A stretch of 64,000 nt of DNA from Ignavibacteria bacterium (GTDB lineage: Bacteria; Bacteroidota; Ignavibacteria; Kapaibacteriales; UBA4661). Below, one piece after another: positions 1 to 64,000 of this stretch; the first letter of the stretch is position 1, and each line of letters starts with the position of its first letter. A program made the translations under genes and the position numbers. The DNA lies in assembly GCA_013298775.1 (NCBI GenBank), contig JAAFIV010000004.1, positions 1-64,000 on the forward strand, in the 5' to 3' direction. The notes under the pieces were generated by a model. It was given only the letters and a program-made list of their open reading frames with translations. It searched no databases and was not told where the DNA came from.

Positions 1-203
1 GCCGCGCTGTGCCTGTTGCCGGAAGCCTTATCAATCCTGAAACCAAAGAGAAATTCAACGCTGACGTGAAGGCGGAATATGAGAAAATCCGCACGGATTA
101 TGCCTCGCGGCAATCGGAGAAGAATTTGTTGCCGATAGCGGCAGCAAGAAAGAATAAGCTGAATCTTTGGAATGGTGCGGTGAAGAAGATGGAGGCGGCG
201 TAA
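1..203 (+). CDS. metH: Cobalamin-dependent methionine synthase, C-terminal fragment (5' end outside window)
   Basis: Only the last ~67 codons are present, and the frame is open to the left edge of the window. The sequence reads RAVPVAGSLINPE, then DVKAEYEKIR and AARKNKLNLW. This matches the C-terminal activation (AdoMet-binding) domain of MetH, which normally has a DASR-V-V-S-L..., EYE.iR, eAR.N pattern. MetH transfers a methyl group from methyl-tetrahydrofolate to homocysteine in the cytoplasm; the activation domain reductively remethylates the cobalamin. The stop codon TAA overlaps the ATG of the next gene (TAATG), so translation may be coupled. The identification rests on a short segment, but the pattern is distinctive. 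Confidence 0.8.
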   Translation, partial: RAVPVAGSLINPETKEKFNADVKAEYEKIRTDYASRQSEKNLLPIAAARKNKLNLWNGAVKKMEAA

Positions 204-1135
204 TGGCTATTCCTGGGCGCATAGAAATACCTCTTCCGTTATTAAAGGCTTTATCCGATGGCAAAGTTCATTCGGTCAATTCCATAATTGATGTATTAGC
301 TCAAGAATTCAGTTTATCATCATCGGAACGAATGCAGTCTGTACCAAGCGGCGCTCCTGTTTTTGATACTCGTATCCGTTGGGCGTTTGTTGACTTGAAA
401 ATTGCCAAGTTGTTATCCTCTCCATCTCGTGGTTATATTCAGATTACTGAACGTGGCATTGATGTACTGAGCAAATCGCCAGAGAAGATTGATAGCAAAT
501 TTTTAATGCAGTTTCCTGAATTTGAGCAAAAATTATCAGAAAAAAAACAAACTAAAGATTTGATAAATACGTTGCCAAAATCGGATAAACCCTATTTTGA
601 GCATCAAAAAGCTCCCGAAGAAATTTTTGAAGAAACTTATACCTTCGTTAGTGCTGCGCTTGTTGAAAATCTCTTGGAGCGAGTGAAACAAATCACTCCA
701 GCCCGTTTTGAACGTCTTGTGGTAGATTTGCTGGGCAAAATGGGCTACGGTGGCGCACTTTCCAATGCTGGCAGTATCACGAAACTAAGCGGTGATGAAG
801 GCATAGACGGTGTTATCAAAGAAGACAAACTTGGATTGGATATGATTTATCTTCAAGCAAAACGCTGGAAAGAAACAACCGTTGGAAGACCAGAAATACA
901 AAAATTTGTTGGCGCACTGGCTGGGCAAAAGGCTTCAAAAGGCGTATTCATTACAACTTCTGCTTTCACCAAAGAAGCACGTGAATACGCGGCAAATTTG
1001 CAGCAAAAAGTTGTTTTGATTGACGGCGAACAGCTAGCTGAATTGATGATTGAATACGACCTTGGCGTTTCAATTGCTCAAACATATCTCATCAAGCGCG
1101 TAGATAATGACTATTTTGACGAAAATCTTGATTAA
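203..1135 (+). CDS. mrr: Mrr-type restriction endonuclease
   Basis: A 310-residue protein of normal Mrr length. The N-terminal ~100 residues resemble the Mrr winged-helix domain (starting MAIPGRIEIPLPLLKAL). The C-terminal half is the Mrr_cat nuclease domain: FERLVVDLLGKMGYGG, GDEGIDGVI around residues 197-205, and YLQAKRW around 215-222. D202 and the Q-A-K at 218-220 give the D...QxK active site of the PD-(D/E)xK fold, followed by VGRPEIQKFVGAL and KGVFITTSAF as in E. coli Mrr. Mrr enzymes cut modified (methylated) DNA and act in defence against foreign DNA. I chose the ATG at 203 over the ORF-track start at 167 because it overlaps the metH stop and matches the family N-terminus. It is followed 21 bp later by a HicB-like gene and then an ATPase/nuclease pair on the same strand. 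Confidence 0.93.
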   Translation: MAIPGRIEIPLPLLKALSDGKVHSVNSIIDVLAQEFSLSSSERMQSVPSGAPVFDTRIRWAFVDLKIAKLLSSPSRGYIQITERGIDVLSKSPEKIDSKFLMQFPEFEQKLSEKKQTKDLINTLPKSDKPYFEHQKAPEEIFEETYTFVSAALVENLLERVKQITPARFERLVVDLLGKMGYGGALSNAGSITKLSGDEGIDGVIKEDKLGLDMIYLQAKRWKETTVGRPEIQKFVGALAGQKASKGVFITTSAFTKEAREYAANLQQKVVLIDGEQLAELMIEYDLGVSIAQTYLIKRVDNDYFDENLD

Positions 1136-1156
1136 CCATTTGGAAAGGAAAGAAAA

Positions 1157-1343
1157 ATGCCCGCCACCCTCACCGCCGTCTATGAGCGGCACGAAGACTG
1201 GTTTATCGGCTACGCCCAAAGAACTCTCTGGCGTAAACGTCCAAGAGGCAACGCTGGAAGAAGCCCGCGAGAGCTTGCGTGAAGCCGTGCAGCTCATTAT
1301 TGAAAGCAACCGTTTTTTAGCGCAACATCATTTTACTTGCTGA
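1157..1343 (+). pseudogene. HicB-like antitoxin, interrupted by a 1-nt frameshift
   Basis: The ATG at 1157 follows a purine-rich GGAAAGGAAAG and opens MPATLTAVYERHEDWFIGYA, the usual start of small HicB/UPF0150 proteins. After GYA the frame is lost. In the +1 frame the expected continuation KELSGVNVQEATLEEARESL and REAVQLIIESNRFLAQ is found. Removing one C from the CCC at 1215-1217 restores one 61-residue protein (GYAKELSGVN, where relatives commonly have GYVEELPGVN). This is therefore either a real frameshift or a base-call error in a short homopolymer. No HicA toxin lies next to it, so it would be an orphan antitoxin-like protein or regulator. The ORF track shows only the downstream part as 1107..1343. 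Confidence 0.7.
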
Positions 1344-1347
1344 CAAC

Positions 1348-2817
1348 ATGACCATCACCCTCAAAAACTTCGGTCCCATCAAAGAACTGACGATGGACTT
1401 GACGAAAAACCTACATTTGCTGTATGGCGAAAGTAGTGTGGGGAAGTCGTATGCGGCGTATTGTGCGTATTTGTTGGTAAGTAAGTTGCAAGAGCCGATA
1501 ATACGAAGTGGAAGGCATATTCTCCCAGAGGATAGTACCGTCGATACAACGCTTTTAGCGATGCTGAATAACGCACGAATACAAGGGCAAAATGAGGTCG
1601 AGGTTGGCTCATCTGAATTTTCTAGCTTATTTTTGGAAACCCTCGCAGAATCGCTACAGGATATTTTAGCCCCTTTGTTCCAAGCCACTTTTGGCAATCG
1701 CCTTGAAGAGCTAAATAATGAATATACTCATGGCTCTTTCTCGCTTTTACTTTCGACGGATATAGTGGAGTTAGTTTTTTCATCGCGGCACGAATTAGGA
1801 CCTTTACATTTAACCGGTTTTATTCCCAAAGTACCTATTGTTATTAAGCAAAGTCAGCAATCTAGCTCGGTTGGTGGTACAGTAACATTTGAAAATGGGT
1901 GTATTGTTGCAATATCACAAAGAACATTTTCTGCTCTTTTACGCAATTATATCATTCAATCGCTCGGCGCATCGTTACAATCTGTTAGTTCAAGAATGTA
2001 TTATCTGCCTGCTTCCCGACTAGGTTTATACAGAATGCACACGTCGTTTTCACCAATTATTGCCGAATTGGCAACTCGGCGTTTCGACTTACGCAGTTCA
2101 ATTAATTTGCCCTCACTAACAACACCAGATGCGGACTATATTCAACAACTCGCACAAATACAGACACATTCTGTAGCTTCACCACTGACAACACTTGCAG
2201 AACGTGTAGAACATGATATAATCAAGGGAACAATTCATTTTGAGGAGCAGACAAAACGAATCGTTTTTCAACCAAAGGATACCAATATCTGGCAAGATAT
2301 TTCTCATGTTTCCTCAATGGTTGCTGCGCTTGCGCCACTTGTGCTGTACCTGAAATATGTCCTCACAACGCCAAGACCACCACAATCACAATACCAAGAA
2401 TTACAGGAAGACGCTTCTCCGGCAGAAACAATTACATTTCAACAAAAAGCAATTTTCTTCATCTTTGAAGAACCCGAAGCACACCTCCACCCCACGGCAC
2501 AAGTCAAACTCATGGAAATCTTGGCAGAACTGACGAAATACAATGTGCGCGTGATGCTGACTTCGCATAGCGATTTTATGTTCAGCAAGCTGGGGAATTT
2601 AGTTTTAGGCGATACAATAGACGAAAAAGATATTGCCGTCTATCATCTTGTTATGACCGACGAAGGTAGTATTGATGCGGGCGATATGCACATTACAAAA
2701 CAAGAAATTCGTGAAACAAATTTTGCAGATGTTTCCGAAGGCTTGTACGATGAGCGTTTGGAGCTTATTGAGCAGATGAGAAACAAAAAGAAAGGCGTAT
2801 TGAATGGAGCTTCTTGA
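1348..2817 (+). CDS. AAA/ABC-type ATPase (RecF/OLD-like), putative defence ATPase
   Basis: A 489-residue cytoplasmic protein with an ABC-ATPase head. It starts with ITLKNFGPIKEL, typical of SMC/RecF/OLD-type ATPases. Walker A is GESSVGKS at 27-34. A degenerate signature region ISHVSSMVAALAPLVLYL lies near 325. Walker B is IFFIFEEPEAHLHP near 369-382, and the H-loop MLTSHSDFMF near 403. There is no long coiled coil and no TOPRIM domain, so it is not a full OLD nuclease. It starts 4 bp after the HicB-like gene, and its last 14 bp overlap the next gene, which carries a D...ExK motif. Known ATPase-nuclease pairs with this arrangement (Septu, PARIS, Gabija types) act against phages. Assigning defence here is inference from architecture and the neighbouring Mrr. 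Confidence 0.8.
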   Translation: MTITLKNFGPIKELTMDLTKNLHLLYGESSVGKSYAAYCAYLLVSKLQEPIIRSGRHILPEDSTVDTTLLAMLNNARIQGQNEVEVGSSEFSSLFLETLAESLQDILAPLFQATFGNRLEELNNEYTHGSFSLLLSTDIVELVFSSRHELGPLHLTGFIPKVPIVIKQSQQSSSVGGTVTFENGCIVAISQRTFSALLRNYIIQSLGASLQSVSSRMYYLPASRLGLYRMHTSFSPIIAELATRRFDLRSSINLPSLTTPDADYIQQLAQIQTHSVASPLTTLAERVEHDIIKGTIHFEEQTKRIVFQPKDTNIWQDISHVSSMVAALAPLVLYLKYVLTTPRPPQSQYQELQEDASPAETITFQQKAIFFIFEEPEAHLHPTAQVKLMEILAELTKYNVRVMLTSHSDFMFSKLGNLVLGDTIDEKDIAVYHLVMTDEGSIDAGDMHITKQEIRETNFADVSEGLYDERLELIEQMRNKKKGVLNGAS

Positions 2818-3304
2818 AAAATTGCGTAACGACCCACGCCTCACCTTGTGCGCGAAATGCGAAGAAAACGGCGTAGATGTTGAGGTTGCGGCAGATATAC
2901 CGTATGTTCTTATCAATCCCGAAACCTATTACACCAAAGCAAATCCAGAAGAACGTCCCAAAATGGTGGATTGCTTCTTTGTACAGCATTGTGAAAATAA
3001 TGGCTACCATTTCACCATTGTTGAGTTGAAAAATCGCAGAATCAAAGTACAAGACGTTATCGAAAAATTTGAGCGATGTTTTGACCGCTTTATGACACAA
3101 GATTTTCCTGAATACTTTGACCGTGATTGTCCTATCAAGCTCTATCTTGTTTCGCAAGTCACCTTGGAATGGGAAGAAGAAAAACTCATAGGCGGCACAT
3201 ACACAAACAGAATGAAGGCGTTGATGAGTAACACATTTTCTTTTCGTGGCATACCGCTCAACATTGAGCCTAAAAATCCGACACCCATCATTCAACCGTG
3301 TTGA
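2804..3304 (+). CDS. Small protein with candidate PD-(D/E)xK nuclease motif, partner of the ATPase
   Basis: A 166-residue protein that I do not recognise as a named family. It overlaps the ATPase gene by 14 bp, a strong sign of translational coupling and a joint function. Residues 54-78 read MVDCFFVQ...FTIVELKNR, giving D56, E74 and K76 on what look like adjacent beta strands, the D-(x)n-E-x-K arrangement of PD-(D/E)xK nucleases. Nearby residues (KVQDVIEKFERCFDRF) could form the following helix. Four cysteines (C16, C19, C58, C63) include a CxxC pair near the N-terminus. No signal peptide or membrane segment is seen. The likely alternative is an uncharacterised accessory subunit without nuclease activity. 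Confidence 0.7.
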   Translation: MELLEKLRNDPRLTLCAKCEENGVDVEVAADIPYVLINPETYYTKANPEERPKMVDCFFVQHCENNGYHFTIVELKNRRIKVQDVIEKFERCFDRFMTQDFPEYFDRDCPIKLYLVSQVTLEWEEEKLIGGTYTNRMKALMSNTFSFRGIPLNIEPKNPTPIIQPC

Positions 3305-3399
3305 AATCATATTCACTATGAGAATCCAATCAGTACACCTAGAAAACTGAGCTGGTTCAATGAGAGAGATATGAGTTTTCACGCGGCTTCCGACCCATT

Positions 3400-3969
3400 T
3401 TAAAGAGTTACACGGATATGCTTTCTGAAGCGGGAATGATGAGCAAAATCGTCTTCCATGCTGTACGCGCAAATCAAAAACACCGATGCGGCTTCCGTCA
3501 AGTGGTGATGGAAACGGTCTTCTGGGTGCTGCTGAATACGGAATGATACTGTTGTGATGCCGTGTTGCTCTGTCCCAGAAACATTGCTTATCGCACTGGT
3601 ACCACCGAGCGTGGCGACTGGCACATGCTCACCCGCCCGAACGACGTACTGGTCTTCAATGCGGACTTTTCCTTGCTCAACACTTGCCATGATGAGGTTT
3701 GTGCCAACAATATCATCGCGGGTGTTGAATCCGAGTGCTATCCAGCCTGTTGTTGGTGCTGTGACGGTACATTCTATCATGCTGCCAGCTTGTAACGACC
3801 ATCGCACGGTCATTCCGTCAATTGTTACGCTTTTTTCTTCCATGCCGAGAGTAAATAATGGTTGCGAGGGAAGTGATAGAGATTGCAATGCAATAAAGAA
3901 TACGCCCCACAGTGCGAAATCGCCACAAAAGTGTATGGAGCGCGTGAGATGGAGGGAATTCTTGCTCAT
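3400..3969 (-). CDS. Secreted DOMON-domain protein
   Basis: A 189-residue protein with an N-terminal hydrophobic stretch (FALWGVFFIALQSLSL) that looks like a signal or anchor. The rest shows DOMON features: MTVRWSLQAGSMIECTVTA, TGWIALGFN, VGTNLIMASVEQGKVRIEDQYV and a final DFAHHSRF. DOMON domains bind heme or sugars and occur in extracytoplasmic redox proteins. Its start overlaps the stop of the upstream NTF2-like gene by 4 bp (3966-3969), so the two form an operon, probably with the MarR gene further upstream. The actual ligand cannot be told from sequence. Confidence 0.75.
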   Translation of the reverse strand: MSKNSLHLTRSIHFCGDFALWGVFFIALQSLSLPSQPLFTLGMEEKSVTIDGMTVRWSLQAGSMIECTVTAPTTGWIALGFNTRDDIVGTNLIMASVEQGKVRIEDQYVVRAGEHVPVATLGGTSAISNVSGTEQHGITTVSFRIQQHPEDRFHHHLTEAASVFLICAYSMEDDFAHHSRFRKHIRVTL

Positions 3970-4439
3970 TTTTCTTTCCCCTTTGCCTGAAGTTCAACAA
4001 GGTCATGTACGAGTTGCCATCCTGTTTCTACCGAATAGAAAAGCGAGAACGTTGAGGAAAAACGAAGTGCTGCGCTCTCGAGTTCTGCACGGACAATAGC
4101 GGTATTATTCCAAAGCTCTACGCTGCGAATGGTAATAGTACGAGGTTTTCCACCAATTTTCCCTTCACTGATAAGTTGTAAATATTGCTCACGGTTTTCG
4201 ATAACTGGTGTGGCAGCACTTGTGTTAGGCAAATGTGCTAATGCGCGGTAATTGGGATGCAGACACTCTTCAAGCACTTTCCTATTACTCTCGTCTCCTG
4301 CTTTAATAAAAGCAACCACGCGAGACTCAACAGCCTTTTTATCTGCACCTATATTGTGGCTGCCCGTTGGTGCTTGAGCTAATGCACTCAAGACTGCACC
4401 AGATACAGCCATGACTATTGTTGCAAAGAGGGTTTTCAT
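3966..4439 (-). CDS. Secreted NTF2/SnoaL-like protein
   Basis: A 157-residue protein with a clear signal peptide (MKTLFATIVMAVSGAVLSALAQA, cleavage probably after AQA). The mature part has the layout of NTF2-like (SnoaL / lumazine-binding-like) domains: an N-terminal helix AVESRVVAFIKAGDESN, then HPNYRALAH, VIENREQYLQLI, ITIRSVELWNNTAIVRAELE and a C-terminal GWQLVHDLVELQ. Such domains bind small molecules or act as enzymes; no specific activity can be assigned. It lies between the MarR gene and the DOMON gene, and an AT-rich palindrome cluster sits directly upstream. Confidence 0.75.
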   Translation of the reverse strand: MKTLFATIVMAVSGAVLSALAQAPTGSHNIGADKKAVESRVVAFIKAGDESNRKVLEECLHPNYRALAHLPNTSAATPVIENREQYLQLISEGKIGGKPRTITIRSVELWNNTAIVRAELESAALRFSSTFSLFYSVETGWQLVHDLVELQAKGKEK

Positions 4440-4454
4440 GAGTATTCCTTCGTG

Positions 4455-4497
4455 TAATAATTATTAAAAAGCTAATAATTAGCATACTAACTATTAG
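4455..4497 (-). promoter_or_regulatory. Palindromic operator cluster upstream of the NTF2/DOMON operon
   Basis: The 74-bp gap between the marR stop and the NTF2-like start holds a perfect 12-bp palindrome TAATAATTATTA (4455-4466), an inverted repeat TAATTATTA/TAATAATTA with a short spacer, and CTAACTATTAG (4487-4497). The 11-mer TACTAACTATT (4485-4495) occurs again upstream of marR (4968-4978). Short AT-rich palindromes are typical MarR binding sites. I infer that the adjacent MarR protein controls this operon. Confidence 0.55.
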
Positions 4498-4513
4498 GGT
4501 AAAAAAAATAGAT

Positions 4514-4942
4514 TTACTCTGTAAAGTTTTCAATCAAACGTCCCAAAACCCTCTTAAATACTCGTAAGTCAGATTCTGAGACATTGCCAATACCTTGCTC
4601 TCGAATCGCCATCACCGTAGGTAAGAGTTTTTGTACCATTGCTTTTCCTTCGCTTGTGGTGTAAATTTCAAATTTACGGCGGTCTTCCGCACTCACCTGC
4701 CGATACACCCAGCCTTTTTTAACGAGATTATCAATAATGCGTGTAACCGTCGGCGCGTCCTTGAAGGCAAGCTCCGTGATTTCAACCTGCGAAAGCCCTT
4801 GTCCGTCGTGGATAATGTACAGCACAACCCACTGCTCTACCGTAATATCCACACCCGCTTGCACAAAATACTGTTGTGAAACCATGCGCATTTGGCGCAT
4901 CGCACGTTCCATTAAGTAGGGATATGCTTGTTCAATTTCCAT
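4514..4942 (-). CDS. MarR family transcriptional regulator
   Basis: A 142-residue cytoplasmic winged-helix regulator. It has the MarR order: an N-terminal helix, ITVEQWVVLYIIHDGQGLSQ, the recognition part AFKDAPTVTRIIDNLVKKGWVYR, the wing with SAEDRRKFEIYTT, and C-terminal dimerisation helices. The DRR in the wing is a family hallmark. It lies upstream of and on the same strand as the NTF2-like and DOMON genes, and inverted repeats occur before it and before them. It is therefore likely autoregulated and the local regulator of this operon. The inducing signal is unknown. Confidence 0.9.
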   Translation of the reverse strand: MEIEQAYPYLMERAMRQMRMVSQQYFVQAGVDITVEQWVVLYIIHDGQGLSQVEITELAFKDAPTVTRIIDNLVKKGWVYRQVSAEDRRKFEIYTTSEGKAMVQKLLPTVMAIREQGIGNVSESDLRVFKRVLGRLIENFTE

Positions 4943-4956
4943 TTCGTTGTTGTAGT

Positions 4957-4978
4957 AATAGTTGTTGTACTAACTATT
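4957..4978 (-). promoter_or_regulatory. Probable MarR autoregulatory operator
   Basis: Directly upstream of the marR start lies AATAGTT - 8 nt - AACTATT, a perfect 7-bp inverted repeat. Its right half contains the same 11-mer TACTAACTATT found in front of the NTF2-like gene. I infer autoregulation. Confidence 0.55.
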
Positions 4979-5161
4979 GCAAGTTAAAAAAATAAAAACC
5001 TATTTCCAAATATTTTCAGACATATATTTCAGCAGGTACACCATTTCTACAAGCACTTTTTCGTATATTGCGGTGCTGAAATTATGCCAATAAGGAAACA
5101 TTCAATTCTTTCCGCTAAACCCGCATCATAGCTCATTTTTTCGACAATATTTTCCGTTTAT

Positions 5162-5773
5162 ATGATTGCACAACTGCGCGGTACAATTGCCGCTAAAAGC
5201 CCCGTAGAACTCGTTATTGATTGCAATGGCGTTGGGTATGCGGTTTCGGTCTCAACGGGAACATCGGAGCGGGTTCCGGCGGTTGGTGAAGCAACGACGC
5301 TGCTGACCATGATGATTGTGCGCGAGGATGCGCACCAGCTTTTTGGCTTTATGAGCGAAGCCGAGCGCGATGTCTTCAAACTTCTTATTTCCATTAGTGG
5401 CATCGGTCCGAAAATTGCTATTTCGATTCTCTCCGCCGTGCAGATTGCCGAATTGCAAGATATTATCATGCGCAGCGACCTTATTCGTCTGCAAAAACTT
5501 CCCGGTATTGGCAAAAAAACTGCCGAGCGAATTATTGTGGAATTGCGTGATAAAATCGGCTCGGTGCAAGGATTTGAGCAGCTTCCGCAGGAAAACATCC
5601 AAACCGCGACGCAGCGCAACGTCCGCGACGAAACGCTTGCAGCAATGGTCAAACTCGGCTACCAACGCGCTGTTGCGGAGAAAGCTATCAAAACCACACT
5701 ACAAGCCGAACCAGAAGCAACCTTTACGGTGGAGCAATTATTGCGTAAAGCCCTCCGCAACTCGGCACGATAA
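5162..5773 (+). CDS. ruvA: Holliday junction branch migration complex subunit RuvA
   Basis: 203 residues, normal for RuvA. The OB-fold domain I starts MIAQLRGTIA...VIDCNGVGYAV. Domain II has two helix-hairpin-helix motifs, ISGIGPKIAISIL (~77-89) and LPGIGKKTAERII (~112-124). After a linker, domain III ends with MVKLGYQRAVAEKAI. RuvA tetramers hold Holliday junctions and load the RuvB motor. No ruvB or ruvC is adjacent here. There is no strong Shine-Dalgarno, which is usual in this group. Confidence 0.97.
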   Translation: MIAQLRGTIAAKSPVELVIDCNGVGYAVSVSTGTSERVPAVGEATTLLTMMIVREDAHQLFGFMSEAERDVFKLLISISGIGPKIAISILSAVQIAELQDIIMRSDLIRLQKLPGIGKKTAERIIVELRDKIGSVQGFEQLPQENIQTATQRNVRDETLAAMVKLGYQRAVAEKAIKTTLQAEPEATFTVEQLLRKALRNSAR

Positions 5774-5988
5774 GGCGTGTTCTGCTCATTCGCTTGGTGC
5801 TGTAATTCTTTTGGTGCGGTGTTGCGTTTGGTGCTATATTGGCGTAAGGCGTTTTCATTGGAAAGAGCGCAGACATCCAATTACCTTGTATTCGTCTGTT
5901 TTCAGGAAGCGTGCATTCAGGCGGCGTGCATTCAAACTCAAGCAATCACACACTCTCTACCACTTCACTTTTTCGCGAAAGATACTCT

Positions 5989-7119
5989 ATGTCGCAAACT
6001 ACTATTCGTCCCGTTATGACGGAAACCGACCGGATGCGTTTTATCAAATCGCAATGGAATTTCTACAAGAACGACCCGAACTGGGTTGCGCCACTGATTG
6101 ATGAGCGAAAAAAACTCCTCAGTGTTACGAAAAATCCTATCTATCAGCACTCGAAAATTGAAATGTTTCTTGCCGAGCGCGATGGCGTAGTTGTTGGGCG
6201 CATTGCGGGAATCACGAATGGAAATCACAACAAAAAGTACCAAGATAAAGTCGGTTTTTTTGGCTTTTTTGAATGCGAAAACAATCAAGACACCGCTAAT
6301 AAATTGTTTGATGCCGCGCACGCATGGCTGAAGCAGCAAGGAATGACGGCATCGCGCGGACCAGTGAATCCCTCCATGAACGACGAAGCTGCGCTTTTGG
6401 TGGAAGGTTTCGATGAGCCGCCCGTGATACTGACCACCTACAATCCCGCGTATTATGTGGCGTTGCTGGAAAATGCGGGCTATGCAAAAGCGAAGGATAT
6501 GTATGCGTATTTGCTGCGACATGAAAGCTACCAAAACGACAAGATGAAACGCCTGCAAGCGGCTCTGCGTGAGCGATACAAGATTACCATTCGAGAAATC
6601 AACATCAAAAACAAAGCGCAACTTGAAAAAGATGCGAATGACATTAAAGAAATTTACAATGCTGCGTGGGCGAGTAATTGGGGCATTGTTCCCTTTACCG
6701 ACGCAGAATTCGCCGCGCTCGTGAAAGATTTGAAACCCGTTGCCGACCAGCGTCTTATCTACTTTGCCGAAGTTGATGGTAAAGTGGCAGGTTTTATGCT
6801 AGCTCTGCCTGATATTAACCGTGCGCTGATTCACAGTCGTTCTGGCGGCTTGCTGGGCGCGGGCTGGAGCTTGCTCACCAAGAGTAGCAAGGTGGATTTA
6901 TGCCGTATTATCGTGATGGGCGTTTTGCCGGAATATCAGAAAATTGGCATTGATGCGGTGATGTATTATGAAATTGAAGAGCGTAGCCGCGAAAAATATC
7001 CACAAGGCGGCGAAGCCTCATGGATAGCCGAAGACAACGAAGCAATGAACCGCGCACTCACCAAAACGATGAACGCAAAACGCTACAAAACGTATCGTAT
7101 TTACGAGAAAAGTATCTAA
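5989..7119 (+). CDS. GNAT-fold N-acetyltransferase-like protein
   Basis: A 376-residue protein. The ORF-track start at 5911 adds an unlikely leader, and the ATG at 5989 gives MSQTTIRPVMTETDRMRFI. The N-terminal part has FIKSQWNFYKNDPNWVAPLIDERK, then a GNAT-like strand MFLAERDGVVVGRIAGITN. GPVNPSMNDEAALLVEGFDEPP and YNPAYYVALLENAGY follow. A second GNAT-like half includes LIYFAEVDGKVAGFMLALPD and CRIIVMGVLPEYQKIGIDAVMYYEI, the acetyl-CoA binding region. The double GNAT layout is that of a conserved uncharacterised family (YghO-like); the substrate is unknown. It stands alone between ruvA and a repeat. Confidence 0.75.
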   Translation: MSQTTIRPVMTETDRMRFIKSQWNFYKNDPNWVAPLIDERKKLLSVTKNPIYQHSKIEMFLAERDGVVVGRIAGITNGNHNKKYQDKVGFFGFFECENNQDTANKLFDAAHAWLKQQGMTASRGPVNPSMNDEAALLVEGFDEPPVILTTYNPAYYVALLENAGYAKAKDMYAYLLRHESYQNDKMKRLQAALRERYKITIREINIKNKAQLEKDANDIKEIYNAAWASNWGIVPFTDAEFAALVKDLKPVADQRLIYFAEVDGKVAGFMLALPDINRALIHSRSGGLLGAGWSLLTKSSKVDLCRIIVMGVLPEYQKIGIDAVMYYEIEERSREKYPQGGEASWIAEDNEAMNRALTKTMNAKRYKTYRIYEKSI

Positions 7120-7150
7120 AAATTGAATAAGAAATAAAGGGCAGCAGTCA

Positions 7151-7245
7151 GTAGTGGCACAGATAGTGGCACAGACATTCTTGTCTGTGTTTGTCGCTTG
7201 AAGCCCGCATTGGCACTCACAGACAAGAATGTCTGTGCCACTACT
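7151..7245. repeat. Class A paired-hairpin repeat
   Basis: GTAGTGGCACAG at the left matches CTGTGCCACTAC at the right as a perfect inverted repeat. Inside are two small hairpins, CACAGACA-TTCT-TGTCTGTG and CACAGACA-AGAA-TGTCTGTG. The same sequence recurs near 35.7, 41.7, 59.5 and 61.6 kb. The ORF-track start of the next gene (7229) lies inside this repeat, a reason to use the later ATG. Confidence 0.85.
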
Positions 7246-7351
7246 TATTGTTGAAATTTCTTTGCTTAATTTTCAAATAAAACTACGCCTCATATTCCGC
7301 GAATCCACAAGCACGCAACTCGCAACATTTTCACCCTTTCCCCACCAAGCT

Positions 7352-8458
7352 ATGAACAGCATTCTGAACAATGACAATACTCGCAACAGTCGGCTACGAC
7401 TTGCGTCTGGAGTTTCTCGCGTGTGCATGAGCCTTCTTTTTATGCTTGCTTTTTTGGTTGTTGTTGCCGATGTGCTGCTCGCGCAGCGCAGAAGTAGCTT
7501 TGGTGGTTCGCGGTCGTCGTCGTCGCGCCCGTCGTATTCGTCGCCGTCGCGCTCAAGTGGGTCGAGTTTTGGTGGCTCGCGGTCGTCATCGCCGAGTTAT
7601 TCGCCGTCGCGTCCGTCGTATTCGTCGCCGTCGCGCTCGTATTCATCGGGTTCTTCAGGCGGGTCATCGTTTGGGACGCGCCGCTCGTCGCCAAGTGTTT
7701 CGGTGCCGTCGCGCTCGTATTCGCCAAACTCTGGCGGTGCGTACATGGGCGGAAACATGAATACGCGGACAAGAAGCTACGGCATTCCGCGCAAGGAAAG
7801 CTACGGCGGGCAGACGTATTCCTATCGCGGAAACACCAATGGCGTGGCTGTAAACCGCTCTACGTCTATGATTCCACGTAATTACTCGTATTCCTACAAC
7901 GATGTGTACAGCCGCCGCAACAACTATTATTCGGGTTTGCGTTTCGCGCCGCCGAGCTACATTGGCTACACAAGCCCTAGTTACGGGATGTTCAGCACGT
8001 TGTTTATGCTCAGTGCCTTGCAAAACCTTCAAGCACAGCAAAACGCCATGTTCTTTTACAATCACTGGAATACGCCGTCTATGATGGCGTGGCGCAACGA
8101 TATGAACACAGCAGCACAATCCGACCCGCAAGCCGCCCAGCGCATCCGCGACCTCGAATCCCGCGTCCAGCAGCTTGAACGCGAAAAAAGCGGTCTTCGC
8201 GACACAACGTATATGCCCAATGGCGTTGATTCAAGCGTGGTGTTGAGCAATGAAGCACTCGGCGTGAAAAATGACGACGACGGCAGCGATAATGCGGATG
8301 CTGCCGCCGCACGCTCTGGTCGCCGTGAACGCGAGGAATCAAGCGGTGGCGGAGGCTTTTTGTGGTTCTTGCTCATTGGCGGTGGCGTAGGCGCGTGGTG
8401 GTTTATTCGCCGCAATAAGAAAGCGCGGGAATCTGAGAATACGGGTAGTTTTTCGTAA
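7352..8458 (+). CDS. Ser/Arg-rich membrane protein with coiled coil
   Basis: 368 residues from the ATG at 7352. The N-terminal hydrophobic segment (MSLLFMLAFLVVVADVLLAQ) is a signal peptide or anchor. Residues ~45-145 are low-complexity Ser/Arg/Gly/Tyr repeats (FGGSRSS, RPSYSSPSRS). A middle part rich in Tyr and Asn follows, then a short coiled coil RIRDLESRVQQLEREKSGL, an acidic patch, a Gly-rich stretch and a C-terminal membrane segment FLWFLLIGGGVGAWWFI with a positive tail. The layout resembles TPM/YgcG-type C-termini, but no catalytic domain is seen. Function unknown. The repeated tcg/cgt codons create large out-of-frame shadow ORFs. Confidence 0.75.
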   Translation: MNSILNNDNTRNSRLRLASGVSRVCMSLLFMLAFLVVVADVLLAQRRSSFGGSRSSSSRPSYSSPSRSSGSSFGGSRSSSPSYSPSRPSYSSPSRSYSSGSSGGSSFGTRRSSPSVSVPSRSYSPNSGGAYMGGNMNTRTRSYGIPRKESYGGQTYSYRGNTNGVAVNRSTSMIPRNYSYSYNDVYSRRNNYYSGLRFAPPSYIGYTSPSYGMFSTLFMLSALQNLQAQQNAMFFYNHWNTPSMMAWRNDMNTAAQSDPQAAQRIRDLESRVQQLEREKSGLRDTTYMPNGVDSSVVLSNEALGVKNDDDGSDNADAAAARSGRREREESSGGGGFLWFLLIGGGVGAWWFIRRNKKARESENTGSFS

Positions 8459-8476
8459 GAATTTTTAAAATCTTTT

Positions 8477-8589
8477 CTCGTCGGGCGGCTGTTATCACAA
8501 GCGCAGTAGCTGTCTGGCGGGTAGAGTAGTGTAAGAAAACCACCCGCCGGACGGCAGCGTTCACGCACTCCTCAGCCGCCCGACGGGAA
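8477..8589. repeat. GC-rich inverted-repeat element (class C)
   Basis: CGTCGGGCGGCTG (8479-8491) and CAGCCGCCCGACG (8573-8585) form a perfect 13-bp inverted repeat enclosing further partly complementary GC-rich arms (TGTCTGGCGGG / CCCGCCGGACGG). A related copy lies at 17276-17421. It could act as a terminator between the membrane protein and htpG, but it looks like a dispersed element. Confidence 0.75.
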
Positions 8590-8637
8590 TATAAAATAAC
8601 TCATTCTGTTTCACCATTTTCCATAGCACAAACAACC

Positions 8638-10491
8638 ATGACGACAAGCGCAGAACGGCATGAATACAAAGCCGAGATGAAACAACTTCTTCATTTAATT
8701 GTTCATTCTCTCTACACGCATCCCGAAGTATTTGTCCGCGAACTCATTTCCAATGCGTCCGACGCTATCAACAAAGCCCGCTTCCGCAGTTTGACGGATG
8801 CTCAGATGCTTGACCGCGACGCGCCCTTTGAGATTCACCTCAGCGTGGATGCCGCCGAGCAGCGATTTACCCTCGAAGATTCGGGAATTGGCATGACAAA
8901 AGAGGATTTGATGAACAAACTCGGCACGGTTGCGAGTTCGGGGACGCTTGAGTTTATCAAGCAAATGAAGGAGCAAAACGCCACGCTCGACGGCAATATG
9001 ATTGGGCAATTTGGCGTAGGCTTTTATGCCGTGTTCATGGTTGCCGACGATGTTACGGTGGAAACACGCCACGCCGACCCAGATTCTATCGGGCTTCGCT
9101 GGCAGTCCGACGGCAAAGGCAGCTTCACTATTGAGGAATGCGACAAAGCCACACGCGGCACTCGCATCAGCTTTCGCTTGAAGGATGAAGCGAAGGAATT
9201 TAGCGAGGAATATCGCTTAAAATCACTCATTCAGAAGTATTCTAATTTTGTAGATTTTCCCATTACCCTGAATGGCGAAAAAGCGAATAGCGTCCGCGCC
9301 TTGTGGCAAGCCCCGAAGGAGGGCATCACGACCGAAGAAGCGCATGAATTCTACAAGTTTGTGGCAGGAGATTACCAAGAACCGCTTGGCTACGTGCATA
9401 TCGCCATCGAAGGTGCAGTGAATTTCAAAGCACTCGTCTTTGTTCCGAAAACGCCCATTTTGCGCCCTTTCGCCCAAGACCTTGATAAATCCTTGCATCT
9501 TTACACAAACAAAGTCTTGATTCAAGAGCATTGCAAAGAGCTTCTGCCCGATTACCTGCGCTTCCTGCGCGGCGTGGTGGACACGGACGATTTGCCGCTC
9601 AACGTCTCGCGCGAAATCACGCAGACCAGTCCGCAGATGACGAAAATTCGGAATGTGATTACAAGCAAGGTTTTAAGTCTCTTGGAGGACTGGGCAAGCA
9701 ACGACGCGGCGAAGTACGAAGAATTTTACCGCGCAGTGGGCAATGTCTTCAAAATCGGCATCAATTCTGACTTCACGAACCGCGAGAAAATTACCGCGCT
9801 CTTGCGTTTTGAAAGCTCCACGCAAGCTGCGGGAACGCTTGTTGGCTTACAAGGCTACACAGAGCGCATGAAACCTGAGCAAAATGAAATCTACTTTTTC
9901 ACGGGCGAACGCCGCGAAGCAATGCTCGCCCAGCCAAATATGGAATATTTCATCAAGCACGGGCTAGAAGTGCTGCTGCTTACCGACCCGCTTGACATCG
10001 TGATTGCGCCGTCTATTCCGAGTTTCGAGGGTAAAGCATTGGTTTCGATTGACAAAGCAACGCTCTCTTCTTCTCCGCAATCAAACGAAAGCACGCCCGA
10101 AACCACACCAACAGACGATTCTTCGCCGCTCCTCGCGCTTTTCAAAGAAGTGCTGGGCGACAGCGTCGAAAACGTACAATCCTCCAAACGCTTGGTAGAA
10201 TCAGCCGTTACGCTGGTTGTCGGGAAAGAAGGCTTGGATGCGCAAATGGAAAAAATGATGAAAATGATGGATAGCAATTTCACGGGCGGGCGGAAAGTTT
10301 TGGAAGTAAATATGGAGCATCCGCTTATCACCAAGCTCGCTGCGATGCAGCTTGCGGAGCCAGGAAGCCCGCGCTTGCGGCAGTTTATCACGCAGTTGTA
10401 CGAAGGCGCACTGCTCTTGGAAGGAAATATGCCATCGCCAGCAGTGTTTGTGCGTCGCATGACGGACATTATGACCGAAGCAGCGTCGTGA
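8638..10491 (+). CDS. htpG: Molecular chaperone HtpG (Hsp90)
   Basis: 617 residues, the usual size. The N-terminal GHKL ATPase has ELISNASDAINKARF, LEDSGIGMTKEDL, GTVASSGTLEF and GQFGVGFYAVFMV. The middle domain contains LYTNKVLIQEHCKELLPDYLRFLRGVVD and LPLNVSRE. The C-terminal dimerisation domain has MEHPLITKLA. HtpG is a cytosolic ATP-dependent chaperone for stress-sensitive clients. It is monocistronic, bounded by a class C repeat upstream and a long inverted repeat downstream. No heat-shock promoter could be identified with confidence. Confidence 0.97.
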   Translation: MTTSAERHEYKAEMKQLLHLIVHSLYTHPEVFVRELISNASDAINKARFRSLTDAQMLDRDAPFEIHLSVDAAEQRFTLEDSGIGMTKEDLMNKLGTVASSGTLEFIKQMKEQNATLDGNMIGQFGVGFYAVFMVADDVTVETRHADPDSIGLRWQSDGKGSFTIEECDKATRGTRISFRLKDEAKEFSEEYRLKSLIQKYSNFVDFPITLNGEKANSVRALWQAPKEGITTEEAHEFYKFVAGDYQEPLGYVHIAIEGAVNFKALVFVPKTPILRPFAQDLDKSLHLYTNKVLIQEHCKELLPDYLRFLRGVVDTDDLPLNVSREITQTSPQMTKIRNVITSKVLSLLEDWASNDAAKYEEFYRAVGNVFKIGINSDFTNREKITALLRFESSTQAAGTLVGLQGYTERMKPEQNEIYFFTGERREAMLAQPNMEYFIKHGLEVLLLTDPLDIVIAPSIPSFEGKALVSIDKATLSSSPQSNESTPETTPTDDSSPLLALFKEVLGDSVENVQSSKRLVESAVTLVVGKEGLDAQMEKMMKMMDSNFTGGRKVLEVNMEHPLITKLAAMQLAEPGSPRLRQFITQLYEGALLLEGNMPSPAVFVRRMTDIMTEAAS

Positions 10492-10520
10492 TTGTTGGAC
10501 GGAGATGAAGCCCGGATTGA

Positions 10521-10768
10521 ATGGATGAAGATGATTCACGAGCAGAAAATATCACTTATGCCAATTAAAAGCTAGGTTAAATTGTTGATTTTTCTGACAC
10601 TGATTTAACTGGTCAAAATGATTTTCACAGATAAATGATGTAGACTGATAGAAACAGAATTTTTTCAAATCATTATTCTTCAATCTGTTATCAGCATTTA
10701 TCAGTCTAATCATTTTAATCAGTGTCAAAACTATCTTTTAATTTACATCACTTATCATCTTCATCCAT
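10521..10768. repeat. Nested long inverted repeat in the 364-bp gap after htpG
   Basis: The outer arms ATGGATGAAGATGAT (10521-10535) and ATCATCTTCATCCAT (10754-10768) are perfectly complementary over 15 bp. The inner arms TGACACTGATT (10595-10605) and AATCAGTGTCA (10717-10727) match over 11 bp, with further imperfect pairing inside. No gene is seen in this gap. The structure suggests a degenerate MITE-like element. Confidence 0.75.
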
Positions 10769-10855
10769 CCAATTATCTCGAATCTGCGTCCCTTCTTCGA
10801 TTGACGAAACCCAACCAACTATAAAAAACGAACTCAAAACCCAACATTTGCCCCA

Positions 10856-11773
10856 ATGAAATCCAAACGTTGCGCTTTCCTTTCGATGGACAATCCCGAT
10901 GATTTCGTGATTGATGACGAACTCGCCTACGAACCACTTCGCCGCTTGCAGTGGGAGGTGGAAACGGTCTCGTGGCGTGCGCAGGTGAATTGGGACCTCT
11001 TCGACCTCGTCATTATCCGCTCTCCGTGGGATTACCAAAACGCGCCCGATGAGTTTCTGCGGGTGTTGGACAAAATCACGCATTCGAGCGCGGAATTGCA
11101 AAATCCCTTGCCGCTTGTGCGCTGGAATCTGGATAAACGCTATCTGCGAGACTTGGAAACACGCGGCATTCCGATTGTTCCCACGTGCTGGGGCGAAAAT
11201 GCGAACGACCTTCACGAAGCGAGCATTCATGCGTGGTACGGGCAATTATCTACGCCAGAGCTTATCATCAAGCCCGTTATCAGCGCAAACGCCGACCACA
11301 CCTATCGTGTGCCGTACAATCAGCGTTTGGAGCTTCTGCCGATGCTTCAGGACGTTTTCCGCAATCGCGCATTTATGGTGCAGCCCTTTATGCCGTCGGT
11401 GTTGGAGGAAGGTGAATTTTCGCTGTTTTATTTTGCTGGGGAATATAGTCATGCTATTTTGAAAACTCCGAAACAGGACGATTTCCGTGTTCAGGAAGAG
11501 CATGGCGGCTACATTCGCGGCGTACAGCCCAGCGAAACCTTGCGCCGCCAAGCCGACGCTGCAATGGAAGTGCTTCCGGCATCGCCCTTGTACGCGAGAG
11601 TAGATTTTGTGCGCCTTCCACAGGCACACACCACCGAACATTTTGTGGTGATGGAATTTGAACTTATCGAACCCGCATTGTATCTTCGCATGGACGAAGG
11701 CGCACCAGCCCGCTTTGCAAATGCTATCAACAATTTCAATACGGTAGATGCGTGGATGGCGCGGATGTACTAA
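10856..11773 (+). CDS. ATP-grasp enzyme, glutathione synthetase-like
   Basis: A 305-residue cytoplasmic protein. Near the N-terminus, RCAFLSMDNPDDF and DLVIIRSPWDYQ match the pre-ATP-grasp part of a glutathione synthetase/RimK-like family. The ATP-grasp core follows: LPLVRWNLDKRYLRDL, GIPIVPT, ELIIKPVISANADHTYR, FMVQPFMPSVLEEGEFSLFYFAGEYSHAILK, and near the end YARVDFV and FVVMEFELIEPALYL, which would coordinate Mg-ATP. Such enzymes ligate a carboxylate to an amine or thiol. Substrates cannot be read from sequence. The next gene encodes an Anbu-type proteasome homologue; in other genomes Anbu genes sit beside ATP-grasp genes, though of a different (circularly permuted) type. Confidence 0.85.
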   Translation: MKSKRCAFLSMDNPDDFVIDDELAYEPLRRLQWEVETVSWRAQVNWDLFDLVIIRSPWDYQNAPDEFLRVLDKITHSSAELQNPLPLVRWNLDKRYLRDLETRGIPIVPTCWGENANDLHEASIHAWYGQLSTPELIIKPVISANADHTYRVPYNQRLELLPMLQDVFRNRAFMVQPFMPSVLEEGEFSLFYFAGEYSHAILKTPKQDDFRVQEEHGGYIRGVQPSETLRRQADAAMEVLPASPLYARVDFVRLPQAHTTEHFVVMEFELIEPALYLRMDEGAPARFANAINNFNTVDAWMARMY

Positions 11774-11819
11774 GGCAAAGGATGAAGGATGAAATCTGAA
11801 GGATGAAATGAAGACGTTT

Positions 11820-11980
11820 GTAGGTGGCGCAGACAGGAGTGTCCGCGCTACCATCTGAACTAGATATCATGGGGCTTCGGTAGCACAGACACTCTTGTCT
11901 GTGCCATTGGAAAAGCGTCAAGTAGCGCAGACAGGAGTGTTCCGCGCTACTATCTGCACCAGATTTTATGCGGCTTTCGC
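11820..11980. repeat. Class B paired-hairpin repeats (two partial copies)
   Basis: GTGGCGCAGACAGGAGTGTC (near 11823) begins a unit that continues to GGTAGCACAGACACTCTTGT and TGTGCC near 11905. A second left half, AGTAGCGCAGACAGGAGTGT, begins near 11930 and ends in GGCTTTCGCC. The hairpins are of the CAGACA-4nt-TGTCTG or slightly degenerate type. No gene is seen in this gap. Confidence 0.75.
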
Positions 11981-12024
11981 CAAAAAAATTCAACATGTAA
12001 AACTCAATACTCAACATTGAACGT

Positions 12025-12948
12025 ATGACTTTTTGTTTAGGAATTAAGGTAAAAGATGGCTTAGTTGGAATCGCTGATACCCGCATCACGACTGGCTCGG
12101 AATGTATTACCGCAAAGAAAGTAACGATTCACCGCTACGGGCGTTATCCGATGTTTTTGATGACCTCTGGCTTGCGCTCGGTGCGCGACAAAGCACTCAC
12201 CTATTTTACCGAAGTGATTGAAGACAGCGAGCATCATTTTGATAAATTGTACAAAGCCGTGAACGAATTTGGCAAGCAAATACGCCGTGTTGCCGACGAA
12301 GACCGTGAAGCATTGAAAAAAGGCGGACTGGATTTCAACATCCACGCGCTCATTGGCGGGCAGCTTGAGCGCGACAGCGAACACAAGCTCTTTTTGCTCT
12401 ATCCCGAAGGAAATTGGGTGGAAATTGGCGAAGGAACGCCGTATCACATTATCGGCTCGGCACGGTACGGGAAGCCAGTGTTGGACAGGGCGTTGGGCTT
12501 TGCTTCGCCAATGGATTTCGCGCTGAAAGTGGGCTATCTCGCCTTCGACGCAACCTTTATGAGCGCGACCGATGTTGCCTTCCCGATTGACGTAGTGATG
12601 TACCGCAACAATACGCACGACATCATTGAACGCCGCTTCGAGAAAGATGATTTTGAAGCCGCAGCAGGCGCGTGGCAAGACCACATTGTGCAATCCATAC
12701 AGAATTTACCGATGGGACAGCTGGATTCGGTTTTTGCCAAAGCACTCGAACAGCCCTTGCGCCCAAGCCACACCTACTCTTCGCCGATGTCGCCGGCTGC
12801 GCAGCTTATTTTGTCGCACAATGCAGATACGCCTCAGGGACAAGGAACGACGGCACATTCAAGCGTTTCTGGCGCGAATAGCCGTACAACCTTGGCGCGG
12901 GAAACGCATTTTTCGAGCCAGCAGCACGTCCCGAAAACGCAGGCTTGA
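12025..12948 (+). CDS. Anbu-type proteasome homologue (Ntn-hydrolase peptidase)
   Basis: A 307-residue protein starting MTFCLGIKVKDGLVGIADTR. Removal of Met1 would expose Thr2 as the N-terminal nucleophile, with Asp18 (mature D17) and Lys31/32 as the other expected proteasome beta-subunit catalytic residues. FLMTSGLRSVRDKALTYF, NIHALIGGQ and YHIIGSARYGKPVLDRAL are typical of COG3484/Anbu proteins. The last ~60 residues after GQLDSVFAKALEQP are Ser/Pro-rich and extend beyond the usual ~245-residue core. Anbu forms open ring oligomers in the cytoplasm, and its physiological substrate is unclear. The upstream ATP-grasp gene on the same strand may be functionally linked, but 251 bp of repeats separate the two. 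Confidence 0.88.
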   Translation: MTFCLGIKVKDGLVGIADTRITTGSECITAKKVTIHRYGRYPMFLMTSGLRSVRDKALTYFTEVIEDSEHHFDKLYKAVNEFGKQIRRVADEDREALKKGGLDFNIHALIGGQLERDSEHKLFLLYPEGNWVEIGEGTPYHIIGSARYGKPVLDRALGFASPMDFALKVGYLAFDATFMSATDVAFPIDVVMYRNNTHDIIERRFEKDDFEAAAGAWQDHIVQSIQNLPMGQLDSVFAKALEQPLRPSHTYSSPMSPAAQLILSHNADTPQGQGTTAHSSVSGANSRTTLARETHFSSQQHVPKTQA

Positions 12949-13002
12949 TGGACAGTATGATACCGTTTCGATTGTAAAATGAATAGTTTCAATTCTCCGA
13001 AA

Positions 13003-13022
13003 CAAGGCAGCATGCTGCCTTG
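13003..13022. repeat. Palindrome CAAGGCAGCATGCTGCCTTG
   Basis: A perfect 20-bp palindrome, found identically at 41749-41768 inside the 89-bp nested element. No TIR-like flanks are evident here. Confidence 0.8.
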
Positions 13023-13065
13023 CTAAAATCAAAGTATTCAAAATACAGTAAAAACGGTATGACTT

Positions 13066-13165
13066 TTGCAGATGGCGCAGACAAAAGTGTTACGCGCCAC
13101 CTCCAGACAAATACTGGCTTCGGCAAAAGCAGACACTCTTGTCTGCCCATTCCATGCGCTTTTGA
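13066..13165. repeat. Class B paired-hairpin repeat
   Basis: It starts GATGGCGCAGACAAAAGTGT and ends with AAGCAGACACTCTTGTCTGC. The right hairpin stem is GCAGACA/TGTCTGC. It occupies most of the gap before the flavoprotein gene. Confidence 0.75.
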
Positions 13166-13215
13166 CCAGAATCTTACTTTAGCTTTTCATTTTACCATTT
13201 TTGGAGTCATTGACC

Positions 13216-14727
13216 ATGCAAAACTGTGATGTTTGCGTTATAGGTGGAGGTCCTGCCGGATACGCTGCTGCGATGCGGGCGTTGGACTTTGGCAAACGAG
13301 TTATTTTGATTGAAAAAGACCGCTTGGGTGGAGCGGCAATTTACAATGGTGCGCTGTCCTCGAAGACGCTCTGGGAGCTGTCCCGCGACGTGCGGCGTTT
13401 GCGCGTAACCGAGCGTGGTTACACGGTGTTTGACTACAAATTGGACTTTGCGCAGATTGTAAAAGTAGCCAACAAAGCCGTGCAAGAACGCCACGAGCAG
13501 CTTGCCAAGCAGGTCAATGAACTTGCAGAACACATTTGCTGCGACCGTTTTCGCTTCATTCATGGTTTTGGTCGGCTTGTTTCGGCGCATGAAATCGAAG
13601 TAACAACGCCGAAAGGGAAGGAAATTATCACGGCGGAATATGTTGTTTTGGCAACAGGAAGTGTGCCGCGCAAATTGCCGAATGTTACGATTGACGAGAA
13701 AAGTATTGTTACCAGCGACGGCGTTGGGAATTGGACGAAATTCCCTGAAAGCATGGTCATTCTTGGCGCGGGCGTGATTGGTTGCGAGTTTGCATCCATC
13801 TTCTCCAATTTCGGCATGACCGACGTGCGTCTCATTGACAAAGCCGACCATATCTTGCCCTTCGAGGATAAAGATATTTCCGAAATGATTACGGAAAATT
13901 TCGTTGCAAGCGGTATCCAGATTCACCGCAACGCAAGTTTGGAGAAAATGGAAATTGACGAAAAAGGCTGGGTGAATTACACGCTGAAGTTCAAGGACGG
14001 GCGCGTGGAAACCTACAACGTCGAAAAGGCACTTATTTCGATTGGGCGCGTTACGGCGGTAAATGGCTTGGGAGTGCGTGAAATCGGGATAAATATCACC
14101 GATAGCGGCAACTTCATCGTTGATAGCGACGGGCGCACGAATATCCCGAATATCTTCGCCGTTGGCGACCTCACCGCCGATATTTGCCTTGTGAACGTGG
14201 GCGAATTGGAAGGGCGACACGTCGTGGAAACGATGTATAATTCTCAAGCGAACAAGCATTTGAGTTACGAAAATATCTCGACGATTATGTTCCTCATGCC
14301 GGAATCATCGGGCGTGGGCGCGAATGAGCAGATGCTGATGCAAAAAGGAATCCCGTACCGTGTGGCGACATTTAGCTACAATTACATCAATCGCGCAATC
14401 GCAATGCGGAGTTTGAAAGGCTTGTACAAAATTATCGTCAGCGACGACGACGATATGCGGCTTTTGGGGATGCGCATTATTGGAGAGCAGTCCTCAAGCG
14501 CGATTCAGGCGGCGGCATTGTTAATACATATGGGGAAAGGCATTGCAGAGCTTGCAGAACTCATTCACCCGCACCCATCCATTGTGGAAGGTGCGCAAGA
14601 ATGTGTGCGGATGCTGCTTGGCTCGTCAATAATCAAGCCACAAGTTTTCCCCGCAGATTTGCGCTGTGTGCGTGTTGCCAACGGCGTTGCGACGGAAATT
14701 AACCACTTTTTGCAGCATAGTAAGTAA
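13216..14727 (+). CDS. Flavoprotein pyridine nucleotide oxidoreductase lacking the redox disulfide
   Basis: 503 residues from the ATG at 13216, preceded by TTGGAGTC; the ORF-track start is a TTG five codons earlier. The FAD motif is DVCVIGGGPAGYAA (5-18), the NAD(P)H motif MVILGAGVIGCEFASIF (~185), and the second FAD motif IPNIFAVGDLT (~315). The C-terminal dimerisation domain has LIHPHPSIVEG. It belongs to the dihydrolipoamide dehydrogenase / SthA superfamily. The canonical GGTCLNxGCxPSK is replaced by GGAAIYNGALSSK, so both cysteines are Ala (41 and 46). It therefore cannot act as a normal lipoamide or disulfide reductase. NAD(P)H transhydrogenase or quinone reductase activity, as in other disulfide-less members, is more likely. 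No 2-oxoacid dehydrogenase subunits are adjacent. Confidence 0.85.
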   Translation: MQNCDVCVIGGGPAGYAAAMRALDFGKRVILIEKDRLGGAAIYNGALSSKTLWELSRDVRRLRVTERGYTVFDYKLDFAQIVKVANKAVQERHEQLAKQVNELAEHICCDRFRFIHGFGRLVSAHEIEVTTPKGKEIITAEYVVLATGSVPRKLPNVTIDEKSIVTSDGVGNWTKFPESMVILGAGVIGCEFASIFSNFGMTDVRLIDKADHILPFEDKDISEMITENFVASGIQIHRNASLEKMEIDEKGWVNYTLKFKDGRVETYNVEKALISIGRVTAVNGLGVREIGINITDSGNFIVDSDGRTNIPNIFAVGDLTADICLVNVGELEGRHVVETMYNSQANKHLSYENISTIMFLMPESSGVGANEQMLMQKGIPYRVATFSYNYINRAIAMRSLKGLYKIIVSDDDDMRLLGMRIIGEQSSSAIQAAALLIHMGKGIAELAELIHPHPSIVEGAQECVRMLLGSSIIKPQVFPADLRCVRVANGVATEINHFLQHSK

Positions 14728-14768
14728 AAATTGAGGTTGTAAACTCTTGTCAATTTTTCCCATTATGT

Positions 14769-15086
14769 ATGCCATTAACCGATTTTTTTATCTACTTGGA
14801 TACTGCGCACGAAGAGCGTGTGCGCGTTCGTTTGACTATCGAAAAGGGGAAATTGACCGATTTGGTCTATCAGTATGAAAGTTTGATTGATGGCCAATGG
14901 CATCCCATCGTGCGCTACGACATGGCACATGGATTTTTTCATCGTGATGTTTTGTTTCCAAACGGCACACAGCAAAAAACACGGATTGACCTTCCGACCC
15001 TTGAAATAGCAGCCCTTTTCGCAGACCAAGACTTGAAGGACAAATGGGAATTTTACAAAGAAGGATATATCTCTAAATTCAAATAG
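14769..15086 (+). CDS. Small conserved hypothetical protein
   Basis: A 105-residue protein (MPLTDFFIYLDT...). Its core resembles a small alpha+beta domain: RVRVRLTIEKGKLTDLVYQYES, IVRYDMAHGFFHRDVLFPNG and TLEIAALFADQDLKDKWEFYKE. There is no signal peptide or membrane segment. It ends 9 bp before the next small ORF, so the two probably form a two-gene unit. It might belong to the DUF7718 group, but I am unsure. A toxin-antitoxin-like role is possible but unproven. Confidence 0.6.
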   Translation: MPLTDFFIYLDTAHEERVRVRLTIEKGKLTDLVYQYESLIDGQWHPIVRYDMAHGFFHRDVLFPNGTQQKTRIDLPTLEIAALFADQDLKDKWEFYKEGYISKFK

Positions 15087-15095
15087 GAAAATACG

Positions 15096-15323
15096 ATGAC
15101 CAAGCAAGAAGAAGTACACCACAATATTGGCTTAACATTTGAGTTCTTACGCGCTTGCATTACAAATCCCGCGCTTTTGGAGCGGGTAGAGCAATTTGCG
15201 GACGGTGCAGAGATTGTTTTTATTGAAAAAGACCAACCCTTTCCAATACCGAAAGAGGGTGCAAAGCAAGAGTTTATCAAGGTTGCACACTCTTTTGAGA
15301 TTGTCGAAGCGGAACTTGCGTAA
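15096..15323 (+). CDS. Small hypothetical protein, partner of the preceding gene
   Basis: A 75-residue acidic protein (MTKQEEVHHNIGLTFEFLRA...). It is mostly helical in appearance, with ALLERVEQFADGAEIVFIEKD in the middle. The NIGLTFEFLRACITNP and GAEIVFIEKD pattern resembles DUF5647-type proteins (a tentative match from memory). It lies 9 bp after the preceding ORF on the same strand, which suggests co-expression. Confidence 0.55.
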   Translation: MTKQEEVHHNIGLTFEFLRACITNPALLERVEQFADGAEIVFIEKDQPFPIPKEGAKQEFIKVAHSFEIVEAELA

Positions 15324-15385
15324 TTCAATTTGTCATTCAGTGACTTGGTAAGAAAAATTTCTAAGCAATCAAGCAAGAACGCCCC

Positions 15386-15787
15386 ATGCAGCAATCTATC
15401 TTCCATATCGCACTCGTGGTGCGGGATTACGACGAAGCAATAGAATTTTACACGAAAAAGCTCCATTTTACGCTCGTCGAAGACACGTATCAGCCAGAAC
15501 AGGATAAACGCTGGGTGGTGGTCGCGCCGCCAAATTCTGTTGGTACGTCGCTGCTTTTGGCGCGAGCCTCCAAGCCAGAACAAGGCGCATTTGTCGGCAA
15601 TCAAACGGGCGGACGCGTGTTTCTCTTTCTTCAAACTGACGATTTCTGGCGCGATTACAACGACATGAAAGCAAAAGGCATTCACTTCGTCCGCGAGCCA
15701 AGAGAAGAAAGCTACGGTACGGTCGTTGTGTTCGAGGATTTGTACGGCAATTTATGGGATTTAGTACAGTTGAAGGCAAAAGGATAA
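15386..15787 (+). CDS. VOC (glyoxalase/bleomycin-resistance fold) family protein
   Basis: 133 residues with the two beta-alpha-beta-beta-beta modules of the vicinal oxygen chelate fold: IFHIALVVRDYDEAIEFYTKKLHFTLVED and FLFLQTDDFWRDYNDMKAKGIHFVREP...GTVVVFEDLYGNLWDLVQ. H7 and the E/D residues at the ends of the modules are candidate metal ligands. The substrate is unknown. It is a stand-alone cytoplasmic protein. Confidence 0.88.
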   Translation: MQQSIFHIALVVRDYDEAIEFYTKKLHFTLVEDTYQPEQDKRWVVVAPPNSVGTSLLLARASKPEQGAFVGNQTGGRVFLFLQTDDFWRDYNDMKAKGIHFVREPREESYGTVVVFEDLYGNLWDLVQLKAKG

Positions 15788-15822
15788 AGGCTAAAAAGCC
15801 TCATCAAAGCTCGTCTTCAGCC

Positions 15823-15870
15823 AATGACCAATGACGAATCACCAATGACCAAATACACAATGACCGACCA
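15823..15870 (+). repeat. CCAATGACC repeat at the start of the ftsB-like gene
   Basis: CCAATGACCAATGACG, then CACCAATGACCAA and ACAATGACCGACC, form a short imperfect tandem array offering at least three in-frame ATG codons. It resembles the 23-nt tandem repeat at 32059-32150, which also provides a start codon. Confidence 0.65.
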
Positions 15871-16159
15871 AAAAAAACGCCGCCTCATGCTTGGAATGCT
15901 GATAGGTGTTCCTCTTGCAGCCTATACGCTGTTCTCTTCGCGGGGACTCTTTTCGCGGGTTTCTTTGGAATGGGAAGGGCGCACCCTCAAAGAGCGCGTA
16001 GAAACTGCTACAAGGGAACAGGATTCGCTGAAAGCGGTAATACAGCAACTCGAAACTGATACCGTGATGATTGAGCGCATTGCACGGGAAAAATACGGCA
16101 TGATTCGCGCTGGAGAGCGGGTGTTTATTGTGAATGAGCAGACACCTTTAAAGAAATAG
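15860..16159 (+). CDS. Septum formation initiator family protein (FtsB/DivIC-like)
   Basis: 99 residues from the ATG at 15860 (111 from 15824). A short cytoplasmic N-terminus (TDQKKRRLML) precedes one membrane segment (GMLIGVPLAAYTLFSS). A coiled coil follows (LEWEGRTLKERVETATREQDSLKAVIQQLETD), ending in IERIAREKYGMIRAGERVFIV, the conserved FtsB/DivIC C-terminal motif. The protein would sit in the inner membrane and join the divisome FtsQLB complex. The start is uncertain because the upstream ATGs lie in a repeat. I prefer the ATG nearest the conserved region. Confidence 0.85.
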   Translation: MTDQKKRRLMLGMLIGVPLAAYTLFSSRGLFSRVSLEWEGRTLKERVETATREQDSLKAVIQQLETDTVMIERIAREKYGMIRAGERVFIVNEQTPLKK

Positions 16160-16200
16160 ATTGTTCAAAAACTTTTTCACTCACTTAACGCACAAACATT

Positions 16201-17139
16201 ATGTACGCAGGCATTGACATCGGCGGAACGAGCATCAAATATGGAATTGTGTCGGCGGATGGCGAAATCAAGCAGCAAGCCTCCACGCCCACCAATCCTG
16301 AGTCTGGCAAAGATGCGATGATTGACCAATTGCAAAAAATCGTCAAAAAGCTCTCGGGCGAGGCAGAATCTATTGGTGTGGGCTTTCCGTCGGTGGTGAA
16401 TCCGAAAGATGGCTGCGTGTATCATCCGCCGAATCTGCCCGGGTGGGGCATTGTTCCTTTGGTGGAGCTACTCCAAAGCGTTTCCACTGTTCCGGTGGCA
16501 ATTGACAACGATGCAAACGTCGCGGCATACGCAGAAGCGGCGTTGGGTGCGGGCAAGGACGAATCGCATTTCCTCTACATCACGCTTGGAACGGGCGTTG
16601 GTGGGGGAATTATCATCAATCATCGCATTTTTACAGGCGAGCGCGGCGGTGGTGGCGAATGCGGACATATCCTTATCAACGTTGATGCAGAGCCGCATGA
16701 AGGCAGTAACCTCAGCTTCCGCACTGGAACGCTCGAAGAAGCTATCGGGCGGTACGGCTTGATTCGCATGGCAAAGCAGTTTGCCGCAGCGCATCCAGAA
16801 TCGCTCTTGCACAATGTGAAAGAATTGGACGTAAAAGACATTTCCGATGCCGCCGTGCGCAGCGACAAAGCCGCGCTTGAATGCCTTCAACGTGCAGGAA
16901 AACTGCTTGGCTTGGGCTTGTGTTCCATGCTTGCCATTCTGGATATGCGCATTGTGGTTGTTGGTGGCGGTATTTCCCAAGCGCACCCAATTTTCCTCGA
17001 TACCGCTCGCGAAATGCTGAGAACACGCTCTCTCTCGACGATTGCGCCCGAATCAGAAATTCGTACTGCTCGCTTTGGCTCGACGGCGGGCTTGGTGGGC
17101 GCAGCAATGCTTGGAAAATTCAAGCTCTTGTACACCTAA
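16201..17139 (+). CDS. ROK family sugar kinase (glucokinase-like)
   Basis: A 312-residue cytoplasmic kinase. The phosphate-1 motif is AGIDIGGTSIKYGIV (3-17), with IGVGFPSVVNPKDG, then the catalytic-Asp segment VAIDNDANVAAYAE (~99-112) and LYITLGTGVGGGIIINHRI. The usual ROK zinc site CxCGxxGCxE is missing: after GGECGHILIN the sequence runs into GSNLSFRTGTLEEAIG without cysteines, although the EcGH histidine is kept. It ends in the adenosine-binding VVVGGGISQAHPIF. It likely phosphorylates glucose or a related sugar. It starts 41 bp after the ftsB-like gene, so co-transcription is possible. Confidence 0.88.
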   Translation: MYAGIDIGGTSIKYGIVSADGEIKQQASTPTNPESGKDAMIDQLQKIVKKLSGEAESIGVGFPSVVNPKDGCVYHPPNLPGWGIVPLVELLQSVSTVPVAIDNDANVAAYAEAALGAGKDESHFLYITLGTGVGGGIIINHRIFTGERGGGGECGHILINVDAEPHEGSNLSFRTGTLEEAIGRYGLIRMAKQFAAAHPESLLHNVKELDVKDISDAAVRSDKAALECLQRAGKLLGLGLCSMLAILDMRIVVVGGGISQAHPIFLDTAREMLRTRSLSTIAPESEIRTARFGSTAGLVGAAMLGKFKLLYT

Positions 17140-17141
17140 GA

Positions 17142-17270
17142 AAAGTATGAAGTATGAAGTATGAAGTTTGAAATGTGAAGTTTGAAATATCAAGTTTGAA
17201 ATATCAAGTCTGCAAGGCTCTTCAATACTTGCCTCAGCGATATGGGATTCATACTTCACATTTCATACCT
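17142..17270. repeat. Short tandem and inverted GTATGAA / GTTTGAAAT repeats
   Basis: AGTATGAAGTATGAAGTATG and AAGTTTGAAATATCAAGTTT make a simple direct-repeat stretch just after the ROK kinase stop. The facing CATACTTCACATTTCATACC makes it partly palindromic. No gene is seen. Confidence 0.65.
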
Positions 17271-17275
17271 TTCTT

Positions 17276-17421
17276 GTAACTGGTCAGGTAGCTCTTCTCG
17301 TCCAAGCGGCTGTTATCACCAGAGCAGTAGCCGTCCGGCGAGTGATGTGCAGCGAGTCACCCGCCGGACGGCTACTGCGCTCGCACTAACAGCCGTCCGA
17401 CGGGAATACCTGACCAGTTAC
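17276..17421. repeat. MITE-like element with 15-bp perfect terminal inverted repeats (class C)
   Basis: The ends GTAACTGGTCAGGTA (17276-17290) and TACCTGACCAGTTAC (17407-17421) are perfectly complementary. Inside are GC-rich arms CGGCTGTTA.../...TAACAGCCGTCCGACGGG and AGTAGCCGTCCGGCG / CGCCGGACGGCTACT. It is related to the 8477-8589 copy. The same TGACCAGTTAC end occurs alone at 55521-55531. Confidence 0.85.
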
Positions 17422-17470
17422 CTTTTCTTCTTCCCAATGTCCTCCAGTTTTCAGGCTCACGAAGTTTACC

Positions 17471-18952
17471 ATGCTCATCACGCTCACGACCGCGCCAACG
17501 CTTACGCCAGAGACCCTTCACCACAGCGCGTTCTCACCAAACATTTCTGTACAATTCAGCCCAGAGGCACGTTCAGCAATGGATAGTTCCTGTGCCGCTC
17601 TACAAGCGGCATTGGAACATGGCGAACCTGTGTACGGCATTACCACAGGCTTCGGACCACTTGTCCGTTTTGATACGAGCAATAACGATGCACAGGGAAT
17701 CGGCTTGATTCGGCATCTCTGCGCTGGTAGTGGCAGTGCGTTGCCGCAAGCAGTGGTGCGCTCTGCAATGCTGCTACGCTTGCACACTGTTATTCAGGGA
17801 CATTCAGGAATTTCATGCGAGGCAGCCGAGCGGTATAGGGAATTGCTGAATGATGTGCTACAAGGAGGGACTACGCCATTTGTTCCAGCCGTCGGCTCGC
17901 TTGGCGCAAGTGGCGACCTGATTCCGCTTGCTCATGTATTGCAATCCTTGCCAGAAACCCACCAACACACGCTTTCAGGGCGCGATGCCCTCGCTCTTGT
18001 CAATGGAACATCTTTTTCGACTGCGTTTGCCGCATTATCGCTTGTTCGTGCAGAGCGCATGATTGCTTGCTTAGAAGACCTCACCGCATGGATACTGGGT
18101 TTGTGGCAATGCCGCCAAAGTAGCCTCAGTCCTCGCTTGCATGCTGCAAAGGGACACTGGGGGCAAGAAGAATCTGCTCGAAGAATTGCTGCAGAGGTAC
18201 GCAAATACGGGCTTGGAGAGGATGATACGCGCCCCTTGCAGGAAATCTATTCTTTGCGATGCGCACCGCAAATTTTAGGTGCTGTGCGCGATGTGATGCG
18301 CTCTGCACGGGAAATGATTCAACAAGAAATGAATGGCATTGATGACAATCCATTTATTGATGCTATGCCGCTTGAAGCACGTAACGACGAGCTTTTCAGA
18401 GACTTAACCGTTCTACACGGCGGAAACTTTATGACTCAGCACATTGCCTTTGCTGCCGATATGCTGAACAATGCACTCACACAGGCTGGAAACCTCGCAG
18501 AGCGGCATATTTTCGCGCTTACCAATCCCGAAACGAGCCACGCGCCACTGCTTCTTGCCTTCCGTCCTGGGCATTCAAGTGGTATGGCGGGTGTACAGCT
18601 TACTGCTACTGCCTTGGTAGCGGAAATGCGGGCAAATGCAAGGAATTATGGCTCTTCTACTCTGCCCACCAATGCAGGAAATCAAGATATTGTCCCAATG
18701 GGTTTTCAAGCCGCGCAAACACTCTTTGCACAAACGGAACGTTTAGCAGGAATCCTTGCGTGCGAGCTTTTATGCTGTTCCCAGCTTGCCTTCCTGATTC
18801 AAGAAGGTTCTGCGCGAGGACGATACGTTCCGCCGCCAGAGGGACTAAAAGAGGCTACAAACGGCTTTGTACCTGTGCGCGACGACAGAGCTTTGTATGG
18901 TGAAATTGCCGCCCTCGCAGAATGGTTTTTGGGCGAAGGTATTGCCAAATAA
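17471..18952 (+). CDS. hutH: Histidine/aromatic amino acid ammonia-lyase (HAL/PAL family)
   Basis: 493 residues. The MIO cofactor triad Ala-Ser-Gly lies in VGSLGASGDLIPLAH (A146-S147-G148), and the catalytic Tyr55 in VYGITTGFGPL. Other family signatures are QEIYSLRCAPQILG, NGIDDNPFID, GGNFMTQHIAFAADMLNNAL and QDIVPMGFQAA. These enzymes eliminate ammonia from His (to urocanate), Phe or Tyr. The symbol is tentative because no other hut gene is nearby and aromatic ammonia-lyases share these motifs. The start ATG lies 49 bp after a MITE-like repeat. Confidence 0.9.
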   Translation: MLITLTTAPTLTPETLHHSAFSPNISVQFSPEARSAMDSSCAALQAALEHGEPVYGITTGFGPLVRFDTSNNDAQGIGLIRHLCAGSGSALPQAVVRSAMLLRLHTVIQGHSGISCEAAERYRELLNDVLQGGTTPFVPAVGSLGASGDLIPLAHVLQSLPETHQHTLSGRDALALVNGTSFSTAFAALSLVRAERMIACLEDLTAWILGLWQCRQSSLSPRLHAAKGHWGQEESARRIAAEVRKYGLGEDDTRPLQEIYSLRCAPQILGAVRDVMRSAREMIQQEMNGIDDNPFIDAMPLEARNDELFRDLTVLHGGNFMTQHIAFAADMLNNALTQAGNLAERHIFALTNPETSHAPLLLAFRPGHSSGMAGVQLTATALVAEMRANARNYGSSTLPTNAGNQDIVPMGFQAAQTLFAQTERLAGILACELLCCSQLAFLIQEGSARGRYVPPPEGLKEATNGFVPVRDDRALYGEIAALAEWFLGEGIAK

Positions 18953-18964
18953 CTTTTATAGGGC

Positions 18965-19075
18965 TTTCGCAAATGGCGCAGACAGGAGTGTCTGCGCTAC
19001 CATCTGAACCAGAGGTATGCGCTTTTGGTAGAACAGACACTCTTGTCTGTTCCATAAAATGAGCATTTTTCGAGA
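18965..19075. repeat. Class B paired-hairpin repeat
   Basis: It opens GGCTTTCGCAAATGGCGCAG, with the hairpin GCGCAGACA-GGAG-TGTCTGCGC, then a second hairpin AACAGACA-CTCT-TGTCTGTT. The change of stem from GCGC/GCGC to AA/TT keeps the pairing. It lies between the ammonia-lyase and yceI. Confidence 0.8.
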
Positions 19076-19096
19076 GTTTTTTCTTGTTATAAAAAA

Positions 19097-19124
19097 TAAA
19101 TGTTGCAACATTTAATGTCGCAAC
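19097..19124. promoter_or_regulatory. GTTGCAAC palindrome operator upstream of yceI
   Basis: TAAATGTTGCAACATTTA (19097-19114) is a perfect 18-bp palindrome. A second partial site, GTCGCAAC, follows at 19117-19124, one and a half helical turns on. The same GTTGCAAC core lies upstream of the marR gene at 20161. I infer binding by that MarR protein. Confidence 0.65.
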
Positions 19125-19194
19125 GTATATTTGCATTGTTCAATCGCTCACAACTCATAAACAATATTTTGTTTCACATCTTTTTTGTACTACT

Positions 19195-19788
19195 ATGAAA
19201 CGCTTCTTCGCAAGCCTCGTTCTTTTTGTTGTTACTGGCGTAAGCGCCGTCTTTTCTCAAGATACGTGGAATTTGGACAAGAGCCATTCCAGCGTAAAAT
19301 TTGCTGTAAAGCACCTTGTGGTTTCGGAGACTGAAGGCGCATTTAAGCTCTTCTCTGGCTCGGTAAAAGCAAAAGATGAGAGCTTTGTAGATGCACAAAT
19401 TGATTTCACCGTCGATGTAACAAGCATCAATACCGACGATGAAAAGCGCGATGGTCACTTGAAATCGGATGATTTCTTCAACGCTGAAAAATTTCCTCAA
19501 ATGAAATTTGTTGGTAAATCCTTCAAAAAAGCGGGCAAAGGAAAGTATAAACTCACCGGCGACCTCACCATTCGCGACGTAACAAAAACCGTGAGCTTCG
19601 ATGTTGATTTTGGTGGTGTTGCAAAAGACCCTTGGGGCAATACCAAAGCGGGTTTCAAGGCAAGCACAACGGTCAATCGTCTTGACTATAACTTGAAATG
19701 GAATACCATGCTCGAAACAGGTGGCGCGGTCGTTGGCAAAGAAGTTAAAATCGTTGTAAACATTGAACTTGCAAAGGCAAAAGCATAA
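19195..19788 (+). CDS. YceI family periplasmic lipid-binding-like protein
   Basis: 197 residues with a signal peptide (MKRFFASLVLFVVTGVSAVFSQ). The mature part begins DTWNLDKSHSSVKFAVKHLV and shows the YceI lipocalin-like beta-barrel pattern: FKLFSGSVKAKD, DFTVDVTSINTDDEKRDGHLKSDDFFNAEKFPQMKF, GDLTIRDVTKTVSFDV and AGFKASTTVNRLDYNL. YceI proteins bind isoprenoid or quinone-like lipids in the periplasm. A strong rho-independent terminator follows. The flanking GTTGCAAC palindromes and the MarR gene ~370 bp downstream suggest a small regulated pair. Confidence 0.93.
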   Translation: MKRFFASLVLFVVTGVSAVFSQDTWNLDKSHSSVKFAVKHLVVSETEGAFKLFSGSVKAKDESFVDAQIDFTVDVTSINTDDEKRDGHLKSDDFFNAEKFPQMKFVGKSFKKAGKGKYKLTGDLTIRDVTKTVSFDVDFGGVAKDPWGNTKAGFKASTTVNRLDYNLKWNTMLETGGAVVGKEVKIVVNIELAKAKA

Positions 19789-19817
19789 CCCGCACGTACA
19801 ATAACAATAAAACTTGT

Positions 19818-19825
19818 GTTGCAAC
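19818..19825. promoter_or_regulatory. Third GTTGCAAC site, between yceI and its terminator
   Basis: The core GTTGCAAC recurs in TGTGTTGCAACGTTTA just after the yceI stop. Its arms are weakly symmetric, so this may be a weaker operator or chance. Confidence 0.35.
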
Positions 19826-19878
19826 GTTTATACTGGTAATTGTTCAAAGGGGAACAACGTAACTCCTCCAAAAAGAAG

Positions 19879-19916
19879 ACGCGAACACACGTAAAATGGT
19901 GTTCGCGTTTTTTTAT
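19879..19916 (+). terminator. Rho-independent terminator after yceI
   Basis: ACGCGAACAC and GTGTTCGCGT form a perfect 10-bp stem with a 10-nt loop, followed by a run of seven T. Confidence 0.9.
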
Positions 19917-19964
19917 TTTTCTATAAATGTTGGTGCAACAGCAGATTGTTTTTTGGACTTTGGC

Positions 19965-20075
19965 AAATGGCGCAGACAGGAGTGTTACGCGCTGCCATCT
20001 GCAACGAGGTTTCATACGACTTCGGTAGAACAGACGCTCTTATCTGTTCCATACAATGAACATTTTGCGAAAGTT
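19965..20075. repeat. Class B paired-hairpin repeat (degenerate)
   Basis: It starts GACTTTGGCAAATGGCGCAG, contains the hairpin GGCGCAGACAGGAGTGTTAC (decayed right stem) and AACAGACGCTCTTATCTGTT, and ends TTTTGCGAAAGTTT. It separates the yceI terminator from the marR operator. Confidence 0.75.
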
Positions 20076-20098
20076 TTATGTTTATTTATTGTTTGTTC

Positions 20099-20120
20099 AA
20101 TAAGTGTTGCAACGCTTATT
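20099..20120 (+). promoter_or_regulatory. GTTGCAAC palindrome operator upstream of marR
   Basis: A 22-bp near-perfect palindrome centred on GTTGCAAC, with arms AATAAG and CTTATT and only one non-complementary base pair. It lies about 40 bp before the ATG and shares its core with the yceI operator. Autoregulation is inferred. Confidence 0.65.
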
Positions 20121-20160
20121 GGTGTCATTTGTGTTTTTCTCAACTTTTTCCTCGTCTTTT

Positions 20161-20619
20161 ATGCCTCCCCTGCATGAAGAAATCCAGCAAACAAAATTTC
20201 GGAATGAACGCCATAAAGCGGTCATCAATATCATTTTCACAGGAAATTGGCTTACAAGCGAGCATTCACGCTTCTTGAAGGAATTTAACCTCAGCGAGCA
20301 GCAATTCAATATTCTGCGTATTCTACGCGGACAAGCGGGAGAGCCAGCGTCCATCAGCCTTTTGAAGGAACGCATGCTCGACAAAATGAGTGATGTTTCT
20401 CGCCTCGTGGAACGCCTTCGTGTGAGCGGGTTGGTAGAGCGAAGCGTCTGCGAGCAAGACCGCCGCGCTGTGGAAGTAGTGATTACCAAGCAGGGTTTGG
20501 AGCTGCTTCGGCGGATTGATGCTCGTGCCGATGAGGTAGATAGCATCGTATCTTCTCTGACGGATGAAGAACTCCGCTTTCTGAATTTTTTGTTGGATAA
20601 AGTGCGTTCACAAGGATAA
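20161..20619 (+). CDS. MarR family transcriptional regulator (likely regulator of yceI)
   Basis: 152 residues from the ATG at 20161; the ORF-track start (20104) lies inside the operator palindrome. MarR features are the HTH LSEQQFNILRILRGQAGEPASISLLKERMLDKMSDVSRLVERLRVSGLVER, the wing with CEQDRRAVEVVITKQGLELL, and a C-terminal helix. It acts in the cytoplasm as a dimeric repressor. Close YceI-MarR pairs are common in this phylum. The shared GTTGCAAC palindromes link it to yceI and to itself. Confidence 0.9.
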   Translation: MPPLHEEIQQTKFRNERHKAVINIIFTGNWLTSEHSRFLKEFNLSEQQFNILRILRGQAGEPASISLLKERMLDKMSDVSRLVERLRVSGLVERSVCEQDRRAVEVVITKQGLELLRRIDARADEVDSIVSSLTDEELRFLNFLLDKVRSQG

Positions 20620-22013
20620 ACCTTGTTTGCCTTATCCTATGACTTTTGGTAATATTAAAATATTACTACAAGTAACTTGGCGGAAAAGAAAATTTTGTGT
20701 AATTTTGCAGCGCGTATGAGAAATACGCGTTGTAGTATGTAGTTTGATATGACATAGTTTGAGACGATACAATATCACCAAGTACGCCCGCAAGCCGTAC
20801 TTCTCGACGACGATGTGACGACTTCCCTCCCCACGCAAGCATAACAACACCTAAGCAAGCACTCGTGGAAGGTTCTTTGGATAATTCTCATTTTTGTGTT
20901 CTTCACAAAGCTCTTTACCTTATCAAAATTTGGTAAATGGTTTTATTGTAAGACGCAGAAAGTCTATTTTTTGAAGATATCCCGCCATTCCCACGCGGTG
21001 TGTTTTTTGTTACTTTTTCTGGTATTCATGCTGTTGTTACCGCATTCTTTTTCGGTGTTCTACCACCTCTACTGTCCTTCTTGTGCGGTCTCCGCTCGCT
21101 CTCTTTTTACCGTTCGCCATGACTTTTAGTCATTGAAAAAACTTACCTTTAGGCACTAGGAAGAATCCCCGCTTTGTGCGATGTTTGTACTGTTGATGTT
21201 CCTTGTTCTTTATGAACATTGTTTAAGCATCTCCACGCATCGGTCTCTTCGGTATTCTCCTTGTAATGCAGATAATTGCTCAGATAACCTCTCAGATAAT
21301 TTCTGGTTTTCTTCGCCTTTTGGTTTGTCCATCGTGAACGTGAAATGAGTTCGACACAATAAGCCTCTACTGTAGCCTTCATACAGTACCACAAAAGCAA
21401 CAAAACATCCTTACTCCCAAATTCCGACCCTAACAGGCAGCAAGTATTTCAGTTCGGTACTGCTTCTGTTCTTGCCAATAATGTACAATTATAGTGGTAA
21501 GCAAACAGCGCAGAAATTGGTATCCACCCGTCCGCAGCGAACACGTTCTTTGAAGTATATGAAGAGAAAGAGCCTCAAGCAACGCTCATTGAGCATAACG
21601 CCATGACAGCATAACGCTCCAAAGCAAGCATAACAACACAATGTGGCAAGCATGACAACGCTATGGCAAGCATAGCACCATGACACAGCATAACGCCATG
21701 ACAGCATAACGCTCCACAGCATAACGCTCCAAAGCAAGCATAACAACACAAGCTGCGCTTGAAAAGCATAACAACAACATACTGGCTCTTTCCAACATCT
21801 CCTTCACCGAAAAAACGTTCCAAACCGCTTTCCACCGCCCAACGCGCACGCTACGCACAAGCATAGCAACACCCCCAACGACCCCCGGTAGTGTGCAAAA
21901 TAGCCCCATAACACATCCGCTTCGGCAAACACACGACACTTCGTCGGTGTCATCAATTCTTCGGTTGATTCTACTGAATAAATCAACCATAACTTTTAAT
22001 TTTCTAGGTTTCT
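20620..22013. other. 1.4-kb gene-free region upstream of the giant secreted protein
   Basis: I see no credible gene: the ORFs here are short, low-complexity and without family patterns. A hairpin GTAATATT-AA-AATATTAC lies at 20649-20666. From about 21590 to 21780 the sequence is built of repeated GCATAAC/GCATGAC motifs. A stem GGTTGATT / AATCAACC (21962-21969, 21980-21987) lies 26 bp before the ATG of the next gene. It is probably a long 5' regulatory region or decayed DNA. Confidence 0.6.
21589..21790. repeat. GCATAAC short-motif repeat cluster
   Basis: About ten copies of GCATAAC, or GCATGAC/GCATAGC variants, are spaced 15-28 nt apart and joined by GCCATGACA, GCTCCAAAGCAA or AACACA linkers. 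Isolated copies occur at ~20838 (GCAAGCATAACAACACC) and ~21860. Part of the array (GCATAACGCCATGACA then GCATAACGCTCC) is duplicated. Confidence 0.75.
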
Positions 22014-25000
22014 ATGAAACGATTTTCTTCCATACTGTTAGCGGCTCTCGTAGCTACGCTGATGCTCGTGTCGAATGTACGAGCGCAGCAGTACACGGGT
22101 ACCCCTACTCCTTCAGACTGGCAGAACGCGCTTTTGACATGGAACACTCCAACGTTTCCAGGTCAATTGAACGACAATACAATTGCTATTGTCAACTCGC
22201 CTCCGCCAGTAGTTGCTGCTGCGACTCTCACTAACTGTGGCGGTGTGCCGAACCGTGTTCGTGCGCTCCAAATTAACTCTGTTACAGCTGTTACCCTTCA
22301 AGGTACTGGTACTCTTGTTATTGGTGCGTTGAATATTAATTCCAACGTTGCCTTAACCATTGGCCCTGGTCTTAACGTTGTTATTGACTCCATTATTGAC
22401 GGAGCTGCAGGTTCTACAATTTCTGTATTAGCTGGTGGTACGCTCACTTTGCGCAAAGGTGCAAACGCTCCTGCACAGCAGGTGCTTTTAGGTGGTACCA
22501 CGCTTGCCGTCGGCACTATCAATAGTTCGGTTGTTATTGAAAATGGTTTTAACGGCGGCAACTTCCCGACCAATATTTTCTATGCTGTCCCTCCGGCACT
22601 TGCTGCCACAATGACCTATACTGGTAACATTACCGTAAACGGTAATACAAACTTGGGCGAAAATATCACGACCCTCGGTGGTGGCGGTATCTTGACCGTT
22701 AATAGTGGTGTCTTGCAAGTAACTCCAGGTGCAACATTGGAATTACGACAAACAGCTGCCAACAGTCTTCAAGGTACAGGTACATTGAATGCTGCAGTTG
22801 GTGGTAATATCATTCTTGGTAATTCTACAGCTGGTGCAGCATTTAACGCTGCTATTGTTCCTGCTCAGCGTCTTTCAAATCCCTACACAGGTACATTGAC
22901 GCTCAGTGCGACTCAGTCGTACACGGTGAATAGTGATTTGACATTCTCACCGCCGAACCCAGTAACAGCGCAGCAATCTGTTTTGAACATGACAAATGCT
23001 GCTGGTAATTTTATCGTTCCAGCTGGTGTAACCGTGCGTTTTAATAACACTATCAACAACGCCATTCAAGGGGCGGGCCAGGTGTTAATAAATGCTGGTG
23101 GTACTGTTGTTCTTGGCGAAGGCTTTAATGCAGGCGTTGTGCCCGCAGCACGCTTTTCAACCATCAATGGTACACTCCGCACTGTTGGTCCATTGTCTTT
23201 GAACGTTACGGGCAATCCGAATCCCTTTGCCGCAACAGGTCAGTTTGAAATCGGCGGCGATTTGACACTTGCTGGCGGTGGTCAATTGGAATTCAGCCAA
23301 ACGAGCCCGAACTCTGTACGTGCTATTAATAATGCACGTATCATCTCTCCAGGTTTTAATACGGGCGTTCAGTTTAATGCAAACTCGAATAACGGAGTTC
23401 TTCCAGGTTGTTTGTTTGGAAATCCGTATAGTGGCTATATCACTATCCGCTCATCGATGGTACTTTCTTGCGACCTCTCGATGGCAACAGATGCTGGTCC
23501 GATTAACTTCGATGCTACAACTGTTGGTGCTGCTGCAAACATCATTTTGACCGTAAACCCGAATGTAACCTTAGCTCTTCGTCAGCAAGTTGGTGGTCGT
23601 ATGACCGCAGCTTTGGCAGGTGCTCCAGTTGAGAGTCCTCTCCTTTGCTACATACAAGGCGCAAACAATACTTCTCGTGTTGTCTTAGGCTTGGGTGCAA
23701 ACGGTGGTACCGTCCCTGGTGCTAACCCGCTTGTTGCTCCTCCTGCTGCTCCAGTGGTTCCTTTCTTGCCGCTTTCTGGCGTTACCACTTTTAATGGTCG
23801 CTTGGTTTTGGAAGGTTCATTGACGTTGGCTGCTAACCTTGCAATGGGTACAGGTTCTGTCCTTGACCTTGCTAGTGGTAATCTCACTGTACAAGCAACA
23901 CGTACGTTGCGCCTTTTGAACTCTGGTTCAAATTCGCTCATAGGTACGGGCTTTCTCCAAGCTATTGCTCCAACAGCGAATAGCTATCGTCACAATGGCA
24001 ATGGTAATGTTGCTTTCGGTTCAACCATTGAAATTGGTACGAGCATGAACGGTACCATTTTCCCTGCAGCACGCTTTGCAAGCCCGTTCCAAGGGAACAT
24101 CGACTTCTCCACTGCTGGTAGTATTACCGTGCAGGGCGATTTCGTTCACGCAGTTCCTGGTGGACAAGGATATTTCGTAGTTGGTGACGTTCAAAACGGT
24201 GTTTCTACCGCGAACATTACCATTGCTGCAAATTCTTCTGTTCGCTTGAACGCTATCACGCCTTCTTCGCTTTTTGGTTCGGCAATATACAACCCGCCAG
24301 TACCAGCTTTCCCGGGTGGGTCGTTTCAAGGTATTGACCAAACATCACGCCTTGTTTTGGGTGTAGGTCATGCTGGTGGTATCAATGCCCTTGCGTTTAC
24401 AACAACTGGTACATGGCTTGCTAACCCCTTCAATGGTACTTTAGCTTTTGCAAGTAGCGGTATTATCTTCACTTCTGCAACTATCGGTCTTCCTGGTGGT
24501 TTGGAATTGGGTGGTAACGTTTCTGTTATTAGCGGTGGAGCTTCTATCGGTTATGGTGGTGGTAATTCTACCCTTACTGCTACTATTGGTGCTGGGGGCG
24601 GAAGAGGTATGTTCCAACACCCTCATGATCCTGTCGCTGGTCCCACCTATTACTCACCAATTACCATTACCTTGAATAACCAAGCACCAGGCTCAATCTC
24701 TGGTTTAGGTACATTCTTGACCGCAACAGGCAATACGCTTGTTTTCGGTTCTGGTGCAAACGGTGGTATTATCCCAGGCAACCGCTTGGCAAGCCCACAC
24801 TTTGGTACGATTGCTACGGTTTCTGCTATGACACTGCAAGGCAATCTTACTATCGGCGACTTGCGCGATGGCTTCCGTGGTCGTACCGCTGGTGCTGCTA
24901 CGGTAGATGAATTCCATTCGTCTGGCTATTTGAAACTTGGTGATCTTCTTACCATTGATAACAATGCTGTATTGACAGTAAGTAATGCTACTGCGCAGCC

Positions 25001-28000
25001 TTTCTCTACACGTTTTGGTGGCAATGCAGATGCATTCCAAGTTTCAACAAATGGTACTGGTTTTATCCAAGCTAATCCAAACGGCGAGCTTCGCATTTTG
25101 GACGGCTTCAATTCTCGTAACAGCGGCAATTCTTCTGGATATTACGTTAGTATTGCTGGTGCTCAAGCTGTTGCTGGTGGTGCGAACCGTGCATCGGTTT
25201 CAAACTTCATTCCGACACTGTCTTTCTTCCATCCAGGCTTCTTGGCAAGTCCGTTCAATGGTAAGTTGTTCTTTGGTTCGGATATGCCGCAAGATGCGCA
25301 CGCTACCTTGGCTGCACGCTCCTTCACAGGTGGTTTTAGCCGCTTCAATATCACAACTGGTACGCTTCGTATTGGTACAACAGGCTTCTTGGGCTTGATT
25401 TCTCCATTGATTGTAAGCTCTGGTACAGCACAAATTCTTGCTGCTGCTGCTGGTCCTTCCATGTTCGATGGTTATCCACGTGTTATTCTTGAGCAAACTG
25501 GTGCAAATAGCTTTGTTGGTACAACAACAGGCAGCTTTATTCAGTCTTCGACTGGTAACTTTGGTGGTCTTGCTCCGACATTCAACATGGCGCGTAATCA
25601 TGGCAATGCTATCGGTGGTTCTATTTCATTGGGCGTAGGCTTCAATGGTGGTATCATTCCCGCTTCTGTGTTTGCTAATCCATTTGCTGGTCGCTTGAAT
25701 ATGCCGAATGCTGCTGGCACATTAAACTTGGTTGGTACGTTGAACATGAACTCTTCTTACAACCCCTTAGCGATGATGGACTTCGGTGTCCTCAACTTGG
25801 GTAATGTAAATCACGTTCTCAACGTACAAGACGGTTCTACGCTGTCGCTCGGTACAACTGGTACAATCGTTGGTAATATTATTACTAATTACTCATGGGG
25901 TTCTGGCGTTCCGAACGGTAGCATTGCTGCATATACGGTAGCAGAACTTGCAACCTTCCAAGCATTGCAAGGTGCTGGTAGAATCCAAGGTGGTGGCAAC
26001 AACGCTCGCGTTATCATTCCTGGTAACATGAACGATGGTTATATCACGGGTGCAAACTTCGCTGTTCCATTTAATGGTCGTATGGTTATTTCAACAGGTA
26101 ACTCCCTTCCTGGTGCAGATGCTAATGCAGGATACTCGCGTATGTTCCTCGTTGGTAACTTAACCTTTGGTGCAGTTGGTTCAAACAATGGTGTTTTGGA
26201 AATTCAAGCTCCAACCTACGTTGCAACGAACTTGACAAACCAAATAGCTCCAGAACTTGTTCTTGCTGCTCCGAATAACGCTGGCTTGCAAGGCGGTGCT
26301 TCTGTTACCTTCAACAACATTTCTCCAGTATCGGTTGTATTGCCAGGTAATGGTGTTCTTGTTGCGACAACGAACATTGGTCGCGTTATTATTGGTCCAA
26401 ATGCTCTTGGAAACATTCTTCCAGCAGCACAATTGCGTCAGCCGTTTGTTGGTCAGTTGATTGTAACGAGCGGTTCTACTGCTCCGTACGCTCTCAATGT
26501 TGATTTGCGTTTGGCACAAGACCGTGCTACAACGCCAGTAAATGCATACGGTGAGCCTGGTGTTCAAAACGGTTACCTCCGTACCTTTGCTGATATTAAC
26601 ATTGCAAGCCTTGTAACCTTGGGTATTCAAAATACCGCCATCGGTGCTATTACTGGTACTGGTGTATTGCAAGGTGCGAGCGCAAGTTCTACCGTACGCT
26701 TCTTGAGCTTCTTCGGTATGAGTGCAAACAACGGTAAAATTGGTAAAATGGCTGGTCCAGTATTGAACAATGGTGCTGCTGTTGCAGGTTCTATGTCTGC
26801 GACTCTGAACGCTGCTACCGTTGAAACAGGCGGTTTTGCTGAACCATTCAATGGTACTATCCAAACAGACATGGCGCAAAATAATGGTATGCCTGGTGGC
26901 GACCCTGTTGCTGCTCCAGTAGCTGCTAATCCTACCGAACCAAAACGTAACGTGTACCACCTCTACGGTCGCGTTGTCTTGGGTGCTCCAGGTAGCTCGA
27001 ACGGTGTCTTGAATGCTTCTGGTGCAACAATCTATGTTGCTGGTGCTGACCTTGCTGGTCCGACCGTTGCTCAAAACGCGCTTATCCGCTCAACAGTGGG
27101 TAACTTGGTTATTAACAACATCTCGGCTCTTGCTACGGCATTCCCAGGTGCAGGTCGTGTTACGCCAAAAGGCTTGACAAACGGTGCTGCTGTGGCTTTG
27201 AACGGTAACCCCGCTCCATTGTCGCCAAGCAACGACATCGCAACTGCTGGCTTGAACGGTAGCATCGTCTTTGGTCCGAGCGCGCTTGGCGGAAACTTCC
27301 CGTCTGACCGCTTTACAGCATTACCAGCTATCGGTACTGCTATTGCGAACGACCAACGGAACGAAGCTCCATGGAATGCGGAAGTTCGTGGTACCATCAT
27401 GACCTCTACAGGTACCATGACAGCTACCTCTTCTACGCTTGTAAACTTGACGTTTGCAAACGGTGGTTCATTGCTTGTTGGTGGTCCTGACCTCCGCTAT
27501 GCAACATCATCCTTGCCGACAACTCCGGTTTCTACCTTGGCTACCTTGGTGGTTCCGAACAACACGGTGTACACTATCAACACCACACACCGCTTGGCAT
27601 TTGGTGGCAATGGTGCGCTCCTCTTGGGTACAACCAACGCTACTCTTGCCTTTGGTCCATTAGTTGCTGGTATAGCTCCAAATGAAGGTGTCCTCTATGG
27701 TGAAAACCTTGGCGTACACAACAATGGTTCGTTCGACTTTAATTTTGCTGGCTCCCTTGACCTTCGCGGTACACTGCGCCAAGGTGCAGGTGGTCGCGAT
27801 GAAGGTCGTATTCGAGGTATTACTGCTGGTGGTAACATTGTTATCGGTACAAGTGCTACGCTTGACCTTCGCATGCAAACATTGCGCGTTGGTGGTAATA
27901 CTCCGACCCTATTCGGCTTTATCCGCGCTATTGGTACAACAGCTACTTCGTCAGTTCTTATTTTTGGTCCTGACTATGGTCGCTTCCTGAATGGTAACGT

Positions 28001-31000
28001 TGCTCCAGCAGGTACCATTCTGATTAACGGTAATAATGCAGACCCTGTCGGTAACATTGATACCCGTCAAGGTCGTATCAACCAAGACTTGCCGCTTTTG
28101 AACACCTCTGTTCCAAGCGTTGCTGCTAGCACGATGGGTATCGGTTTCGGTGGTACGATTATCACCTCTACTGGCTCTATCGCCGTAACAAACGGTAACC
28201 TTTCGATTTCTGGTGCACTCGAAATGGGTGGTATCTTGAATCTTGAAGGTGTAGCTGGCGGTCAGCGTACATATGCTTTCAACAACTGGGGTGCAAACTC
28301 CTTCCGCCGTACTGATGGTTCTGACGGACAGCTTCGCGCAAACCCTGATGGTTTGGGCACTGCTGTAAACAACGGCGCACGTGTGGTTCTTGGTCCTACC
28401 ACGAACTTGAACACTGCAACTGTTCCGCTTTCTAACAGCCCTGCAGTATTGACCCAATACAGCTTCAACGGTGGTGTGCTTCCAGCAAACCTCTTGGGTC
28501 GCTCGAATGGTAACACTGGTGCTCCTGTCAACGGCTTGCCGATTGACGGTATTGGTACAAACCTCTTTGGTGCTACACGTGGTACAGCGCAGTTGGACAT
28601 CAACGGCTCGAACTTGACCCTTTCTGGCGGTAACTTGTATATGTTCGGCGATTTGAACTTCACCGCTCTGGGTGGTGATCTTCGCATTCCAGCAGCTACA
28701 CAGCTTACCATCAATGGTGGTTTTGCTCAAGCAGCTGGTCAAAATCGTGGTGTTATCACTGCAGCAAACAATACAGCAACCTTGGCATTTGCCGCGGCTG
28801 CTCGCTTGAATGGTGCTGGCGGTACATTCGACCAAACCCAAGGGGTGGTAGGTCCGCTTCAAGCAGGTAATACTCTTGATGCAAACTCACCGCAAATCGG
28901 TGGTCGTGATGGTCTTGGCTTTACTGGTACGCTTCGTCAGTTGTCGTCAAACTTCGACGAATCAGCACTTCCAGCGTATGCAGGTTCTCCAGTGAACGTA
29001 AGCCGTTCTAACCTTGGTATCTCTGGTATCACGGTAACAATCGCTTCTGCTGGTATTATCGACATGCAGAGCACACGCTCTACCATCGTCTTCCGTGCAG
29101 CAGGTTCACGTTTGAACTTGAACAATACTGGTGTTAATAGCTATTTGCCTTCATTTGCAGCAGCTATCGCGAATGGTACATTGCGTGAAGCAACAACCTC
29201 TATCATTAGCTTGCAAGCTCCAACAGGTGCTGTAGCTACACAAGCCTTTACAAGCGGTACAGTATCGTTTGGTGCTGGTTTCAATGGTGGCGTAGTTCCT
29301 GGTAACATCTTGTCTGCATATCGCTTACAAGCAGGTTCAGCATTCATCATGAACAGTAACTTGAACTTGGGTTCAGACATGTTCGTTTCAACAAACGGTA
29401 CATGGAACTTCAACTCAGGTACAAACAAACTCACCCTCGGTGCAAGCAACATGACGGTTCACAGCCCGGTTCAAAATGCGAACCAAGACCGTTATTTTGT
29501 AACTGATGGTGTAGGTGTTGTAGGCTTGAATGGTATCGGTAACGTTACCTTCCCAGTTGGTCCGACATCGGCATTGTACACACCGATTAACATCGTGAAC
29601 AATGCACAAGCATCGCTCTTCAGCGTTGGTGCGCGTCCGCGTACAGTAACGGTTCCGCCAGCAAACACCGGTAGCAATGCAGTGCTTGCTTCTGTGAATG
29701 CACAGTGGAACGTAACACAAAACAACAACGTTGCACAAGGTGTTGCTGTTCTTGTAAGCCCACAATGGCCGTCTTCGCTTGAAGGTGCTGGCTTCAACCG
29801 CCAAATCGCAAGCGTCAATCGCTATTCTGGTGCAACAATTGCACAAACTTCGACACCAGCTCCGGGAACACCGGTATCAGGCTTGACGAACTACTTTACT
29901 TCTACGTTGGTAGTTTCTCAAGCTGCAAATCCAGGCTTGTTGGTTAGCTCTCCGATTATCGTAACATCGCAGCCGCAACCAGCTATCAGCAGCTTCTCAC
30001 CAGCATCTGGCTTCACTGGTTCAGTGATTACCATCGTTGGTCAGCGTTTCACAGGTGTTACAGCTGTCACAGGGGTAACATTTGGTGGCACACCAGCTGC
30101 GAGCTTCACCGTTTCAACAGGTGGTGATACCATCCGCGCAGTGGTTGGCTCTGGTGCAACAGGTAATGTTGTGGTAACACAAGCAGGCGGTACAGCTTCA
30201 TTGGGTACATTTACCTACTTGGGTATGCCTCCAACGACACCAGTTATCACGAGTGCTCTTCCGCAACCTATCCCAGCTGGTTTGGGTGATGCGGTAGTGA
30301 CTATCCGTGGTACAGGTTTTGGTCGCCTTGCTGTTCGTGTAAACGCTACTGGTTCTGGTTTGACTGGTTCTCTTATTCCGACGAGCAACTCTGACAGTGT
30401 TATTGTTGTCAACATTCCGGGTCAATTCTCCCGCAATATTGGTTCAATCACTTTGCAAGTTGTAAGCTCAGATAGAAACCCTGTTTCTACCACTGTCCCA
30501 GTAGCTGCAGCTCCGACAACTACCCTCACCGGTATTTCTCCAGCAGCAAGCACAAGCGGTAATTTGGCAGCACACACCTTAGAATTGACTGGTACCGCAT
30601 TCGGTCCGCAATCAATCTTTAGCTTGAACGGTGTACCGCTCAACGTTGTTGGCTTTACCAACAATCCAAACGGCACATCAACAGCTCGCGTATTGGTTCC
30701 GGCTGGTGTAACAAGTGGCGACATCGTTGTTACCAACTTGAACAACACAACAGGTCGTATCCCGTATGCAGTGAACGGCTTGCCGCGTCCGGTGATTACA
30801 AGTGTTAATCCGCTTGCAATCCTTCCGGGTAGCCCGACAACACGTCTCACCGTTACAGGTCAGAACTTCATCCCTGGCGCAGTTGTTACCTTCAATGGTC
30901 AACCGCTCACCACGGCATCCGTAAGTGCTACCTCGATTGCATTCGACGTTCCGGCGAATCTCTTAGCGCAACCTGACTTGGCTACTATCCGCATTGTCAA

Positions 31001-31889
31001 TCCGGATAATCAAGTTATCGGCTATCGCTTCCCGATTTCGACGACCGTACCTCCAGGCGGTTCTAACCCTCTTGCTCCGCAAGTTCCAGTTGATTCACTT
31101 GGTCGTCCGCTTTCTGGTTCAATCACACCAGCAACAACGACTGCTACTGTCCCAGCAACAGCATTCCAGCTTACCATCAATGGCTCTAACTTTAGCACTG
31201 GCACAACCGTTTCTTTGGGTGGCATTCCGCTTACAATCGTAAGTGTAACAGGCACACGCATCGTAGCGAATGTTCCCGCTTCAGCGAACGTTGCTGGTAT
31301 GGCTCAGCTTCAGCTTGCTAATGGTACAGCAACCACAAACTTGCCGTACACCATTACAGGTACAGTGAATCCTCCATCTGGTGTTCCAACAGTAAGTGGT
31401 ATCGCACAAAACCGCAATACAGTTGTTATCAATGGTTCTAACTTTGCTCCTGGCGCGACAGTAACATTCGGTCCGAATAATACTCCGCTCACAGTAGTTC
31501 CAGGTACAGATCGCTTGGTAGCAACCTTGCCTTCTCCGACACCAGATGGTAACTACACCGTTACAGTAACCAACCCAGGTGCTAATGGTGGTTCGGTAAC
31601 TCGTCAAGTAGCAATCACCTCAGTTTCAACTGAGCGTCTTGCTGCAACACGTGTATATCCGAACCCAACCGTTGATGTTGTGAATGTTGAAGTAAATCTC
31701 GACCGTGCTTCTACGGTTGTTATCAACGTCACCAACACCCTTGGTCAGGTAGTAATGACAGTACGTACCAACGCTTCGGCTGGCTTCTTCGCGAAGTCAA
31801 TCAACGTTGCGAACTTGCCGTCAGGTGCTTACACCATCGAAGTAACAGACGGTACACGTCGTTCTATCGAGAAAATCATTAAGAACTAA
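22014..31889 (+). CDS. Giant secreted repeat protein with IPT/TIG domains and T9SS sorting domain
   Basis: 3291 residues. The signal peptide is MKRFSSILLAALVATLMLVSNVRA, followed by QQYTG. Residues ~30-2600 are a long Gly/Asn/Thr/Val-rich beta-solenoid-like region. About 15-18 units, spaced 90-145 residues, carry the motif (F/A)NGGxxPxxxxxxPFxGxL, for example FNGGIIPASVFANPFAGRL and MNGTIFPAARFASPFQG. From ~2650 to 3200 about six IPT/TIG-like immunoglobulin folds follow (ISSFSPASGFTGSVITIVGQ, VITSVNPLAILPGSPTTRLT). The last ~80 residues (RVYPNPTVDVVNVEV...GAYTIEVTDGTRRSIEKIIKN) are a type A T9SS C-terminal domain. The protein should cross the outer membrane through T9SS and end on the cell surface. 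Its codons are biased to GGT, GCT, AAC and TTG, unlike its neighbours, which suggests strong expression. An adhesin or surface-layer role is inference. Confidence 0.92.
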   Translation: MKRFSSILLAALVATLMLVSNVRAQQYTGTPTPSDWQNALLTWNTPTFPGQLNDNTIAIVNSPPPVVAAATLTNCGGVPNRVRALQINSVTAVTLQGTGTLVIGALNINSNVALTIGPGLNVVIDSIIDGAAGSTISVLAGGTLTLRKGANAPAQQVLLGGTTLAVGTINSSVVIENGFNGGNFPTNIFYAVPPALAATMTYTGNITVNGNTNLGENITTLGGGGILTVNSGVLQVTPGATLELRQTAANSLQGTGTLNAAVGGNIILGNSTAGAAFNAAIVPAQRLSNPYTGTLTLSATQSYTVNSDLTFSPPNPVTAQQSVLNMTNAAGNFIVPAGVTVRFNNTINNAIQGAGQVLINAGGTVVLGEGFNAGVVPAARFSTINGTLRTVGPLSLNVTGNPNPFAATGQFEIGGDLTLAGGGQLEFSQTSPNSVRAINNARIISPGFNTGVQFNANSNNGVLPGCLFGNPYSGYITIRSSMVLSCDLSMATDAGPINFDATTVGAAANIILTVNPNVTLALRQQVGGRMTAALAGAPVESPLLCYIQGANNTSRVVLGLGANGGTVPGANPLVAPPAAPVVPFLPLSGVTTFNGRLVLEGSLTLAANLAMGTGSVLDLASGNLTVQATRTLRLLNSGSNSLIGTGFLQAIAPTANSYRHNGNGNVAFGSTIEIGTSMNGTIFPAARFASPFQGNIDFSTAGSITVQGDFVHAVPGGQGYFVVGDVQNGVSTANITIAANSSVRLNAITPSSLFGSAIYNPPVPAFPGGSFQGIDQTSRLVLGVGHAGGINALAFTTTGTWLANPFNGTLAFASSGIIFTSATIGLPGGLELGGNVSVISGGASIGYGGGNSTLTATIGAGGGRGMFQHPHDPVAGPTYYSPITITLNNQAPGSISGLGTFLTATGNTLVFGSGANGGIIPGNRLASPHFGTIATVSAMTLQGNLTIGDLRDGFRGRTAGAATVDEFHSSGYLKLGDLLTIDNNAVLTVSNATAQPFSTRFGGNADAFQVSTNGTGFIQANPNGELRILDGFNSRNSGNSSGYYVSIAGAQAVAGGANRASVSNFIPTLSFFHPGFLASPFNGKLFFGSDMPQDAHATLAARSFTGGFSRFNITTGTLRIGTTGFLGLISPLIVSSGTAQILAAAAGPSMFDGYPRVILEQTGANSFVGTTTGSFIQSSTGNFGGLAPTFNMARNHGNAIGGSISLGVGFNGGIIPASVFANPFAGRLNMPNAAGTLNLVGTLNMNSSYNPLAMMDFGVLNLGNVNHVLNVQDGSTLSLGTTGTIVGNIITNYSWGSGVPNGSIAAYTVAELATFQALQGAGRIQGGGNNARVIIPGNMNDGYITGANFAVPFNGRMVISTGNSLPGADANAGYSRMFLVGNLTFGAVGSNNGVLEIQAPTYVATNLTNQIAPELVLAAPNNAGLQGGASVTFNNISPVSVVLPGNGVLVATTNIGRVIIGPNALGNILPAAQLRQPFVGQLIVTSGSTAPYALNVDLRLAQDRATTPVNAYGEPGVQNGYLRTFADINIASLVTLGIQNTAIGAITGTGVLQGASASSTVRFLSFFGMSANNGKIGKMAGPVLNNGAAVAGSMSATLNAATVETGGFAEPFNGTIQTDMAQNNGMPGGDPVAAPVAANPTEPKRNVYHLYGRVVLGAPGSSNGVLNASGATIYVAGADLAGPTVAQNALIRSTVGNLVINNISALATAFPGAGRVTPKGLTNGAAVALNGNPAPLSPSNDIATAGLNGSIVFGPSALGGNFPSDRFTALPAIGTAIANDQRNEAPWNAEVRGTIMTSTGTMTATSSTLVNLTFANGGSLLVGGPDLRYATSSLPTTPVSTLATLVVPNNTVYTINTTHRLAFGGNGALLLGTTNATLAFGPLVAGIAPNEGVLYGENLGVHNNGSFDFNFAGSLDLRGTLRQGAGGRDEGRIRGITAGGNIVIGTSATLDLRMQTLRVGGNTPTLFGFIRAIGTTATSSVLIFGPDYGRFLNGNVAPAGTILINGNNADPVGNIDTRQGRINQDLPLLNTSVPSVAASTMGIGFGGTIITSTGSIAVTNGNLSISGALEMGGILNLEGVAGGQRTYAFNNWGANSFRRTDGSDGQLRANPDGLGTAVNNGARVVLGPTTNLNTATVPLSNSPAVLTQYSFNGGVLPANLLGRSNGNTGAPVNGLPIDGIGTNLFGATRGTAQLDINGSNLTLSGGNLYMFGDLNFTALGGDLRIPAATQLTINGGFAQAAGQNRGVITAANNTATLAFAAAARLNGAGGTFDQTQGVVGPLQAGNTLDANSPQIGGRDGLGFTGTLRQLSSNFDESALPAYAGSPVNVSRSNLGISGITVTIASAGIIDMQSTRSTIVFRAAGSRLNLNNTGVNSYLPSFAAAIANGTLREATTSIISLQAPTGAVATQAFTSGTVSFGAGFNGGVVPGNILSAYRLQAGSAFIMNSNLNLGSDMFVSTNGTWNFNSGTNKLTLGASNMTVHSPVQNANQDRYFVTDGVGVVGLNGIGNVTFPVGPTSALYTPINIVNNAQASLFSVGARPRTVTVPPANTGSNAVLASVNAQWNVTQNNNVAQGVAVLVSPQWPSSLEGAGFNRQIASVNRYSGATIAQTSTPAPGTPVSGLTNYFTSTLVVSQAANPGLLVSSPIIVTSQPQPAISSFSPASGFTGSVITIVGQRFTGVTAVTGVTFGGTPAASFTVSTGGDTIRAVVGSGATGNVVVTQAGGTASLGTFTYLGMPPTTPVITSALPQPIPAGLGDAVVTIRGTGFGRLAVRVNATGSGLTGSLIPTSNSDSVIVVNIPGQFSRNIGSITLQVVSSDRNPVSTTVPVAAAPTTTLTGISPAASTSGNLAAHTLELTGTAFGPQSIFSLNGVPLNVVGFTNNPNGTSTARVLVPAGVTSGDIVVTNLNNTTGRIPYAVNGLPRPVITSVNPLAILPGSPTTRLTVTGQNFIPGAVVTFNGQPLTTASVSATSIAFDVPANLLAQPDLATIRIVNPDNQVIGYRFPISTTVPPGGSNPLAPQVPVDSLGRPLSGSITPATTTATVPATAFQLTINGSNFSTGTTVSLGGIPLTIVSVTGTRIVANVPASANVAGMAQLQLANGTATTNLPYTITGTVNPPSGVPTVSGIAQNRNTVVINGSNFAPGATVTFGPNNTPLTVVPGTDRLVATLPSPTPDGNYTVTVTNPGANGGSVTRQVAITSVSTERLAATRVYPNPTVDVVNVEVNLDRASTVVINVTNTLGQVVMTVRTNASAGFFAKSINVANLPSGAYTIEVTDGTRRSIEKIIKN

Positions 31890-31950
31890 TGATTGAGAAC
31901 TAGTGAATAAGCGTGCTGCAAAGCACACTTGAGCATTAGATGGTATTTCA

Positions 31951-31986
31951 AAAGCCGAACTCTGGAAGGGGTTCGGCTTTTTTTTG
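31951..31986 (+). terminator. Rho-independent terminator after the giant gene
   Basis: AAAGCCGAAC and GTTCGGCTTT form a perfect 10-bp stem with a 10-nt loop, followed by eight T. Confidence 0.92.
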
Positions 31987-32058
31987 TTATTTTTGTTGGC
32001 GAAGAGGTCATGTAGTGCATTGGTTATTAGTCATTGGTCAATTCGTCAGACGACGACA

Positions 32059-32150
32059 ATCAACCAATGACCAATGTACTAATCAACCAATGACCAATGT
32101 ACTAATTAACCAATGACTAATGCACCAATCAACCAATGACCAAACACGAC
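32059..32150 (+). repeat. Four copies of a 23-nt tandem repeat overlapping a start codon
   Basis: Units of 23 nt starting ATCAACCAATGACCAATG begin at 32059, 32082, 32105 and 32128; the first two are identical and the last two diverge. The ATG of the E1 gene (32136) lies in the fourth copy. An inverted version (CATTGGTTATTAGTCATTGG) lies just upstream at ~32019. Confidence 0.85.
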
Positions 32151-34214
32151 TGGCTCTCCATCGCTCGCACCGTTTTTATTTCGCGGTGCATTGATACTAT
32201 CGAAGAAACCGAACTTGTGCCTGCGGGCAAGGTTTTGTACCAATTCTCCTCCAAAGGACATGAACTCGCGCAAGCACTCATGGCACACGAACTGCGCCAC
32301 ACGCACGACGGCGCGGCAGTCTATTACCGCTCCCGTCCCTTCATGCTCGGCGTGGGGATGAGCATTCGCACCGCCTTCGCCGGACCGCTCGGCAAAGCAA
32401 CAGGGCGAAGCGGCGGGCGTGATATTGGCGTTGTGCATAATCTTTCACCCGAAGGCGCGACTGACCGTGCGGCGGCAGAACGAATAACGGTACTGCCTTC
32501 GAGCGGCGATGTCGGGTCGCAATTCACACCCGCGATGGGCTGGGCGCAAGCGGCAGTGTACAGAAGCGAGGTAATGAAAGAAACCGCGTGGGAAGGCGCG
32601 TGTGGCATTTCTTTTTCGGGGGACGGCGCAGTGGCTACGAATGGCTTTTGGGCGGCTCTGGGGGCTTCTACGACGCTCAATTTGCCAATGATATTTGTGG
32701 TGGAGGATAACGGCTTTGGTATTTCCGTGCCATCGGTCTTGCAAACGCCAAATGGAAACATTGCAGAAAACTTGAAAAACTTTGGAAATCTGCTCGTGCT
32801 GGATGGTACCGGCACCGACCCTGAAGCAACCGCCGCTCTAGCAAAAAAGGCTGTCGCGCACGCACGAGCGCGGAAATCTCCTGTGTTGCTGCGTTTTGTG
32901 GTGCCGCGTTTGGTGGGGCATTCGGGCGCAGATAATCAGGCATACAAAAGCGCGAAACAACGCGCCGACGAAGAACGACGCGACCCCGTGCCGATTCTGC
33001 GTGAATTTTTACTCAAAAAGAAGTTTCTTACGAAAGCAGAATTGGCGAAATTTGAAGAAGAATGCGAGCGCGAAACCCGCACCGCCCTTGCCCTCGCCCT
33101 TGCCGATGCGGAACCTGTGCCAGAAGACGGCATAAAATATGTGTTCTCCACGCCAGAAAAGCCGCAGAGCGTTGGTGGAATGCTGGCAGAGACAGCGAAG
33201 TTGCCCGTATTTCCTCAAAGCGATGGCGCGAATGATGTCCGCTTGAACATGATTGAAGCCGTGAAGCGCGTGCTGGATGAAGAATTAAGCTGGAACCCGC
33301 GTGTATTGGTCTTTGGCGAGGATGTTGGCGTGAAAGGCGGTGTACATGGCGCGACGGTGGATTTGCAGCGTAAGCACGGCGTGGAGCGGGTCTTCGATAC
33401 CTCGCTCTCGGAAGAAGGCATTATTGGGCGTTCTGTGGGAATGGCACTTGCAGGGCTTGTGCCTGTGCCAGAGATACAATTTCGTAAATACGCCGACCCA
33501 GCAATGGAGCAATTAAACGACTGTGGCACGATTCGCTGGCGCACGAATGGCGACTTTGCCGCACCAATGGTCGTGCGCATTCCCGTTGGCGTGGGCAAGC
33601 GCACTGGCGACCCTTGGCACAGCGTAAGCGGGGAAGCGGTCTTTGCGCATTCTATTGGTTGGCGCATTGCCTTTCCGTCGAATGCCCGCGACGCGGCAGG
33701 GCTGATGCGCTCTGCCTTGCGCGGCAATGACCCTACGTATTTCCTCGAACACCGCGCCCTGTTGGACACCGCACAAGGACGCGCTCTGTTTCCTGTCCAG
33801 CAAGATTTTACCATTCCTTTCGGCGTGGCGGCGCGGGTGCGCGAAGGCAAGCGAGCAAGCATTGTTGCGTGGGGCGAGATGCTGCACCGCGCCGTAGAAG
33901 CTGCGGGGCGATGTGGCGGTGATATTGACGTTCTCGACCTCCGCACCATCATTCCTTGGGACAAGGATGCCATCTACGAAAGCGTCCGCAAAACGGGACG
34001 GGTACTGGTGCTGCACGAAGACACGCATACGGCAGGCTTTGGCGGGGAAATTGCCTCATGGATTGCCGAAGAGTGTTTCACGTTCTTGGACGCGCCCGTA
34101 CAACGCCTCTCCACAGCTGATTGTCCAATTGCATATCACCCAAACCTGATGAATGCTGCCGTACCGACGCTCGACGTTATTGCACAACGACTTTCTTTGT
34201 TACTTGCTTTTTAA
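32136..34214 (+). CDS. 2-oxoacid dehydrogenase E1, fused alpha and beta subunits
   Basis: 692 residues. The alpha part (~1-330) has KVLYQFSSKGHELAQALMAHEL, YYRSRPFMLGVGM and the TPP motif SGDGAVATNGFWAALGASTT...VVEDNGFGIS. The beta part (~370-692) has NMIEAVKRVLDEELSWNPRVLVFGEDVGVKGGVHGAT, FDTSLSEEGIIGRSVGMAL and GRVLVLHEDTHTAGFGGEI. Together they form the thiamine-diphosphate E1 of a branched-chain or related 2-oxoacid dehydrogenase complex, decarboxylating the oxoacid and acylating E2. No E2 or E3 gene is adjacent. The start codon is provided by a tandem repeat; in-frame alternatives downstream would truncate the alpha domain. Confidence 0.93.
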   Translation: MTKHDWLSIARTVFISRCIDTIEETELVPAGKVLYQFSSKGHELAQALMAHELRHTHDGAAVYYRSRPFMLGVGMSIRTAFAGPLGKATGRSGGRDIGVVHNLSPEGATDRAAAERITVLPSSGDVGSQFTPAMGWAQAAVYRSEVMKETAWEGACGISFSGDGAVATNGFWAALGASTTLNLPMIFVVEDNGFGISVPSVLQTPNGNIAENLKNFGNLLVLDGTGTDPEATAALAKKAVAHARARKSPVLLRFVVPRLVGHSGADNQAYKSAKQRADEERRDPVPILREFLLKKKFLTKAELAKFEEECERETRTALALALADAEPVPEDGIKYVFSTPEKPQSVGGMLAETAKLPVFPQSDGANDVRLNMIEAVKRVLDEELSWNPRVLVFGEDVGVKGGVHGATVDLQRKHGVERVFDTSLSEEGIIGRSVGMALAGLVPVPEIQFRKYADPAMEQLNDCGTIRWRTNGDFAAPMVVRIPVGVGKRTGDPWHSVSGEAVFAHSIGWRIAFPSNARDAAGLMRSALRGNDPTYFLEHRALLDTAQGRALFPVQQDFTIPFGVAARVREGKRASIVAWGEMLHRAVEAAGRCGGDIDVLDLRTIIPWDKDAIYESVRKTGRVLVLHEDTHTAGFGGEIASWIAEECFTFLDAPVQRLSTADCPIAYHPNLMNAAVPTLDVIAQRLSLLLAF

Positions 34215-34266
34215 GATTTTTATGGCATGATGTAATCCCTTACCTGCCTGATAAAATCTCTATCTT

Positions 34267-34294
34267 GTCGAGACAAGGCTCGCCTTGTCTCGAC
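34267..34294. terminator. Strong hairpin between the E1 gene and the glyoxalase-fold gene
   Basis: GTCGAGACAAGG and CCTTGTCTCGAC form a perfect 12-bp stem with a CTCG loop, about 53 bp after the E1 stop. There is no clear T tract, so it may be a repeat rather than a terminator. Confidence 0.5.
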
Positions 34295-34344
34295 GTTCAA
34301 ACAGCCAAATATCTACGTGTTTCCTCATCTCAAACCAACCCGCA

Positions 34345-34707
34345 ATGAGTACCATTCTCCAAAACCACTACGTCCTTGCCGTCCACGACCTTCGAGCAAA
34401 TGCTGCATTTTTTGGAAAACTTGGCTTTGAAATCACCTCCGAGCCGCCAGGCTGGATATTTGTTGAACGCGATAATTGTATGATAATGCTGGGTGATTGC
34501 CGCACGTCCATTCCCGCAGAAAATCTGGGCGACCACAGCTATTTTGGGTATTTGCTGGTGAGTGATGCGAAAGAATTTTATGAACACGTCGTGAGAAACG
34601 GCGTGGCAATTCATCACGCTCTTGCCGACAAACCATGGGGAATGCGGGAGTTTGGCGTGAAATCGCCCGAAGGACACAGGATAATGATTGGCGAAGTCCT
34701 TCAATAA
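34345..34707 (+). CDS. VOC (glyoxalase/bleomycin-resistance fold) family protein
   Basis: 120 residues from the ATG at 34345; the upstream ORF extension is not conserved-looking. Two VOC modules: NHYVLAVHDLRANAAFFGKLGFEITSEPPGWIFVERDNCMIMLG and YFGYLLVSDAKEFYEHVVRNGV...WGMREFGVKSPEGHRIMIGEV. The arrangement resembles small bleomycin-resistance-like proteins. The substrate is unknown. Confidence 0.85.
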   Translation: MSTILQNHYVLAVHDLRANAAFFGKLGFEITSEPPGWIFVERDNCMIMLGDCRTSIPAENLGDHSYFGYLLVSDAKEFYEHVVRNGVAIHHALADKPWGMREFGVKSPEGHRIMIGEVLQ

Positions 34708-34716
34708 AATGGATTC

Positions 34717-35601
34717 TTACCCAAAGAGCTTTGTGCGCACAACTTCACCTGCCAAAATCTGCATTTTCTTTCGTTGTGGTACGAAAACACGCCCTAAGAA
34801 GGGGTTGAAATCACGCTCTTCGATTTTGTAGAGAATGCCGCGATAAATCTTGCTTGCAGCCGAAATTGCATACTGCGAGGAACGCGGCAACAGCGAAATA
34901 CCTTTATCTCCTTCTTCGTAGTATTCATGCGCCCTCTCGACCTGAAAGCGCATACAGTCGCGCAATTCCGGCGAAAAGCGTTCTTGCAAAATATCCTGTT
35001 CCGATACGCCAAACCGCGCCAAATCTTCTTGCGGCAGGTAAATCCGCCCCATGTTTTTATCTTCCTGCACATCGCGCAGAATGTTCGTGAGCTGCATCGC
35101 AATTCCCATTTTTTCGGCGTACTCGAAGGCGGAAGCGTCCTTGTAGCCAAGCACGCACGTCATCATCAGCCCAACAACCGATGCCACGCGATAGCAGAAA
35201 ACGTAGAGGTCGTCGAAGGTTTGGTAGCGGTCAAATTCCATATCCATCGTTACGCCCTTCAGCAAATCCATTGGGTATTCAAGCGGCATGCTGCACCTGC
35301 TCATAACTGGCGCGAATGCTCGCATGACGGAGTGTTCCGATTCACCCGTGCGATGGCAAATGGTCAGTTCTTGGCGTAATGCCTCGACTTCAGCAAAAAG
35401 CTCTTCGGGCGTGCGTCCGCGTGGGGCATCAATCAAATTGTCCGCATAGCGGCAGAAGCCGTACACTGCGTAGGTTGCCCAACGTTTATCGGTGGGGAGA
35501 ATACTTGCCGACACATAAAAACTTTTTGCAAAATGCGCCGTAAGATGCCGCGCATGAAGAAATGATATTTTGAGGTCGGGGTTGAGCCAGAATTTATCCA
35601 T
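34717..35601 (-). CDS. crtB: Phytoene/squalene synthase family protein
   Basis: 294 residues from the ATG at 35601; the longer ORF start lies in a repeat. Two aspartate-rich motifs are present: YGFCRYADNLIDAP (first, with DNLID) and MQLTNILRDVQEDKNMGRIYLP (second). Other signatures are HAKSFYVSASILP-like FAKSFYVSASILPTDKRWATYAVYGF and VASVVGLMMTCVLG. These enzymes condense two geranylgeranyl (or farnesyl) diphosphates head-to-head, giving phytoene or a squalene precursor at the membrane. Carotenoid synthesis is likely, but no desaturase or cyclase gene is adjacent. It converges with the glyoxalase-fold gene, 9 bp apart. Confidence 0.9.
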   Translation of the reverse strand: MDKFWLNPDLKISFLHARHLTAHFAKSFYVSASILPTDKRWATYAVYGFCRYADNLIDAPRGRTPEELFAEVEALRQELTICHRTGESEHSVMRAFAPVMSRCSMPLEYPMDLLKGVTMDMEFDRYQTFDDLYVFCYRVASVVGLMMTCVLGYKDASAFEYAEKMGIAMQLTNILRDVQEDKNMGRIYLPQEDLARFGVSEQDILQERFSPELRDCMRFQVERAHEYYEEGDKGISLLPRSSQYAISAASKIYRGILYKIEERDFNPFLGRVFVPQRKKMQILAGEVVRTKLFG

Positions 35602-35645
35602 GAATGTTGTTGTGATGAGCGATAGGAAGGTAGAAAAAGAAAAGG

Positions 35646-35928
35646 AGGGCTTTCGCAAATGGCGCAAACAAGAGTGTCTGCGCTCTTTGTACACGACAAA
35701 ACTTCTTCAGCAGTGGCACAGACATTCTTGTCTGTGAGTGTTGGTGCGGGATTCAGGTGAGAAACACAGACAGGAATGTCTGTGCCACTGAAGCCTGATT
35801 CTACGAGCTTTTCAGAGGTTTTGTCGTGTACAAAGGTCTGCGCTACCATTAAACATAGATTTCATGGGGCTTCAGTAGGGCAGACACTCTTGTCTGCCTT
35901 CATGCAACGAGCCGTTTACGAAAGCCCT
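35646..35928. repeat. Class B repeat interrupted by a MITE
   Basis: The outer ends AGGGCTTTCGCAAATGGC and GCCGTTTACGAAAGCCCT are nearly perfect inverted repeats. The left hairpin region is cut after GTCTGCGCT by the class A MITE, and the repeat resumes at 35836 with the duplicated GTCTGCGCT followed by ACCATTAAACATAG and the right hairpin GGCAGACA-CTCT-TGTCTGCC. It lies between crtB and the histidine kinase. Confidence 0.9.
35685..35835. mobile_element. 151-bp MITE (class A) with 18-bp perfect TIRs and 9-bp target duplication
   Basis: The left end CTTTGTACACGACAAAAC (35685-35702) and right end GTTTTGTCGTGTACAAAG (35818-35835) are perfect inverted repeats. GTCTGCGCT is duplicated immediately on both sides (35676-35684 and 35836-35844). 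Inside are the paired hairpins GTGGCACAGACATTCTTGTC and CACAGACAGGAATGTCTGTG. It has no coding capacity, so it would depend on a transposase elsewhere. Confidence 0.93.
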
Positions 35929-35991
35929 AAAAAGAAAGAAAAATGTGCCTCAAAGCGTGTATTGGTGGTGCTTTTCGTGCATCTGTATTGT

Positions 35992-38628
35992 TCAAGCGTG
36001 TGCGCTTGGCAAATCTACAAAAAAGCGTGCGCCATTGCCGAGTGTGGATTCGCACCACACCTTGCCGTTCATAGATTCCACCATTTGCTTGACAATGCTC
36101 AAGCCCAGACCAGTGCTGTGTTCTCCAGCAGTTGGGCGAGCGGAAAGACGGGCAAATTTACCAAATAATTTTTGCATATCATCTTCCGAAAGTCCCGGAC
36201 CTTCGTCGCGGACTTCGATGCGTATGCTGGCATTATCGGCAGTGCGTACCATCACAAAAACATTTTTGCCTTTCGGTGAATACTTTATTGCATTGGAAAC
36301 GAGGTTTTCCAGCACTTGCGTCAAGCGTTGCTCGTCTGCCACAGCCCGCATCTCTTCTTGCTCTGGCAGAAATTGAAGCTGAATTTCTTTTGCTTCGGCG
36401 CGTTCTTGATACATTTCTACCGTCATGGAAACAATCGGTAAAATATCAAAATGCACTAAGCTGAGAGGCGCGGCGGTTGCTTCGCTCCGATACGCATCCA
36501 AAATATTCTTCACCAAATCGCCCATTCGCGCACTGATGATGCCCATTTGCTTGATAATGCGTTGCCGCGTTTCCTCCTCTGCTGTTGGCGAGGCGAGAAT
36601 TTCCGTCAAGCCAGCAAGCGCACTAATGGGATTTTTCAAATCATGCGCGACAATGCTGATAATTTCAGATTTTTCCGTGTTCAGAGTGTTCAACTCCTGA
36701 TTCCGCGCTGCAAGGTCGCCAATGACGGTTTGTAAATCACGGTTGGCAGCGTGTACCTGTTCTGAAACTCGCTCCAATTCTCGATACGCATTCGCATTGG
36801 ACAATGCTGAGGTGATAAAGGGAATAATGGTGCGCAGGAAATTCAACCGATGTTCCGTGAAATACTGCGCCTCATAGCTCTGCGCACTCGCAACACCGAT
36901 GAGCTTACCAGAAGCCTGAATAAGGGGAAAATACACAAGCGAGGCGGGCGAGGCACCATGCAGAGCGGATTGCTGAAAATCATCCACAAGCACCATTTCA
37001 CGACGTTCTACGCACTGCACCGCAGCACGCTCGCGCTCTTTCATGGACAAAATGTAGTTTGGAAGAATAACCCGATTTTCAATCGTCAGCGTATATTCAA
37101 TTTCTTCGCGTGCTTCAGAATACGTTCCCACAACGACAATCGGCGCATTGATGACGCGGTTGATGTCGTCGTACAAACTGAGACCAATGCCGTTCAAATC
37201 GAGTGTGGAGGTGATTTTTTGTCCAATCGCACTGAGAACTTTCACGCTGTTGTAGGCTTCTTCGAGCATCTGTGCGTTGTCTTCGGAAATGAGCTTGGCG
37301 GTTTCGAGCTGGATGTTGTTTTCGCGCAGAAGTTCGTTTGTGTGTTGGATTTTCAATGCCTGTTCCTGCACAAGAGCTTTTTGCCGCATAATTTCTGCCT
37401 TCGCCTGCCGCTCTTGGCGAATATTACGATAGAATTGGGCAGCAATGATACCAATCAACACAAGACCAATACTGAGCGCAATGATGATGATACGCTGGCG
37501 TTCTTTATCTTTTTCCAAAAGCAGTATTTGTCCCTCTTTTTTGCGCATTTCGAGGTCGGTTTGCTGCAAGGCAAAATTATTACGAATGTTGGTTTGATAA
37601 ATAGAATCTTGGTACAATGCCGCCAAATGTTCGTATTTATGCGCTTCTTGGAACTTTCCCATTGCCGCATACGAATCACCCAACGCCTTATACGCGCTGC
37701 GGATTTGCGCTTTTTCTCGCCGCCCTTGCGCCATGCCGAGCGCAAGCATGCTGTATTCTACTGCTCGCGGGGCATCGTTCAGAGCGAGGTACAATCGGGC
37801 AAGGCTGGTGTAATTGAAAATAATGGTGCGTTCGTGATTGAGCTGTTGTGCATATAAAAGCGAAAGCTGTAATGCCTCCAACGCCTCATATTTCCTGCCC
37901 TCAGCAAGAGAGCATTCGCCAAGATTATTCAGATTGATGGCAAGATTGAGCGTGTCGCGCTGACGTGTGAAGTACGACATCGTTTTTTGCACGTATTCAC
38001 GCCCTTTTGCAGCATTTCCCAGTAAACGATAATCAATACCAAGCTCTTGATATACATCCATAATCACGGTGCTATCTAAGGTTTTATCGGCTTCGTAGGC
38101 TTTTTGAGCAAAAGAAAATGCCCGCAAATGTTCCTCCAATGAACGCTCGTAGCTGCTCACGGCACGAAAAAGAGTACCTTTGTATTGAATCAGTTGTGCG
38201 CTCGGAAGGGCGAGATTGCTCATTTCGGCAACTTTTTGTCCCTGCAAATATGCCTCCATTGCTGCTGCATAATCGCCCTCAATGTGCCGCAGCCAACCCA
38301 AAATACGATAGCCACGTGCTATTCCTGTGGGATACTCCAACTGCTCAGAAAGGCGAATTGCTTGCGTGGCAAATTCTACGCCAACTGTTGTATTCACGGT
38401 GCGGTACGCGTTGGCAAGTTCATACAACGCATCGGCAAGTTCTGTGCTGCCCTGTTTTGCTTCCCCGCGTACCTGCTCTACGCGCCGCGTCAGCGAATCC
38501 AAGCGCGTATCGGCATATATGTACGTCGTGATTGCTGCTTGCACAAGAAATACCAACAGTATTCGTGTTACAGGCTGGAACAAACGAGAGAATGAAGTGT
38601 GTGAAAAGAAATGTCGCAGAAACGGCAT
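35992..38628 (-). CDS. Sensor histidine kinase with TPR, TM and GAF domains
   Basis: 878 residues from the ATG at 38628; the ORF-track start 38670 is a TTG. Order: N-terminal hydrophobic signal/anchor (ILLVFLVQAAITTYIYA), TPR-like helices in an extracytoplasmic region (~40-360; ALYELANAYRTV, NLNNLGECSLAEGRKYEALEALQ), a TM segment (IIIIALSIGLVLIGIIAAQF, ~376-396), a coiled coil, a GAF-like domain (~466-630), HisKA with SIVAHDLKNPISALAGL (His near 660) and HATPase_c with LENLVSNAIKYSPKG, VRDEGPGLSEDD and STGLGLSIVKQMVE. It senses an unknown signal and autophosphorylates. No response regulator is adjacent, so it is an orphan kinase. Its catalytic half closely resembles that of the kinase at 49290. 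Confidence 0.92.
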   Translation of the reverse strand: MPFLRHFFSHTSFSRLFQPVTRILLVFLVQAAITTYIYADTRLDSLTRRVEQVRGEAKQGSTELADALYELANAYRTVNTTVGVEFATQAIRLSEQLEYPTGIARGYRILGWLRHIEGDYAAAMEAYLQGQKVAEMSNLALPSAQLIQYKGTLFRAVSSYERSLEEHLRAFSFAQKAYEADKTLDSTVIMDVYQELGIDYRLLGNAAKGREYVQKTMSYFTRQRDTLNLAINLNNLGECSLAEGRKYEALEALQLSLLYAQQLNHERTIIFNYTSLARLYLALNDAPRAVEYSMLALGMAQGRREKAQIRSAYKALGDSYAAMGKFQEAHKYEHLAALYQDSIYQTNIRNNFALQQTDLEMRKKEGQILLLEKDKERQRIIIIALSIGLVLIGIIAAQFYRNIRQERQAKAEIMRQKALVQEQALKIQHTNELLRENNIQLETAKLISEDNAQMLEEAYNSVKVLSAIGQKITSTLDLNGIGLSLYDDINRVINAPIVVVGTYSEAREEIEYTLTIENRVILPNYILSMKERERAAVQCVERREMVLVDDFQQSALHGASPASLVYFPLIQASGKLIGVASAQSYEAQYFTEHRLNFLRTIIPFITSALSNANAYRELERVSEQVHAANRDLQTVIGDLAARNQELNTLNTEKSEIISIVAHDLKNPISALAGLTEILASPTAEEETRQRIIKQMGIISARMGDLVKNILDAYRSEATAAPLSLVHFDILPIVSMTVEMYQERAEAKEIQLQFLPEQEEMRAVADEQRLTQVLENLVSNAIKYSPKGKNVFVMVRTADNASIRIEVRDEGPGLSEDDMQKLFGKFARLSARPTAGEHSTGLGLSIVKQMVESMNGKVWCESTLGNGARFFVDLPSAHA

Positions 38629-38874
38629 AAAAACGAGATTTGCAATTGGAAATGGAAGGGTAGGGAGCAAGGAAAAGCCAAATCAAGAAGCGGGAACACT
38701 TGTCCTCTCGCCTTTCTCTCTTTGCACCGTACACAAGCGGGTAATTTAGCAAAAAGTTTGTATTTTACGGGTGTTGATTTCGCTTTTGTGAAATTTTCCC
38801 CGCTTTTCGCTCGCGGCAGCGCACGCTATCACGGTTCTTTCTCACTCCTTCACTGTATTTGAATAAAAATCTTC

Positions 38875-39900
38875 ATGAAAATCTTGATGAAATCCTTGAT
38901 GAAATCTACCAAAACAACATTCCTTCTTCTTGCAGCTCTCTTTGCCAGCATGTATGCGATTTCGGCGTGTTCCTTCTCTTTGCCGAAGCTCTTTTCTTCC
39001 TTGTTCAAAAATGCACCCAAAACCGTAACCAATGCGAAACCCATTCCTGAATTTACGACTGTTTCGTACAAGGATTCCGCCGCCGTGCGCTTTCTCGTCG
39101 TCGGCGATTGGGGAACAGGCTCTGGCTTTCAAAAGCGTGTTGCTGACCAAATGTGCCTGAAAGCCGCATCAGAACGTGCAGAGTTTGTCATTAGCACGGG
39201 CGATAACATTTACAATCGCGGCGTAGATTCCCTCAACGACCCGCAATGGAAAACGAAATTTGAAGATATCTATGCGTGCGATGCTCTACAAATCCCGTGG
39301 TACGCGGTCTTGGGCAATCACGACCATCGCGGCAACATTCAAGCGCAGATTGATTACCACGCCAAAAGTCCGCGTTGGAATATGCCCGCCCGCTATTACA
39401 CCTTCCGCAAAACCGCATCAAATGGCGTTTTCATAGACTTCTTTGCAATTGATACCGACCCGCTCATCACCGCGAACTGGGACTTCTGCACCGAGCAGGA
39501 ACGCTGGCTAAAAGCGGCATTGCAGAAATCCGATGCCAGATGGAAAATCGTTGTCGGACACCATATGGTGCGCTCCTATGGCGGTTACGGCGACCAGCAA
39601 ATTCTGATAGACCGCATAAAACCACTCTTGGATGAATTCAAAGTGGATTTGTACATGAACGGACACGACCACGATATTCAATACATTAAAAATCCTACCG
39701 ATGCGTTTTACTGCTTAGTATCTGGCGGCGGCGGCGAAGGACGCGACACGGGTTACGGCGACCACACAATTTTTGCCATGACAAATGGCGGATTTAATTA
39801 TATTGCAGTTTCTGAATCGCATTTGTATTGCGAATTTATCAACATCGAAGGCAAAACGCTCTTCGCTACGCGTATTTCCAAGCTCCAAACCAAAGGCTAG
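38875..39900 (+). CDS. Metallophosphatase (purple acid phosphatase-like) lipoprotein
   Basis: 341 residues. The N-terminus MKILMKSLMKS is encoded by a 12-bp in-frame repeat and leads into a hydrophobic stretch ending ISACS, a probable lipobox (Cys32), so it is likely a membrane-anchored lipoprotein. The metallophosphoesterase motifs are complete: VVGDWGTG, STGDNIYNRG, AVLGNHDHRGN, VVGHHMVRSYG and MNGHDHDIQYI. This pattern fits tartrate-resistant acid phosphatase type 5 enzymes with a binuclear metal site. It would hydrolyse phosphomonoesters outside the cytoplasm. The exact start among the three ATGs is uncertain. Confidence 0.9.
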   Translation: MKILMKSLMKSTKTTFLLLAALFASMYAISACSFSLPKLFSSLFKNAPKTVTNAKPIPEFTTVSYKDSAAVRFLVVGDWGTGSGFQKRVADQMCLKAASERAEFVISTGDNIYNRGVDSLNDPQWKTKFEDIYACDALQIPWYAVLGNHDHRGNIQAQIDYHAKSPRWNMPARYYTFRKTASNGVFIDFFAIDTDPLITANWDFCTEQERWLKAALQKSDARWKIVVGHHMVRSYGGYGDQQILIDRIKPLLDEFKVDLYMNGHDHDIQYIKNPTDAFYCLVSGGGGEGRDTGYGDHTIFAMTNGGFNYIAVSESHLYCEFINIEGKTLFATRISKLQTKG

Positions 39901-40020
39901 CATTTATTGAATCTTGTTCCTCCGAAGCTCATTCCCTCGCTCAGATGCAGCACCAATACACGCTTGCAGAGCTTTTGAATGCGCCCCGAACCAACTCAAT
40001 TTATTCTTGTTGTATTTTCT

Positions 40021-41145
40021 ATGGAGTTACGAATGCTCAAGCCTTGTGTTTTGCTGTCTCGCAGTGCTGTTTTTTCTTCTGCTTCTGCTGCAAAAATATC
40101 TGCCGCAGAAATATCTGCTTCAGCAACATTGTTGTTCTCGCCCGCAACCGCATTATTCCTCGCTGTTTTCGCTGTTTTTTCTTCCGCTAGTTTTGCACAA
40201 ACTTCTTCGCTCGGTACGCCGCAATTCGGTACGCCGCAATTCGGTAGTTATTCTTTTTTGCGCAATGATGCCGGAGCGCGTGCTGCTGCGCTTGGTGGCG
40301 CGTTTGTGGCAATTCACGACGACCCCGCTGCGGTGTTTTACAATCCCGCCGCCATTGCCAGCGCGGAGGAGAATCAAATTCACGCAACATTTTTCAAGCA
40401 CGTTGCAGATGTCAATTCTGGTTTTTTTGTGTACAATACTTCGCTGAAAGGTTTGGGTGTAAGCTCAAACTCCTCATTGGCACAAGGTTCTGTGGCAATC
40501 AGCGCGAACTACGTAAACTACGGGCAATTTGCACGTACCGACCGCAACGGCACGAGTTCTGGCGCGAATTTCGGCGGCGGCGACCTCGCTCTTGCTGCCA
40601 CCTACGCAAACCAGCTTGATTCTACTTGGTTTTACGGCGTTTCGGTGAAATACATCAATAGCCGCTTGGATAATGTTTCAACGGGCGCAGTTGCGGTAGA
40701 TGCTGGCATGCTGTATCGTATTCCAAAAGCAAATGTGAATATCGGTGTGTCGGTGTTGCATGCGGGAACGCAAGTCGCCTCGCTCGGCACCACGCCCGAC
40801 CGCTTGCCGATAGATGTGCGCCTTGGCGTAAATCATCGCTTGCGGGGCTTGCCACTCCTCATCAATGCGTCCTTTGCTCGCTTGGCGGATTCTACGGCAA
40901 CCTTGCCAGAACGTTTTTTGAATTTTCAAATTGGTGGGGAATTTTACTTTGGTCAAGCAGTGCGCGTGCGTATTGGCTATGACAACCAGCGTCGGCGCGA
41001 GCTTTCACCAGAGGCACAGCCCCGTTTTACGGGCTTCAATGCGGGTGTAGGCGTGGCATTGCCGAATCTTGGTGTGGATTACGCGCTCAGTATTGTTGGC
41101 ATGCCCGGAATAGTGCATCGCGTCTCGCTTTTGCTGAAAATGTAA
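40021..41145 (+). CDS. porQ: PorV/PorQ-like outer-membrane protein of the type IX secretion system
   Basis: 374 residues from the ATG at 40021. The N-terminal ~60 residues are Ala/Ser-rich and hydrophobic (signal peptide, ending ASFAQ), followed by a duplicated LGTPQFGTPQFG. The mature part shows the UPF0164/PorQ beta-barrel start: YSFLRNDAGARAAALGGAFVAIHDDPAAVFYNPAAIA, then VAISANYVNYGQF, GVSVKYINSRLDN, and GGEFYFGQAVRVRIGYDNQR near the end. PorQ and PorV relatives are outer-membrane partners of T9SS. PorQ rather than PorV is a tentative choice. Its location between two giant T9SS cargo genes supports the role. Confidence 0.8.
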   Translation: MELRMLKPCVLLSRSAVFSSASAAKISAAEISASATLLFSPATALFLAVFAVFSSASFAQTSSLGTPQFGTPQFGSYSFLRNDAGARAAALGGAFVAIHDDPAAVFYNPAAIASAEENQIHATFFKHVADVNSGFFVYNTSLKGLGVSSNSSLAQGSVAISANYVNYGQFARTDRNGTSSGANFGGGDLALAATYANQLDSTWFYGVSVKYINSRLDNVSTGAVAVDAGMLYRIPKANVNIGVSVLHAGTQVASLGTTPDRLPIDVRLGVNHRLRGLPLLINASFARLADSTATLPERFLNFQIGGEFYFGQAVRVRIGYDNQRRRELSPEAQPRFTGFNAGVGVALPNLGVDYALSIVGMPGIVHRVSLLLKM

Positions 41146-41197
41146 GATTGAAAAGGTAAGATTGAAAAGGTAAGATTGAAAAGGTAAGATTGAAAAA
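41142..41197 (+). repeat. Four tandem copies of a 14-nt repeat
   Basis: GTAAGATTGAAAAG is repeated four times directly, overlapping the stop codon (TAA) of the PorQ-like gene and ending before the small acidic protein gene. Confidence 0.9.
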
Positions 41198-41243
41198 GAA
41201 AAGTATGGTGAGGCTTTTTTATCAATAATAATCATCCAATCCT

Positions 41244-41510
41244 ATGAACCTCAATGATATAAACCCCAGCACCGACGCGCTCTTGCAGGATAATTCTCTT
41301 CAAGCAAAAACGCAGCCCGCACTTGAAATTGGCGCAGAAACCACGCTTGAAGCGGTTGGCAGCGTCATAGATACAGGACTTGATATAGTGTCATCAGATG
41401 TCGCAGAAGGCGCACTAGAAGTGGCTTCCACGCTCCTTAGCGAATCAGGCGAGCTTTTGGCATCGCTTGGCGAAGGTGTCCTTTCCGTAATCGGTGAAAT
41501 TTTATCGTAA
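41244..41510 (+). CDS. Small acidic hypothetical protein
   Basis: An 88-residue protein with a single basic residue (Lys) and many Glu/Asp/Ser/Leu residues: LEIGAETTLEAVGSVIDTGLDIVSSDVAEGALEVASTLLSESGELLAS. The C-terminal half alternates small, hydrophobic and acidic residues and may form amphipathic helices. There is no signal peptide. It has its own strong terminator, which supports a real gene. I do not recognise a family. It could be a small cytoplasmic or surface-associated protein. Confidence 0.55.
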   Translation: MNLNDINPSTDALLQDNSLQAKTQPALEIGAETTLEAVGSVIDTGLDIVSSDVAEGALEVASTLLSESGELLASLGEGVLSVIGEILS

Positions 41511-41545
41511 TATTATCGTAATATTATCGTAAATACTGTAAAAGT

Positions 41546-41590
41546 AAAAAGCCTCAACGCTAGATTACATCAAGCGTTGAGGCTTTTTTA
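41546..41590 (+). terminator. Rho-independent terminator after the small acidic protein
   Basis: AAAAGCCTCAACGCT and AGCGTTGAGGCTTTTTT form a 15-bp stem with an 11-nt loop and T tract. The symmetric A tract could let it work on both strands. Confidence 0.92.
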
Positions 41591-41597
41591 TTTCCAT

Positions 41598-41839
41598 CTT
41601 TTGTACACGATAAAATCTCTGAGAAGCTCATACAATCAGGCTTCTGTGGCTTGAGACTTCTTATTTGTGTTTATCGCTTGAAACCCTCACTAAATACTCA
41701 CAGACAAGAATAGAGTTTATCTCGAATAAGGTTTTTAGAGTTTTGGAGCAAGGCAGCATGCTGCCTTGTTTAGTAAAAAAGTCTATTCGGAATAAAGTCT
41801 AATGTCTGTGCCACTACTGAAGAAATTTTGTCGTGTACT
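41598..41839. mobile_element. Second class A MITE copy, in inverted orientation and interrupted
   Basis: The ends CTTTTGTACACGATAAAATC and ATTTTGTCGTGTAC match the class A MITE at 35685 in the opposite orientation, with inner parts ACAATCAGGCTTCTGTGGC and TGTCTGTGCCACTACTGAAG. An 89-bp element splits the right hairpin (CACAGACAAGAAT | GTCTGTG). No gene is present in this gap. Confidence 0.85.
41712..41800. mobile_element. 89-bp element nested inside the MITE
   Basis: The imperfect ends AGAGTTTATCTCGAATA and TATTCGGAATAAAGTCT pair at 14 of 17 positions. AAT is duplicated on both sides (41709-41711, 41801-41803). The centre holds the perfect palindrome CAAGGCAGCATGCTGCCTTG (41749-41768), also seen at 13003-13022. 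Confidence 0.8.
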
Positions 41840-41881
41840 CAGAGTTTCATCCTTCAGATTTCATACTTCATCCTTTTCTTC

Positions 41882-44800
41882 TCACTTCCGCACCGTTACG
41901 CGCTCGGTAAGGATTGCATTCGGCGCGGTCATCACAAGAAAATAGGTGCCAGAGGGAACGTCCTGCAACGGCATGGAAAGCACGTATTCACCTGCTTGGT
42001 GTTCCGATTGTACCAGCCTTTTTACCACATTTCCCAGCACATTTACGAGCGAAATTTCCACAAAGCCATCTTCGCGCACGGTGTAATTCAGCGAGGCACC
42101 ATCGTGTGCGGGATTCGGTGCAATTGCTGTCATGCGATTCGCTTTTGCTGTGGTTGTAAGCCGCTTCCCACCTGCAATGCAGGCTTGCGCCCTGAAGAGA
42201 CCATTTTGTACGTCTTCCAGAAATGCCTGTTTTGACCCCACATATCGCCGAAGCGTGTCTATGCCCCAGCGCACCTCTTCCAGTTCAATGAGGCTTGAAT
42301 CCACGTCGCCCGACACCGAAGCGCAGGTGATTCTGAGAAATACGCCCGTGCGCTGAAATTCTTCTACTAAGGTTCGGTCGCCCACGCGGGCGAGCGGGAA
42401 GTACGGAATGCTCACGCGGTGCAGACGCGAGCGCGTATCAAGGTTGCGCACCGTGTAGGCGGCTGCGCTTTGCACGAGCGACAACACTTGCGAACTCATG
42501 CGCAAAGATGCCGAAAACGCAAGCGGCAAGCCATTCACTTCATTTAACCTAATAAGGTCTCCTGCTGCTTTCGTGGAATCAAGAAAGTACAACTCCAGCG
42601 TCGTGCGACCGCCAGGCGCGACCGAATCTTGTCCCCGTGCTGGACGCACTCCTACGCGCAAACTCACATCACCCAGACTAACCATCGTTTGCGGGCGTTG
42701 CTCGCGCACAAAGACGGTGAGTGGCGCGAGAAGCGTATCTTTGAATTGGTCGAGAATAGTGGTGCCATTGGTGGAAAGCCGCTCCACATCTACGAAGTAG
42801 CGGAGCGTATTGGTGAAATTGCCTGTGCCAGTGGGATTGCAGCGAATAATCACCGCCGTTGTGTCGTTGCCGCCAACGTAGAACGGACGCTGCGCCGAAA
42901 GCTGCTCCACGCTGAAACCTGTGGCTTTATTCACAAACTCCGCGCCCGTCACGCTCATGCGCGTAAAATTATCGCCGCGATTCAGCACCAATGCTATACT
43001 TTGCGCTGTTTTGCCAAAGCGAATCGTATCCATGTTGATTGGCAAAACTTTTACTGGCGTGCCGCGCCCTAGCAGCAAATCCGCCAGACGCAGTGTGTCT
43101 TCTCGCCCGATGGCATTGATGTAGCGAATGCTGACATTTGCTTTTTTGTCGCCAATGCTGCGCGGCGCGAACCGAAGGCTATCCAAAATAATCGTCTGCC
43201 CTGCAAGCAGCCTCAAACCTCGAATGTCGAGCGGAATGCGGAAACTGACTTCGTTGTCATTACCCTCAACATCGCGTAAAATCAATTCATTCGGGGTGAG
43301 ATTAGTCAGAAACGCCCGTCCGATGCTGGATTCACCCAACACAACATTGCCAAAATTAACCGTACTCATCGCAATAGCAGTTCCGGGCGATGCAGTAACG
43401 AAGCGACCTGCAAGCGACCAAGGGCTGGTAATACCGATGCCGTTGATTGCCTGTACGCGCCAGTAGTATTGCACAAGTGGCTGCAAGCCGCTCACCATAC
43501 CTGTTACAACGCGCTGCGTCGTATCGGCAAAGCGCACGGTTGCGCTGGTGAGAATATCCGCAAAGTCGCGCCGTTCCGCCACTTGCACGAGATATTCTAC
43601 GGCATTGTCCACGCGTGTCCATTGCAGTGTGGGTGCGAAAGCAATAAATCGTGCGTCTTGCTGTGGAAATACCAGCTCTGGTGCTTGTGTGGGCGGGCGC
43701 GGCGGCACTGGCAACACGCGCACAGGGCGCGAAACAAGGCGCAGTCTGTCCATGATAGTATTTGTTACGACGCAAACATAGCTGCCCGTGTCGCGAGCGG
43801 TGAAGGACTCCACGCGAAAGGCGACCGTTGCTGAGGTTGGGCGCACTTCCGCGCCGTTTTTGAACCATTGATACTGATTTGCTCGCCCTGTGACGGCAAT
43901 GCTTATTTCAAAGGGATTGCCAATCACGACGCTGGTGTCGCGAGCCGCACCAATACTATCTTGCGGGGCATAAATGAAGTTCGGAATAAAGGCATTGTTT
44001 TGTAAATCGCCAAATTGCAAACGATTTCCCTGCGCAAACAGCGTGGAAACAATGGACGGCGAAGTAAAGCCTGGAATGTTCGTAAAACGGTTGTACGACA
44101 GCCCCAGCGTTTGCAGTGAGCGGGCTTGGCGGAATTGCGCGGGAAGCGTTCCTGAAAAACTATTGCTGTCCAGATAGAGTGTTTGCAAGCTGTCGAGCGT
44201 GGCAAGCCCTTGTGGAATCTCGCCCGTGAACTGATTGTTACGCAGAGCGAGAAATTTCAAGCGTCTCAAATTGCCGATGCCACTTGGTACGGTGCCAGAG
44301 AGCTGATTCCGTCCCACGTCCAGTGTTTGCAGGTTCGTAAGGCGAGAAATGATGCCGCTTATGTTCGAGCCGCGTAGTTGGTTGTTGTCCAAGCGCAATT
44401 CTTCCAAATTGCCCAAACTGCCGATAGATGCTGGCACGTCGCCCGTTAGCCTGTTGCCATTCAACCACAGAAAACGCAAATTCGGTGTTGCAAAGGCTTG
44501 TGTTTGCTGGTCTTTCGGGGAATTCTGCTGTGCGGTGGCATTGACAAAGTTTACCGCCATTGCCCCAAAGCCGCTTGGAATCTCGCCCGTCAGCTCGTTG
44601 CGGTCGAGGTAGAGTGCTTGAAGGTTGGTTAAATTCGTTAATTCTGCGGGAATTGTTCCCGTCAAACGATTTTCGCCCAGCCCGAGCGAGCGCAAGCGTG
44701 AAAGCGTTCCTAAGCAGGATGGAATCTCGCCTGTGAAGCCATTTTGCCGTAGGTTCAATTCTTCCAAACTACCAAGTCCGCACAGTATGGCAGGAATGCG

Positions 44801-47800
44801 CCCCGTGAGGCGGTTGCGGTCTGCCACCAGCACACGCAAGCGGGAGAGCGCACCAATGCTATCGCTCAGGCTACCCGTGAACTGATTCCCGCCGATGCGC
44901 ACTTCTTCAAGCGAGGTCAAACGCTGAATCCACGCGGGAAATGCGCCCGTGATGGCGTTGTCGGTCAAGTCCAACACGCGCAAACCCTGTAATTCCGCCA
45001 GTGCTTCGGGAATTATTCCGCGCAAATTGTTTTCTGGTAAGCGTATTTGCGTAATGCGATTATTTTCGATGGTGATACCCGCCCAATCCCGCACAGGGTC
45101 TGCCGAGAGCCAACGATTGGTGGCGCGATTTGTCCAGCTTGCGCCGCCCAAACTATCGTACAAGGTGCGTACAATGGCGGTTTCAAACTCTAATTGCGTC
45201 AGCACTTGCAATTCCTGCGGCGATGTCGCACCGCCCCGCGAACCTGAAACCCGCACAAAACCTGACGAGCCACTGCCAAGTTGCGCAATGATGACGCTAT
45301 CGGATTGCACAAAAAAGTTCAGCGCGGGCGTTGTCCCAAAAATGACTGATGAAATGCTCGTTAAATTGCCGCCGCGCAGTGTAACGGTGCCACCTGTAAC
45401 CGTGAACGGCGGTTGAATGCTCGTCAGATACGGCGACGGAATGACGGTTACGATGATGGAAGAAGTCGTCGCGCCGCCAATGGTGGTAAGTGCAAGTGTT
45501 CCCGTTGTTGAGGTTCGTGTAACGCGCACAACGAGTTCGGTGGAGGAAATGGACTGCACCAATTCCGCGCGACCGCCGCCAATACTGACTTCGCGGACAC
45601 CCGTCAAGAATTGCCCGCGCACATTTACGAGCGAACCAAAGGTTGCGCGTGATGGCTCAACGCTTGTAATGACGGGTTGTACAGCTGCCACGAGGAAGGA
45701 CGCGCTGGAAGTAAATGTGCCGTTTGCTGTGGTGACAATCACCGCTCCGCGCACGGCTCTCGGCGGGATTGCGCCAACAACGGCAAGCATTTGCGTCGTG
45801 GAAATCACGCGCACATCTCGCGCTGGAACGCCGACAATCGTTACCGTTGCATCGCTTGTGAAATTGCGCCCAATAATTTCCACGAGCGTTCCCGACGTGC
45901 CGAAACTTGGCGTAAAACCTGTGATGCCGACAAATGGTTGTACTTCAAAAGTAGTGCGAGACACCGCCAAACCGCCAGGCGTTTCAAGACGCACCTGCGC
46001 ATTGGTTACATTGATGGGAATCTGCACCGTTGCTTGTGTTTGAGACAAGACCTGTAAATTTGCTCCGGTAATTGCACCAAACGTTGCCCGCGTCGCGTAC
46101 AAGAAATGGTCGCCCGTAAGCACCACTGTTGTTCCACCAACTGCCTCCGCGATAGGCGTACCACGTTCATCCGTGATGCGGCTTAAAATCGGTGGTGGCG
46201 TAACGAAGAAGATAGTTGCAGAAGTGGCGCGTCCGGCGGGCGTTACAATCGTGATATTGCCCGTTGTGCCAGGACCAAGTACCACGCTCACTGTTGTTGT
46301 ATTATTCACCGTGTGAGATTCTACGCGGACTCCACCGAAAAAGACTGTATCTACGACGCTCAGATTCGCGCCCGTAATGCGCACAATTCCTCGCACGGGA
46401 CCAGCAAGGGGAAAATATTCTGTGATAGTCGGTACGCCAAACCACGAAAAACTGCTTGTGGTCGTCGCTACGCCGCCCGCCGTGCCGACGCGGATTGCGC
46501 CCGTTACATCTTGGTTTGGGCAGCGCACTTGAATGAGAGAATCCGTGCGCGTCAGCACAGGCATTAACACACCGCCAAAGCTGACAGTTGCTGCGCTGGA
46601 GATGTATCGTCCGCGAATGGTAACGAGCGTATTATTTCCGCCACGCACGGGCGAAACTGCGGTAATGACTGGCGCAGGAGCGTATGCAAATGTTGTGGGC
46701 GAAAACGCAGTGCCACCCAGCGCGACCACGCTCACACGCCCCGTAGCCCCCGCACCAACAATGGCGCGGACTTGCGTGGGGCTGAGTTGCTGAAAACTCG
46801 TCGCGGGAATGGTACCAAAAAATACTTGTGTAACGTCGGTAAAATTTGAGCCAGTAATTGTTGCGGTTGTTCCCATCGTACCTTCATTCGGCTCGACGCG
46901 AGTAATGGTCGGGATGGGAGAGGAATTCGACACCGCAAAAAAGCGGGGATTCACACCAACAACCGTATAAAAATTACTCGATAAAAACGTGCTGATAAGC
47001 TGCGCACCAAGAAGCTGATACGGTGAATTCTGCGCACTATTCGCCATTGCAAATTGATTCGTTGCTACAAAGGGCGGAGTGGTGCGGTCGCTGCTAATGC
47101 GGGCGCGGGTGTAATCGCCCACCGTGCCTTGGTCAATGCGCCAAAAGTAATTTTCTAAGGATTGAATACCCGCCGAAACGGAGCTTGTTGTCGCGGTGTT
47201 GTATGCCTCTATTTCCAGCACTGGTGCGCCCGCACCCGTTGTTGCATCGTTGATGGTAAGCGGATAATACGTGCCGCCCTTGCCGACAGGAAAAAAAATG
47301 GGAAATGCAGTCATGGTGGCTGATGGAATGGCACGGCGCAGAGCGCATTGCACAAACGACCGAATAGAGCCGCCGAGCAAGCCATTGACATTATTCAAGG
47401 TAATGCGGAAACTCCCCGCAGTAGCGATATTTCCTTGCTGCAAGGACAATGTGCCTGTATTACTGAATGGTACGTCTGTCCCCAACGTGAGTGTTTGCGA
47501 GGGTCTGTCCATTGTGAGTCCATTCAGCGCAAAGGCTGAGTTCCAGCGAAAATTGCCAGAAAGCACACTGGTACTTGCTCCATTGATGGTGATGCGTCCG
47601 CCACCATTGGCATCGTCGCTAAAAGCAGCATCGGTGGTTAAATTCACGGGACCGTTCAAAATCAAGGTAAATGAGCCAATATCGAACTTGGAAGCAAGCG
47701 TGAGTGCGCCTTGCAGCGTGAGTGCGCCACTCATCGAAACGGTGCCGTTGGGATTGTTCAATTCTACTGAACCCAGCATCGTTGCTGGTACTTCCGCCGT

Positions 47801-48610
47801 TGTGAGCGCACGCGCTACTGCCGAGCCAACATACACAAAGCGAGCATTCGCGCCAGCATACGATATAGAATTTGCCGTGCCGCTAATGCTTGCATTGCCT
47901 TCGCAGCGCACCGTTCCGCCATTTGCAACGGTAATTGTGCCAGTATTATTCAAATTAAACGTGCCGCCAGTGAGCAAAAGCGTATTTGTCGCGCCGATGA
48001 CGATAGTGCCAGAGTTTGTGCCGCCTGTATTGTTGATAGTCAGCGTCGTTGTGCCTGTTGCAAGGCGCAGCGTTCCAGCAAGCGTGGAAAGCGTTTGCAC
48101 CCGCAGATTTGTGGTGAGGTCGAGGACGACTCCCGTGCGATTGAGCTGTAAGGTGTTCAATTCCTCCATCCCAGTAACAAAGCGGAGTGCGCCCAAAATC
48201 GTACCGACGTTATTCACAAAAAAATTCGATGCCAGCGTTCCGCCCCATTGACCATTCAAAATGAGCGGACCATCAAAACTGGCGGTTTGTCCGCTTAAAT
48301 TGATGGTTGCGTTTGTTTGCAATTCAAACGTGACATTCGCGCCAACAAACAAGGCTGTACCAAGCGTTGCGGTTCGTCCGGTGGGGAAAACGAAAAGGTC
48401 GCTGGCAGAAAAAAAGTTTGGTGCCGCCGCACCACCACCCATAAGAACGGTGTTCCAATTGGCAGGATTTGAGGGGTCGCCTGTTTGGTAAAAATACGTC
48501 GCGGCTCGAAGCGAAGGCGCACCAATACTCACATTGAGCAGCATTGCGCACGAGCAACACAGCAACAGCAAGCGAATCTGCCGCATGGCGTAAAGTATTG
48601 CATGCGTCAT
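41882..48610 (-). CDS. Giant multidomain secreted protein (beta-helix, IPT/TIG, LRR, Ig, FN3, ASH-like) with T9SS sorting domain
   Basis: About 2240 residues from the ATG at 48610 (an ATG at 48586 is also possible; the track start 48757 adds a poor leader). Signal peptide MRQIRLLLLCCSCAMLLN...LRA. Residue numbers here count from the track start. Up to ~610: beta-rich repeat region (GTLTLSLQQGN-like strands). ~619-1190: about seven IPT/TIG folds (ITRVEPNEGTMGTTATITGSNF). ~1209-1595: 13 or so plant-type leucine-rich repeats (LRVLDLTDNAITGAFPAWI). ~1609-1682: an Ig-like fold (YQWFKNGAEV...GSYVCVV). ~1686-1790: an FN3-like fold. ~1790-1910: an ASH/HYDIN-like domain. The last ~80 residues (MTAIAPNPAHDGASLNYTV...TYFLVMTAP) are a T9SS sorting domain. 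A surface protein with binding modules; the partner is unknown. Confidence 0.92.
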   Translation of the reverse strand: MTHAILYAMRQIRLLLLCCSCAMLLNVSIGAPSLRAATYFYQTGDPSNPANWNTVLMGGGAAAPNFFSASDLFVFPTGRTATLGTALFVGANVTFELQTNATINLSGQTASFDGPLILNGQWGGTLASNFFVNNVGTILGALRFVTGMEELNTLQLNRTGVVLDLTTNLRVQTLSTLAGTLRLATGTTTLTINNTGGTNSGTIVIGATNTLLLTGGTFNLNNTGTITVANGGTVRCEGNASISGTANSISYAGANARFVYVGSAVARALTTAEVPATMLGSVELNNPNGTVSMSGALTLQGALTLASKFDIGSFTLILNGPVNLTTDAAFSDDANGGGRITINGASTSVLSGNFRWNSAFALNGLTMDRPSQTLTLGTDVPFSNTGTLSLQQGNIATAGSFRITLNNVNGLLGGSIRSFVQCALRRAIPSATMTAFPIFFPVGKGGTYYPLTINDATTGAGAPVLEIEAYNTATTSSVSAGIQSLENYFWRIDQGTVGDYTRARISSDRTTPPFVATNQFAMANSAQNSPYQLLGAQLISTFLSSNFYTVVGVNPRFFAVSNSSPIPTITRVEPNEGTMGTTATITGSNFTDVTQVFFGTIPATSFQQLSPTQVRAIVGAGATGRVSVVALGGTAFSPTTFAYAPAPVITAVSPVRGGNNTLVTIRGRYISSAATVSFGGVLMPVLTRTDSLIQVRCPNQDVTGAIRVGTAGGVATTTSSFSWFGVPTITEYFPLAGPVRGIVRITGANLSVVDTVFFGGVRVESHTVNNTTTVSVVLGPGTTGNITIVTPAGRATSATIFFVTPPPILSRITDERGTPIAEAVGGTTVVLTGDHFLYATRATFGAITGANLQVLSQTQATVQIPINVTNAQVRLETPGGLAVSRTTFEVQPFVGITGFTPSFGTSGTLVEIIGRNFTSDATVTIVGVPARDVRVISTTQMLAVVGAIPPRAVRGAVIVTTANGTFTSSASFLVAAVQPVITSVEPSRATFGSLVNVRGQFLTGVREVSIGGGRAELVQSISSTELVVRVTRTSTTGTLALTTIGGATTSSIIVTVIPSPYLTSIQPPFTVTGGTVTLRGGNLTSISSVIFGTTPALNFFVQSDSVIIAQLGSGSSGFVRVSGSRGGATSPQELQVLTQLEFETAIVRTLYDSLGGASWTNRATNRWLSADPVRDWAGITIENNRITQIRLPENNLRGIIPEALAELQGLRVLDLTDNAITGAFPAWIQRLTSLEEVRIGGNQFTGSLSDSIGALSRLRVLVADRNRLTGRIPAILCGLGSLEELNLRQNGFTGEIPSCLGTLSRLRSLGLGENRLTGTIPAELTNLTNLQALYLDRNELTGEIPSGFGAMAVNFVNATAQQNSPKDQQTQAFATPNLRFLWLNGNRLTGDVPASIGSLGNLEELRLDNNQLRGSNISGIISRLTNLQTLDVGRNQLSGTVPSGIGNLRRLKFLALRNNQFTGEIPQGLATLDSLQTLYLDSNSFSGTLPAQFRQARSLQTLGLSYNRFTNIPGFTSPSIVSTLFAQGNRLQFGDLQNNAFIPNFIYAPQDSIGAARDTSVVIGNPFEISIAVTGRANQYQWFKNGAEVRPTSATVAFRVESFTARDTGSYVCVVTNTIMDRLRLVSRPVRVLPVPPRPPTQAPELVFPQQDARFIAFAPTLQWTRVDNAVEYLVQVAERRDFADILTSATVRFADTTQRVVTGMVSGLQPLVQYYWRVQAINGIGITSPWSLAGRFVTASPGTAIAMSTVNFGNVVLGESSIGRAFLTNLTPNELILRDVEGNDNEVSFRIPLDIRGLRLLAGQTIILDSLRFAPRSIGDKKANVSIRYINAIGREDTLRLADLLLGRGTPVKVLPINMDTIRFGKTAQSIALVLNRGDNFTRMSVTGAEFVNKATGFSVEQLSAQRPFYVGGNDTTAVIIRCNPTGTGNFTNTLRYFVDVERLSTNGTTILDQFKDTLLAPLTVFVREQRPQTMVSLGDVSLRVGVRPARGQDSVAPGGRTTLELYFLDSTKAAGDLIRLNEVNGLPLAFSASLRMSSQVLSLVQSAAAYTVRNLDTRSRLHRVSIPYFPLARVGDRTLVEEFQRTGVFLRITCASVSGDVDSSLIELEEVRWGIDTLRRYVGSKQAFLEDVQNGLFRAQACIAGGKRLTTTAKANRMTAIAPNPAHDGASLNYTVREDGFVEISLVNVLGNVVKRLVQSEHQAGEYVLSMPLQDVPSGTYFLVMTAPNAILTERVTVRK

Positions 48611-49060
48611 TGTGCTGAAGGGTGCTGAACGCCAAGCGCAGAGCGCGTTGGGGAACGTGGTGCGAAGCGGAGAACGAGAATCAAGGACAAGCATAATAAT
48701 ATTCGAGAAAAATCGAAAAGAACGATTGGAAATGGAGGTATCATCAAGCATTTGCAATCACAATGAGACAAGAACCTGTCTCTTTTTTGCAAGGTGTTGT
48801 GCGCTCTGCTGATGTATTTTCACACATCTTTCTGCGGTGAAATTACGAAAGAAATTGCCGTAAAGCAAGGTTTTATGCCGTTGTAAGAATTGACCACACA
48901 GGGCAAAATATCCTGCCGAACGATACTCTCGCCGCAAAACATCAACATTGCTGCAAAAATCGTACCGTTTGCTCAAGATTTTGTTGGGCGTGTGGTGAAA
49001 GAGAATTCCCCTATGTATTCTTTCATTGTTCCTTCCTCTTTTTTCTGAAACAACTCTTCT

Positions 49061-49216
49061 TTTGAAGTTTAGATGAAATTGCCCGTTCTCGCCCTCATCC
49101 CCCGCCTTCTCCCAGAGGGAGAAGGAGCTAAGACGAAGAATATCAAACGCTTCTGAAGCCCTCTCCCTCTGGGAGAGGGTTGGGTGAGGGCAAGCGCAGA
49201 AGTAAGATTTTATGCG
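49061..49216. repeat. Class D repeat with CCTCTCCC/GGGAGAGG hairpins (truncated copy)
   Basis: It starts TTTGAAGTTTAGATGAA and contains the hairpins CTTCTCCC-AGA-GGGAGAAG and CCCTCTCCCTCTGGGAGAGG. It shares its left end and hairpins with the complete copy at 59583-59755, but the right TIR is missing. It lies in the gap between the giant gene and the propeller kinase; the rest of that gap (48611-49060) shows no gene. Confidence 0.8.
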
Positions 49217-49289
49217 TTTCGCAGAATTGTATCTCAACCTCAATCTTCTTGGAACAACAGCGAAAAATGCGTAGATTCTTTGATTCACG

Positions 49290-52200
49290 ATGTACGTTCT
49301 CGTTATCTTTTTCACCGTATTGATGCCGTCAATGCCCCACTTTACGCATCTTACAATGGTTTTTACGCTTTTGTGCCAGAGCATTTTTTGTACCATTTTC
49401 TACAAAAAGAGCTTACGTGCAGCATGGATACTTGCTTTGTACCTAGAAGCAAGTATTCATGCGCCATTTGCCATTGCACAAGTAAATACGCAAAAAGATA
49501 CACAGAACGAGACGCGAGAAATGACGCAGGGAACACCGCACGCTGCTGTACCATTTCCCACAACATTTGTCCATTATTCCGTTGAGCAAGGATTGTCGCA
49601 AAGTAGCGTATTTACAAGTCTGCAAGACCATTTCGGGTTTATGTGGTTCGGTACGCAAGACGGCTTGAATCGTTTCGATGGATATTCTTTTCGGGTCTAT
49701 CGCGCTCATCTTGGCGATACGACGGCACTTGTGGGGAATTCGATTGCGGCATTGTACGAAGGGCGTTCAGGGCAGTTGTGGGTGCAAACAAACAACGGTC
49801 TGTGCTTGTACAATCGCGCAAAAGAAACATTTTCCCTTGTGCCTCTGCCTACAAACCGCATCAATGCTTTGCTGGAAGATAATCGCGGTGTGTTGTGGAT
49901 TGCGACCGAGCAGGGAGTATTTCGCTATACCAATGCTGAACGCCGCGTAGAATCATGCTTCGCCGAAGCCGCATCCTCTCTTGCCAATGACAGTACCGGC
50001 ACGATATGGATAGGAACACATCGTGGACTTTTTTTCTGCAACGAGCTTCAACGCTCACCAGTCGTCATTCAAAAACACACCACCACGCCGAAAACCGAGA
50101 TTTTTACACTCCTTGCTACACGCAATACGTTGTGGATTGCCTCAGCGCAAGGATTGATGGAGCTTCGCGGGAATTCTACGCTGTCAAATTCTACGCTGTC
50201 AAATTCTACATTGACAAACTCCGTGCCAACGCTATATCATCCCGAAGCAGCACTGCCGCCTGAACTCCGCACAAATGCTCGTATTCGGGAGCTACGACGT
50301 GATAGGAGTGATTGCTTGTGGATACGCTATTCAAATGCCGTTGTGCGATGGAAGGTTGTCTCTCAAACCTCGCGTGGATATTCTTCTCGTGAGCATTCAT
50401 ATCATTCAGAAGTAGCATTACAACTGAGTTCGAGCGTAGTTTCGTGCTTGAGCGAAGATGCTCATGGGCGGATGTGGATTGGCACAACAGATGGGCTGTA
50501 TATTTTCGCCAATAACCGCTTGGATGCTGTTCCCGTGCGGTCTTCGCAGGAATTTGGCTTGCAAGAAGGTCTCATTCGCTCGCTGTACTCCGACCGCACC
50601 GGAGCGATGTGGATTGGGCTAAACGTCGGTGGATTGCAGCTTTGGCACAGGTCGCGCCAGAAATTTACCGCGATTCGGCGCGATGAAATGACCACGCAGA
50701 CGCTTGTCGGACCAAGTGTGCGGGCGTTTGCAAATGGCAGCAAGCCGCATGAATACTGGATTGCAACGGAAAATGGCTTGAATTATTGGTCGAAACAAAC
50801 CAACGCATGGAAAACGTATCGTGCCGATGAGAATAATGGGCTACAAAAGATAACGACCAAGACTACCTCGAAAGCGAGGAACAATGCGGCTTCTACGCTT
50901 CCTTTTTCTCAACTTCGCGCTCTGTACCGCGCACCAAACGGTATGCTCTGGATAGGCACCTACGGTGGCGGCTTGGTGTCGTTCAACCCAGCAACGGAGC
51001 GGTTTACAAGCTATTCGTATAATCCCACCGACAAGCGTGGCATTGCAAGTGAACAAGTGCGTGTGATTTTCCCCGATACTGCACGAAACTTGCTTTTCTT
51101 AGGACATTATCGTTCTGTGATTGGCACTGCGCCGTTTAATGGTGGCATTACCGTTTGGCAAACACCACTGACCCGCACGTCGTCCTTCCAGACCGCACAA
51201 GAGCAGGCGGTACGCCACTATCTTGCTTCGTCTGCGACGACAACCACGCTTCCATCGCAAGAACTTTCTTCACAAAATACACTCTCAAGCAACGAAGTAC
51301 GCTCGTTCCACCGTGATGCAAAAGGACGCTTGTGGATTGGTACGCATGGCGGCGGGCTGAATTGCTTGGACGAGCGCACGGGGACAGTACGCCATTTTCT
51401 CTCGAATGACAAGGACTCATCGGCACTCAGCGGCAATAGTGTTACGAGTATTTGCGATGCCGATAGCGGGAAATTATGGGTTTCAACGACGTTTGGTTTA
51501 AACAAATTCGACCCCGAAAGCGGCACAGCAACACGCTTCACCGTGCGCGATGGTCTTGCGAATGATTTTATTTACGGCATGCTCCCCGACGCGCACGGTA
51601 ATCTCTGGCTTAGTACCAATCACGGTTTGTCGCGGTTTTCACCCTCCACACGCACGTTTCGTAATTACGATGCCGACGACGGTTTGCAAAGCGACGAGTT
51701 CAATTCAGGCGCGTATTTCCTGAATGCGGCGGGAGAAATGATGTTTGGCGGTGTACATGGATTCAATGTCTTTCATCCCGACAGCATTGCAGATGCTCCT
51801 GAGCCAATAACCATGCGCCTTACAGACTTTTCTGCGCTCAATATTCCTGTGCCTTTGGATAGTGCGTTGCAGGAATATCGCGAGCTGACATTACCATACT
51901 CGAAGAATGCTTTTTCACTGGAATTTTCGCCGCTTGAGTACAGCAATATTCGCAAAATTCGGTATGCGTATAAGCTCGTGGGAGTTGATAAAGACTGGAT
52001 TTTCTCTGGTGCGCGGCGATTTGCATCGTACAGCGAACTAGAGCCGGGAACGTATCAATTCTACGTGCAAGCCTCTCGCGAAAATGGTTCGTTTGCTCTG
52101 GAAGCCGCACCAATGCTTGTGCAAATTGTCATTACTCCGCCATTTTGGAAAACGTGGTGGTTTCGTGCTTGCTGTGGATTCCTACTTTTTGTGAGTATCT

Positions 52201-53228
52201 GGGCTGCATACAAAGGGCGTATTCGCGTCATTCAGCGTCAGAAGCGAGAATTGGAGCGGCTTGTGCAGCAGCGCACGCAGGAATTGGAATCGGCAAATAT
52301 TGAACTTCAATCCGCCAGTGAAGAGATTACGCGGCAGAACGATATTTTGCAAGAACAAACGGTGCAGGTGGAACTGAGCAATTCCGAGCTTGCCGAAGCA
52401 AATGCGCAGCTTGCCACGATGAACACTCGCTTGCAATCGCTCAACCAACGCAAGAATGAGCTTGTTGGGATGGTTGCGCACGACCTCCGCAACCCGCTTA
52501 CAAGCATCATTATGAGTGCAGAGCTGATTGCACGGGCATTTGAGAAGATGTCGCACGAAAAAGTAAAGGACACGGCACTGAAAGTAAAAGGCTCTGCCGA
52601 GCGCATGAATGCTATCATTGCCGATGTGTTAAACGTTGAAGCGGTTGAAGCGGGGACGTTACAGTTTCGCATTGAAACCGTGAATGGAAGCCGTCTTGCA
52701 GCAAATATTGTCGAAGAATACCGTTCGCGTGGCGCAGCAAAGGGTATTACGCTACATTTTGCATCCTCCACCCCAGATGTGATGCTGTCTGCAGACGAGC
52801 GTGCAACGCATCAAGTTATCGAAAATATTGTTTCCAATGCGATAAAATACTCCCCTTCCCAGTCCAATGTGTGGGTACGTGTGGACATTGACCATGAACA
52901 AATACTCACGCAAGAAATCATCAGGCAAGAAACAACCGCGCACGAAGTACCTTCCCAAGAAGTACCTCCCCAAGAAGCAAGAAAATACGCGCTTTTCAGC
53001 GTGCGCGATGAAGGTCCGGGCTTGAGCGACGACGACCAGAAAAAACTTTTTGGGCGTTTTGCTCGCCTCACTCCGCGTCCCACTGGTGATGAGCCTTCCA
53101 CTGGTCTTGGACTTTCCATTGTGAAGGAATTTGTTGAAGCAATGAGCGGAACGATTTCTTGTAAGAGTAGTCTTGGTGCGGGTTCGGAGTTTATTGTGCG
53201 CCTTCCGCTTGTTCCTGAGCATTTCTAA
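49290..53228 (+). CDS. Two-component sensor histidine kinase with beta-propeller sensor and Y_Y_Y domain
   Basis: 1312 residues. An N-terminal signal or anchor region is followed by a periplasmic sensor (~80-860) of two propellers made of Reg_prop repeats: GFMWFGTQDGLNRFDG, GRMWIGTTDGLYIF, GAMWIGLNVGGLQLW, GRLWIGTHGGGLNCLDE, GNLWLSTNHGLSRF. A Y_Y_Y domain (~872-955; FSPLEYSNIRKIRYAYKLVGVDKDW) precedes one TM segment (TWWFRACCGFLLFVSIWAAY), a coiled coil, HisKA with MVAHDLRNPLTSIIMS (His ~1062) and HATPase_c (IENIVSNAIKYSPSQ, RDEGPGLSDDDQ, STGLGLSIVKEF). There is no receiver or DNA-binding domain, unlike the hybrid systems of Bacteroides. In-frame duplications occur in the sensor (NSTLSNSTLSNSTLTNS) and inside the ATPase domain (QEVPSQEVPPQEA). 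Orphan kinase. Confidence 0.93.
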   Translation: MYVLVIFFTVLMPSMPHFTHLTMVFTLLCQSIFCTIFYKKSLRAAWILALYLEASIHAPFAIAQVNTQKDTQNETREMTQGTPHAAVPFPTTFVHYSVEQGLSQSSVFTSLQDHFGFMWFGTQDGLNRFDGYSFRVYRAHLGDTTALVGNSIAALYEGRSGQLWVQTNNGLCLYNRAKETFSLVPLPTNRINALLEDNRGVLWIATEQGVFRYTNAERRVESCFAEAASSLANDSTGTIWIGTHRGLFFCNELQRSPVVIQKHTTTPKTEIFTLLATRNTLWIASAQGLMELRGNSTLSNSTLSNSTLTNSVPTLYHPEAALPPELRTNARIRELRRDRSDCLWIRYSNAVVRWKVVSQTSRGYSSREHSYHSEVALQLSSSVVSCLSEDAHGRMWIGTTDGLYIFANNRLDAVPVRSSQEFGLQEGLIRSLYSDRTGAMWIGLNVGGLQLWHRSRQKFTAIRRDEMTTQTLVGPSVRAFANGSKPHEYWIATENGLNYWSKQTNAWKTYRADENNGLQKITTKTTSKARNNAASTLPFSQLRALYRAPNGMLWIGTYGGGLVSFNPATERFTSYSYNPTDKRGIASEQVRVIFPDTARNLLFLGHYRSVIGTAPFNGGITVWQTPLTRTSSFQTAQEQAVRHYLASSATTTTLPSQELSSQNTLSSNEVRSFHRDAKGRLWIGTHGGGLNCLDERTGTVRHFLSNDKDSSALSGNSVTSICDADSGKLWVSTTFGLNKFDPESGTATRFTVRDGLANDFIYGMLPDAHGNLWLSTNHGLSRFSPSTRTFRNYDADDGLQSDEFNSGAYFLNAAGEMMFGGVHGFNVFHPDSIADAPEPITMRLTDFSALNIPVPLDSALQEYRELTLPYSKNAFSLEFSPLEYSNIRKIRYAYKLVGVDKDWIFSGARRFASYSELEPGTYQFYVQASRENGSFALEAAPMLVQIVITPPFWKTWWFRACCGFLLFVSIWAAYKGRIRVIQRQKRELERLVQQRTQELESANIELQSASEEITRQNDILQEQTVQVELSNSELAEANAQLATMNTRLQSLNQRKNELVGMVAHDLRNPLTSIIMSAELIARAFEKMSHEKVKDTALKVKGSAERMNAIIADVLNVEAVEAGTLQFRIETVNGSRLAANIVEEYRSRGAAKGITLHFASSTPDVMLSADERATHQVIENIVSNAIKYSPSQSNVWVRVDIDHEQILTQEIIRQETTAHEVPSQEVPPQEARKYALFSVRDEGPGLSDDDQKKLFGRFARLTPRPTGDEPSTGLGLSIVKEFVEAMSGTISCKSSLGAGSEFIVRLPLVPEHF

Positions 53229-54727
53229 ACCTGTTCCATATTCCGCGCTAATTCTCCCAGTGTCTTGAATGCCTCTTCAAATCGTGCTGACCAAGGATAG
53301 CCGCAGTTCAAGCGCACAAAATTGCGGTATTCTTCTTTGCGGGAAAAAATTGGTCCTGGCGCAATACTAATTTTTTTTCGCATTGCCCCCTCGTGAAGCC
53401 TGATAGAATCTACATAGTCGGGGAATTCTACCCAAACCACAAATCCACCTGTGGGACGCGTAACTTTCGTCCCTTCGGGAAAATACTCGCCAATCGCTGA
53501 AATAACGCGCTGTACCTGAAACGAATACGCCTTGCGCAATGCCCGCATCTGGTGTTCATAGCCGCCTGTTTGCAGAAATTTTGCCATCACCAATTGCGGC
53601 AAGGTTGGCGAGGCAAGGTTGGTCGTGATTTTCGCCCGATACACTTCTTCAAAAAAGCGTCCGGGCAAGGTGTAGCCTACGCGCAAGCCGGGCGAAACGG
53701 TTTTGGAAAATGACGAACAGAGCATCACCCAGCCCTCGCGGTCGAATGCCTTCACGGGGCGTGGACGCTTATCGCCAAAGTAAATATCACCATATACGTC
53801 GTCTTCAATAACGGGAATGCGGTATTTTGTAGCCATTGCCGCAAGCGCAGCCTTGTGTTCATCGGGCATGCAGCAGCCGAGCGGGTTGCTGAAATTTGGT
53901 ACAACAATACAGGCTTTAATGCTCCCTTTTTTCATCACTGGCTCAAGCGATTCGAGTGAAATGCCGCTTTTGGGGTCGGTTGGAATTTCCAATGCTTTCA
54001 TTCCCAAGCCTTCAATCACGCGCAAAATCCCGAAGTAGCAGGGTGATTCCACCGCAATCGTATCTCCTTCGCGGGCAACCGAGCGCAAGGAAATATTGAG
54101 TGCTTCGGTCGCTGCAACGGTGGTAATAACTTCATCGGGCGAATGCACACCGCCCCAATCCATTGCCCGAAGCGCAATTTGGCGGCGCAGTTCGATGTTT
54201 CCGCCCGGATGCTCGTAGCGTGCAATACTTTGAATTTCCGAGCGTGCAATGGAAGCATACAGTTTGGAAATTTTAGTAATAGGCAAAAGTTCTGGCGAGG
54301 GCAGAGCAGCTCCAAGCGGCACAAAATCGGCATAGTGCGCGGCGTTGATGAGGTCTTCCACAAGCGTAACCACATTCACAACGGGTGCGGGTTTGGGCGC
54401 GAAGCGGCGTATGGTCGGCTCTGGCGGCATGTTTCGCTGGCGAAGGCGCACATAATAGCCTGATTGCGGCTTTGCTTCTATCATTCCAACATCTTCCAAG
54501 TGCATGTACGCTTGCAGCACCGTCGAAATACTCACATTTTTCTGTTGCGATAATTTCCGCACCGACGGCAAGCGGTCGCCAGCCTGCAAGACGCTTTGGT
54601 CAATTTGCCGACGAATTTCCCCAGCAATTTTCTCGTACAAATGCGCATCGGCTTCAATGGTTTTTGTGGCAAGCAATTCTGGTGGAAATTGCTGCGTGGT
54701 GTGATTGCGTTCAATGTCAGGTTTCAT
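53225..54727 (-). CDS. MocR-type transcriptional regulator (GntR HTH fused to aminotransferase domain)
   Basis: 500 residues. The N-terminal GntR winged helix (~25-95) has LYEKIAGEIRRQIDQSVLQAGDRLPSVRKLSQQKNVSISTVLQAYMHLEDVGMIEAKPQSGYYV. The C-terminal fold type I aminotransferase-like domain has GGNIELRRQIA, VPNFSNPLGCCMPDEHK, IEDDVYGDIYF and SSFSKTVSPGLRVGY, where the Lys (~345) would bind PLP. MocR proteins use PLP or an amino acid as effector. It is divergent from the DUF3291 gene and close to a LysN-like aminotransferase, either of which may be a target. It overlaps the stop of the convergent kinase gene by 4 bp. Confidence 0.92.
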   Translation of the reverse strand: MKPDIERNHTTQQFPPELLATKTIEADAHLYEKIAGEIRRQIDQSVLQAGDRLPSVRKLSQQKNVSISTVLQAYMHLEDVGMIEAKPQSGYYVRLRQRNMPPEPTIRRFAPKPAPVVNVVTLVEDLINAAHYADFVPLGAALPSPELLPITKISKLYASIARSEIQSIARYEHPGGNIELRRQIALRAMDWGGVHSPDEVITTVAATEALNISLRSVAREGDTIAVESPCYFGILRVIEGLGMKALEIPTDPKSGISLESLEPVMKKGSIKACIVVPNFSNPLGCCMPDEHKAALAAMATKYRIPVIEDDVYGDIYFGDKRPRPVKAFDREGWVMLCSSFSKTVSPGLRVGYTLPGRFFEEVYRAKITTNLASPTLPQLVMAKFLQTGGYEHQMRALRKAYSFQVQRVISAIGEYFPEGTKVTRPTGGFVVWVEFPDYVDSIRLHEGAMRKKISIAPGPIFSRKEEYRNFVRLNCGYPWSARFEEAFKTLGELARNMEQV

Positions 54728-54904
54728 GGGGCGCGTGGAGAATGATGGGAAAAGAATTGTTGTAAAATACCTAAACTGTACTGGTCGCTAATTTACATTA
54801 TTGTATCTGTTTTGCAATACAATTTCGCAGTAATTTTGTGAAGTCAATATGTTTTGACCCCACGTTGTTTACGTTATTGTTCACTTTACTGCATTGACAA
54901 CGCT

Positions 54905-55348
54905 ATGCACATCGCCCAGCTCAACATCGCACGAATGCTTGCTCCTATGGAAAGCGACCTCATGAAAGATTTTCGTGAAGGACTTGAGCCAATAAATACA
55001 CTTGGCGAGCAATCGCGCGGCTTCGTGTGGCGTTTGAAGGATGAAAACGATAATGCAACAGCAATCCGCATTTTTGACGATGAAATGGTGATTGTGAACC
55101 TAACGGTGTGGGAAAGTATTCAGTCCTTGTTTGATTTTGCGTACAAGTCCAATCATGCAGATTTTGTGCGCCGTCGCGCCGAATGGTTTGAAAAATCAAA
55201 TCTACCGATGTACGTCCTTTGGCAGGTTGAGGAAGGGCATATTCCCTCGACCGAAGAGGCAAAAGAACGCTTGGAATATCTGCAAAAACACGGCGATTCG
55301 GACTATGCGTTTCAGTTCAAATACGCTGCAAAGCTGATGGTTGCGTAG
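54905..55348 (+). CDS. DUF3291 family protein
   Basis: 147 residues from the ATG at 54905; the track start at 54854 adds an implausible Cys-rich leader. Recognisable DUF3291 features are HIAQLNIARMLAPMESDLMKDF, VDALNxLAExSxGFVWRL-like INTLGEQSRGFVWRLKDE, VNLTVWESIQSLFDFAY and WFEKSNLPMYVLWQVEEGHIPS. The fold is related to antibiotic-biosynthesis monooxygenase-like dimeric domains; the substrate is unknown. It is divergent from MocR, 177 bp apart, so MocR may control it. Confidence 0.88.
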   Translation: MHIAQLNIARMLAPMESDLMKDFREGLEPINTLGEQSRGFVWRLKDENDNATAIRIFDDEMVIVNLTVWESIQSLFDFAYKSNHADFVRRRAEWFEKSNLPMYVLWQVEEGHIPSTEEAKERLEYLQKHGDSDYAFQFKYAAKLMVA

Positions 55349-55378
55349 ATTTTTTGTCACTCGCTGGGTCTTGATGTA

Positions 55379-55508
55379 GGAACGCGGACTGGAGGACTCA
55401 GAGGATTTTGAGGATAAAAAGCAAAAACAGAAGAAAAAGTAAAAAGAATAAAGTAAAAAGAAAAAGTCCTCAACATCCTGAGAGTCTGGGCTTCATCCGC
55501 GTTCCTCG
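55379..55508. repeat. Class E inverted repeat (GAACGCGGA ... TCCGCGTTC)
   Basis: GGAACGCGGACTGGAGGACT and AGAGTCTGGGCTTCATCCGC / GTTCCTC are facing arms, with inner GATTTTGAGGA / TCCTCAACATC. An A-rich centre separates them. It is related to 60656-60764. The end TGACCAGTTAC of the class C family follows at 55521. Confidence 0.75.
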
Positions 55509-55594
55509 ACGAAAATAATCTGACCAGTTACGATATTAGTCACACAATTATTCACACAGACAGACCAATTTTTTCATTTTATCGGAATTGTACC

Positions 55595-56806
55595 ATGACT
55601 ACACAAGCCTTCACCCCGCAGAGCCTCTTCTCGGAGCGCATTTTGGGCGTTCCAACATCGTTTATTCGTGAAATCCTGAAAGTAACAGTGCAACCTGATA
55701 TTATCTCGTTTGCGGGTGGTTTACCGAATCCAGAATTTTTCCCTGTTGAAGCAATTCAACAAGCAAGCGATACCGTGCTGACAAAAGACGGCAAAACTGC
55801 TTTGCAATACTCCACCACCGAAGGCTATTTGCCGCTTCGAGAGTATATTTCTGCTCGGTACAAGTCGCATCAAGGCTTGGACATTGCGCCCGATGAAATT
55901 TTGATTACTGGCGGTTCGCAGCAAGCGATTGACCTTGTGGGCAAAGTGTTTTTGAATAAAGGCGACGTTGTGGCAATCGAAAAGCCCGGATACTTAGGTT
56001 CTATCCAGTCTCTCTCAATGTATCAGCCCAATTTTCAAGGTGTGAATCTGACGAGCGAGGGCGTGGATGTGGAAGAATTGGAAGCCTTGTACGACCGTAC
56101 AAATCCGAAGATGTTCTGCGCAATTCCGAATTTTCAAAATCCAACGGGCTTGAGCTACACCGAGCGCACCCGTGAGCGTGTTGCAGAGGCACTTGTCGGG
56201 CGCAATACTATTGTAATTGAAGACGACCCATACGGCGAACTGCGTTTTGCAGGAACGCGCTCAAAGTCGCTGAAACACTACTTTGGCGCACAGTGTGTGT
56301 TGTTTGGCTCGTTCTCGAAAATTGCCGCACCAGGCTTACGTTTGGGCTGGGTGGTTGCGCCAAAACCGATGATGGAGAAATTTGTCATTGCCAAGCAAGC
56401 AAGCGATTTGCACACGAATTTCTTTGCGCAACGCGTCATGTACCAATACCTTTTGGACAACGATATTGATGCGCACATCAAGCGCATCAGCGAAGCGTAT
56501 GGCAAACAGCGCGATGCAATGGTTCAAGCGATTGAAGAATTTTTCCCTGCCGAAGCGCGTTCTACCAAGCCAGAAGGTGGGATGTTTGTGTGGATTACAA
56601 TGCCTGAGAATTTCTCCGCGTTGAAGTTTTTCGATGTGGCAATCAAGCAAAAAGTAGCATTTGTGCCAGGTACACCATTCTTTGTGGATGGAAGCGGTGC
56701 GAATACAATGCGTTTGAATTACTCTGGTGCATCACCAGAGACTATCCGCGAAGGAATTGCGCGGCTTGGCAAACTTATGGAAGAGTTTATGCCACAAGTA
56801 GCGTAA
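55595..56806 (+). CDS. PLP-dependent aminotransferase, LysN / 2-aminoadipate transaminase-like
   Basis: 403 residues, fold type I. Signatures are ISFAGGLPNPEFFP, ALQYSTTEGYLPLREYI, ITGGSQQAIDLVGKVF, AIPNFQNPTGLSY, IEDDPYGELRF and GSFSKIAAPGLRLGWVVAP, with the PLP Lys near 242. EGGMFVWITMP and MRLNYSGASPETIREGIARL complete the fold. It is close to LysN-type aminotransferases acting on 2-aminoadipate, leucine or aromatic amino acids. The exact substrate cannot be told from sequence. It is a single gene followed by a strong hairpin. Confidence 0.9.
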   Translation: MTTQAFTPQSLFSERILGVPTSFIREILKVTVQPDIISFAGGLPNPEFFPVEAIQQASDTVLTKDGKTALQYSTTEGYLPLREYISARYKSHQGLDIAPDEILITGGSQQAIDLVGKVFLNKGDVVAIEKPGYLGSIQSLSMYQPNFQGVNLTSEGVDVEELEALYDRTNPKMFCAIPNFQNPTGLSYTERTRERVAEALVGRNTIVIEDDPYGELRFAGTRSKSLKHYFGAQCVLFGSFSKIAAPGLRLGWVVAPKPMMEKFVIAKQASDLHTNFFAQRVMYQYLLDNDIDAHIKRISEAYGKQRDAMVQAIEEFFPAEARSTKPEGGMFVWITMPENFSALKFFDVAIKQKVAFVPGTPFFVDGSGANTMRLNYSGASPETIREGIARLGKLMEEFMPQVA

Positions 56807-56999
56807 AAAGAAAAAAACGATACAGGTAAAAACAGATATGATGCGGGTTTTGAGGCGTTCACCCGCAACAACAATAGATAGAATGATTGCGTAGAATTGA
56901 CCGCGTAAAACTGACTGAGCAAAGATTTTATTGAATATTGTTGAAGGGGAAAAACTCCTGAGGTTGCCGTGCAAACGGAAACCTCCTCTCTGAAGCATT

Positions 57000-57036
57000 A
57001 CAGCCGTTTGCACACAATTTTGTGCGCAAACGGCTG
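57000..57036 (+). terminator. Hairpin downstream of the aminotransferase gene
   Basis: CAGCCGTTTGC and GCAAACGGCTG form an 11-bp stem, with CACAA/TTGTG pairing further inside. A GGTGTTTTTGG tract follows. It is ~195 bp after the stop; the rest of the 376-bp gap shows no gene. Confidence 0.55.
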
Positions 57037-57143
57037 TGGTGTTTTTGGAGAGTTGCTACCGTGCGATGATGGAACGGCATAGGGCAATATATCCCACGAC
57101 AAAGGGAGTACCGTAAAAGGTTTGAGACAGGAAAGGGCAACAA

Positions 57144-57174
57144 AAAAGCCGCTTCAGTAATGAAGCGGCTTTTG
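57144..57174 (-). terminator. Terminator after the tRNA-Arg gene (bidirectional)
   Basis: AAAAGCCGCTTCA and TGAAGCGGCTTTT enclose a GTAA loop. Read on the minus strand it ends in a T tract downstream of rpsT-tRNA. Confidence 0.85.
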
Positions 57175-57182
57175 CGGTTTTT

Positions 57183-57259
57183 TGGTGCACCCAAAGAGAT
57201 TCGAACTCCTAGCCTTTTGATTCGTAGTCAAATGCTCTATCCAGTTGAGCTATGGGTGC
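57183..57259 (-). tRNA. tRNA-Arg (anticodon ACG)
   Basis: On the minus strand the cloverleaf is complete. Acceptor GCACCCA/TGGGTGC, D stem GCTC/GAGC, anticodon stem TTTGA/TCAAA with loop CTACGAA (anticodon ACG), T arm AGGAG-TTCGAAT-CTCTT, discriminator A and an encoded CCA (57183-57185). It reads CGU and, after A-to-I editing, CGC/CGA codons. Confidence 0.96.
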
Positions 57260-57304
57260 ATCTGTCAAGCGAATAATCGGTGTTATCTGAACACAATGCG
57301 ATTA

Positions 57305-57568
57305 TTACGCTGCTTTTTTCATTTTCTGGATGTGCGTTGCAAGTTTCGACTTGTGGTTTGCTGCATAGTTTTTATGTACAATGCCACGGTCTGCAATGCG
57401 GTCGAGGATTTGCGCTGCGCGACGGAATTTTTGCTCGGCTTCAGAAGCATTCGGAGCAGACGTTACGTCTTTGATGGCGCGTTTTGCCATTACTTTGTAG
57501 AAGCGGTTGTACGCTTGGCGTTTTTTGTCTTGGCGGACGCGCTTTTCTGATGAAACATGATTTGGCAT
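57305..57568 (-). CDS. rpsT: 30S ribosomal protein S20
   Basis: 87 residues, highly basic. The N-terminus MPNHVSSEKRVRQDKKRQAYNRFYK and the later GIVHKNYAANHKSKLATHIQKM match bS20. It binds 16S rRNA in the small subunit. It is followed 45 bp later on the same strand by tRNA-Arg and a shared terminator. Confidence 0.96.
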   Translation of the reverse strand: MPNHVSSEKRVRQDKKRQAYNRFYKVMAKRAIKDVTSAPNASEAEQKFRRAAQILDRIADRGIVHKNYAANHKSKLATHIQKMKKAA

Positions 57569-57716
57569 ATCGTTCTGATATTTTCTTTATGCTGTATTGT
57601 TGAAATAGTATAGACCACAAATTTACGAAGAACTTTATTTACTTCCAAAATATTTTTTAAAACTTTCTACATTTTTTCGCTTTCCGTCCGTCAAACACCG
57701 CACAGAAACACGTGCG

Positions 57717-59426
57717 TCAAATCAAATGTGTAACAGCAATTTTCCGAAATTTCTTGCCAGAAAGCAGATTCGACGAGCTTCCTGAAGCATTGCTCCGCAA
57801 AATTACTTCGCCTTTTTTCAAGTTCGTGATTGCTTCTTTTAATCGCTGAAAATCTTGCCCCGAAACACCGAATAAATCTCTGAGGACGCGGTCGTTCATG
57901 CTTTGTTGGCGCATGATGAGCGGATATTGCGCGTTGGCGTAAAAATCAAAGTATTCGCTGCGGAAGCTCTCCATTGCTTGCGTTGCGAGGATTATGCTCA
58001 AGCCTTTATTGCGCCCAACTGCTATCAAGTTCCGAAGCGGTTTGTTGTCAAAATCCAGCATATAGTGTGCTTCGTCAATGATGGTGAAGTGGCGCAGTTC
58101 CACGTGTGTAGCGTTTACGGCTTGGACGGGCAAGGTTTCGTAACACGCATTCAATTTCGCAATCGTAAAATAGACCACCGCTTTTGCCAAAATTCCTTCT
58201 TTCGGAAACGTGTCTAATTTCACAATCACATTCGTGCGAACAAGGTCAATGCTATCGTGCGCGGCAAAAAGATTGGAACGAATAAGCTGTGCCAGCAACG
58301 ATTTCACAGAATCCGCTTTCTCCCGCGATTTCTCATCTTGCAACAAAATATATTCCTCCAACACCGCTTCAAATCTAATTGGCGCACCTTTGCTTGCTTG
58401 ATATGCCGCAATGACCGCTTCAGTGAGCCTGTTTGCCATGTTCGCGCTCATTGTGGCGCGGTCGAGCGCGAGCAGCGCGTTGGCAAGTTCGGTAGCGTAG
58501 AGATTGATTTCGCTGCGCATTGCTTGAGACAAAGCATTGCCACTTTCCTGTATTTGTGAGGCTTTGGGGCGAAAATCTTTGAACGGATTGAACGGCAAAG
58601 GCGCGAGAAGCGGATTGTGTATGCACTTCTCCGAAAGCTCGAAATGGCGTAACCACGCGCCGTTGGCGGGGTCGGAAAATTCTCCTTTGTAATCGAACAG
58701 CAAAATACTCAACGGGAAGGGCGTTTCCACCGTCGCGCCGCGCATTTGCTGCAACAAAACCGCCAGCAAATTCGTTTTGCCTGAACCCGTCGCCCCCGCA
58801 ATCAGCATTTGCGTATTTGCGATGTCGCGTCCGTTCAAACTCAGGTACGACGGGCTTTCTACCGCCGTGTCCACAAACGAACCAATACGAATATTGAGTG
58901 CGGGAATATCCTGCGCCGCACCAGAACGTTCCTCGCTTGCAATGTATTCAAGCCATTCTTGCAAGATTTCTTCGCGCAGACAGAGCTGCGCACCGCGTAA
59001 CATCTCGCTTCCAACGATTTTGCTTATCTGCGTTGAAGTATTGACCGTTTCTTTATTTTGAGAATCCGCGCTTTGAGCTAATTCCGCCGGGAAGCACGAT
59101 GAATAGCGTAGTTTCAGCAATGCCGACCACAACGGAACGTTGTTATTCCGCGAAAAAACGGTGTCGTGAATGCCGAGCGTCTCGGAAAGCGGCAACGTTG
59201 CATAGTCTTCAACGCTACGAGGCGCGTCAATACTCAGTCCGACGGCAAAGCACAGGCGTTGAACAAGATTGTTAGTAATCGTAATTGGCTGCAAATCCGC
59301 ACCACGCCATGCGAGTGGGTTGCACAAGGTTTCCAAGCGTTGCTTTATTTCCATCACCAATGGTTGCAGCGCGTCGGCTTGTCGGAGGGCGGTAAAGTCT
59401 AGGGTTTCGGAGGGAATTGCGTTCAT
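57717..59426 (-). CDS. HerA/FtsK-like ATPase with a possible DndE-like N-terminal domain
   Basis: 569 residues from the ATG at 59426 (the track start 59468 is TTG). The C-terminal ~370 residues are a HerA-type (DUF87) motor: IAGATGSGKTNLLAVLLQQM (Walker A ~212-222), SILLFDYKGEFSDPANG, RHFTIIDEAHYMLDF (Walker B ~447), NLIAVGRNKGLSIILATQAMESF and an arginine-finger region. The N-terminal ~130 residues include LVMEIKQRLETL...ITITNNLVQRLCFAVGLSI, which recalls the glt-n-l-R-a-x-SL pattern of DndE from DNA phosphorothioation systems. This link is tentative. No dndBCD or nuclease gene is adjacent. It probably pumps or remodels DNA; a defence role is possible. Confidence 0.75.
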   Translation of the reverse strand: MNAIPSETLDFTALRQADALQPLVMEIKQRLETLCNPLAWRGADLQPITITNNLVQRLCFAVGLSIDAPRSVEDYATLPLSETLGIHDTVFSRNNNVPLWSALLKLRYSSCFPAELAQSADSQNKETVNTSTQISKIVGSEMLRGAQLCLREEILQEWLEYIASEERSGAAQDIPALNIRIGSFVDTAVESPSYLSLNGRDIANTQMLIAGATGSGKTNLLAVLLQQMRGATVETPFPLSILLFDYKGEFSDPANGAWLRHFELSEKCIHNPLLAPLPFNPFKDFRPKASQIQESGNALSQAMRSEINLYATELANALLALDRATMSANMANRLTEAVIAAYQASKGAPIRFEAVLEEYILLQDEKSREKADSVKSLLAQLIRSNLFAAHDSIDLVRTNVIVKLDTFPKEGILAKAVVYFTIAKLNACYETLPVQAVNATHVELRHFTIIDEAHYMLDFDNKPLRNLIAVGRNKGLSIILATQAMESFRSEYFDFYANAQYPLIMRQQSMNDRVLRDLFGVSGQDFQRLKEAITNLKKGEVILRSNASGSSSNLLSGKKFRKIAVTHLI

Positions 59427-59474
59427 GCACGAGAGGATTTTTAAACGATTAAGGCTGGTATGAAGCAAAAAATC

Positions 59475-59570
59475 ATTAGTGGCACAGACATTCTTGTCTG
59501 TGAGTATTGGTGAGGGACTCAGGTAAAAAGCACAGACAAGAATGTCCGTGCCACTGAAGCCTCATTCTAC
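59475..59570. repeat. Class A paired-hairpin repeat
   Basis: AGTGGCACAGACATTCTTGT and CACAGACAAGAATGTCCGTG face each other, followed by GCCACTGAAGCCTCATTCTA. The MITE ends (TTTGTACACGAC) are absent. Confidence 0.85.
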
Positions 59571-59582
59571 AATGTCCTATTC

Positions 59583-59755
59583 TTTGAAGTTTAGATAAAA
59601 TTCTGAAAGCCGCATAAAACCATGACCTGCACGAAGCCCTCACCCAACCCTCTCCCAGAGGGAGGGGGCTTCAGAACTCGCATAAAATCTTGCCCTTCTC
59701 CCTCTGGGAGAAGGGTTGGGATGAGGGCGGCGCAAGAGTTTATCTAAACTTCAAA
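59583..59755. mobile_element. Class D MITE-like element, 173 bp, 17-bp perfect TIRs, overlapping the panC stop
   Basis: The ends TTTGAAGTTTAGATAAA (59583-59599) and TTTATCTAAACTTCAAA (59739-59755) are perfectly complementary. Inside are CCCTCTCCCAGAGGGAGGGG and CTTCTCCCTCTGGGAGAAGG hairpins. The right TIR encodes the last residues and stop of panC. A truncated copy lies at 49061-49216. Confidence 0.88.
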
Positions 59756-60604
59756 TTCCACAACCACCACATTATCAATCAAGCGCGTAGAACCAAGCCG
59801 CACGGCGAGAAGCAGCACGATTGCTTGTGTTGTGGCAAAAGTATCGGGTTGTGCGAGTGTCGTGGCATCGGCGGCGGCGGCGTAGTCAATGCGCAAATGC
59901 GGAATGCTTGTCAAGATAGATTTCATCAGGCTTTCAATGCTGCTCCGCTCACGCTCACCACGTTCAATCAGCGTCTTTGCTTCTTGCAGAGCTTTGTGCA
60001 GAACAAGAGCATTGATGCGGTCTTCAGGCGATAAATACACATTCCGCGAACTCATCGCCAAGCCGTCTTTTTCGCGCATCGTGGGGCAAATCCTGAGTTC
60101 AAGCGGGAAAGCGAGGTCGCGCACGAGTTTTTGTACCACCATACATTGCTGATAATCTTTCTGTCCAAAGAAGGCAACATCAGGCTGCGTGAGCAAAAAG
60201 AGCTTCGCTACAACGGTTGCAACGCCATCGAAATGCGTGGGGCGAAATTCTCCTTCAAACGGGGCAGTTACGCCGCCGATGCTGATATTGAGCGCGAAAT
60301 CTGGCGTGTACATTTCTTCTGCTTTGGGCGTAAAAAGAACATCTGCGCCTGCTTCGCTCGCCAGGGCTGTATCCCGCTCCAAATCTCGCGGGTAGCGGGA
60401 AAGGTCTTCTGTTGGCGCGAATTGCAGAGGATTAACAAAAATAGTGGTAATCACAACATCGCACTCCTCGCGGGCAGTGCGTATCAGCGATGCGTGTCCG
60501 TCATGCAAAAAGCCCATCGTTGGTACAACGCCGACGCGCTTGCCAGAACGCTTGTATTCAAGCGCGATGCGTTGCATTTCTGTTGTGGAGGAGAGTATGT
60601 GCAT
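59744..60604 (-). CDS. panC: Pantothenate synthetase
   Basis: 286 residues, the normal size. Signatures are VGVVPTMGFLHDGHASLIRTA (with the HIGH-like HDGH), ITTIFVNPLQFAPTEDLSRYPRD, HFDGVATVVAKLF, AFFGQKDYQQCMVV and MREKDGLAMSSRNVYLSPEDR (KMSKS-like MSSRN). It joins pantoate and beta-alanine using ATP, in coenzyme A synthesis. The last residues VEFEV and the stop codon lie in the right TIR of a MITE-like element, so the C-terminus was probably reshaped by insertion. No panB or panD is adjacent. Confidence 0.97.
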   Translation of the reverse strand: MHILSSTTEMQRIALEYKRSGKRVGVVPTMGFLHDGHASLIRTAREECDVVITTIFVNPLQFAPTEDLSRYPRDLERDTALASEAGADVLFTPKAEEMYTPDFALNISIGGVTAPFEGEFRPTHFDGVATVVAKLFLLTQPDVAFFGQKDYQQCMVVQKLVRDLAFPLELRICPTMREKDGLAMSSRNVYLSPEDRINALVLHKALQEAKTLIERGERERSSIESLMKSILTSIPHLRIDYAAAADATTLAQPDTFATTQAIVLLLAVRLGSTRLIDNVVVVEFEV

Positions 60605-60655
60605 GGCGTGGGTGGATGGGAGAAAATGCGAACGTACTTGTTCTGATTTTGATTT

Positions 60656-60764
60656 GAGAACGCGGATTTTGAGGACAGAAGAAGACTTTTCAAGGATGCA
60701 ATTATACGTTCAAAACACGCCAGAGTCCTGACCAGTCCTCTAAAGTCCTCAAATCCGCGTTCTC
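60656..60764. repeat. Class E inverted repeat
   Basis: GAGAACGCGGATTTTGAGGA and GTCCTCAAATCCGCGTTCTC pair over ~20 bp with one bulged T. It is related to 55379-55508. It lies between panC and the DUF2490 gene. Confidence 0.85.
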
Positions 60765-60786
60765 TGACGAATGCCCAGTCAAAAGT

Positions 60787-61563
60787 CTATTGCGTACGAA
60801 AATCAAGATTATAAAAAAGGAAAAACATCAGCGTATTATTGCTCTCGAACTGATACCCATTGGCTTTCTGAATGGTCTGATTCATAAAACCAAGCTGCAC
60901 ATTGGCATTTGGCAAAAACTGAAACCCAAGATTCGCGCCGATGCGGTTTTGGTCGAACACATTGTAGCGAACTGTTTCGCCAAAGTTGATAAATATTTCA
61001 TCGTACACATTCACAAACCACGTATTTGCGCGGACTCTGTCGCCTTCCAACGGCAGCGTGAAAAGGCAGCGATAGCGCATACGGTTTTGGTAATCCGCTC
61101 CGCTAGCGGGCTGCGTGGGTGTTGCTTCAAAATCGCCCAAGATGCGTTGCTCTAGGCGAAAACGATGTTGAAATTCCGCATTTCCCTCGAAATGCCGCAC
61201 CATTACTTGCTCCCACGGGCGATGCTCGGGGCGGAAAGCACGAATTGGCTGCGTACCGTAGGGATGCGTCCCAACGTAGCAATAGCCAGCCGTGAGCGTA
61301 ACGTTGTCGGTCAAATGATAGTTGATGCCTGTGCGCAGCAAGAGCTGTTGCCACGAAGCAAGGAAATCTGCGCGTCGCACCTGTACCTCCGTGTGCAAAC
61401 TCCATTCTTTGGTAAAACGGTGCGTTCCGAAGTAATGCAGCCAAGCGTGGGTCTGCGGAGAAACTTCTTGCGGACGTAGTGTTTGTGCGCTGCTTGGGGT
61501 TATTTGTGTGAACAAGCAGATAAAGCTCGTCAGCAAATACGGAAATATGCGGTGTTTGAGCAT
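60787..61563 (-). CDS. DUF2490 family outer-membrane protein
   Basis: 258 residues with a signal peptide (MLKHRIFPYLLTSFICLFTQITPSSAQ). The body has alternating beta strands typical of a small outer-membrane barrel: HAWLHYFGTHRFTKEWSLHTEVQVRR, LLRTGINYHLTDNVTLTAGYCY, FQHRFRLEQRIL, YQNRMRYRCLFTLPL and a C-terminal NTLMFFLFYNLDFRTQ. It matches DUF2490 in length and pattern. Function unknown. Confidence 0.88.
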   Translation of the reverse strand: MLKHRIFPYLLTSFICLFTQITPSSAQTLRPQEVSPQTHAWLHYFGTHRFTKEWSLHTEVQVRRADFLASWQQLLLRTGINYHLTDNVTLTAGYCYVGTHPYGTQPIRAFRPEHRPWEQVMVRHFEGNAEFQHRFRLEQRILGDFEATPTQPASGADYQNRMRYRCLFTLPLEGDRVRANTWFVNVYDEIFINFGETVRYNVFDQNRIGANLGFQFLPNANVQLGFMNQTIQKANGYQFESNNTLMFFLFYNLDFRTQ

Positions 61564-61618
61564 ACAATCGTTTGAAAAATTGCAAAAATCTTAATGATAA
61601 CACAGAAAAGTTTCTTCA

Positions 61619-61705
61619 TAAGTGGCACAGATATTCTTGTCTGTGAGTGTTGATGCAAGCCTAAAGCGAAGAACACAGACAGGAATGTCTGTGCCACCGA
61701 AGACA
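61619..61705. repeat. Class A paired-hairpin repeat
   Basis: AAGTGGCACAGATATTCTTG and ACAGGAATGTCTGTGCCACC face each other. It has the same internal layout as the copies at 59475 and 35685. It lies between the DUF2490 and S9 peptidase genes. Confidence 0.85.
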
Positions 61706-61730
61706 TAGGAAGCTGAATGTATCTAGCGTT

Positions 61731-63569
61731 TTATTCCTCTTCGGCAAGATATTTTGCCAGAAACGTTTCCATTGTTTCGTAAAATTCAAAGCGATTTTCT
61801 TCATTACGGAAGCCGTGTCCTTCGTTGTCTTTCACAAGGTATGGCACGTCAATCCCGCGTCGTTTCAATGCCTCCACGATTTGATTGGATTCCTCAATGT
61901 TCACACGCGGGTCTTTCGCGCCCTGCGCCACGAGCAAAGGAGCTTTGATGCGGTCCACATGAAAAACGGGCGAGGTTGCTTTGAACTGCTCTGCGTCCGT
62001 GTCGGGATTGCCCACCATTTCGTGCATCATTGCCAAATACGGCTTCCAATACGGTGGAATGGTCTGCATGAAGGTAAATAAATTGCTTACGCCAACGTAA
62101 TCCACGCCGCACGCATACAATTCTGGCGTGAACGCCAAACCCGCCAGCACCGCATAACCACCGTAGCTGCCGCCGTAAATCGCCACGCGCTTGGGGTCGG
62201 CGATGCCTTCCTCGATGAGCCATTGTACGCCGTCGCTGATGTCGTTTTGCATGGCGCGTCCCCACTGCTTGAAACCGTGTTCCCAGAAGGTGCGTCCGTA
62301 GCCCGTCGAGCCGCGATAATTCACCTGCAAGACCGCATATCCGCGATTGGCGAGGAATTGAATTTCAGGATTGTAGCCCCATGCGTCGCGCACCCAGGGT
62401 CCGCCATGTGGATTGATAACGACGGGCAAATGCCGTGCTTGCTGGTGTCTGGGCAATTTCGGCAGCGTCAAATAGCCATGCAGCGTGAGTCCATCGCGGC
62501 TGTGGAATTTTACAGGTTTCATTTCCGCGAGGTCTTTTTCATTCAGCCAAGGGCTGATGTCGCTGAGTTTTGTGAGGCGGTCTTTGTTCAAATCGAAGAG
62601 ATAATACGCGCCCAGCGAGCGGTCGCTGTACGTGCGGACAATCATCATATCTTCGTTTTTGTTCATGTCGTGAATCGTTACCTCGTAGCCGTGCAAGCGA
62701 GCCGCGACGCGCTGATAGAGCGATTTTGCAATTTTATCCAAAAATACTCGCTCGCGCTTCCACGTTGTGTACGCAATGGCTGTTAAAACCTTGCGTTTGC
62801 GGGAATACGAGAGCGTTGTGGCATCCACGTCGTCATGCTCGAACAGCACATCATTTTCTTTTGCGTTTTCAAGGCTGAATCGCACAATCGCACTTTTGTC
62901 GCGTCCCAGATTTGATGCGGCATACAGGTCATTGTTATCAAAGCTAAAAAACATTGGGTCAATGCTTTCTTTGAAATTCGTGGTCAGCACGGGCGCGAAC
63001 TCATCTTGCTCGGTTTTGCGGTGCAGAAGTGTTGTTTCTACGCCATCAGTCGCCATTGCGATGCGGAGTTTGCCGTCGTGGTCGGTCATCCAACCCGTGA
63101 TATTTCCTGGGTTTTCGGCAATCATTTGTAATTCGCCGCTTGGCAAATGCAAACGATAGACATCGAACAGCTCTGGATTGCGCTTGTTCAGGCTGATGAG
63201 CATGAAATCATCGTGGTCTTCGAGCGCGTCAATGATTTGCGCTCGTACACCGTCGAAGGGCGTGAGGTCGCGCAGATTATCACCACTGAGATTCACCGCC
63301 ACAACGTGATAGTTTTCATCGCCACCAAAATCTTTCACATAAACAATGCAATTATCGGTTTTCCAAAAATAGCCCGCGATATCGCGCTCGGTTTCCTGCG
63401 TGAGGCGAAAGGTGCGCTCATCGCGGCGGTCTTGAACAACAATGTTCATGCGGTTTTCAAAGGGCTGCAACCACGAAATAAACATCCCGCTTGGCGAGAT
63501 TTGGTAATTTGCTTTCTCAGGATTACGAAAAAAATCACGAAGAGGAATAAGCGGTGATGCGGTGTTCAT
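61731..63569 (-). CDS. S9 family peptidase (prolyl oligopeptidase / acylaminoacyl-peptidase type)
   Basis: 612 residues from the ATG at 63569 (the track extends to 63614). The N-terminal ~340 residues form a beta-propeller (ISPSGMFISWLQPFENRMNIVVQD, DGVRAQIIDALEDHDDFMLI). The alpha/beta-hydrolase domain has HGGPWVRDAWGYNPEIQFLANRGYAVLQVNYRGSTGYGR, the nucleophile in YGGSYGGYAVLAG (Ser ~467), the Asp in LLVAQGAKDPRVN (~551) and the His in NEGHGFRNE (~583). No signal peptide is seen, so it is likely cytoplasmic. It cleaves short peptides. Confidence 0.95.
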   Translation of the reverse strand: MNTASPLIPLRDFFRNPEKANYQISPSGMFISWLQPFENRMNIVVQDRRDERTFRLTQETERDIAGYFWKTDNCIVYVKDFGGDENYHVVAVNLSGDNLRDLTPFDGVRAQIIDALEDHDDFMLISLNKRNPELFDVYRLHLPSGELQMIAENPGNITGWMTDHDGKLRIAMATDGVETTLLHRKTEQDEFAPVLTTNFKESIDPMFFSFDNNDLYAASNLGRDKSAIVRFSLENAKENDVLFEHDDVDATTLSYSRKRKVLTAIAYTTWKRERVFLDKIAKSLYQRVAARLHGYEVTIHDMNKNEDMMIVRTYSDRSLGAYYLFDLNKDRLTKLSDISPWLNEKDLAEMKPVKFHSRDGLTLHGYLTLPKLPRHQQARHLPVVINPHGGPWVRDAWGYNPEIQFLANRGYAVLQVNYRGSTGYGRTFWEHGFKQWGRAMQNDISDGVQWLIEEGIADPKRVAIYGGSYGGYAVLAGLAFTPELYACGVDYVGVSNLFTFMQTIPPYWKPYLAMMHEMVGNPDTDAEQFKATSPVFHVDRIKAPLLVAQGAKDPRVNIEESNQIVEALKRRGIDVPYLVKDNEGHGFRNEENRFEFYETMETFLAKYLAEEE

Positions 63570-63612
63570 GGGAAAGAGTGAAATTTGAGGGAGGAGAGAT
63601 AAAGAGAAATGC

Positions 63613-63647
63613 AAAGGGGCGAAAAACCTCGTGTTCTTCGCCCCTTG
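63613..63647 (-). terminator. Hairpin between the T9SS cargo fragment and the S9 peptidase gene
   Basis: AAGGGGCGAA and TTCGCCCCTT pair over 10 bp just after the stop of the partial gene at 63655. Confidence 0.65.
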
Positions 63648-63654
63648 TGGATGT

Positions 63655-64000
63655 TTACTGATGTAAAACTGGCGTGATGCTGCGTTTACCTAAATGTTCA
63701 ATCACGAGGAAATACGCGCCTTGTGGCAATTCTTTCAGGGAAAGAAGTTCACTTGCGTTCTCTGCAATCCAGCGCACACGTTCTTGCCCTACGCTTGTAA
63801 TGATGCGGCATTCAGCGCGTGGTGGAATGCCATTTACGAGCAGTACATCCTGTGCGGGATTTGGCGAACAGACCACAGAAGCAAGATTGGATGAGGCGTT
63901 GCGGTTATTCACCGACGTTGCTGTTTGCTGTGCGGCAACTTGCACATTGACATCGAAAAAGGTTGTTGCAGCGCGGCGTTTATCATCCACTGCCACGACC
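63655..64000 (-). CDS. C-terminal end of a T9SS-secreted protein (5' part outside window)
   Basis: The reading frame is open to the right edge. The last ~70 residues (ASVVCSPNPAQDVLLVNGIP, CRIITSVGQERVR, LKELPQGAYFLVIEHLGKRSITPVLHQ) follow the type A T9SS sorting-domain pattern (PNPa.d...G..v......l..G.Y.l.v). The gene therefore encodes another secreted or surface protein whose main domains are beyond the window. The upstream visible part (AVDDKRRAATTFFDVNVQV) is likely its final cargo domain. Confidence 0.75.
   Translation of the reverse strand, partial: VVAVDDKRRAATTFFDVNVQVAAQQTATSVNNRNASSNLASVVCSPNPAQDVLLVNGIPPRAECRIITSVGQERVRWIAENASELLSLKELPQGAYFLVIEHLGKRSITPVLHQ

Follow-up and report, generated by a model that had tools for sequence, protein, structure and literature searches.

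ISAba1 (1180 bp) and ISSysp2 (1179 bp) are IS4-family elements with features of the IS10 subgroup, and they resemble the IS described below as a partner of the class A MITE in their ends (CTCTGTACACGAYAAA, CTCAGTACAGGACAAA), their length and their 9-bp target duplications. Their transposases are, however, only 37-38% identical to that of the partner, and the accessible portions of the literature on these elements contain no report that we found of a 151-bp MITE with a palindromic doublet. A second point of comparison is MITEAba12 of Acinetobacter, which, according to the part of the source available, is short, has only its terminal inverted repeats (TIRs) in common with a co-resident IS and generates 9-bp duplications, as class A does (PMC6382973). 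It differs in length (113 bp) and in the TIRs of its partner ISAba12, which are unrelated (GGCTTTGTTGCACAAA), and the same portion of that source reports no palindrome hotspot that we could find.

Targeting of REP palindromes is known for IS1397, IS621 and ISPpu9, and within the IS4 family for ISRm22, all nine copies of which lie in such palindromes (PMC1525189). The targeting by class A and its partner is of this kind, but here palindromes receive only ∼16-18% of insertions, most of them of the MITE rather than the IS. The cores of class A type also recall the REPIN/RAYT system, being likewise two inverted palindromes arranged as a doublet of fixed length in many copies; unlike in that system, the RAYT-like gene found sits among palindromes of the GTGAGGCTCTCA type and not among the core palindromes. 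REP targeting by the IS4 family (PMC1525189) and, as far as the available part of the source goes, MITEs whose likeness to an IS of the same genome is limited to the TIRs (PMC6382973) are already published. Added here are an identified partner IS, recurrent targeting by a MITE at the same phase, and an architecture in which a doublet is enclosed by TIRs.

A class A element nested in a class B repeat

The locus lies in a stretch of 64,000 nucleotides that was analysed whole (the window). A class B element of ∼123 bp without its insert spans positions 35646-35928 (plus strand), with ends AGGGCTTTCGCAAA and TTTACGAAAGCCCT that match class B copies genome-wide. Its TIRs occupy 35646-35659 (left, plus strand, AGGGCTTTCGCAAA) and 35915-35928 (right, minus strand), and between them lie palindrome module 1 (CGCAAACAAGAGTGTCTGCGCT, 35663-35684, plus strand), whose inner arm is the insertion target, and palindrome module 2 (GGCAGACACTCTTGTCTGCC, 35879-35898, plus strand). 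The class B element is split by a non-autonomous class A MITE of 151 bp (35685-35835, plus strand), bounded by 18-bp TIRs (CTTTGTACACGACAAAAC) at 35685-35702 (plus strand) and 35818-35835 (minus strand), both with zero mismatches. The target site duplication GTCTGCGCT flanks it at 35676-35684 and 35836-35844 (both plus strand). Inside class A, a 78-bp palindromic doublet (35712-35789, plus strand) forms a REPIN-like core that is found across the genome without the TIRs as well. In the window, the class A TIR has four matches at up to three mismatches (two of them perfect), compared with 0.04 expected by chance.

This anatomy, an 18-bp-TIR element interrupting class B between two copies of GTCTGCGCT, agrees to the base with the preliminary description of the locus, and so does its proposal that excision of class A and one duplication restores a class B element. 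The rejoined sequence can be aligned continuously with full-length class B copies from other places in the genome, for example with G000:C8:39572-39692 (87% over query positions 3-125, with the junction at ∼41). The 9-mer GTCTGCGCT/AGCGCAGAC belongs to class B itself, where it forms a palindrome arm, as expected of a target site. On the minus strand, a squalene/phytoene synthase gene (PF00494) starts at 35601, and the nested insertion is situated 44 bp upstream of it and downstream of a histidine kinase gene (35992-38670, also minus strand). An outward promoter for the downstream gene was considered and discarded, the search giving one weak match against 0.3 in shuffled sequences.

The order of events proposed earlier, in which class B is older than this class A insertion, is borne out by empty sites. 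More than 25 class B copies in the window's own genome (G000) cross the insertion site uninterrupted and carry the target arm once, and are thus paralogous empty sites. Among relatives, where the preliminary description had suggested looking for empty sites, the sister species G005 has the orthologous locus (flanking genes 81-87% identical) and lacks both class A and class B there, but its intergenic spacer has diverged, so that this empty site is not base-perfect. The G005 orthologue of a second copy (L006) lacks class A and has a single CCTTAT at the site.

The class A family and an IS4-family partner

The family was searched for in G000 (5.19 Mb, 95 contigs). At up to two mismatches the TIR gives 104 matches, against one for a reversed control, and the searches gave ∼55 class A elements, nearly all of 150-152 bp and most of 151 bp. 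With 18-bp TIRs and no transposase ORF, they are short, non-coding, multi-copy and uniform in length, as MITEs are. Of the 58 candidate pairs listed, 40 are flanked by 9-bp duplications that differ at no more than one position; all 40 are real elements, the partner IS being counted among them. Different copies have different duplicated 9-mers, which tend to begin with G (position 1, 23/40) and to end in C (position 9, 29/40); the Tn5 target likewise has GC pairs at each end (PMC1525189). The more diverged an element is, the more decayed its duplication tends to be (Spearman 0.46, p 4e-4).

At positions 41600-41842 of the window, a ∼90-bp element (TAGAGTTTATCTCGAATAAG...AAAAAGTCTATTCGGAATAAAGTCTA) has split another class A copy, an older one. 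This element probably represents an additional MITE class, and fragments of it also adjoin loci L055 and L083. At L021 (G000:C38, around 11150), the left TIR end of a class A copy has been turned into a short tandem array in which TTGTACATGATAAA is repeated.

The preliminary description had suggested looking for a transposase gene bounded by the same TIRs, and one is present. Two TIR matches 1179 bp apart (G000:C14:80601-81779) bound an intact ORF of 351 residues, whose product matches the IS4-family transposase model NF033591 (203 bits, cut-off 152) and PF01609, with the DDE residues in a single ORF and the YREK signature preserved as Y-QQ-R-WTI-E-TLFASL-K, that is, Y-2-R-3-E-6-K. The TIRs of this IS (CTATGTACACGACAAAAG / CTTTGTACACGACAAAAC) are nearly the same as those of class A. 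It carries its own perfect 9-bp duplication, GGTACAGAC, and is itself located in another palindromic doublet. Ends beginning with 5'-CT together with 9-bp direct repeats define the IS10 subgroup (PMC2266710, which also gives the YREK definition), and the partner has both; its 1179 bp fall just under the 1200-1350 bp stated as typical of the subgroup. ISAba1 measures 1180 bp. G000 holds one intact copy and a broken remnant on contig C45. Relatives with similar ends occur in a genus-mate (G004) and in another genus (G009, 41% identical, with a perfect 9-bp duplication), and close relatives (86-88%) are encoded in two public records, one from a Candidatus Kapaibacterium MAG and the other from an Ignavibacteria MAG, which makes Candidatus Kapaibacterium the probable lineage of the window.

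Beyond the TIRs, class A and the partner IS show no convincing similarity, and subterminal similarity is no better than in shuffled sequences. That class A arose from the IS through an internal deletion was considered and rejected, since nothing outside the TIRs rises above shuffles. Because the likeness is confined to the TIRs, we infer, rather than read directly, which IS mobilised class A. The MITE nature of class A and its transposition with a 9-bp target duplication, both put forward in the preliminary description, are upheld by the ∼55 sister copies with duplications of their own and by the IS4-family partner with matching TIRs.

Recurrent insertion into a palindrome arm

Class A is very probably a MITE mobilised in trans by an IS4-family, ISAba1-like transposase with IS10-subgroup features, here inserted with a 9-bp stagger into an older class B arm that is a hotspot for the transposase. 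The transposase encoded at C14:80601-81779 would bind the 18-bp class A TIRs and excise the element by cut-and-paste, a mode suggested by the family to which it belongs. Class A would then be joined to the target with a 9-bp stagger, the repair of which would leave the 9-bp direct repeats. The target in this case would be one of the palindrome modules of the older class B repeat, hit in its inner arm and chosen through a base preference (G...C) combined with a preference for the palindrome.

The distribution of insertions in G000 bears on the last of these steps. CAGACA-N4-TGTCTG palindromes harbour ten elements in all, the IS and nine copies of class A, and nine of the ten (eight class A copies and the IS) share the identical phase NNNNCAGAC, while L054 is two bases off. 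The background density of the module was estimated from 324 kb of G000 stretches with a loose pattern (control motifs also give tens of matches), so that any bias would inflate the expectation. Against it, 0.036 same-phase insertions are expected for 56 elements, and the observed nine are ∼250-fold above background; at any phase, 0.7 would be expected. One discovery search used a query that included class B flanks, and the TIRs of the nested copies were also found by a flank-blind search. Two points had escaped the preliminary description: the site is a recurrent hotspot and no one-off, and both classes enclose related palindromic doublets. As judged from the pattern of insertions, the arm 9-mer AGCGCAGAC/GTCTGCGCT is a hotspot for the partner transposase in G000. 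None of the 16 class A copies examined in G005 lies in such palindromes; the hotspot may depend on the abundance of class B, or may be specific to G000.

These counts bear on the possibility that class A accumulates in palindromes simply because insertions into intergenic repeats do no harm, with no preference on the part of the transposase. Many class A copies interrupt no long reading frame, and repeats could serve as neutral landing pads, but neutrality predicts a spread across all phases and across other repeats, and the concentration at one exact phase and the excess at any phase are not what it would give. We consider this explanation rather improbable, and attribute the preference, conditionally, to target choice by the transposase and not to tolerance of the insertions.

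Amplification, as one block, of a B-A-B composite with a single origin would turn the repeated nesting into mere copying. Loci L001, L011 and L014 do share the identical target 9-mer in the same class B arm, as copying would predict. In L014, however, class A lies in the opposite orientation relative to the 9-mer, which marks the three as independent insertions and largely refutes the composite. Their class A copies, moreover, share just 84-95% identity, further nests occupy module 2 of class B or different doublets (9-mers AGCACAGAC, AGAGCAGAC, ACGGCAGAC and GGTACAGAC), and the IS itself is inserted in the same way, all of which makes amplification of one composite highly unlikely. Practically no weight is left for the notion, raised by the preliminary description as what would speak against its own reading, that both copies of GTCTGCGCT are repeat sequence and not a target duplication: the 9-mer does belong to class B, but its arm is present once in uninterrupted class B copies, and the ∼55 class A copies in G000 have duplicated 9-mers that mostly differ from one another, which removes the objection.

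Palindromic doublets in both repeat classes

Class A carries a doublet of inverted palindromes of exactly 78 bp. In 324 kb, 13 cores of class A type were found, all of 78 bp; two have both TIRs, two lack one and nine have neither. In the sister genomes G001, G006 and G007, matches are for the most part confined to this core. Within the window, 78-bp doublets with the class A core layout and no class A TIRs are seen at 7165-7242, 59478-59555 and 61621-61698. Similar modules make up the doublet inside class B, of which there is also a shorter form with no TIRs. Judging by layout, each of the two classes seems to consist of a palindromic doublet set between unrelated TIRs. Two further class B copies lie ∼1 kb apart at window positions 18961-20076 (cores 18979-19049 and 19973-20046), and a repeat scan recorded further strong inverted repeats with arms of 25-39 nt at 17307-17395 and 49100-49184.

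For class B, 13 candidate copies have TA on both flanks, compatible with a duplication of the IS630 type. An IS630-type partner was looked for and none was found: the one such gene detected is truncated at the end of contig C56, with no class B TIR in the stretch. A search for long-range pairs of class B TIRs that might bound an autonomous element returned only chance-like pairs. A RAYT was discarded as the mover of the cores, the lone RAYT-like gene, on contig C8, being flanked by different, unrelated palindromes. This gene (L195, 1315-1893; G000:C8:8052-8396) stands amid palindromes of the GTGAGGCTCTCA/GTGAGACCCTCAC kind, which form a REP system of their own in G000.

One tentative reading, which we hold to be possible though the less likely outcome, is that class A is a REPIN-like doublet captured between ends of the IS10 type, a chimeric MITE that prefers doublets of the same palindrome superfamily. 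If so, the doublets would serve both as cargo and as landing pad, building nested arrays. The locus provides an IS/MITE pair from a little-studied lineage with a clear relative chronology, and places a MITE beside the small number of IS4-family elements for which targeting of REP palindromes has been described. Since insertions recur at one exact phase and in either orientation, the targeting of palindromes by a transposase of the IS4 family becomes directly testable.
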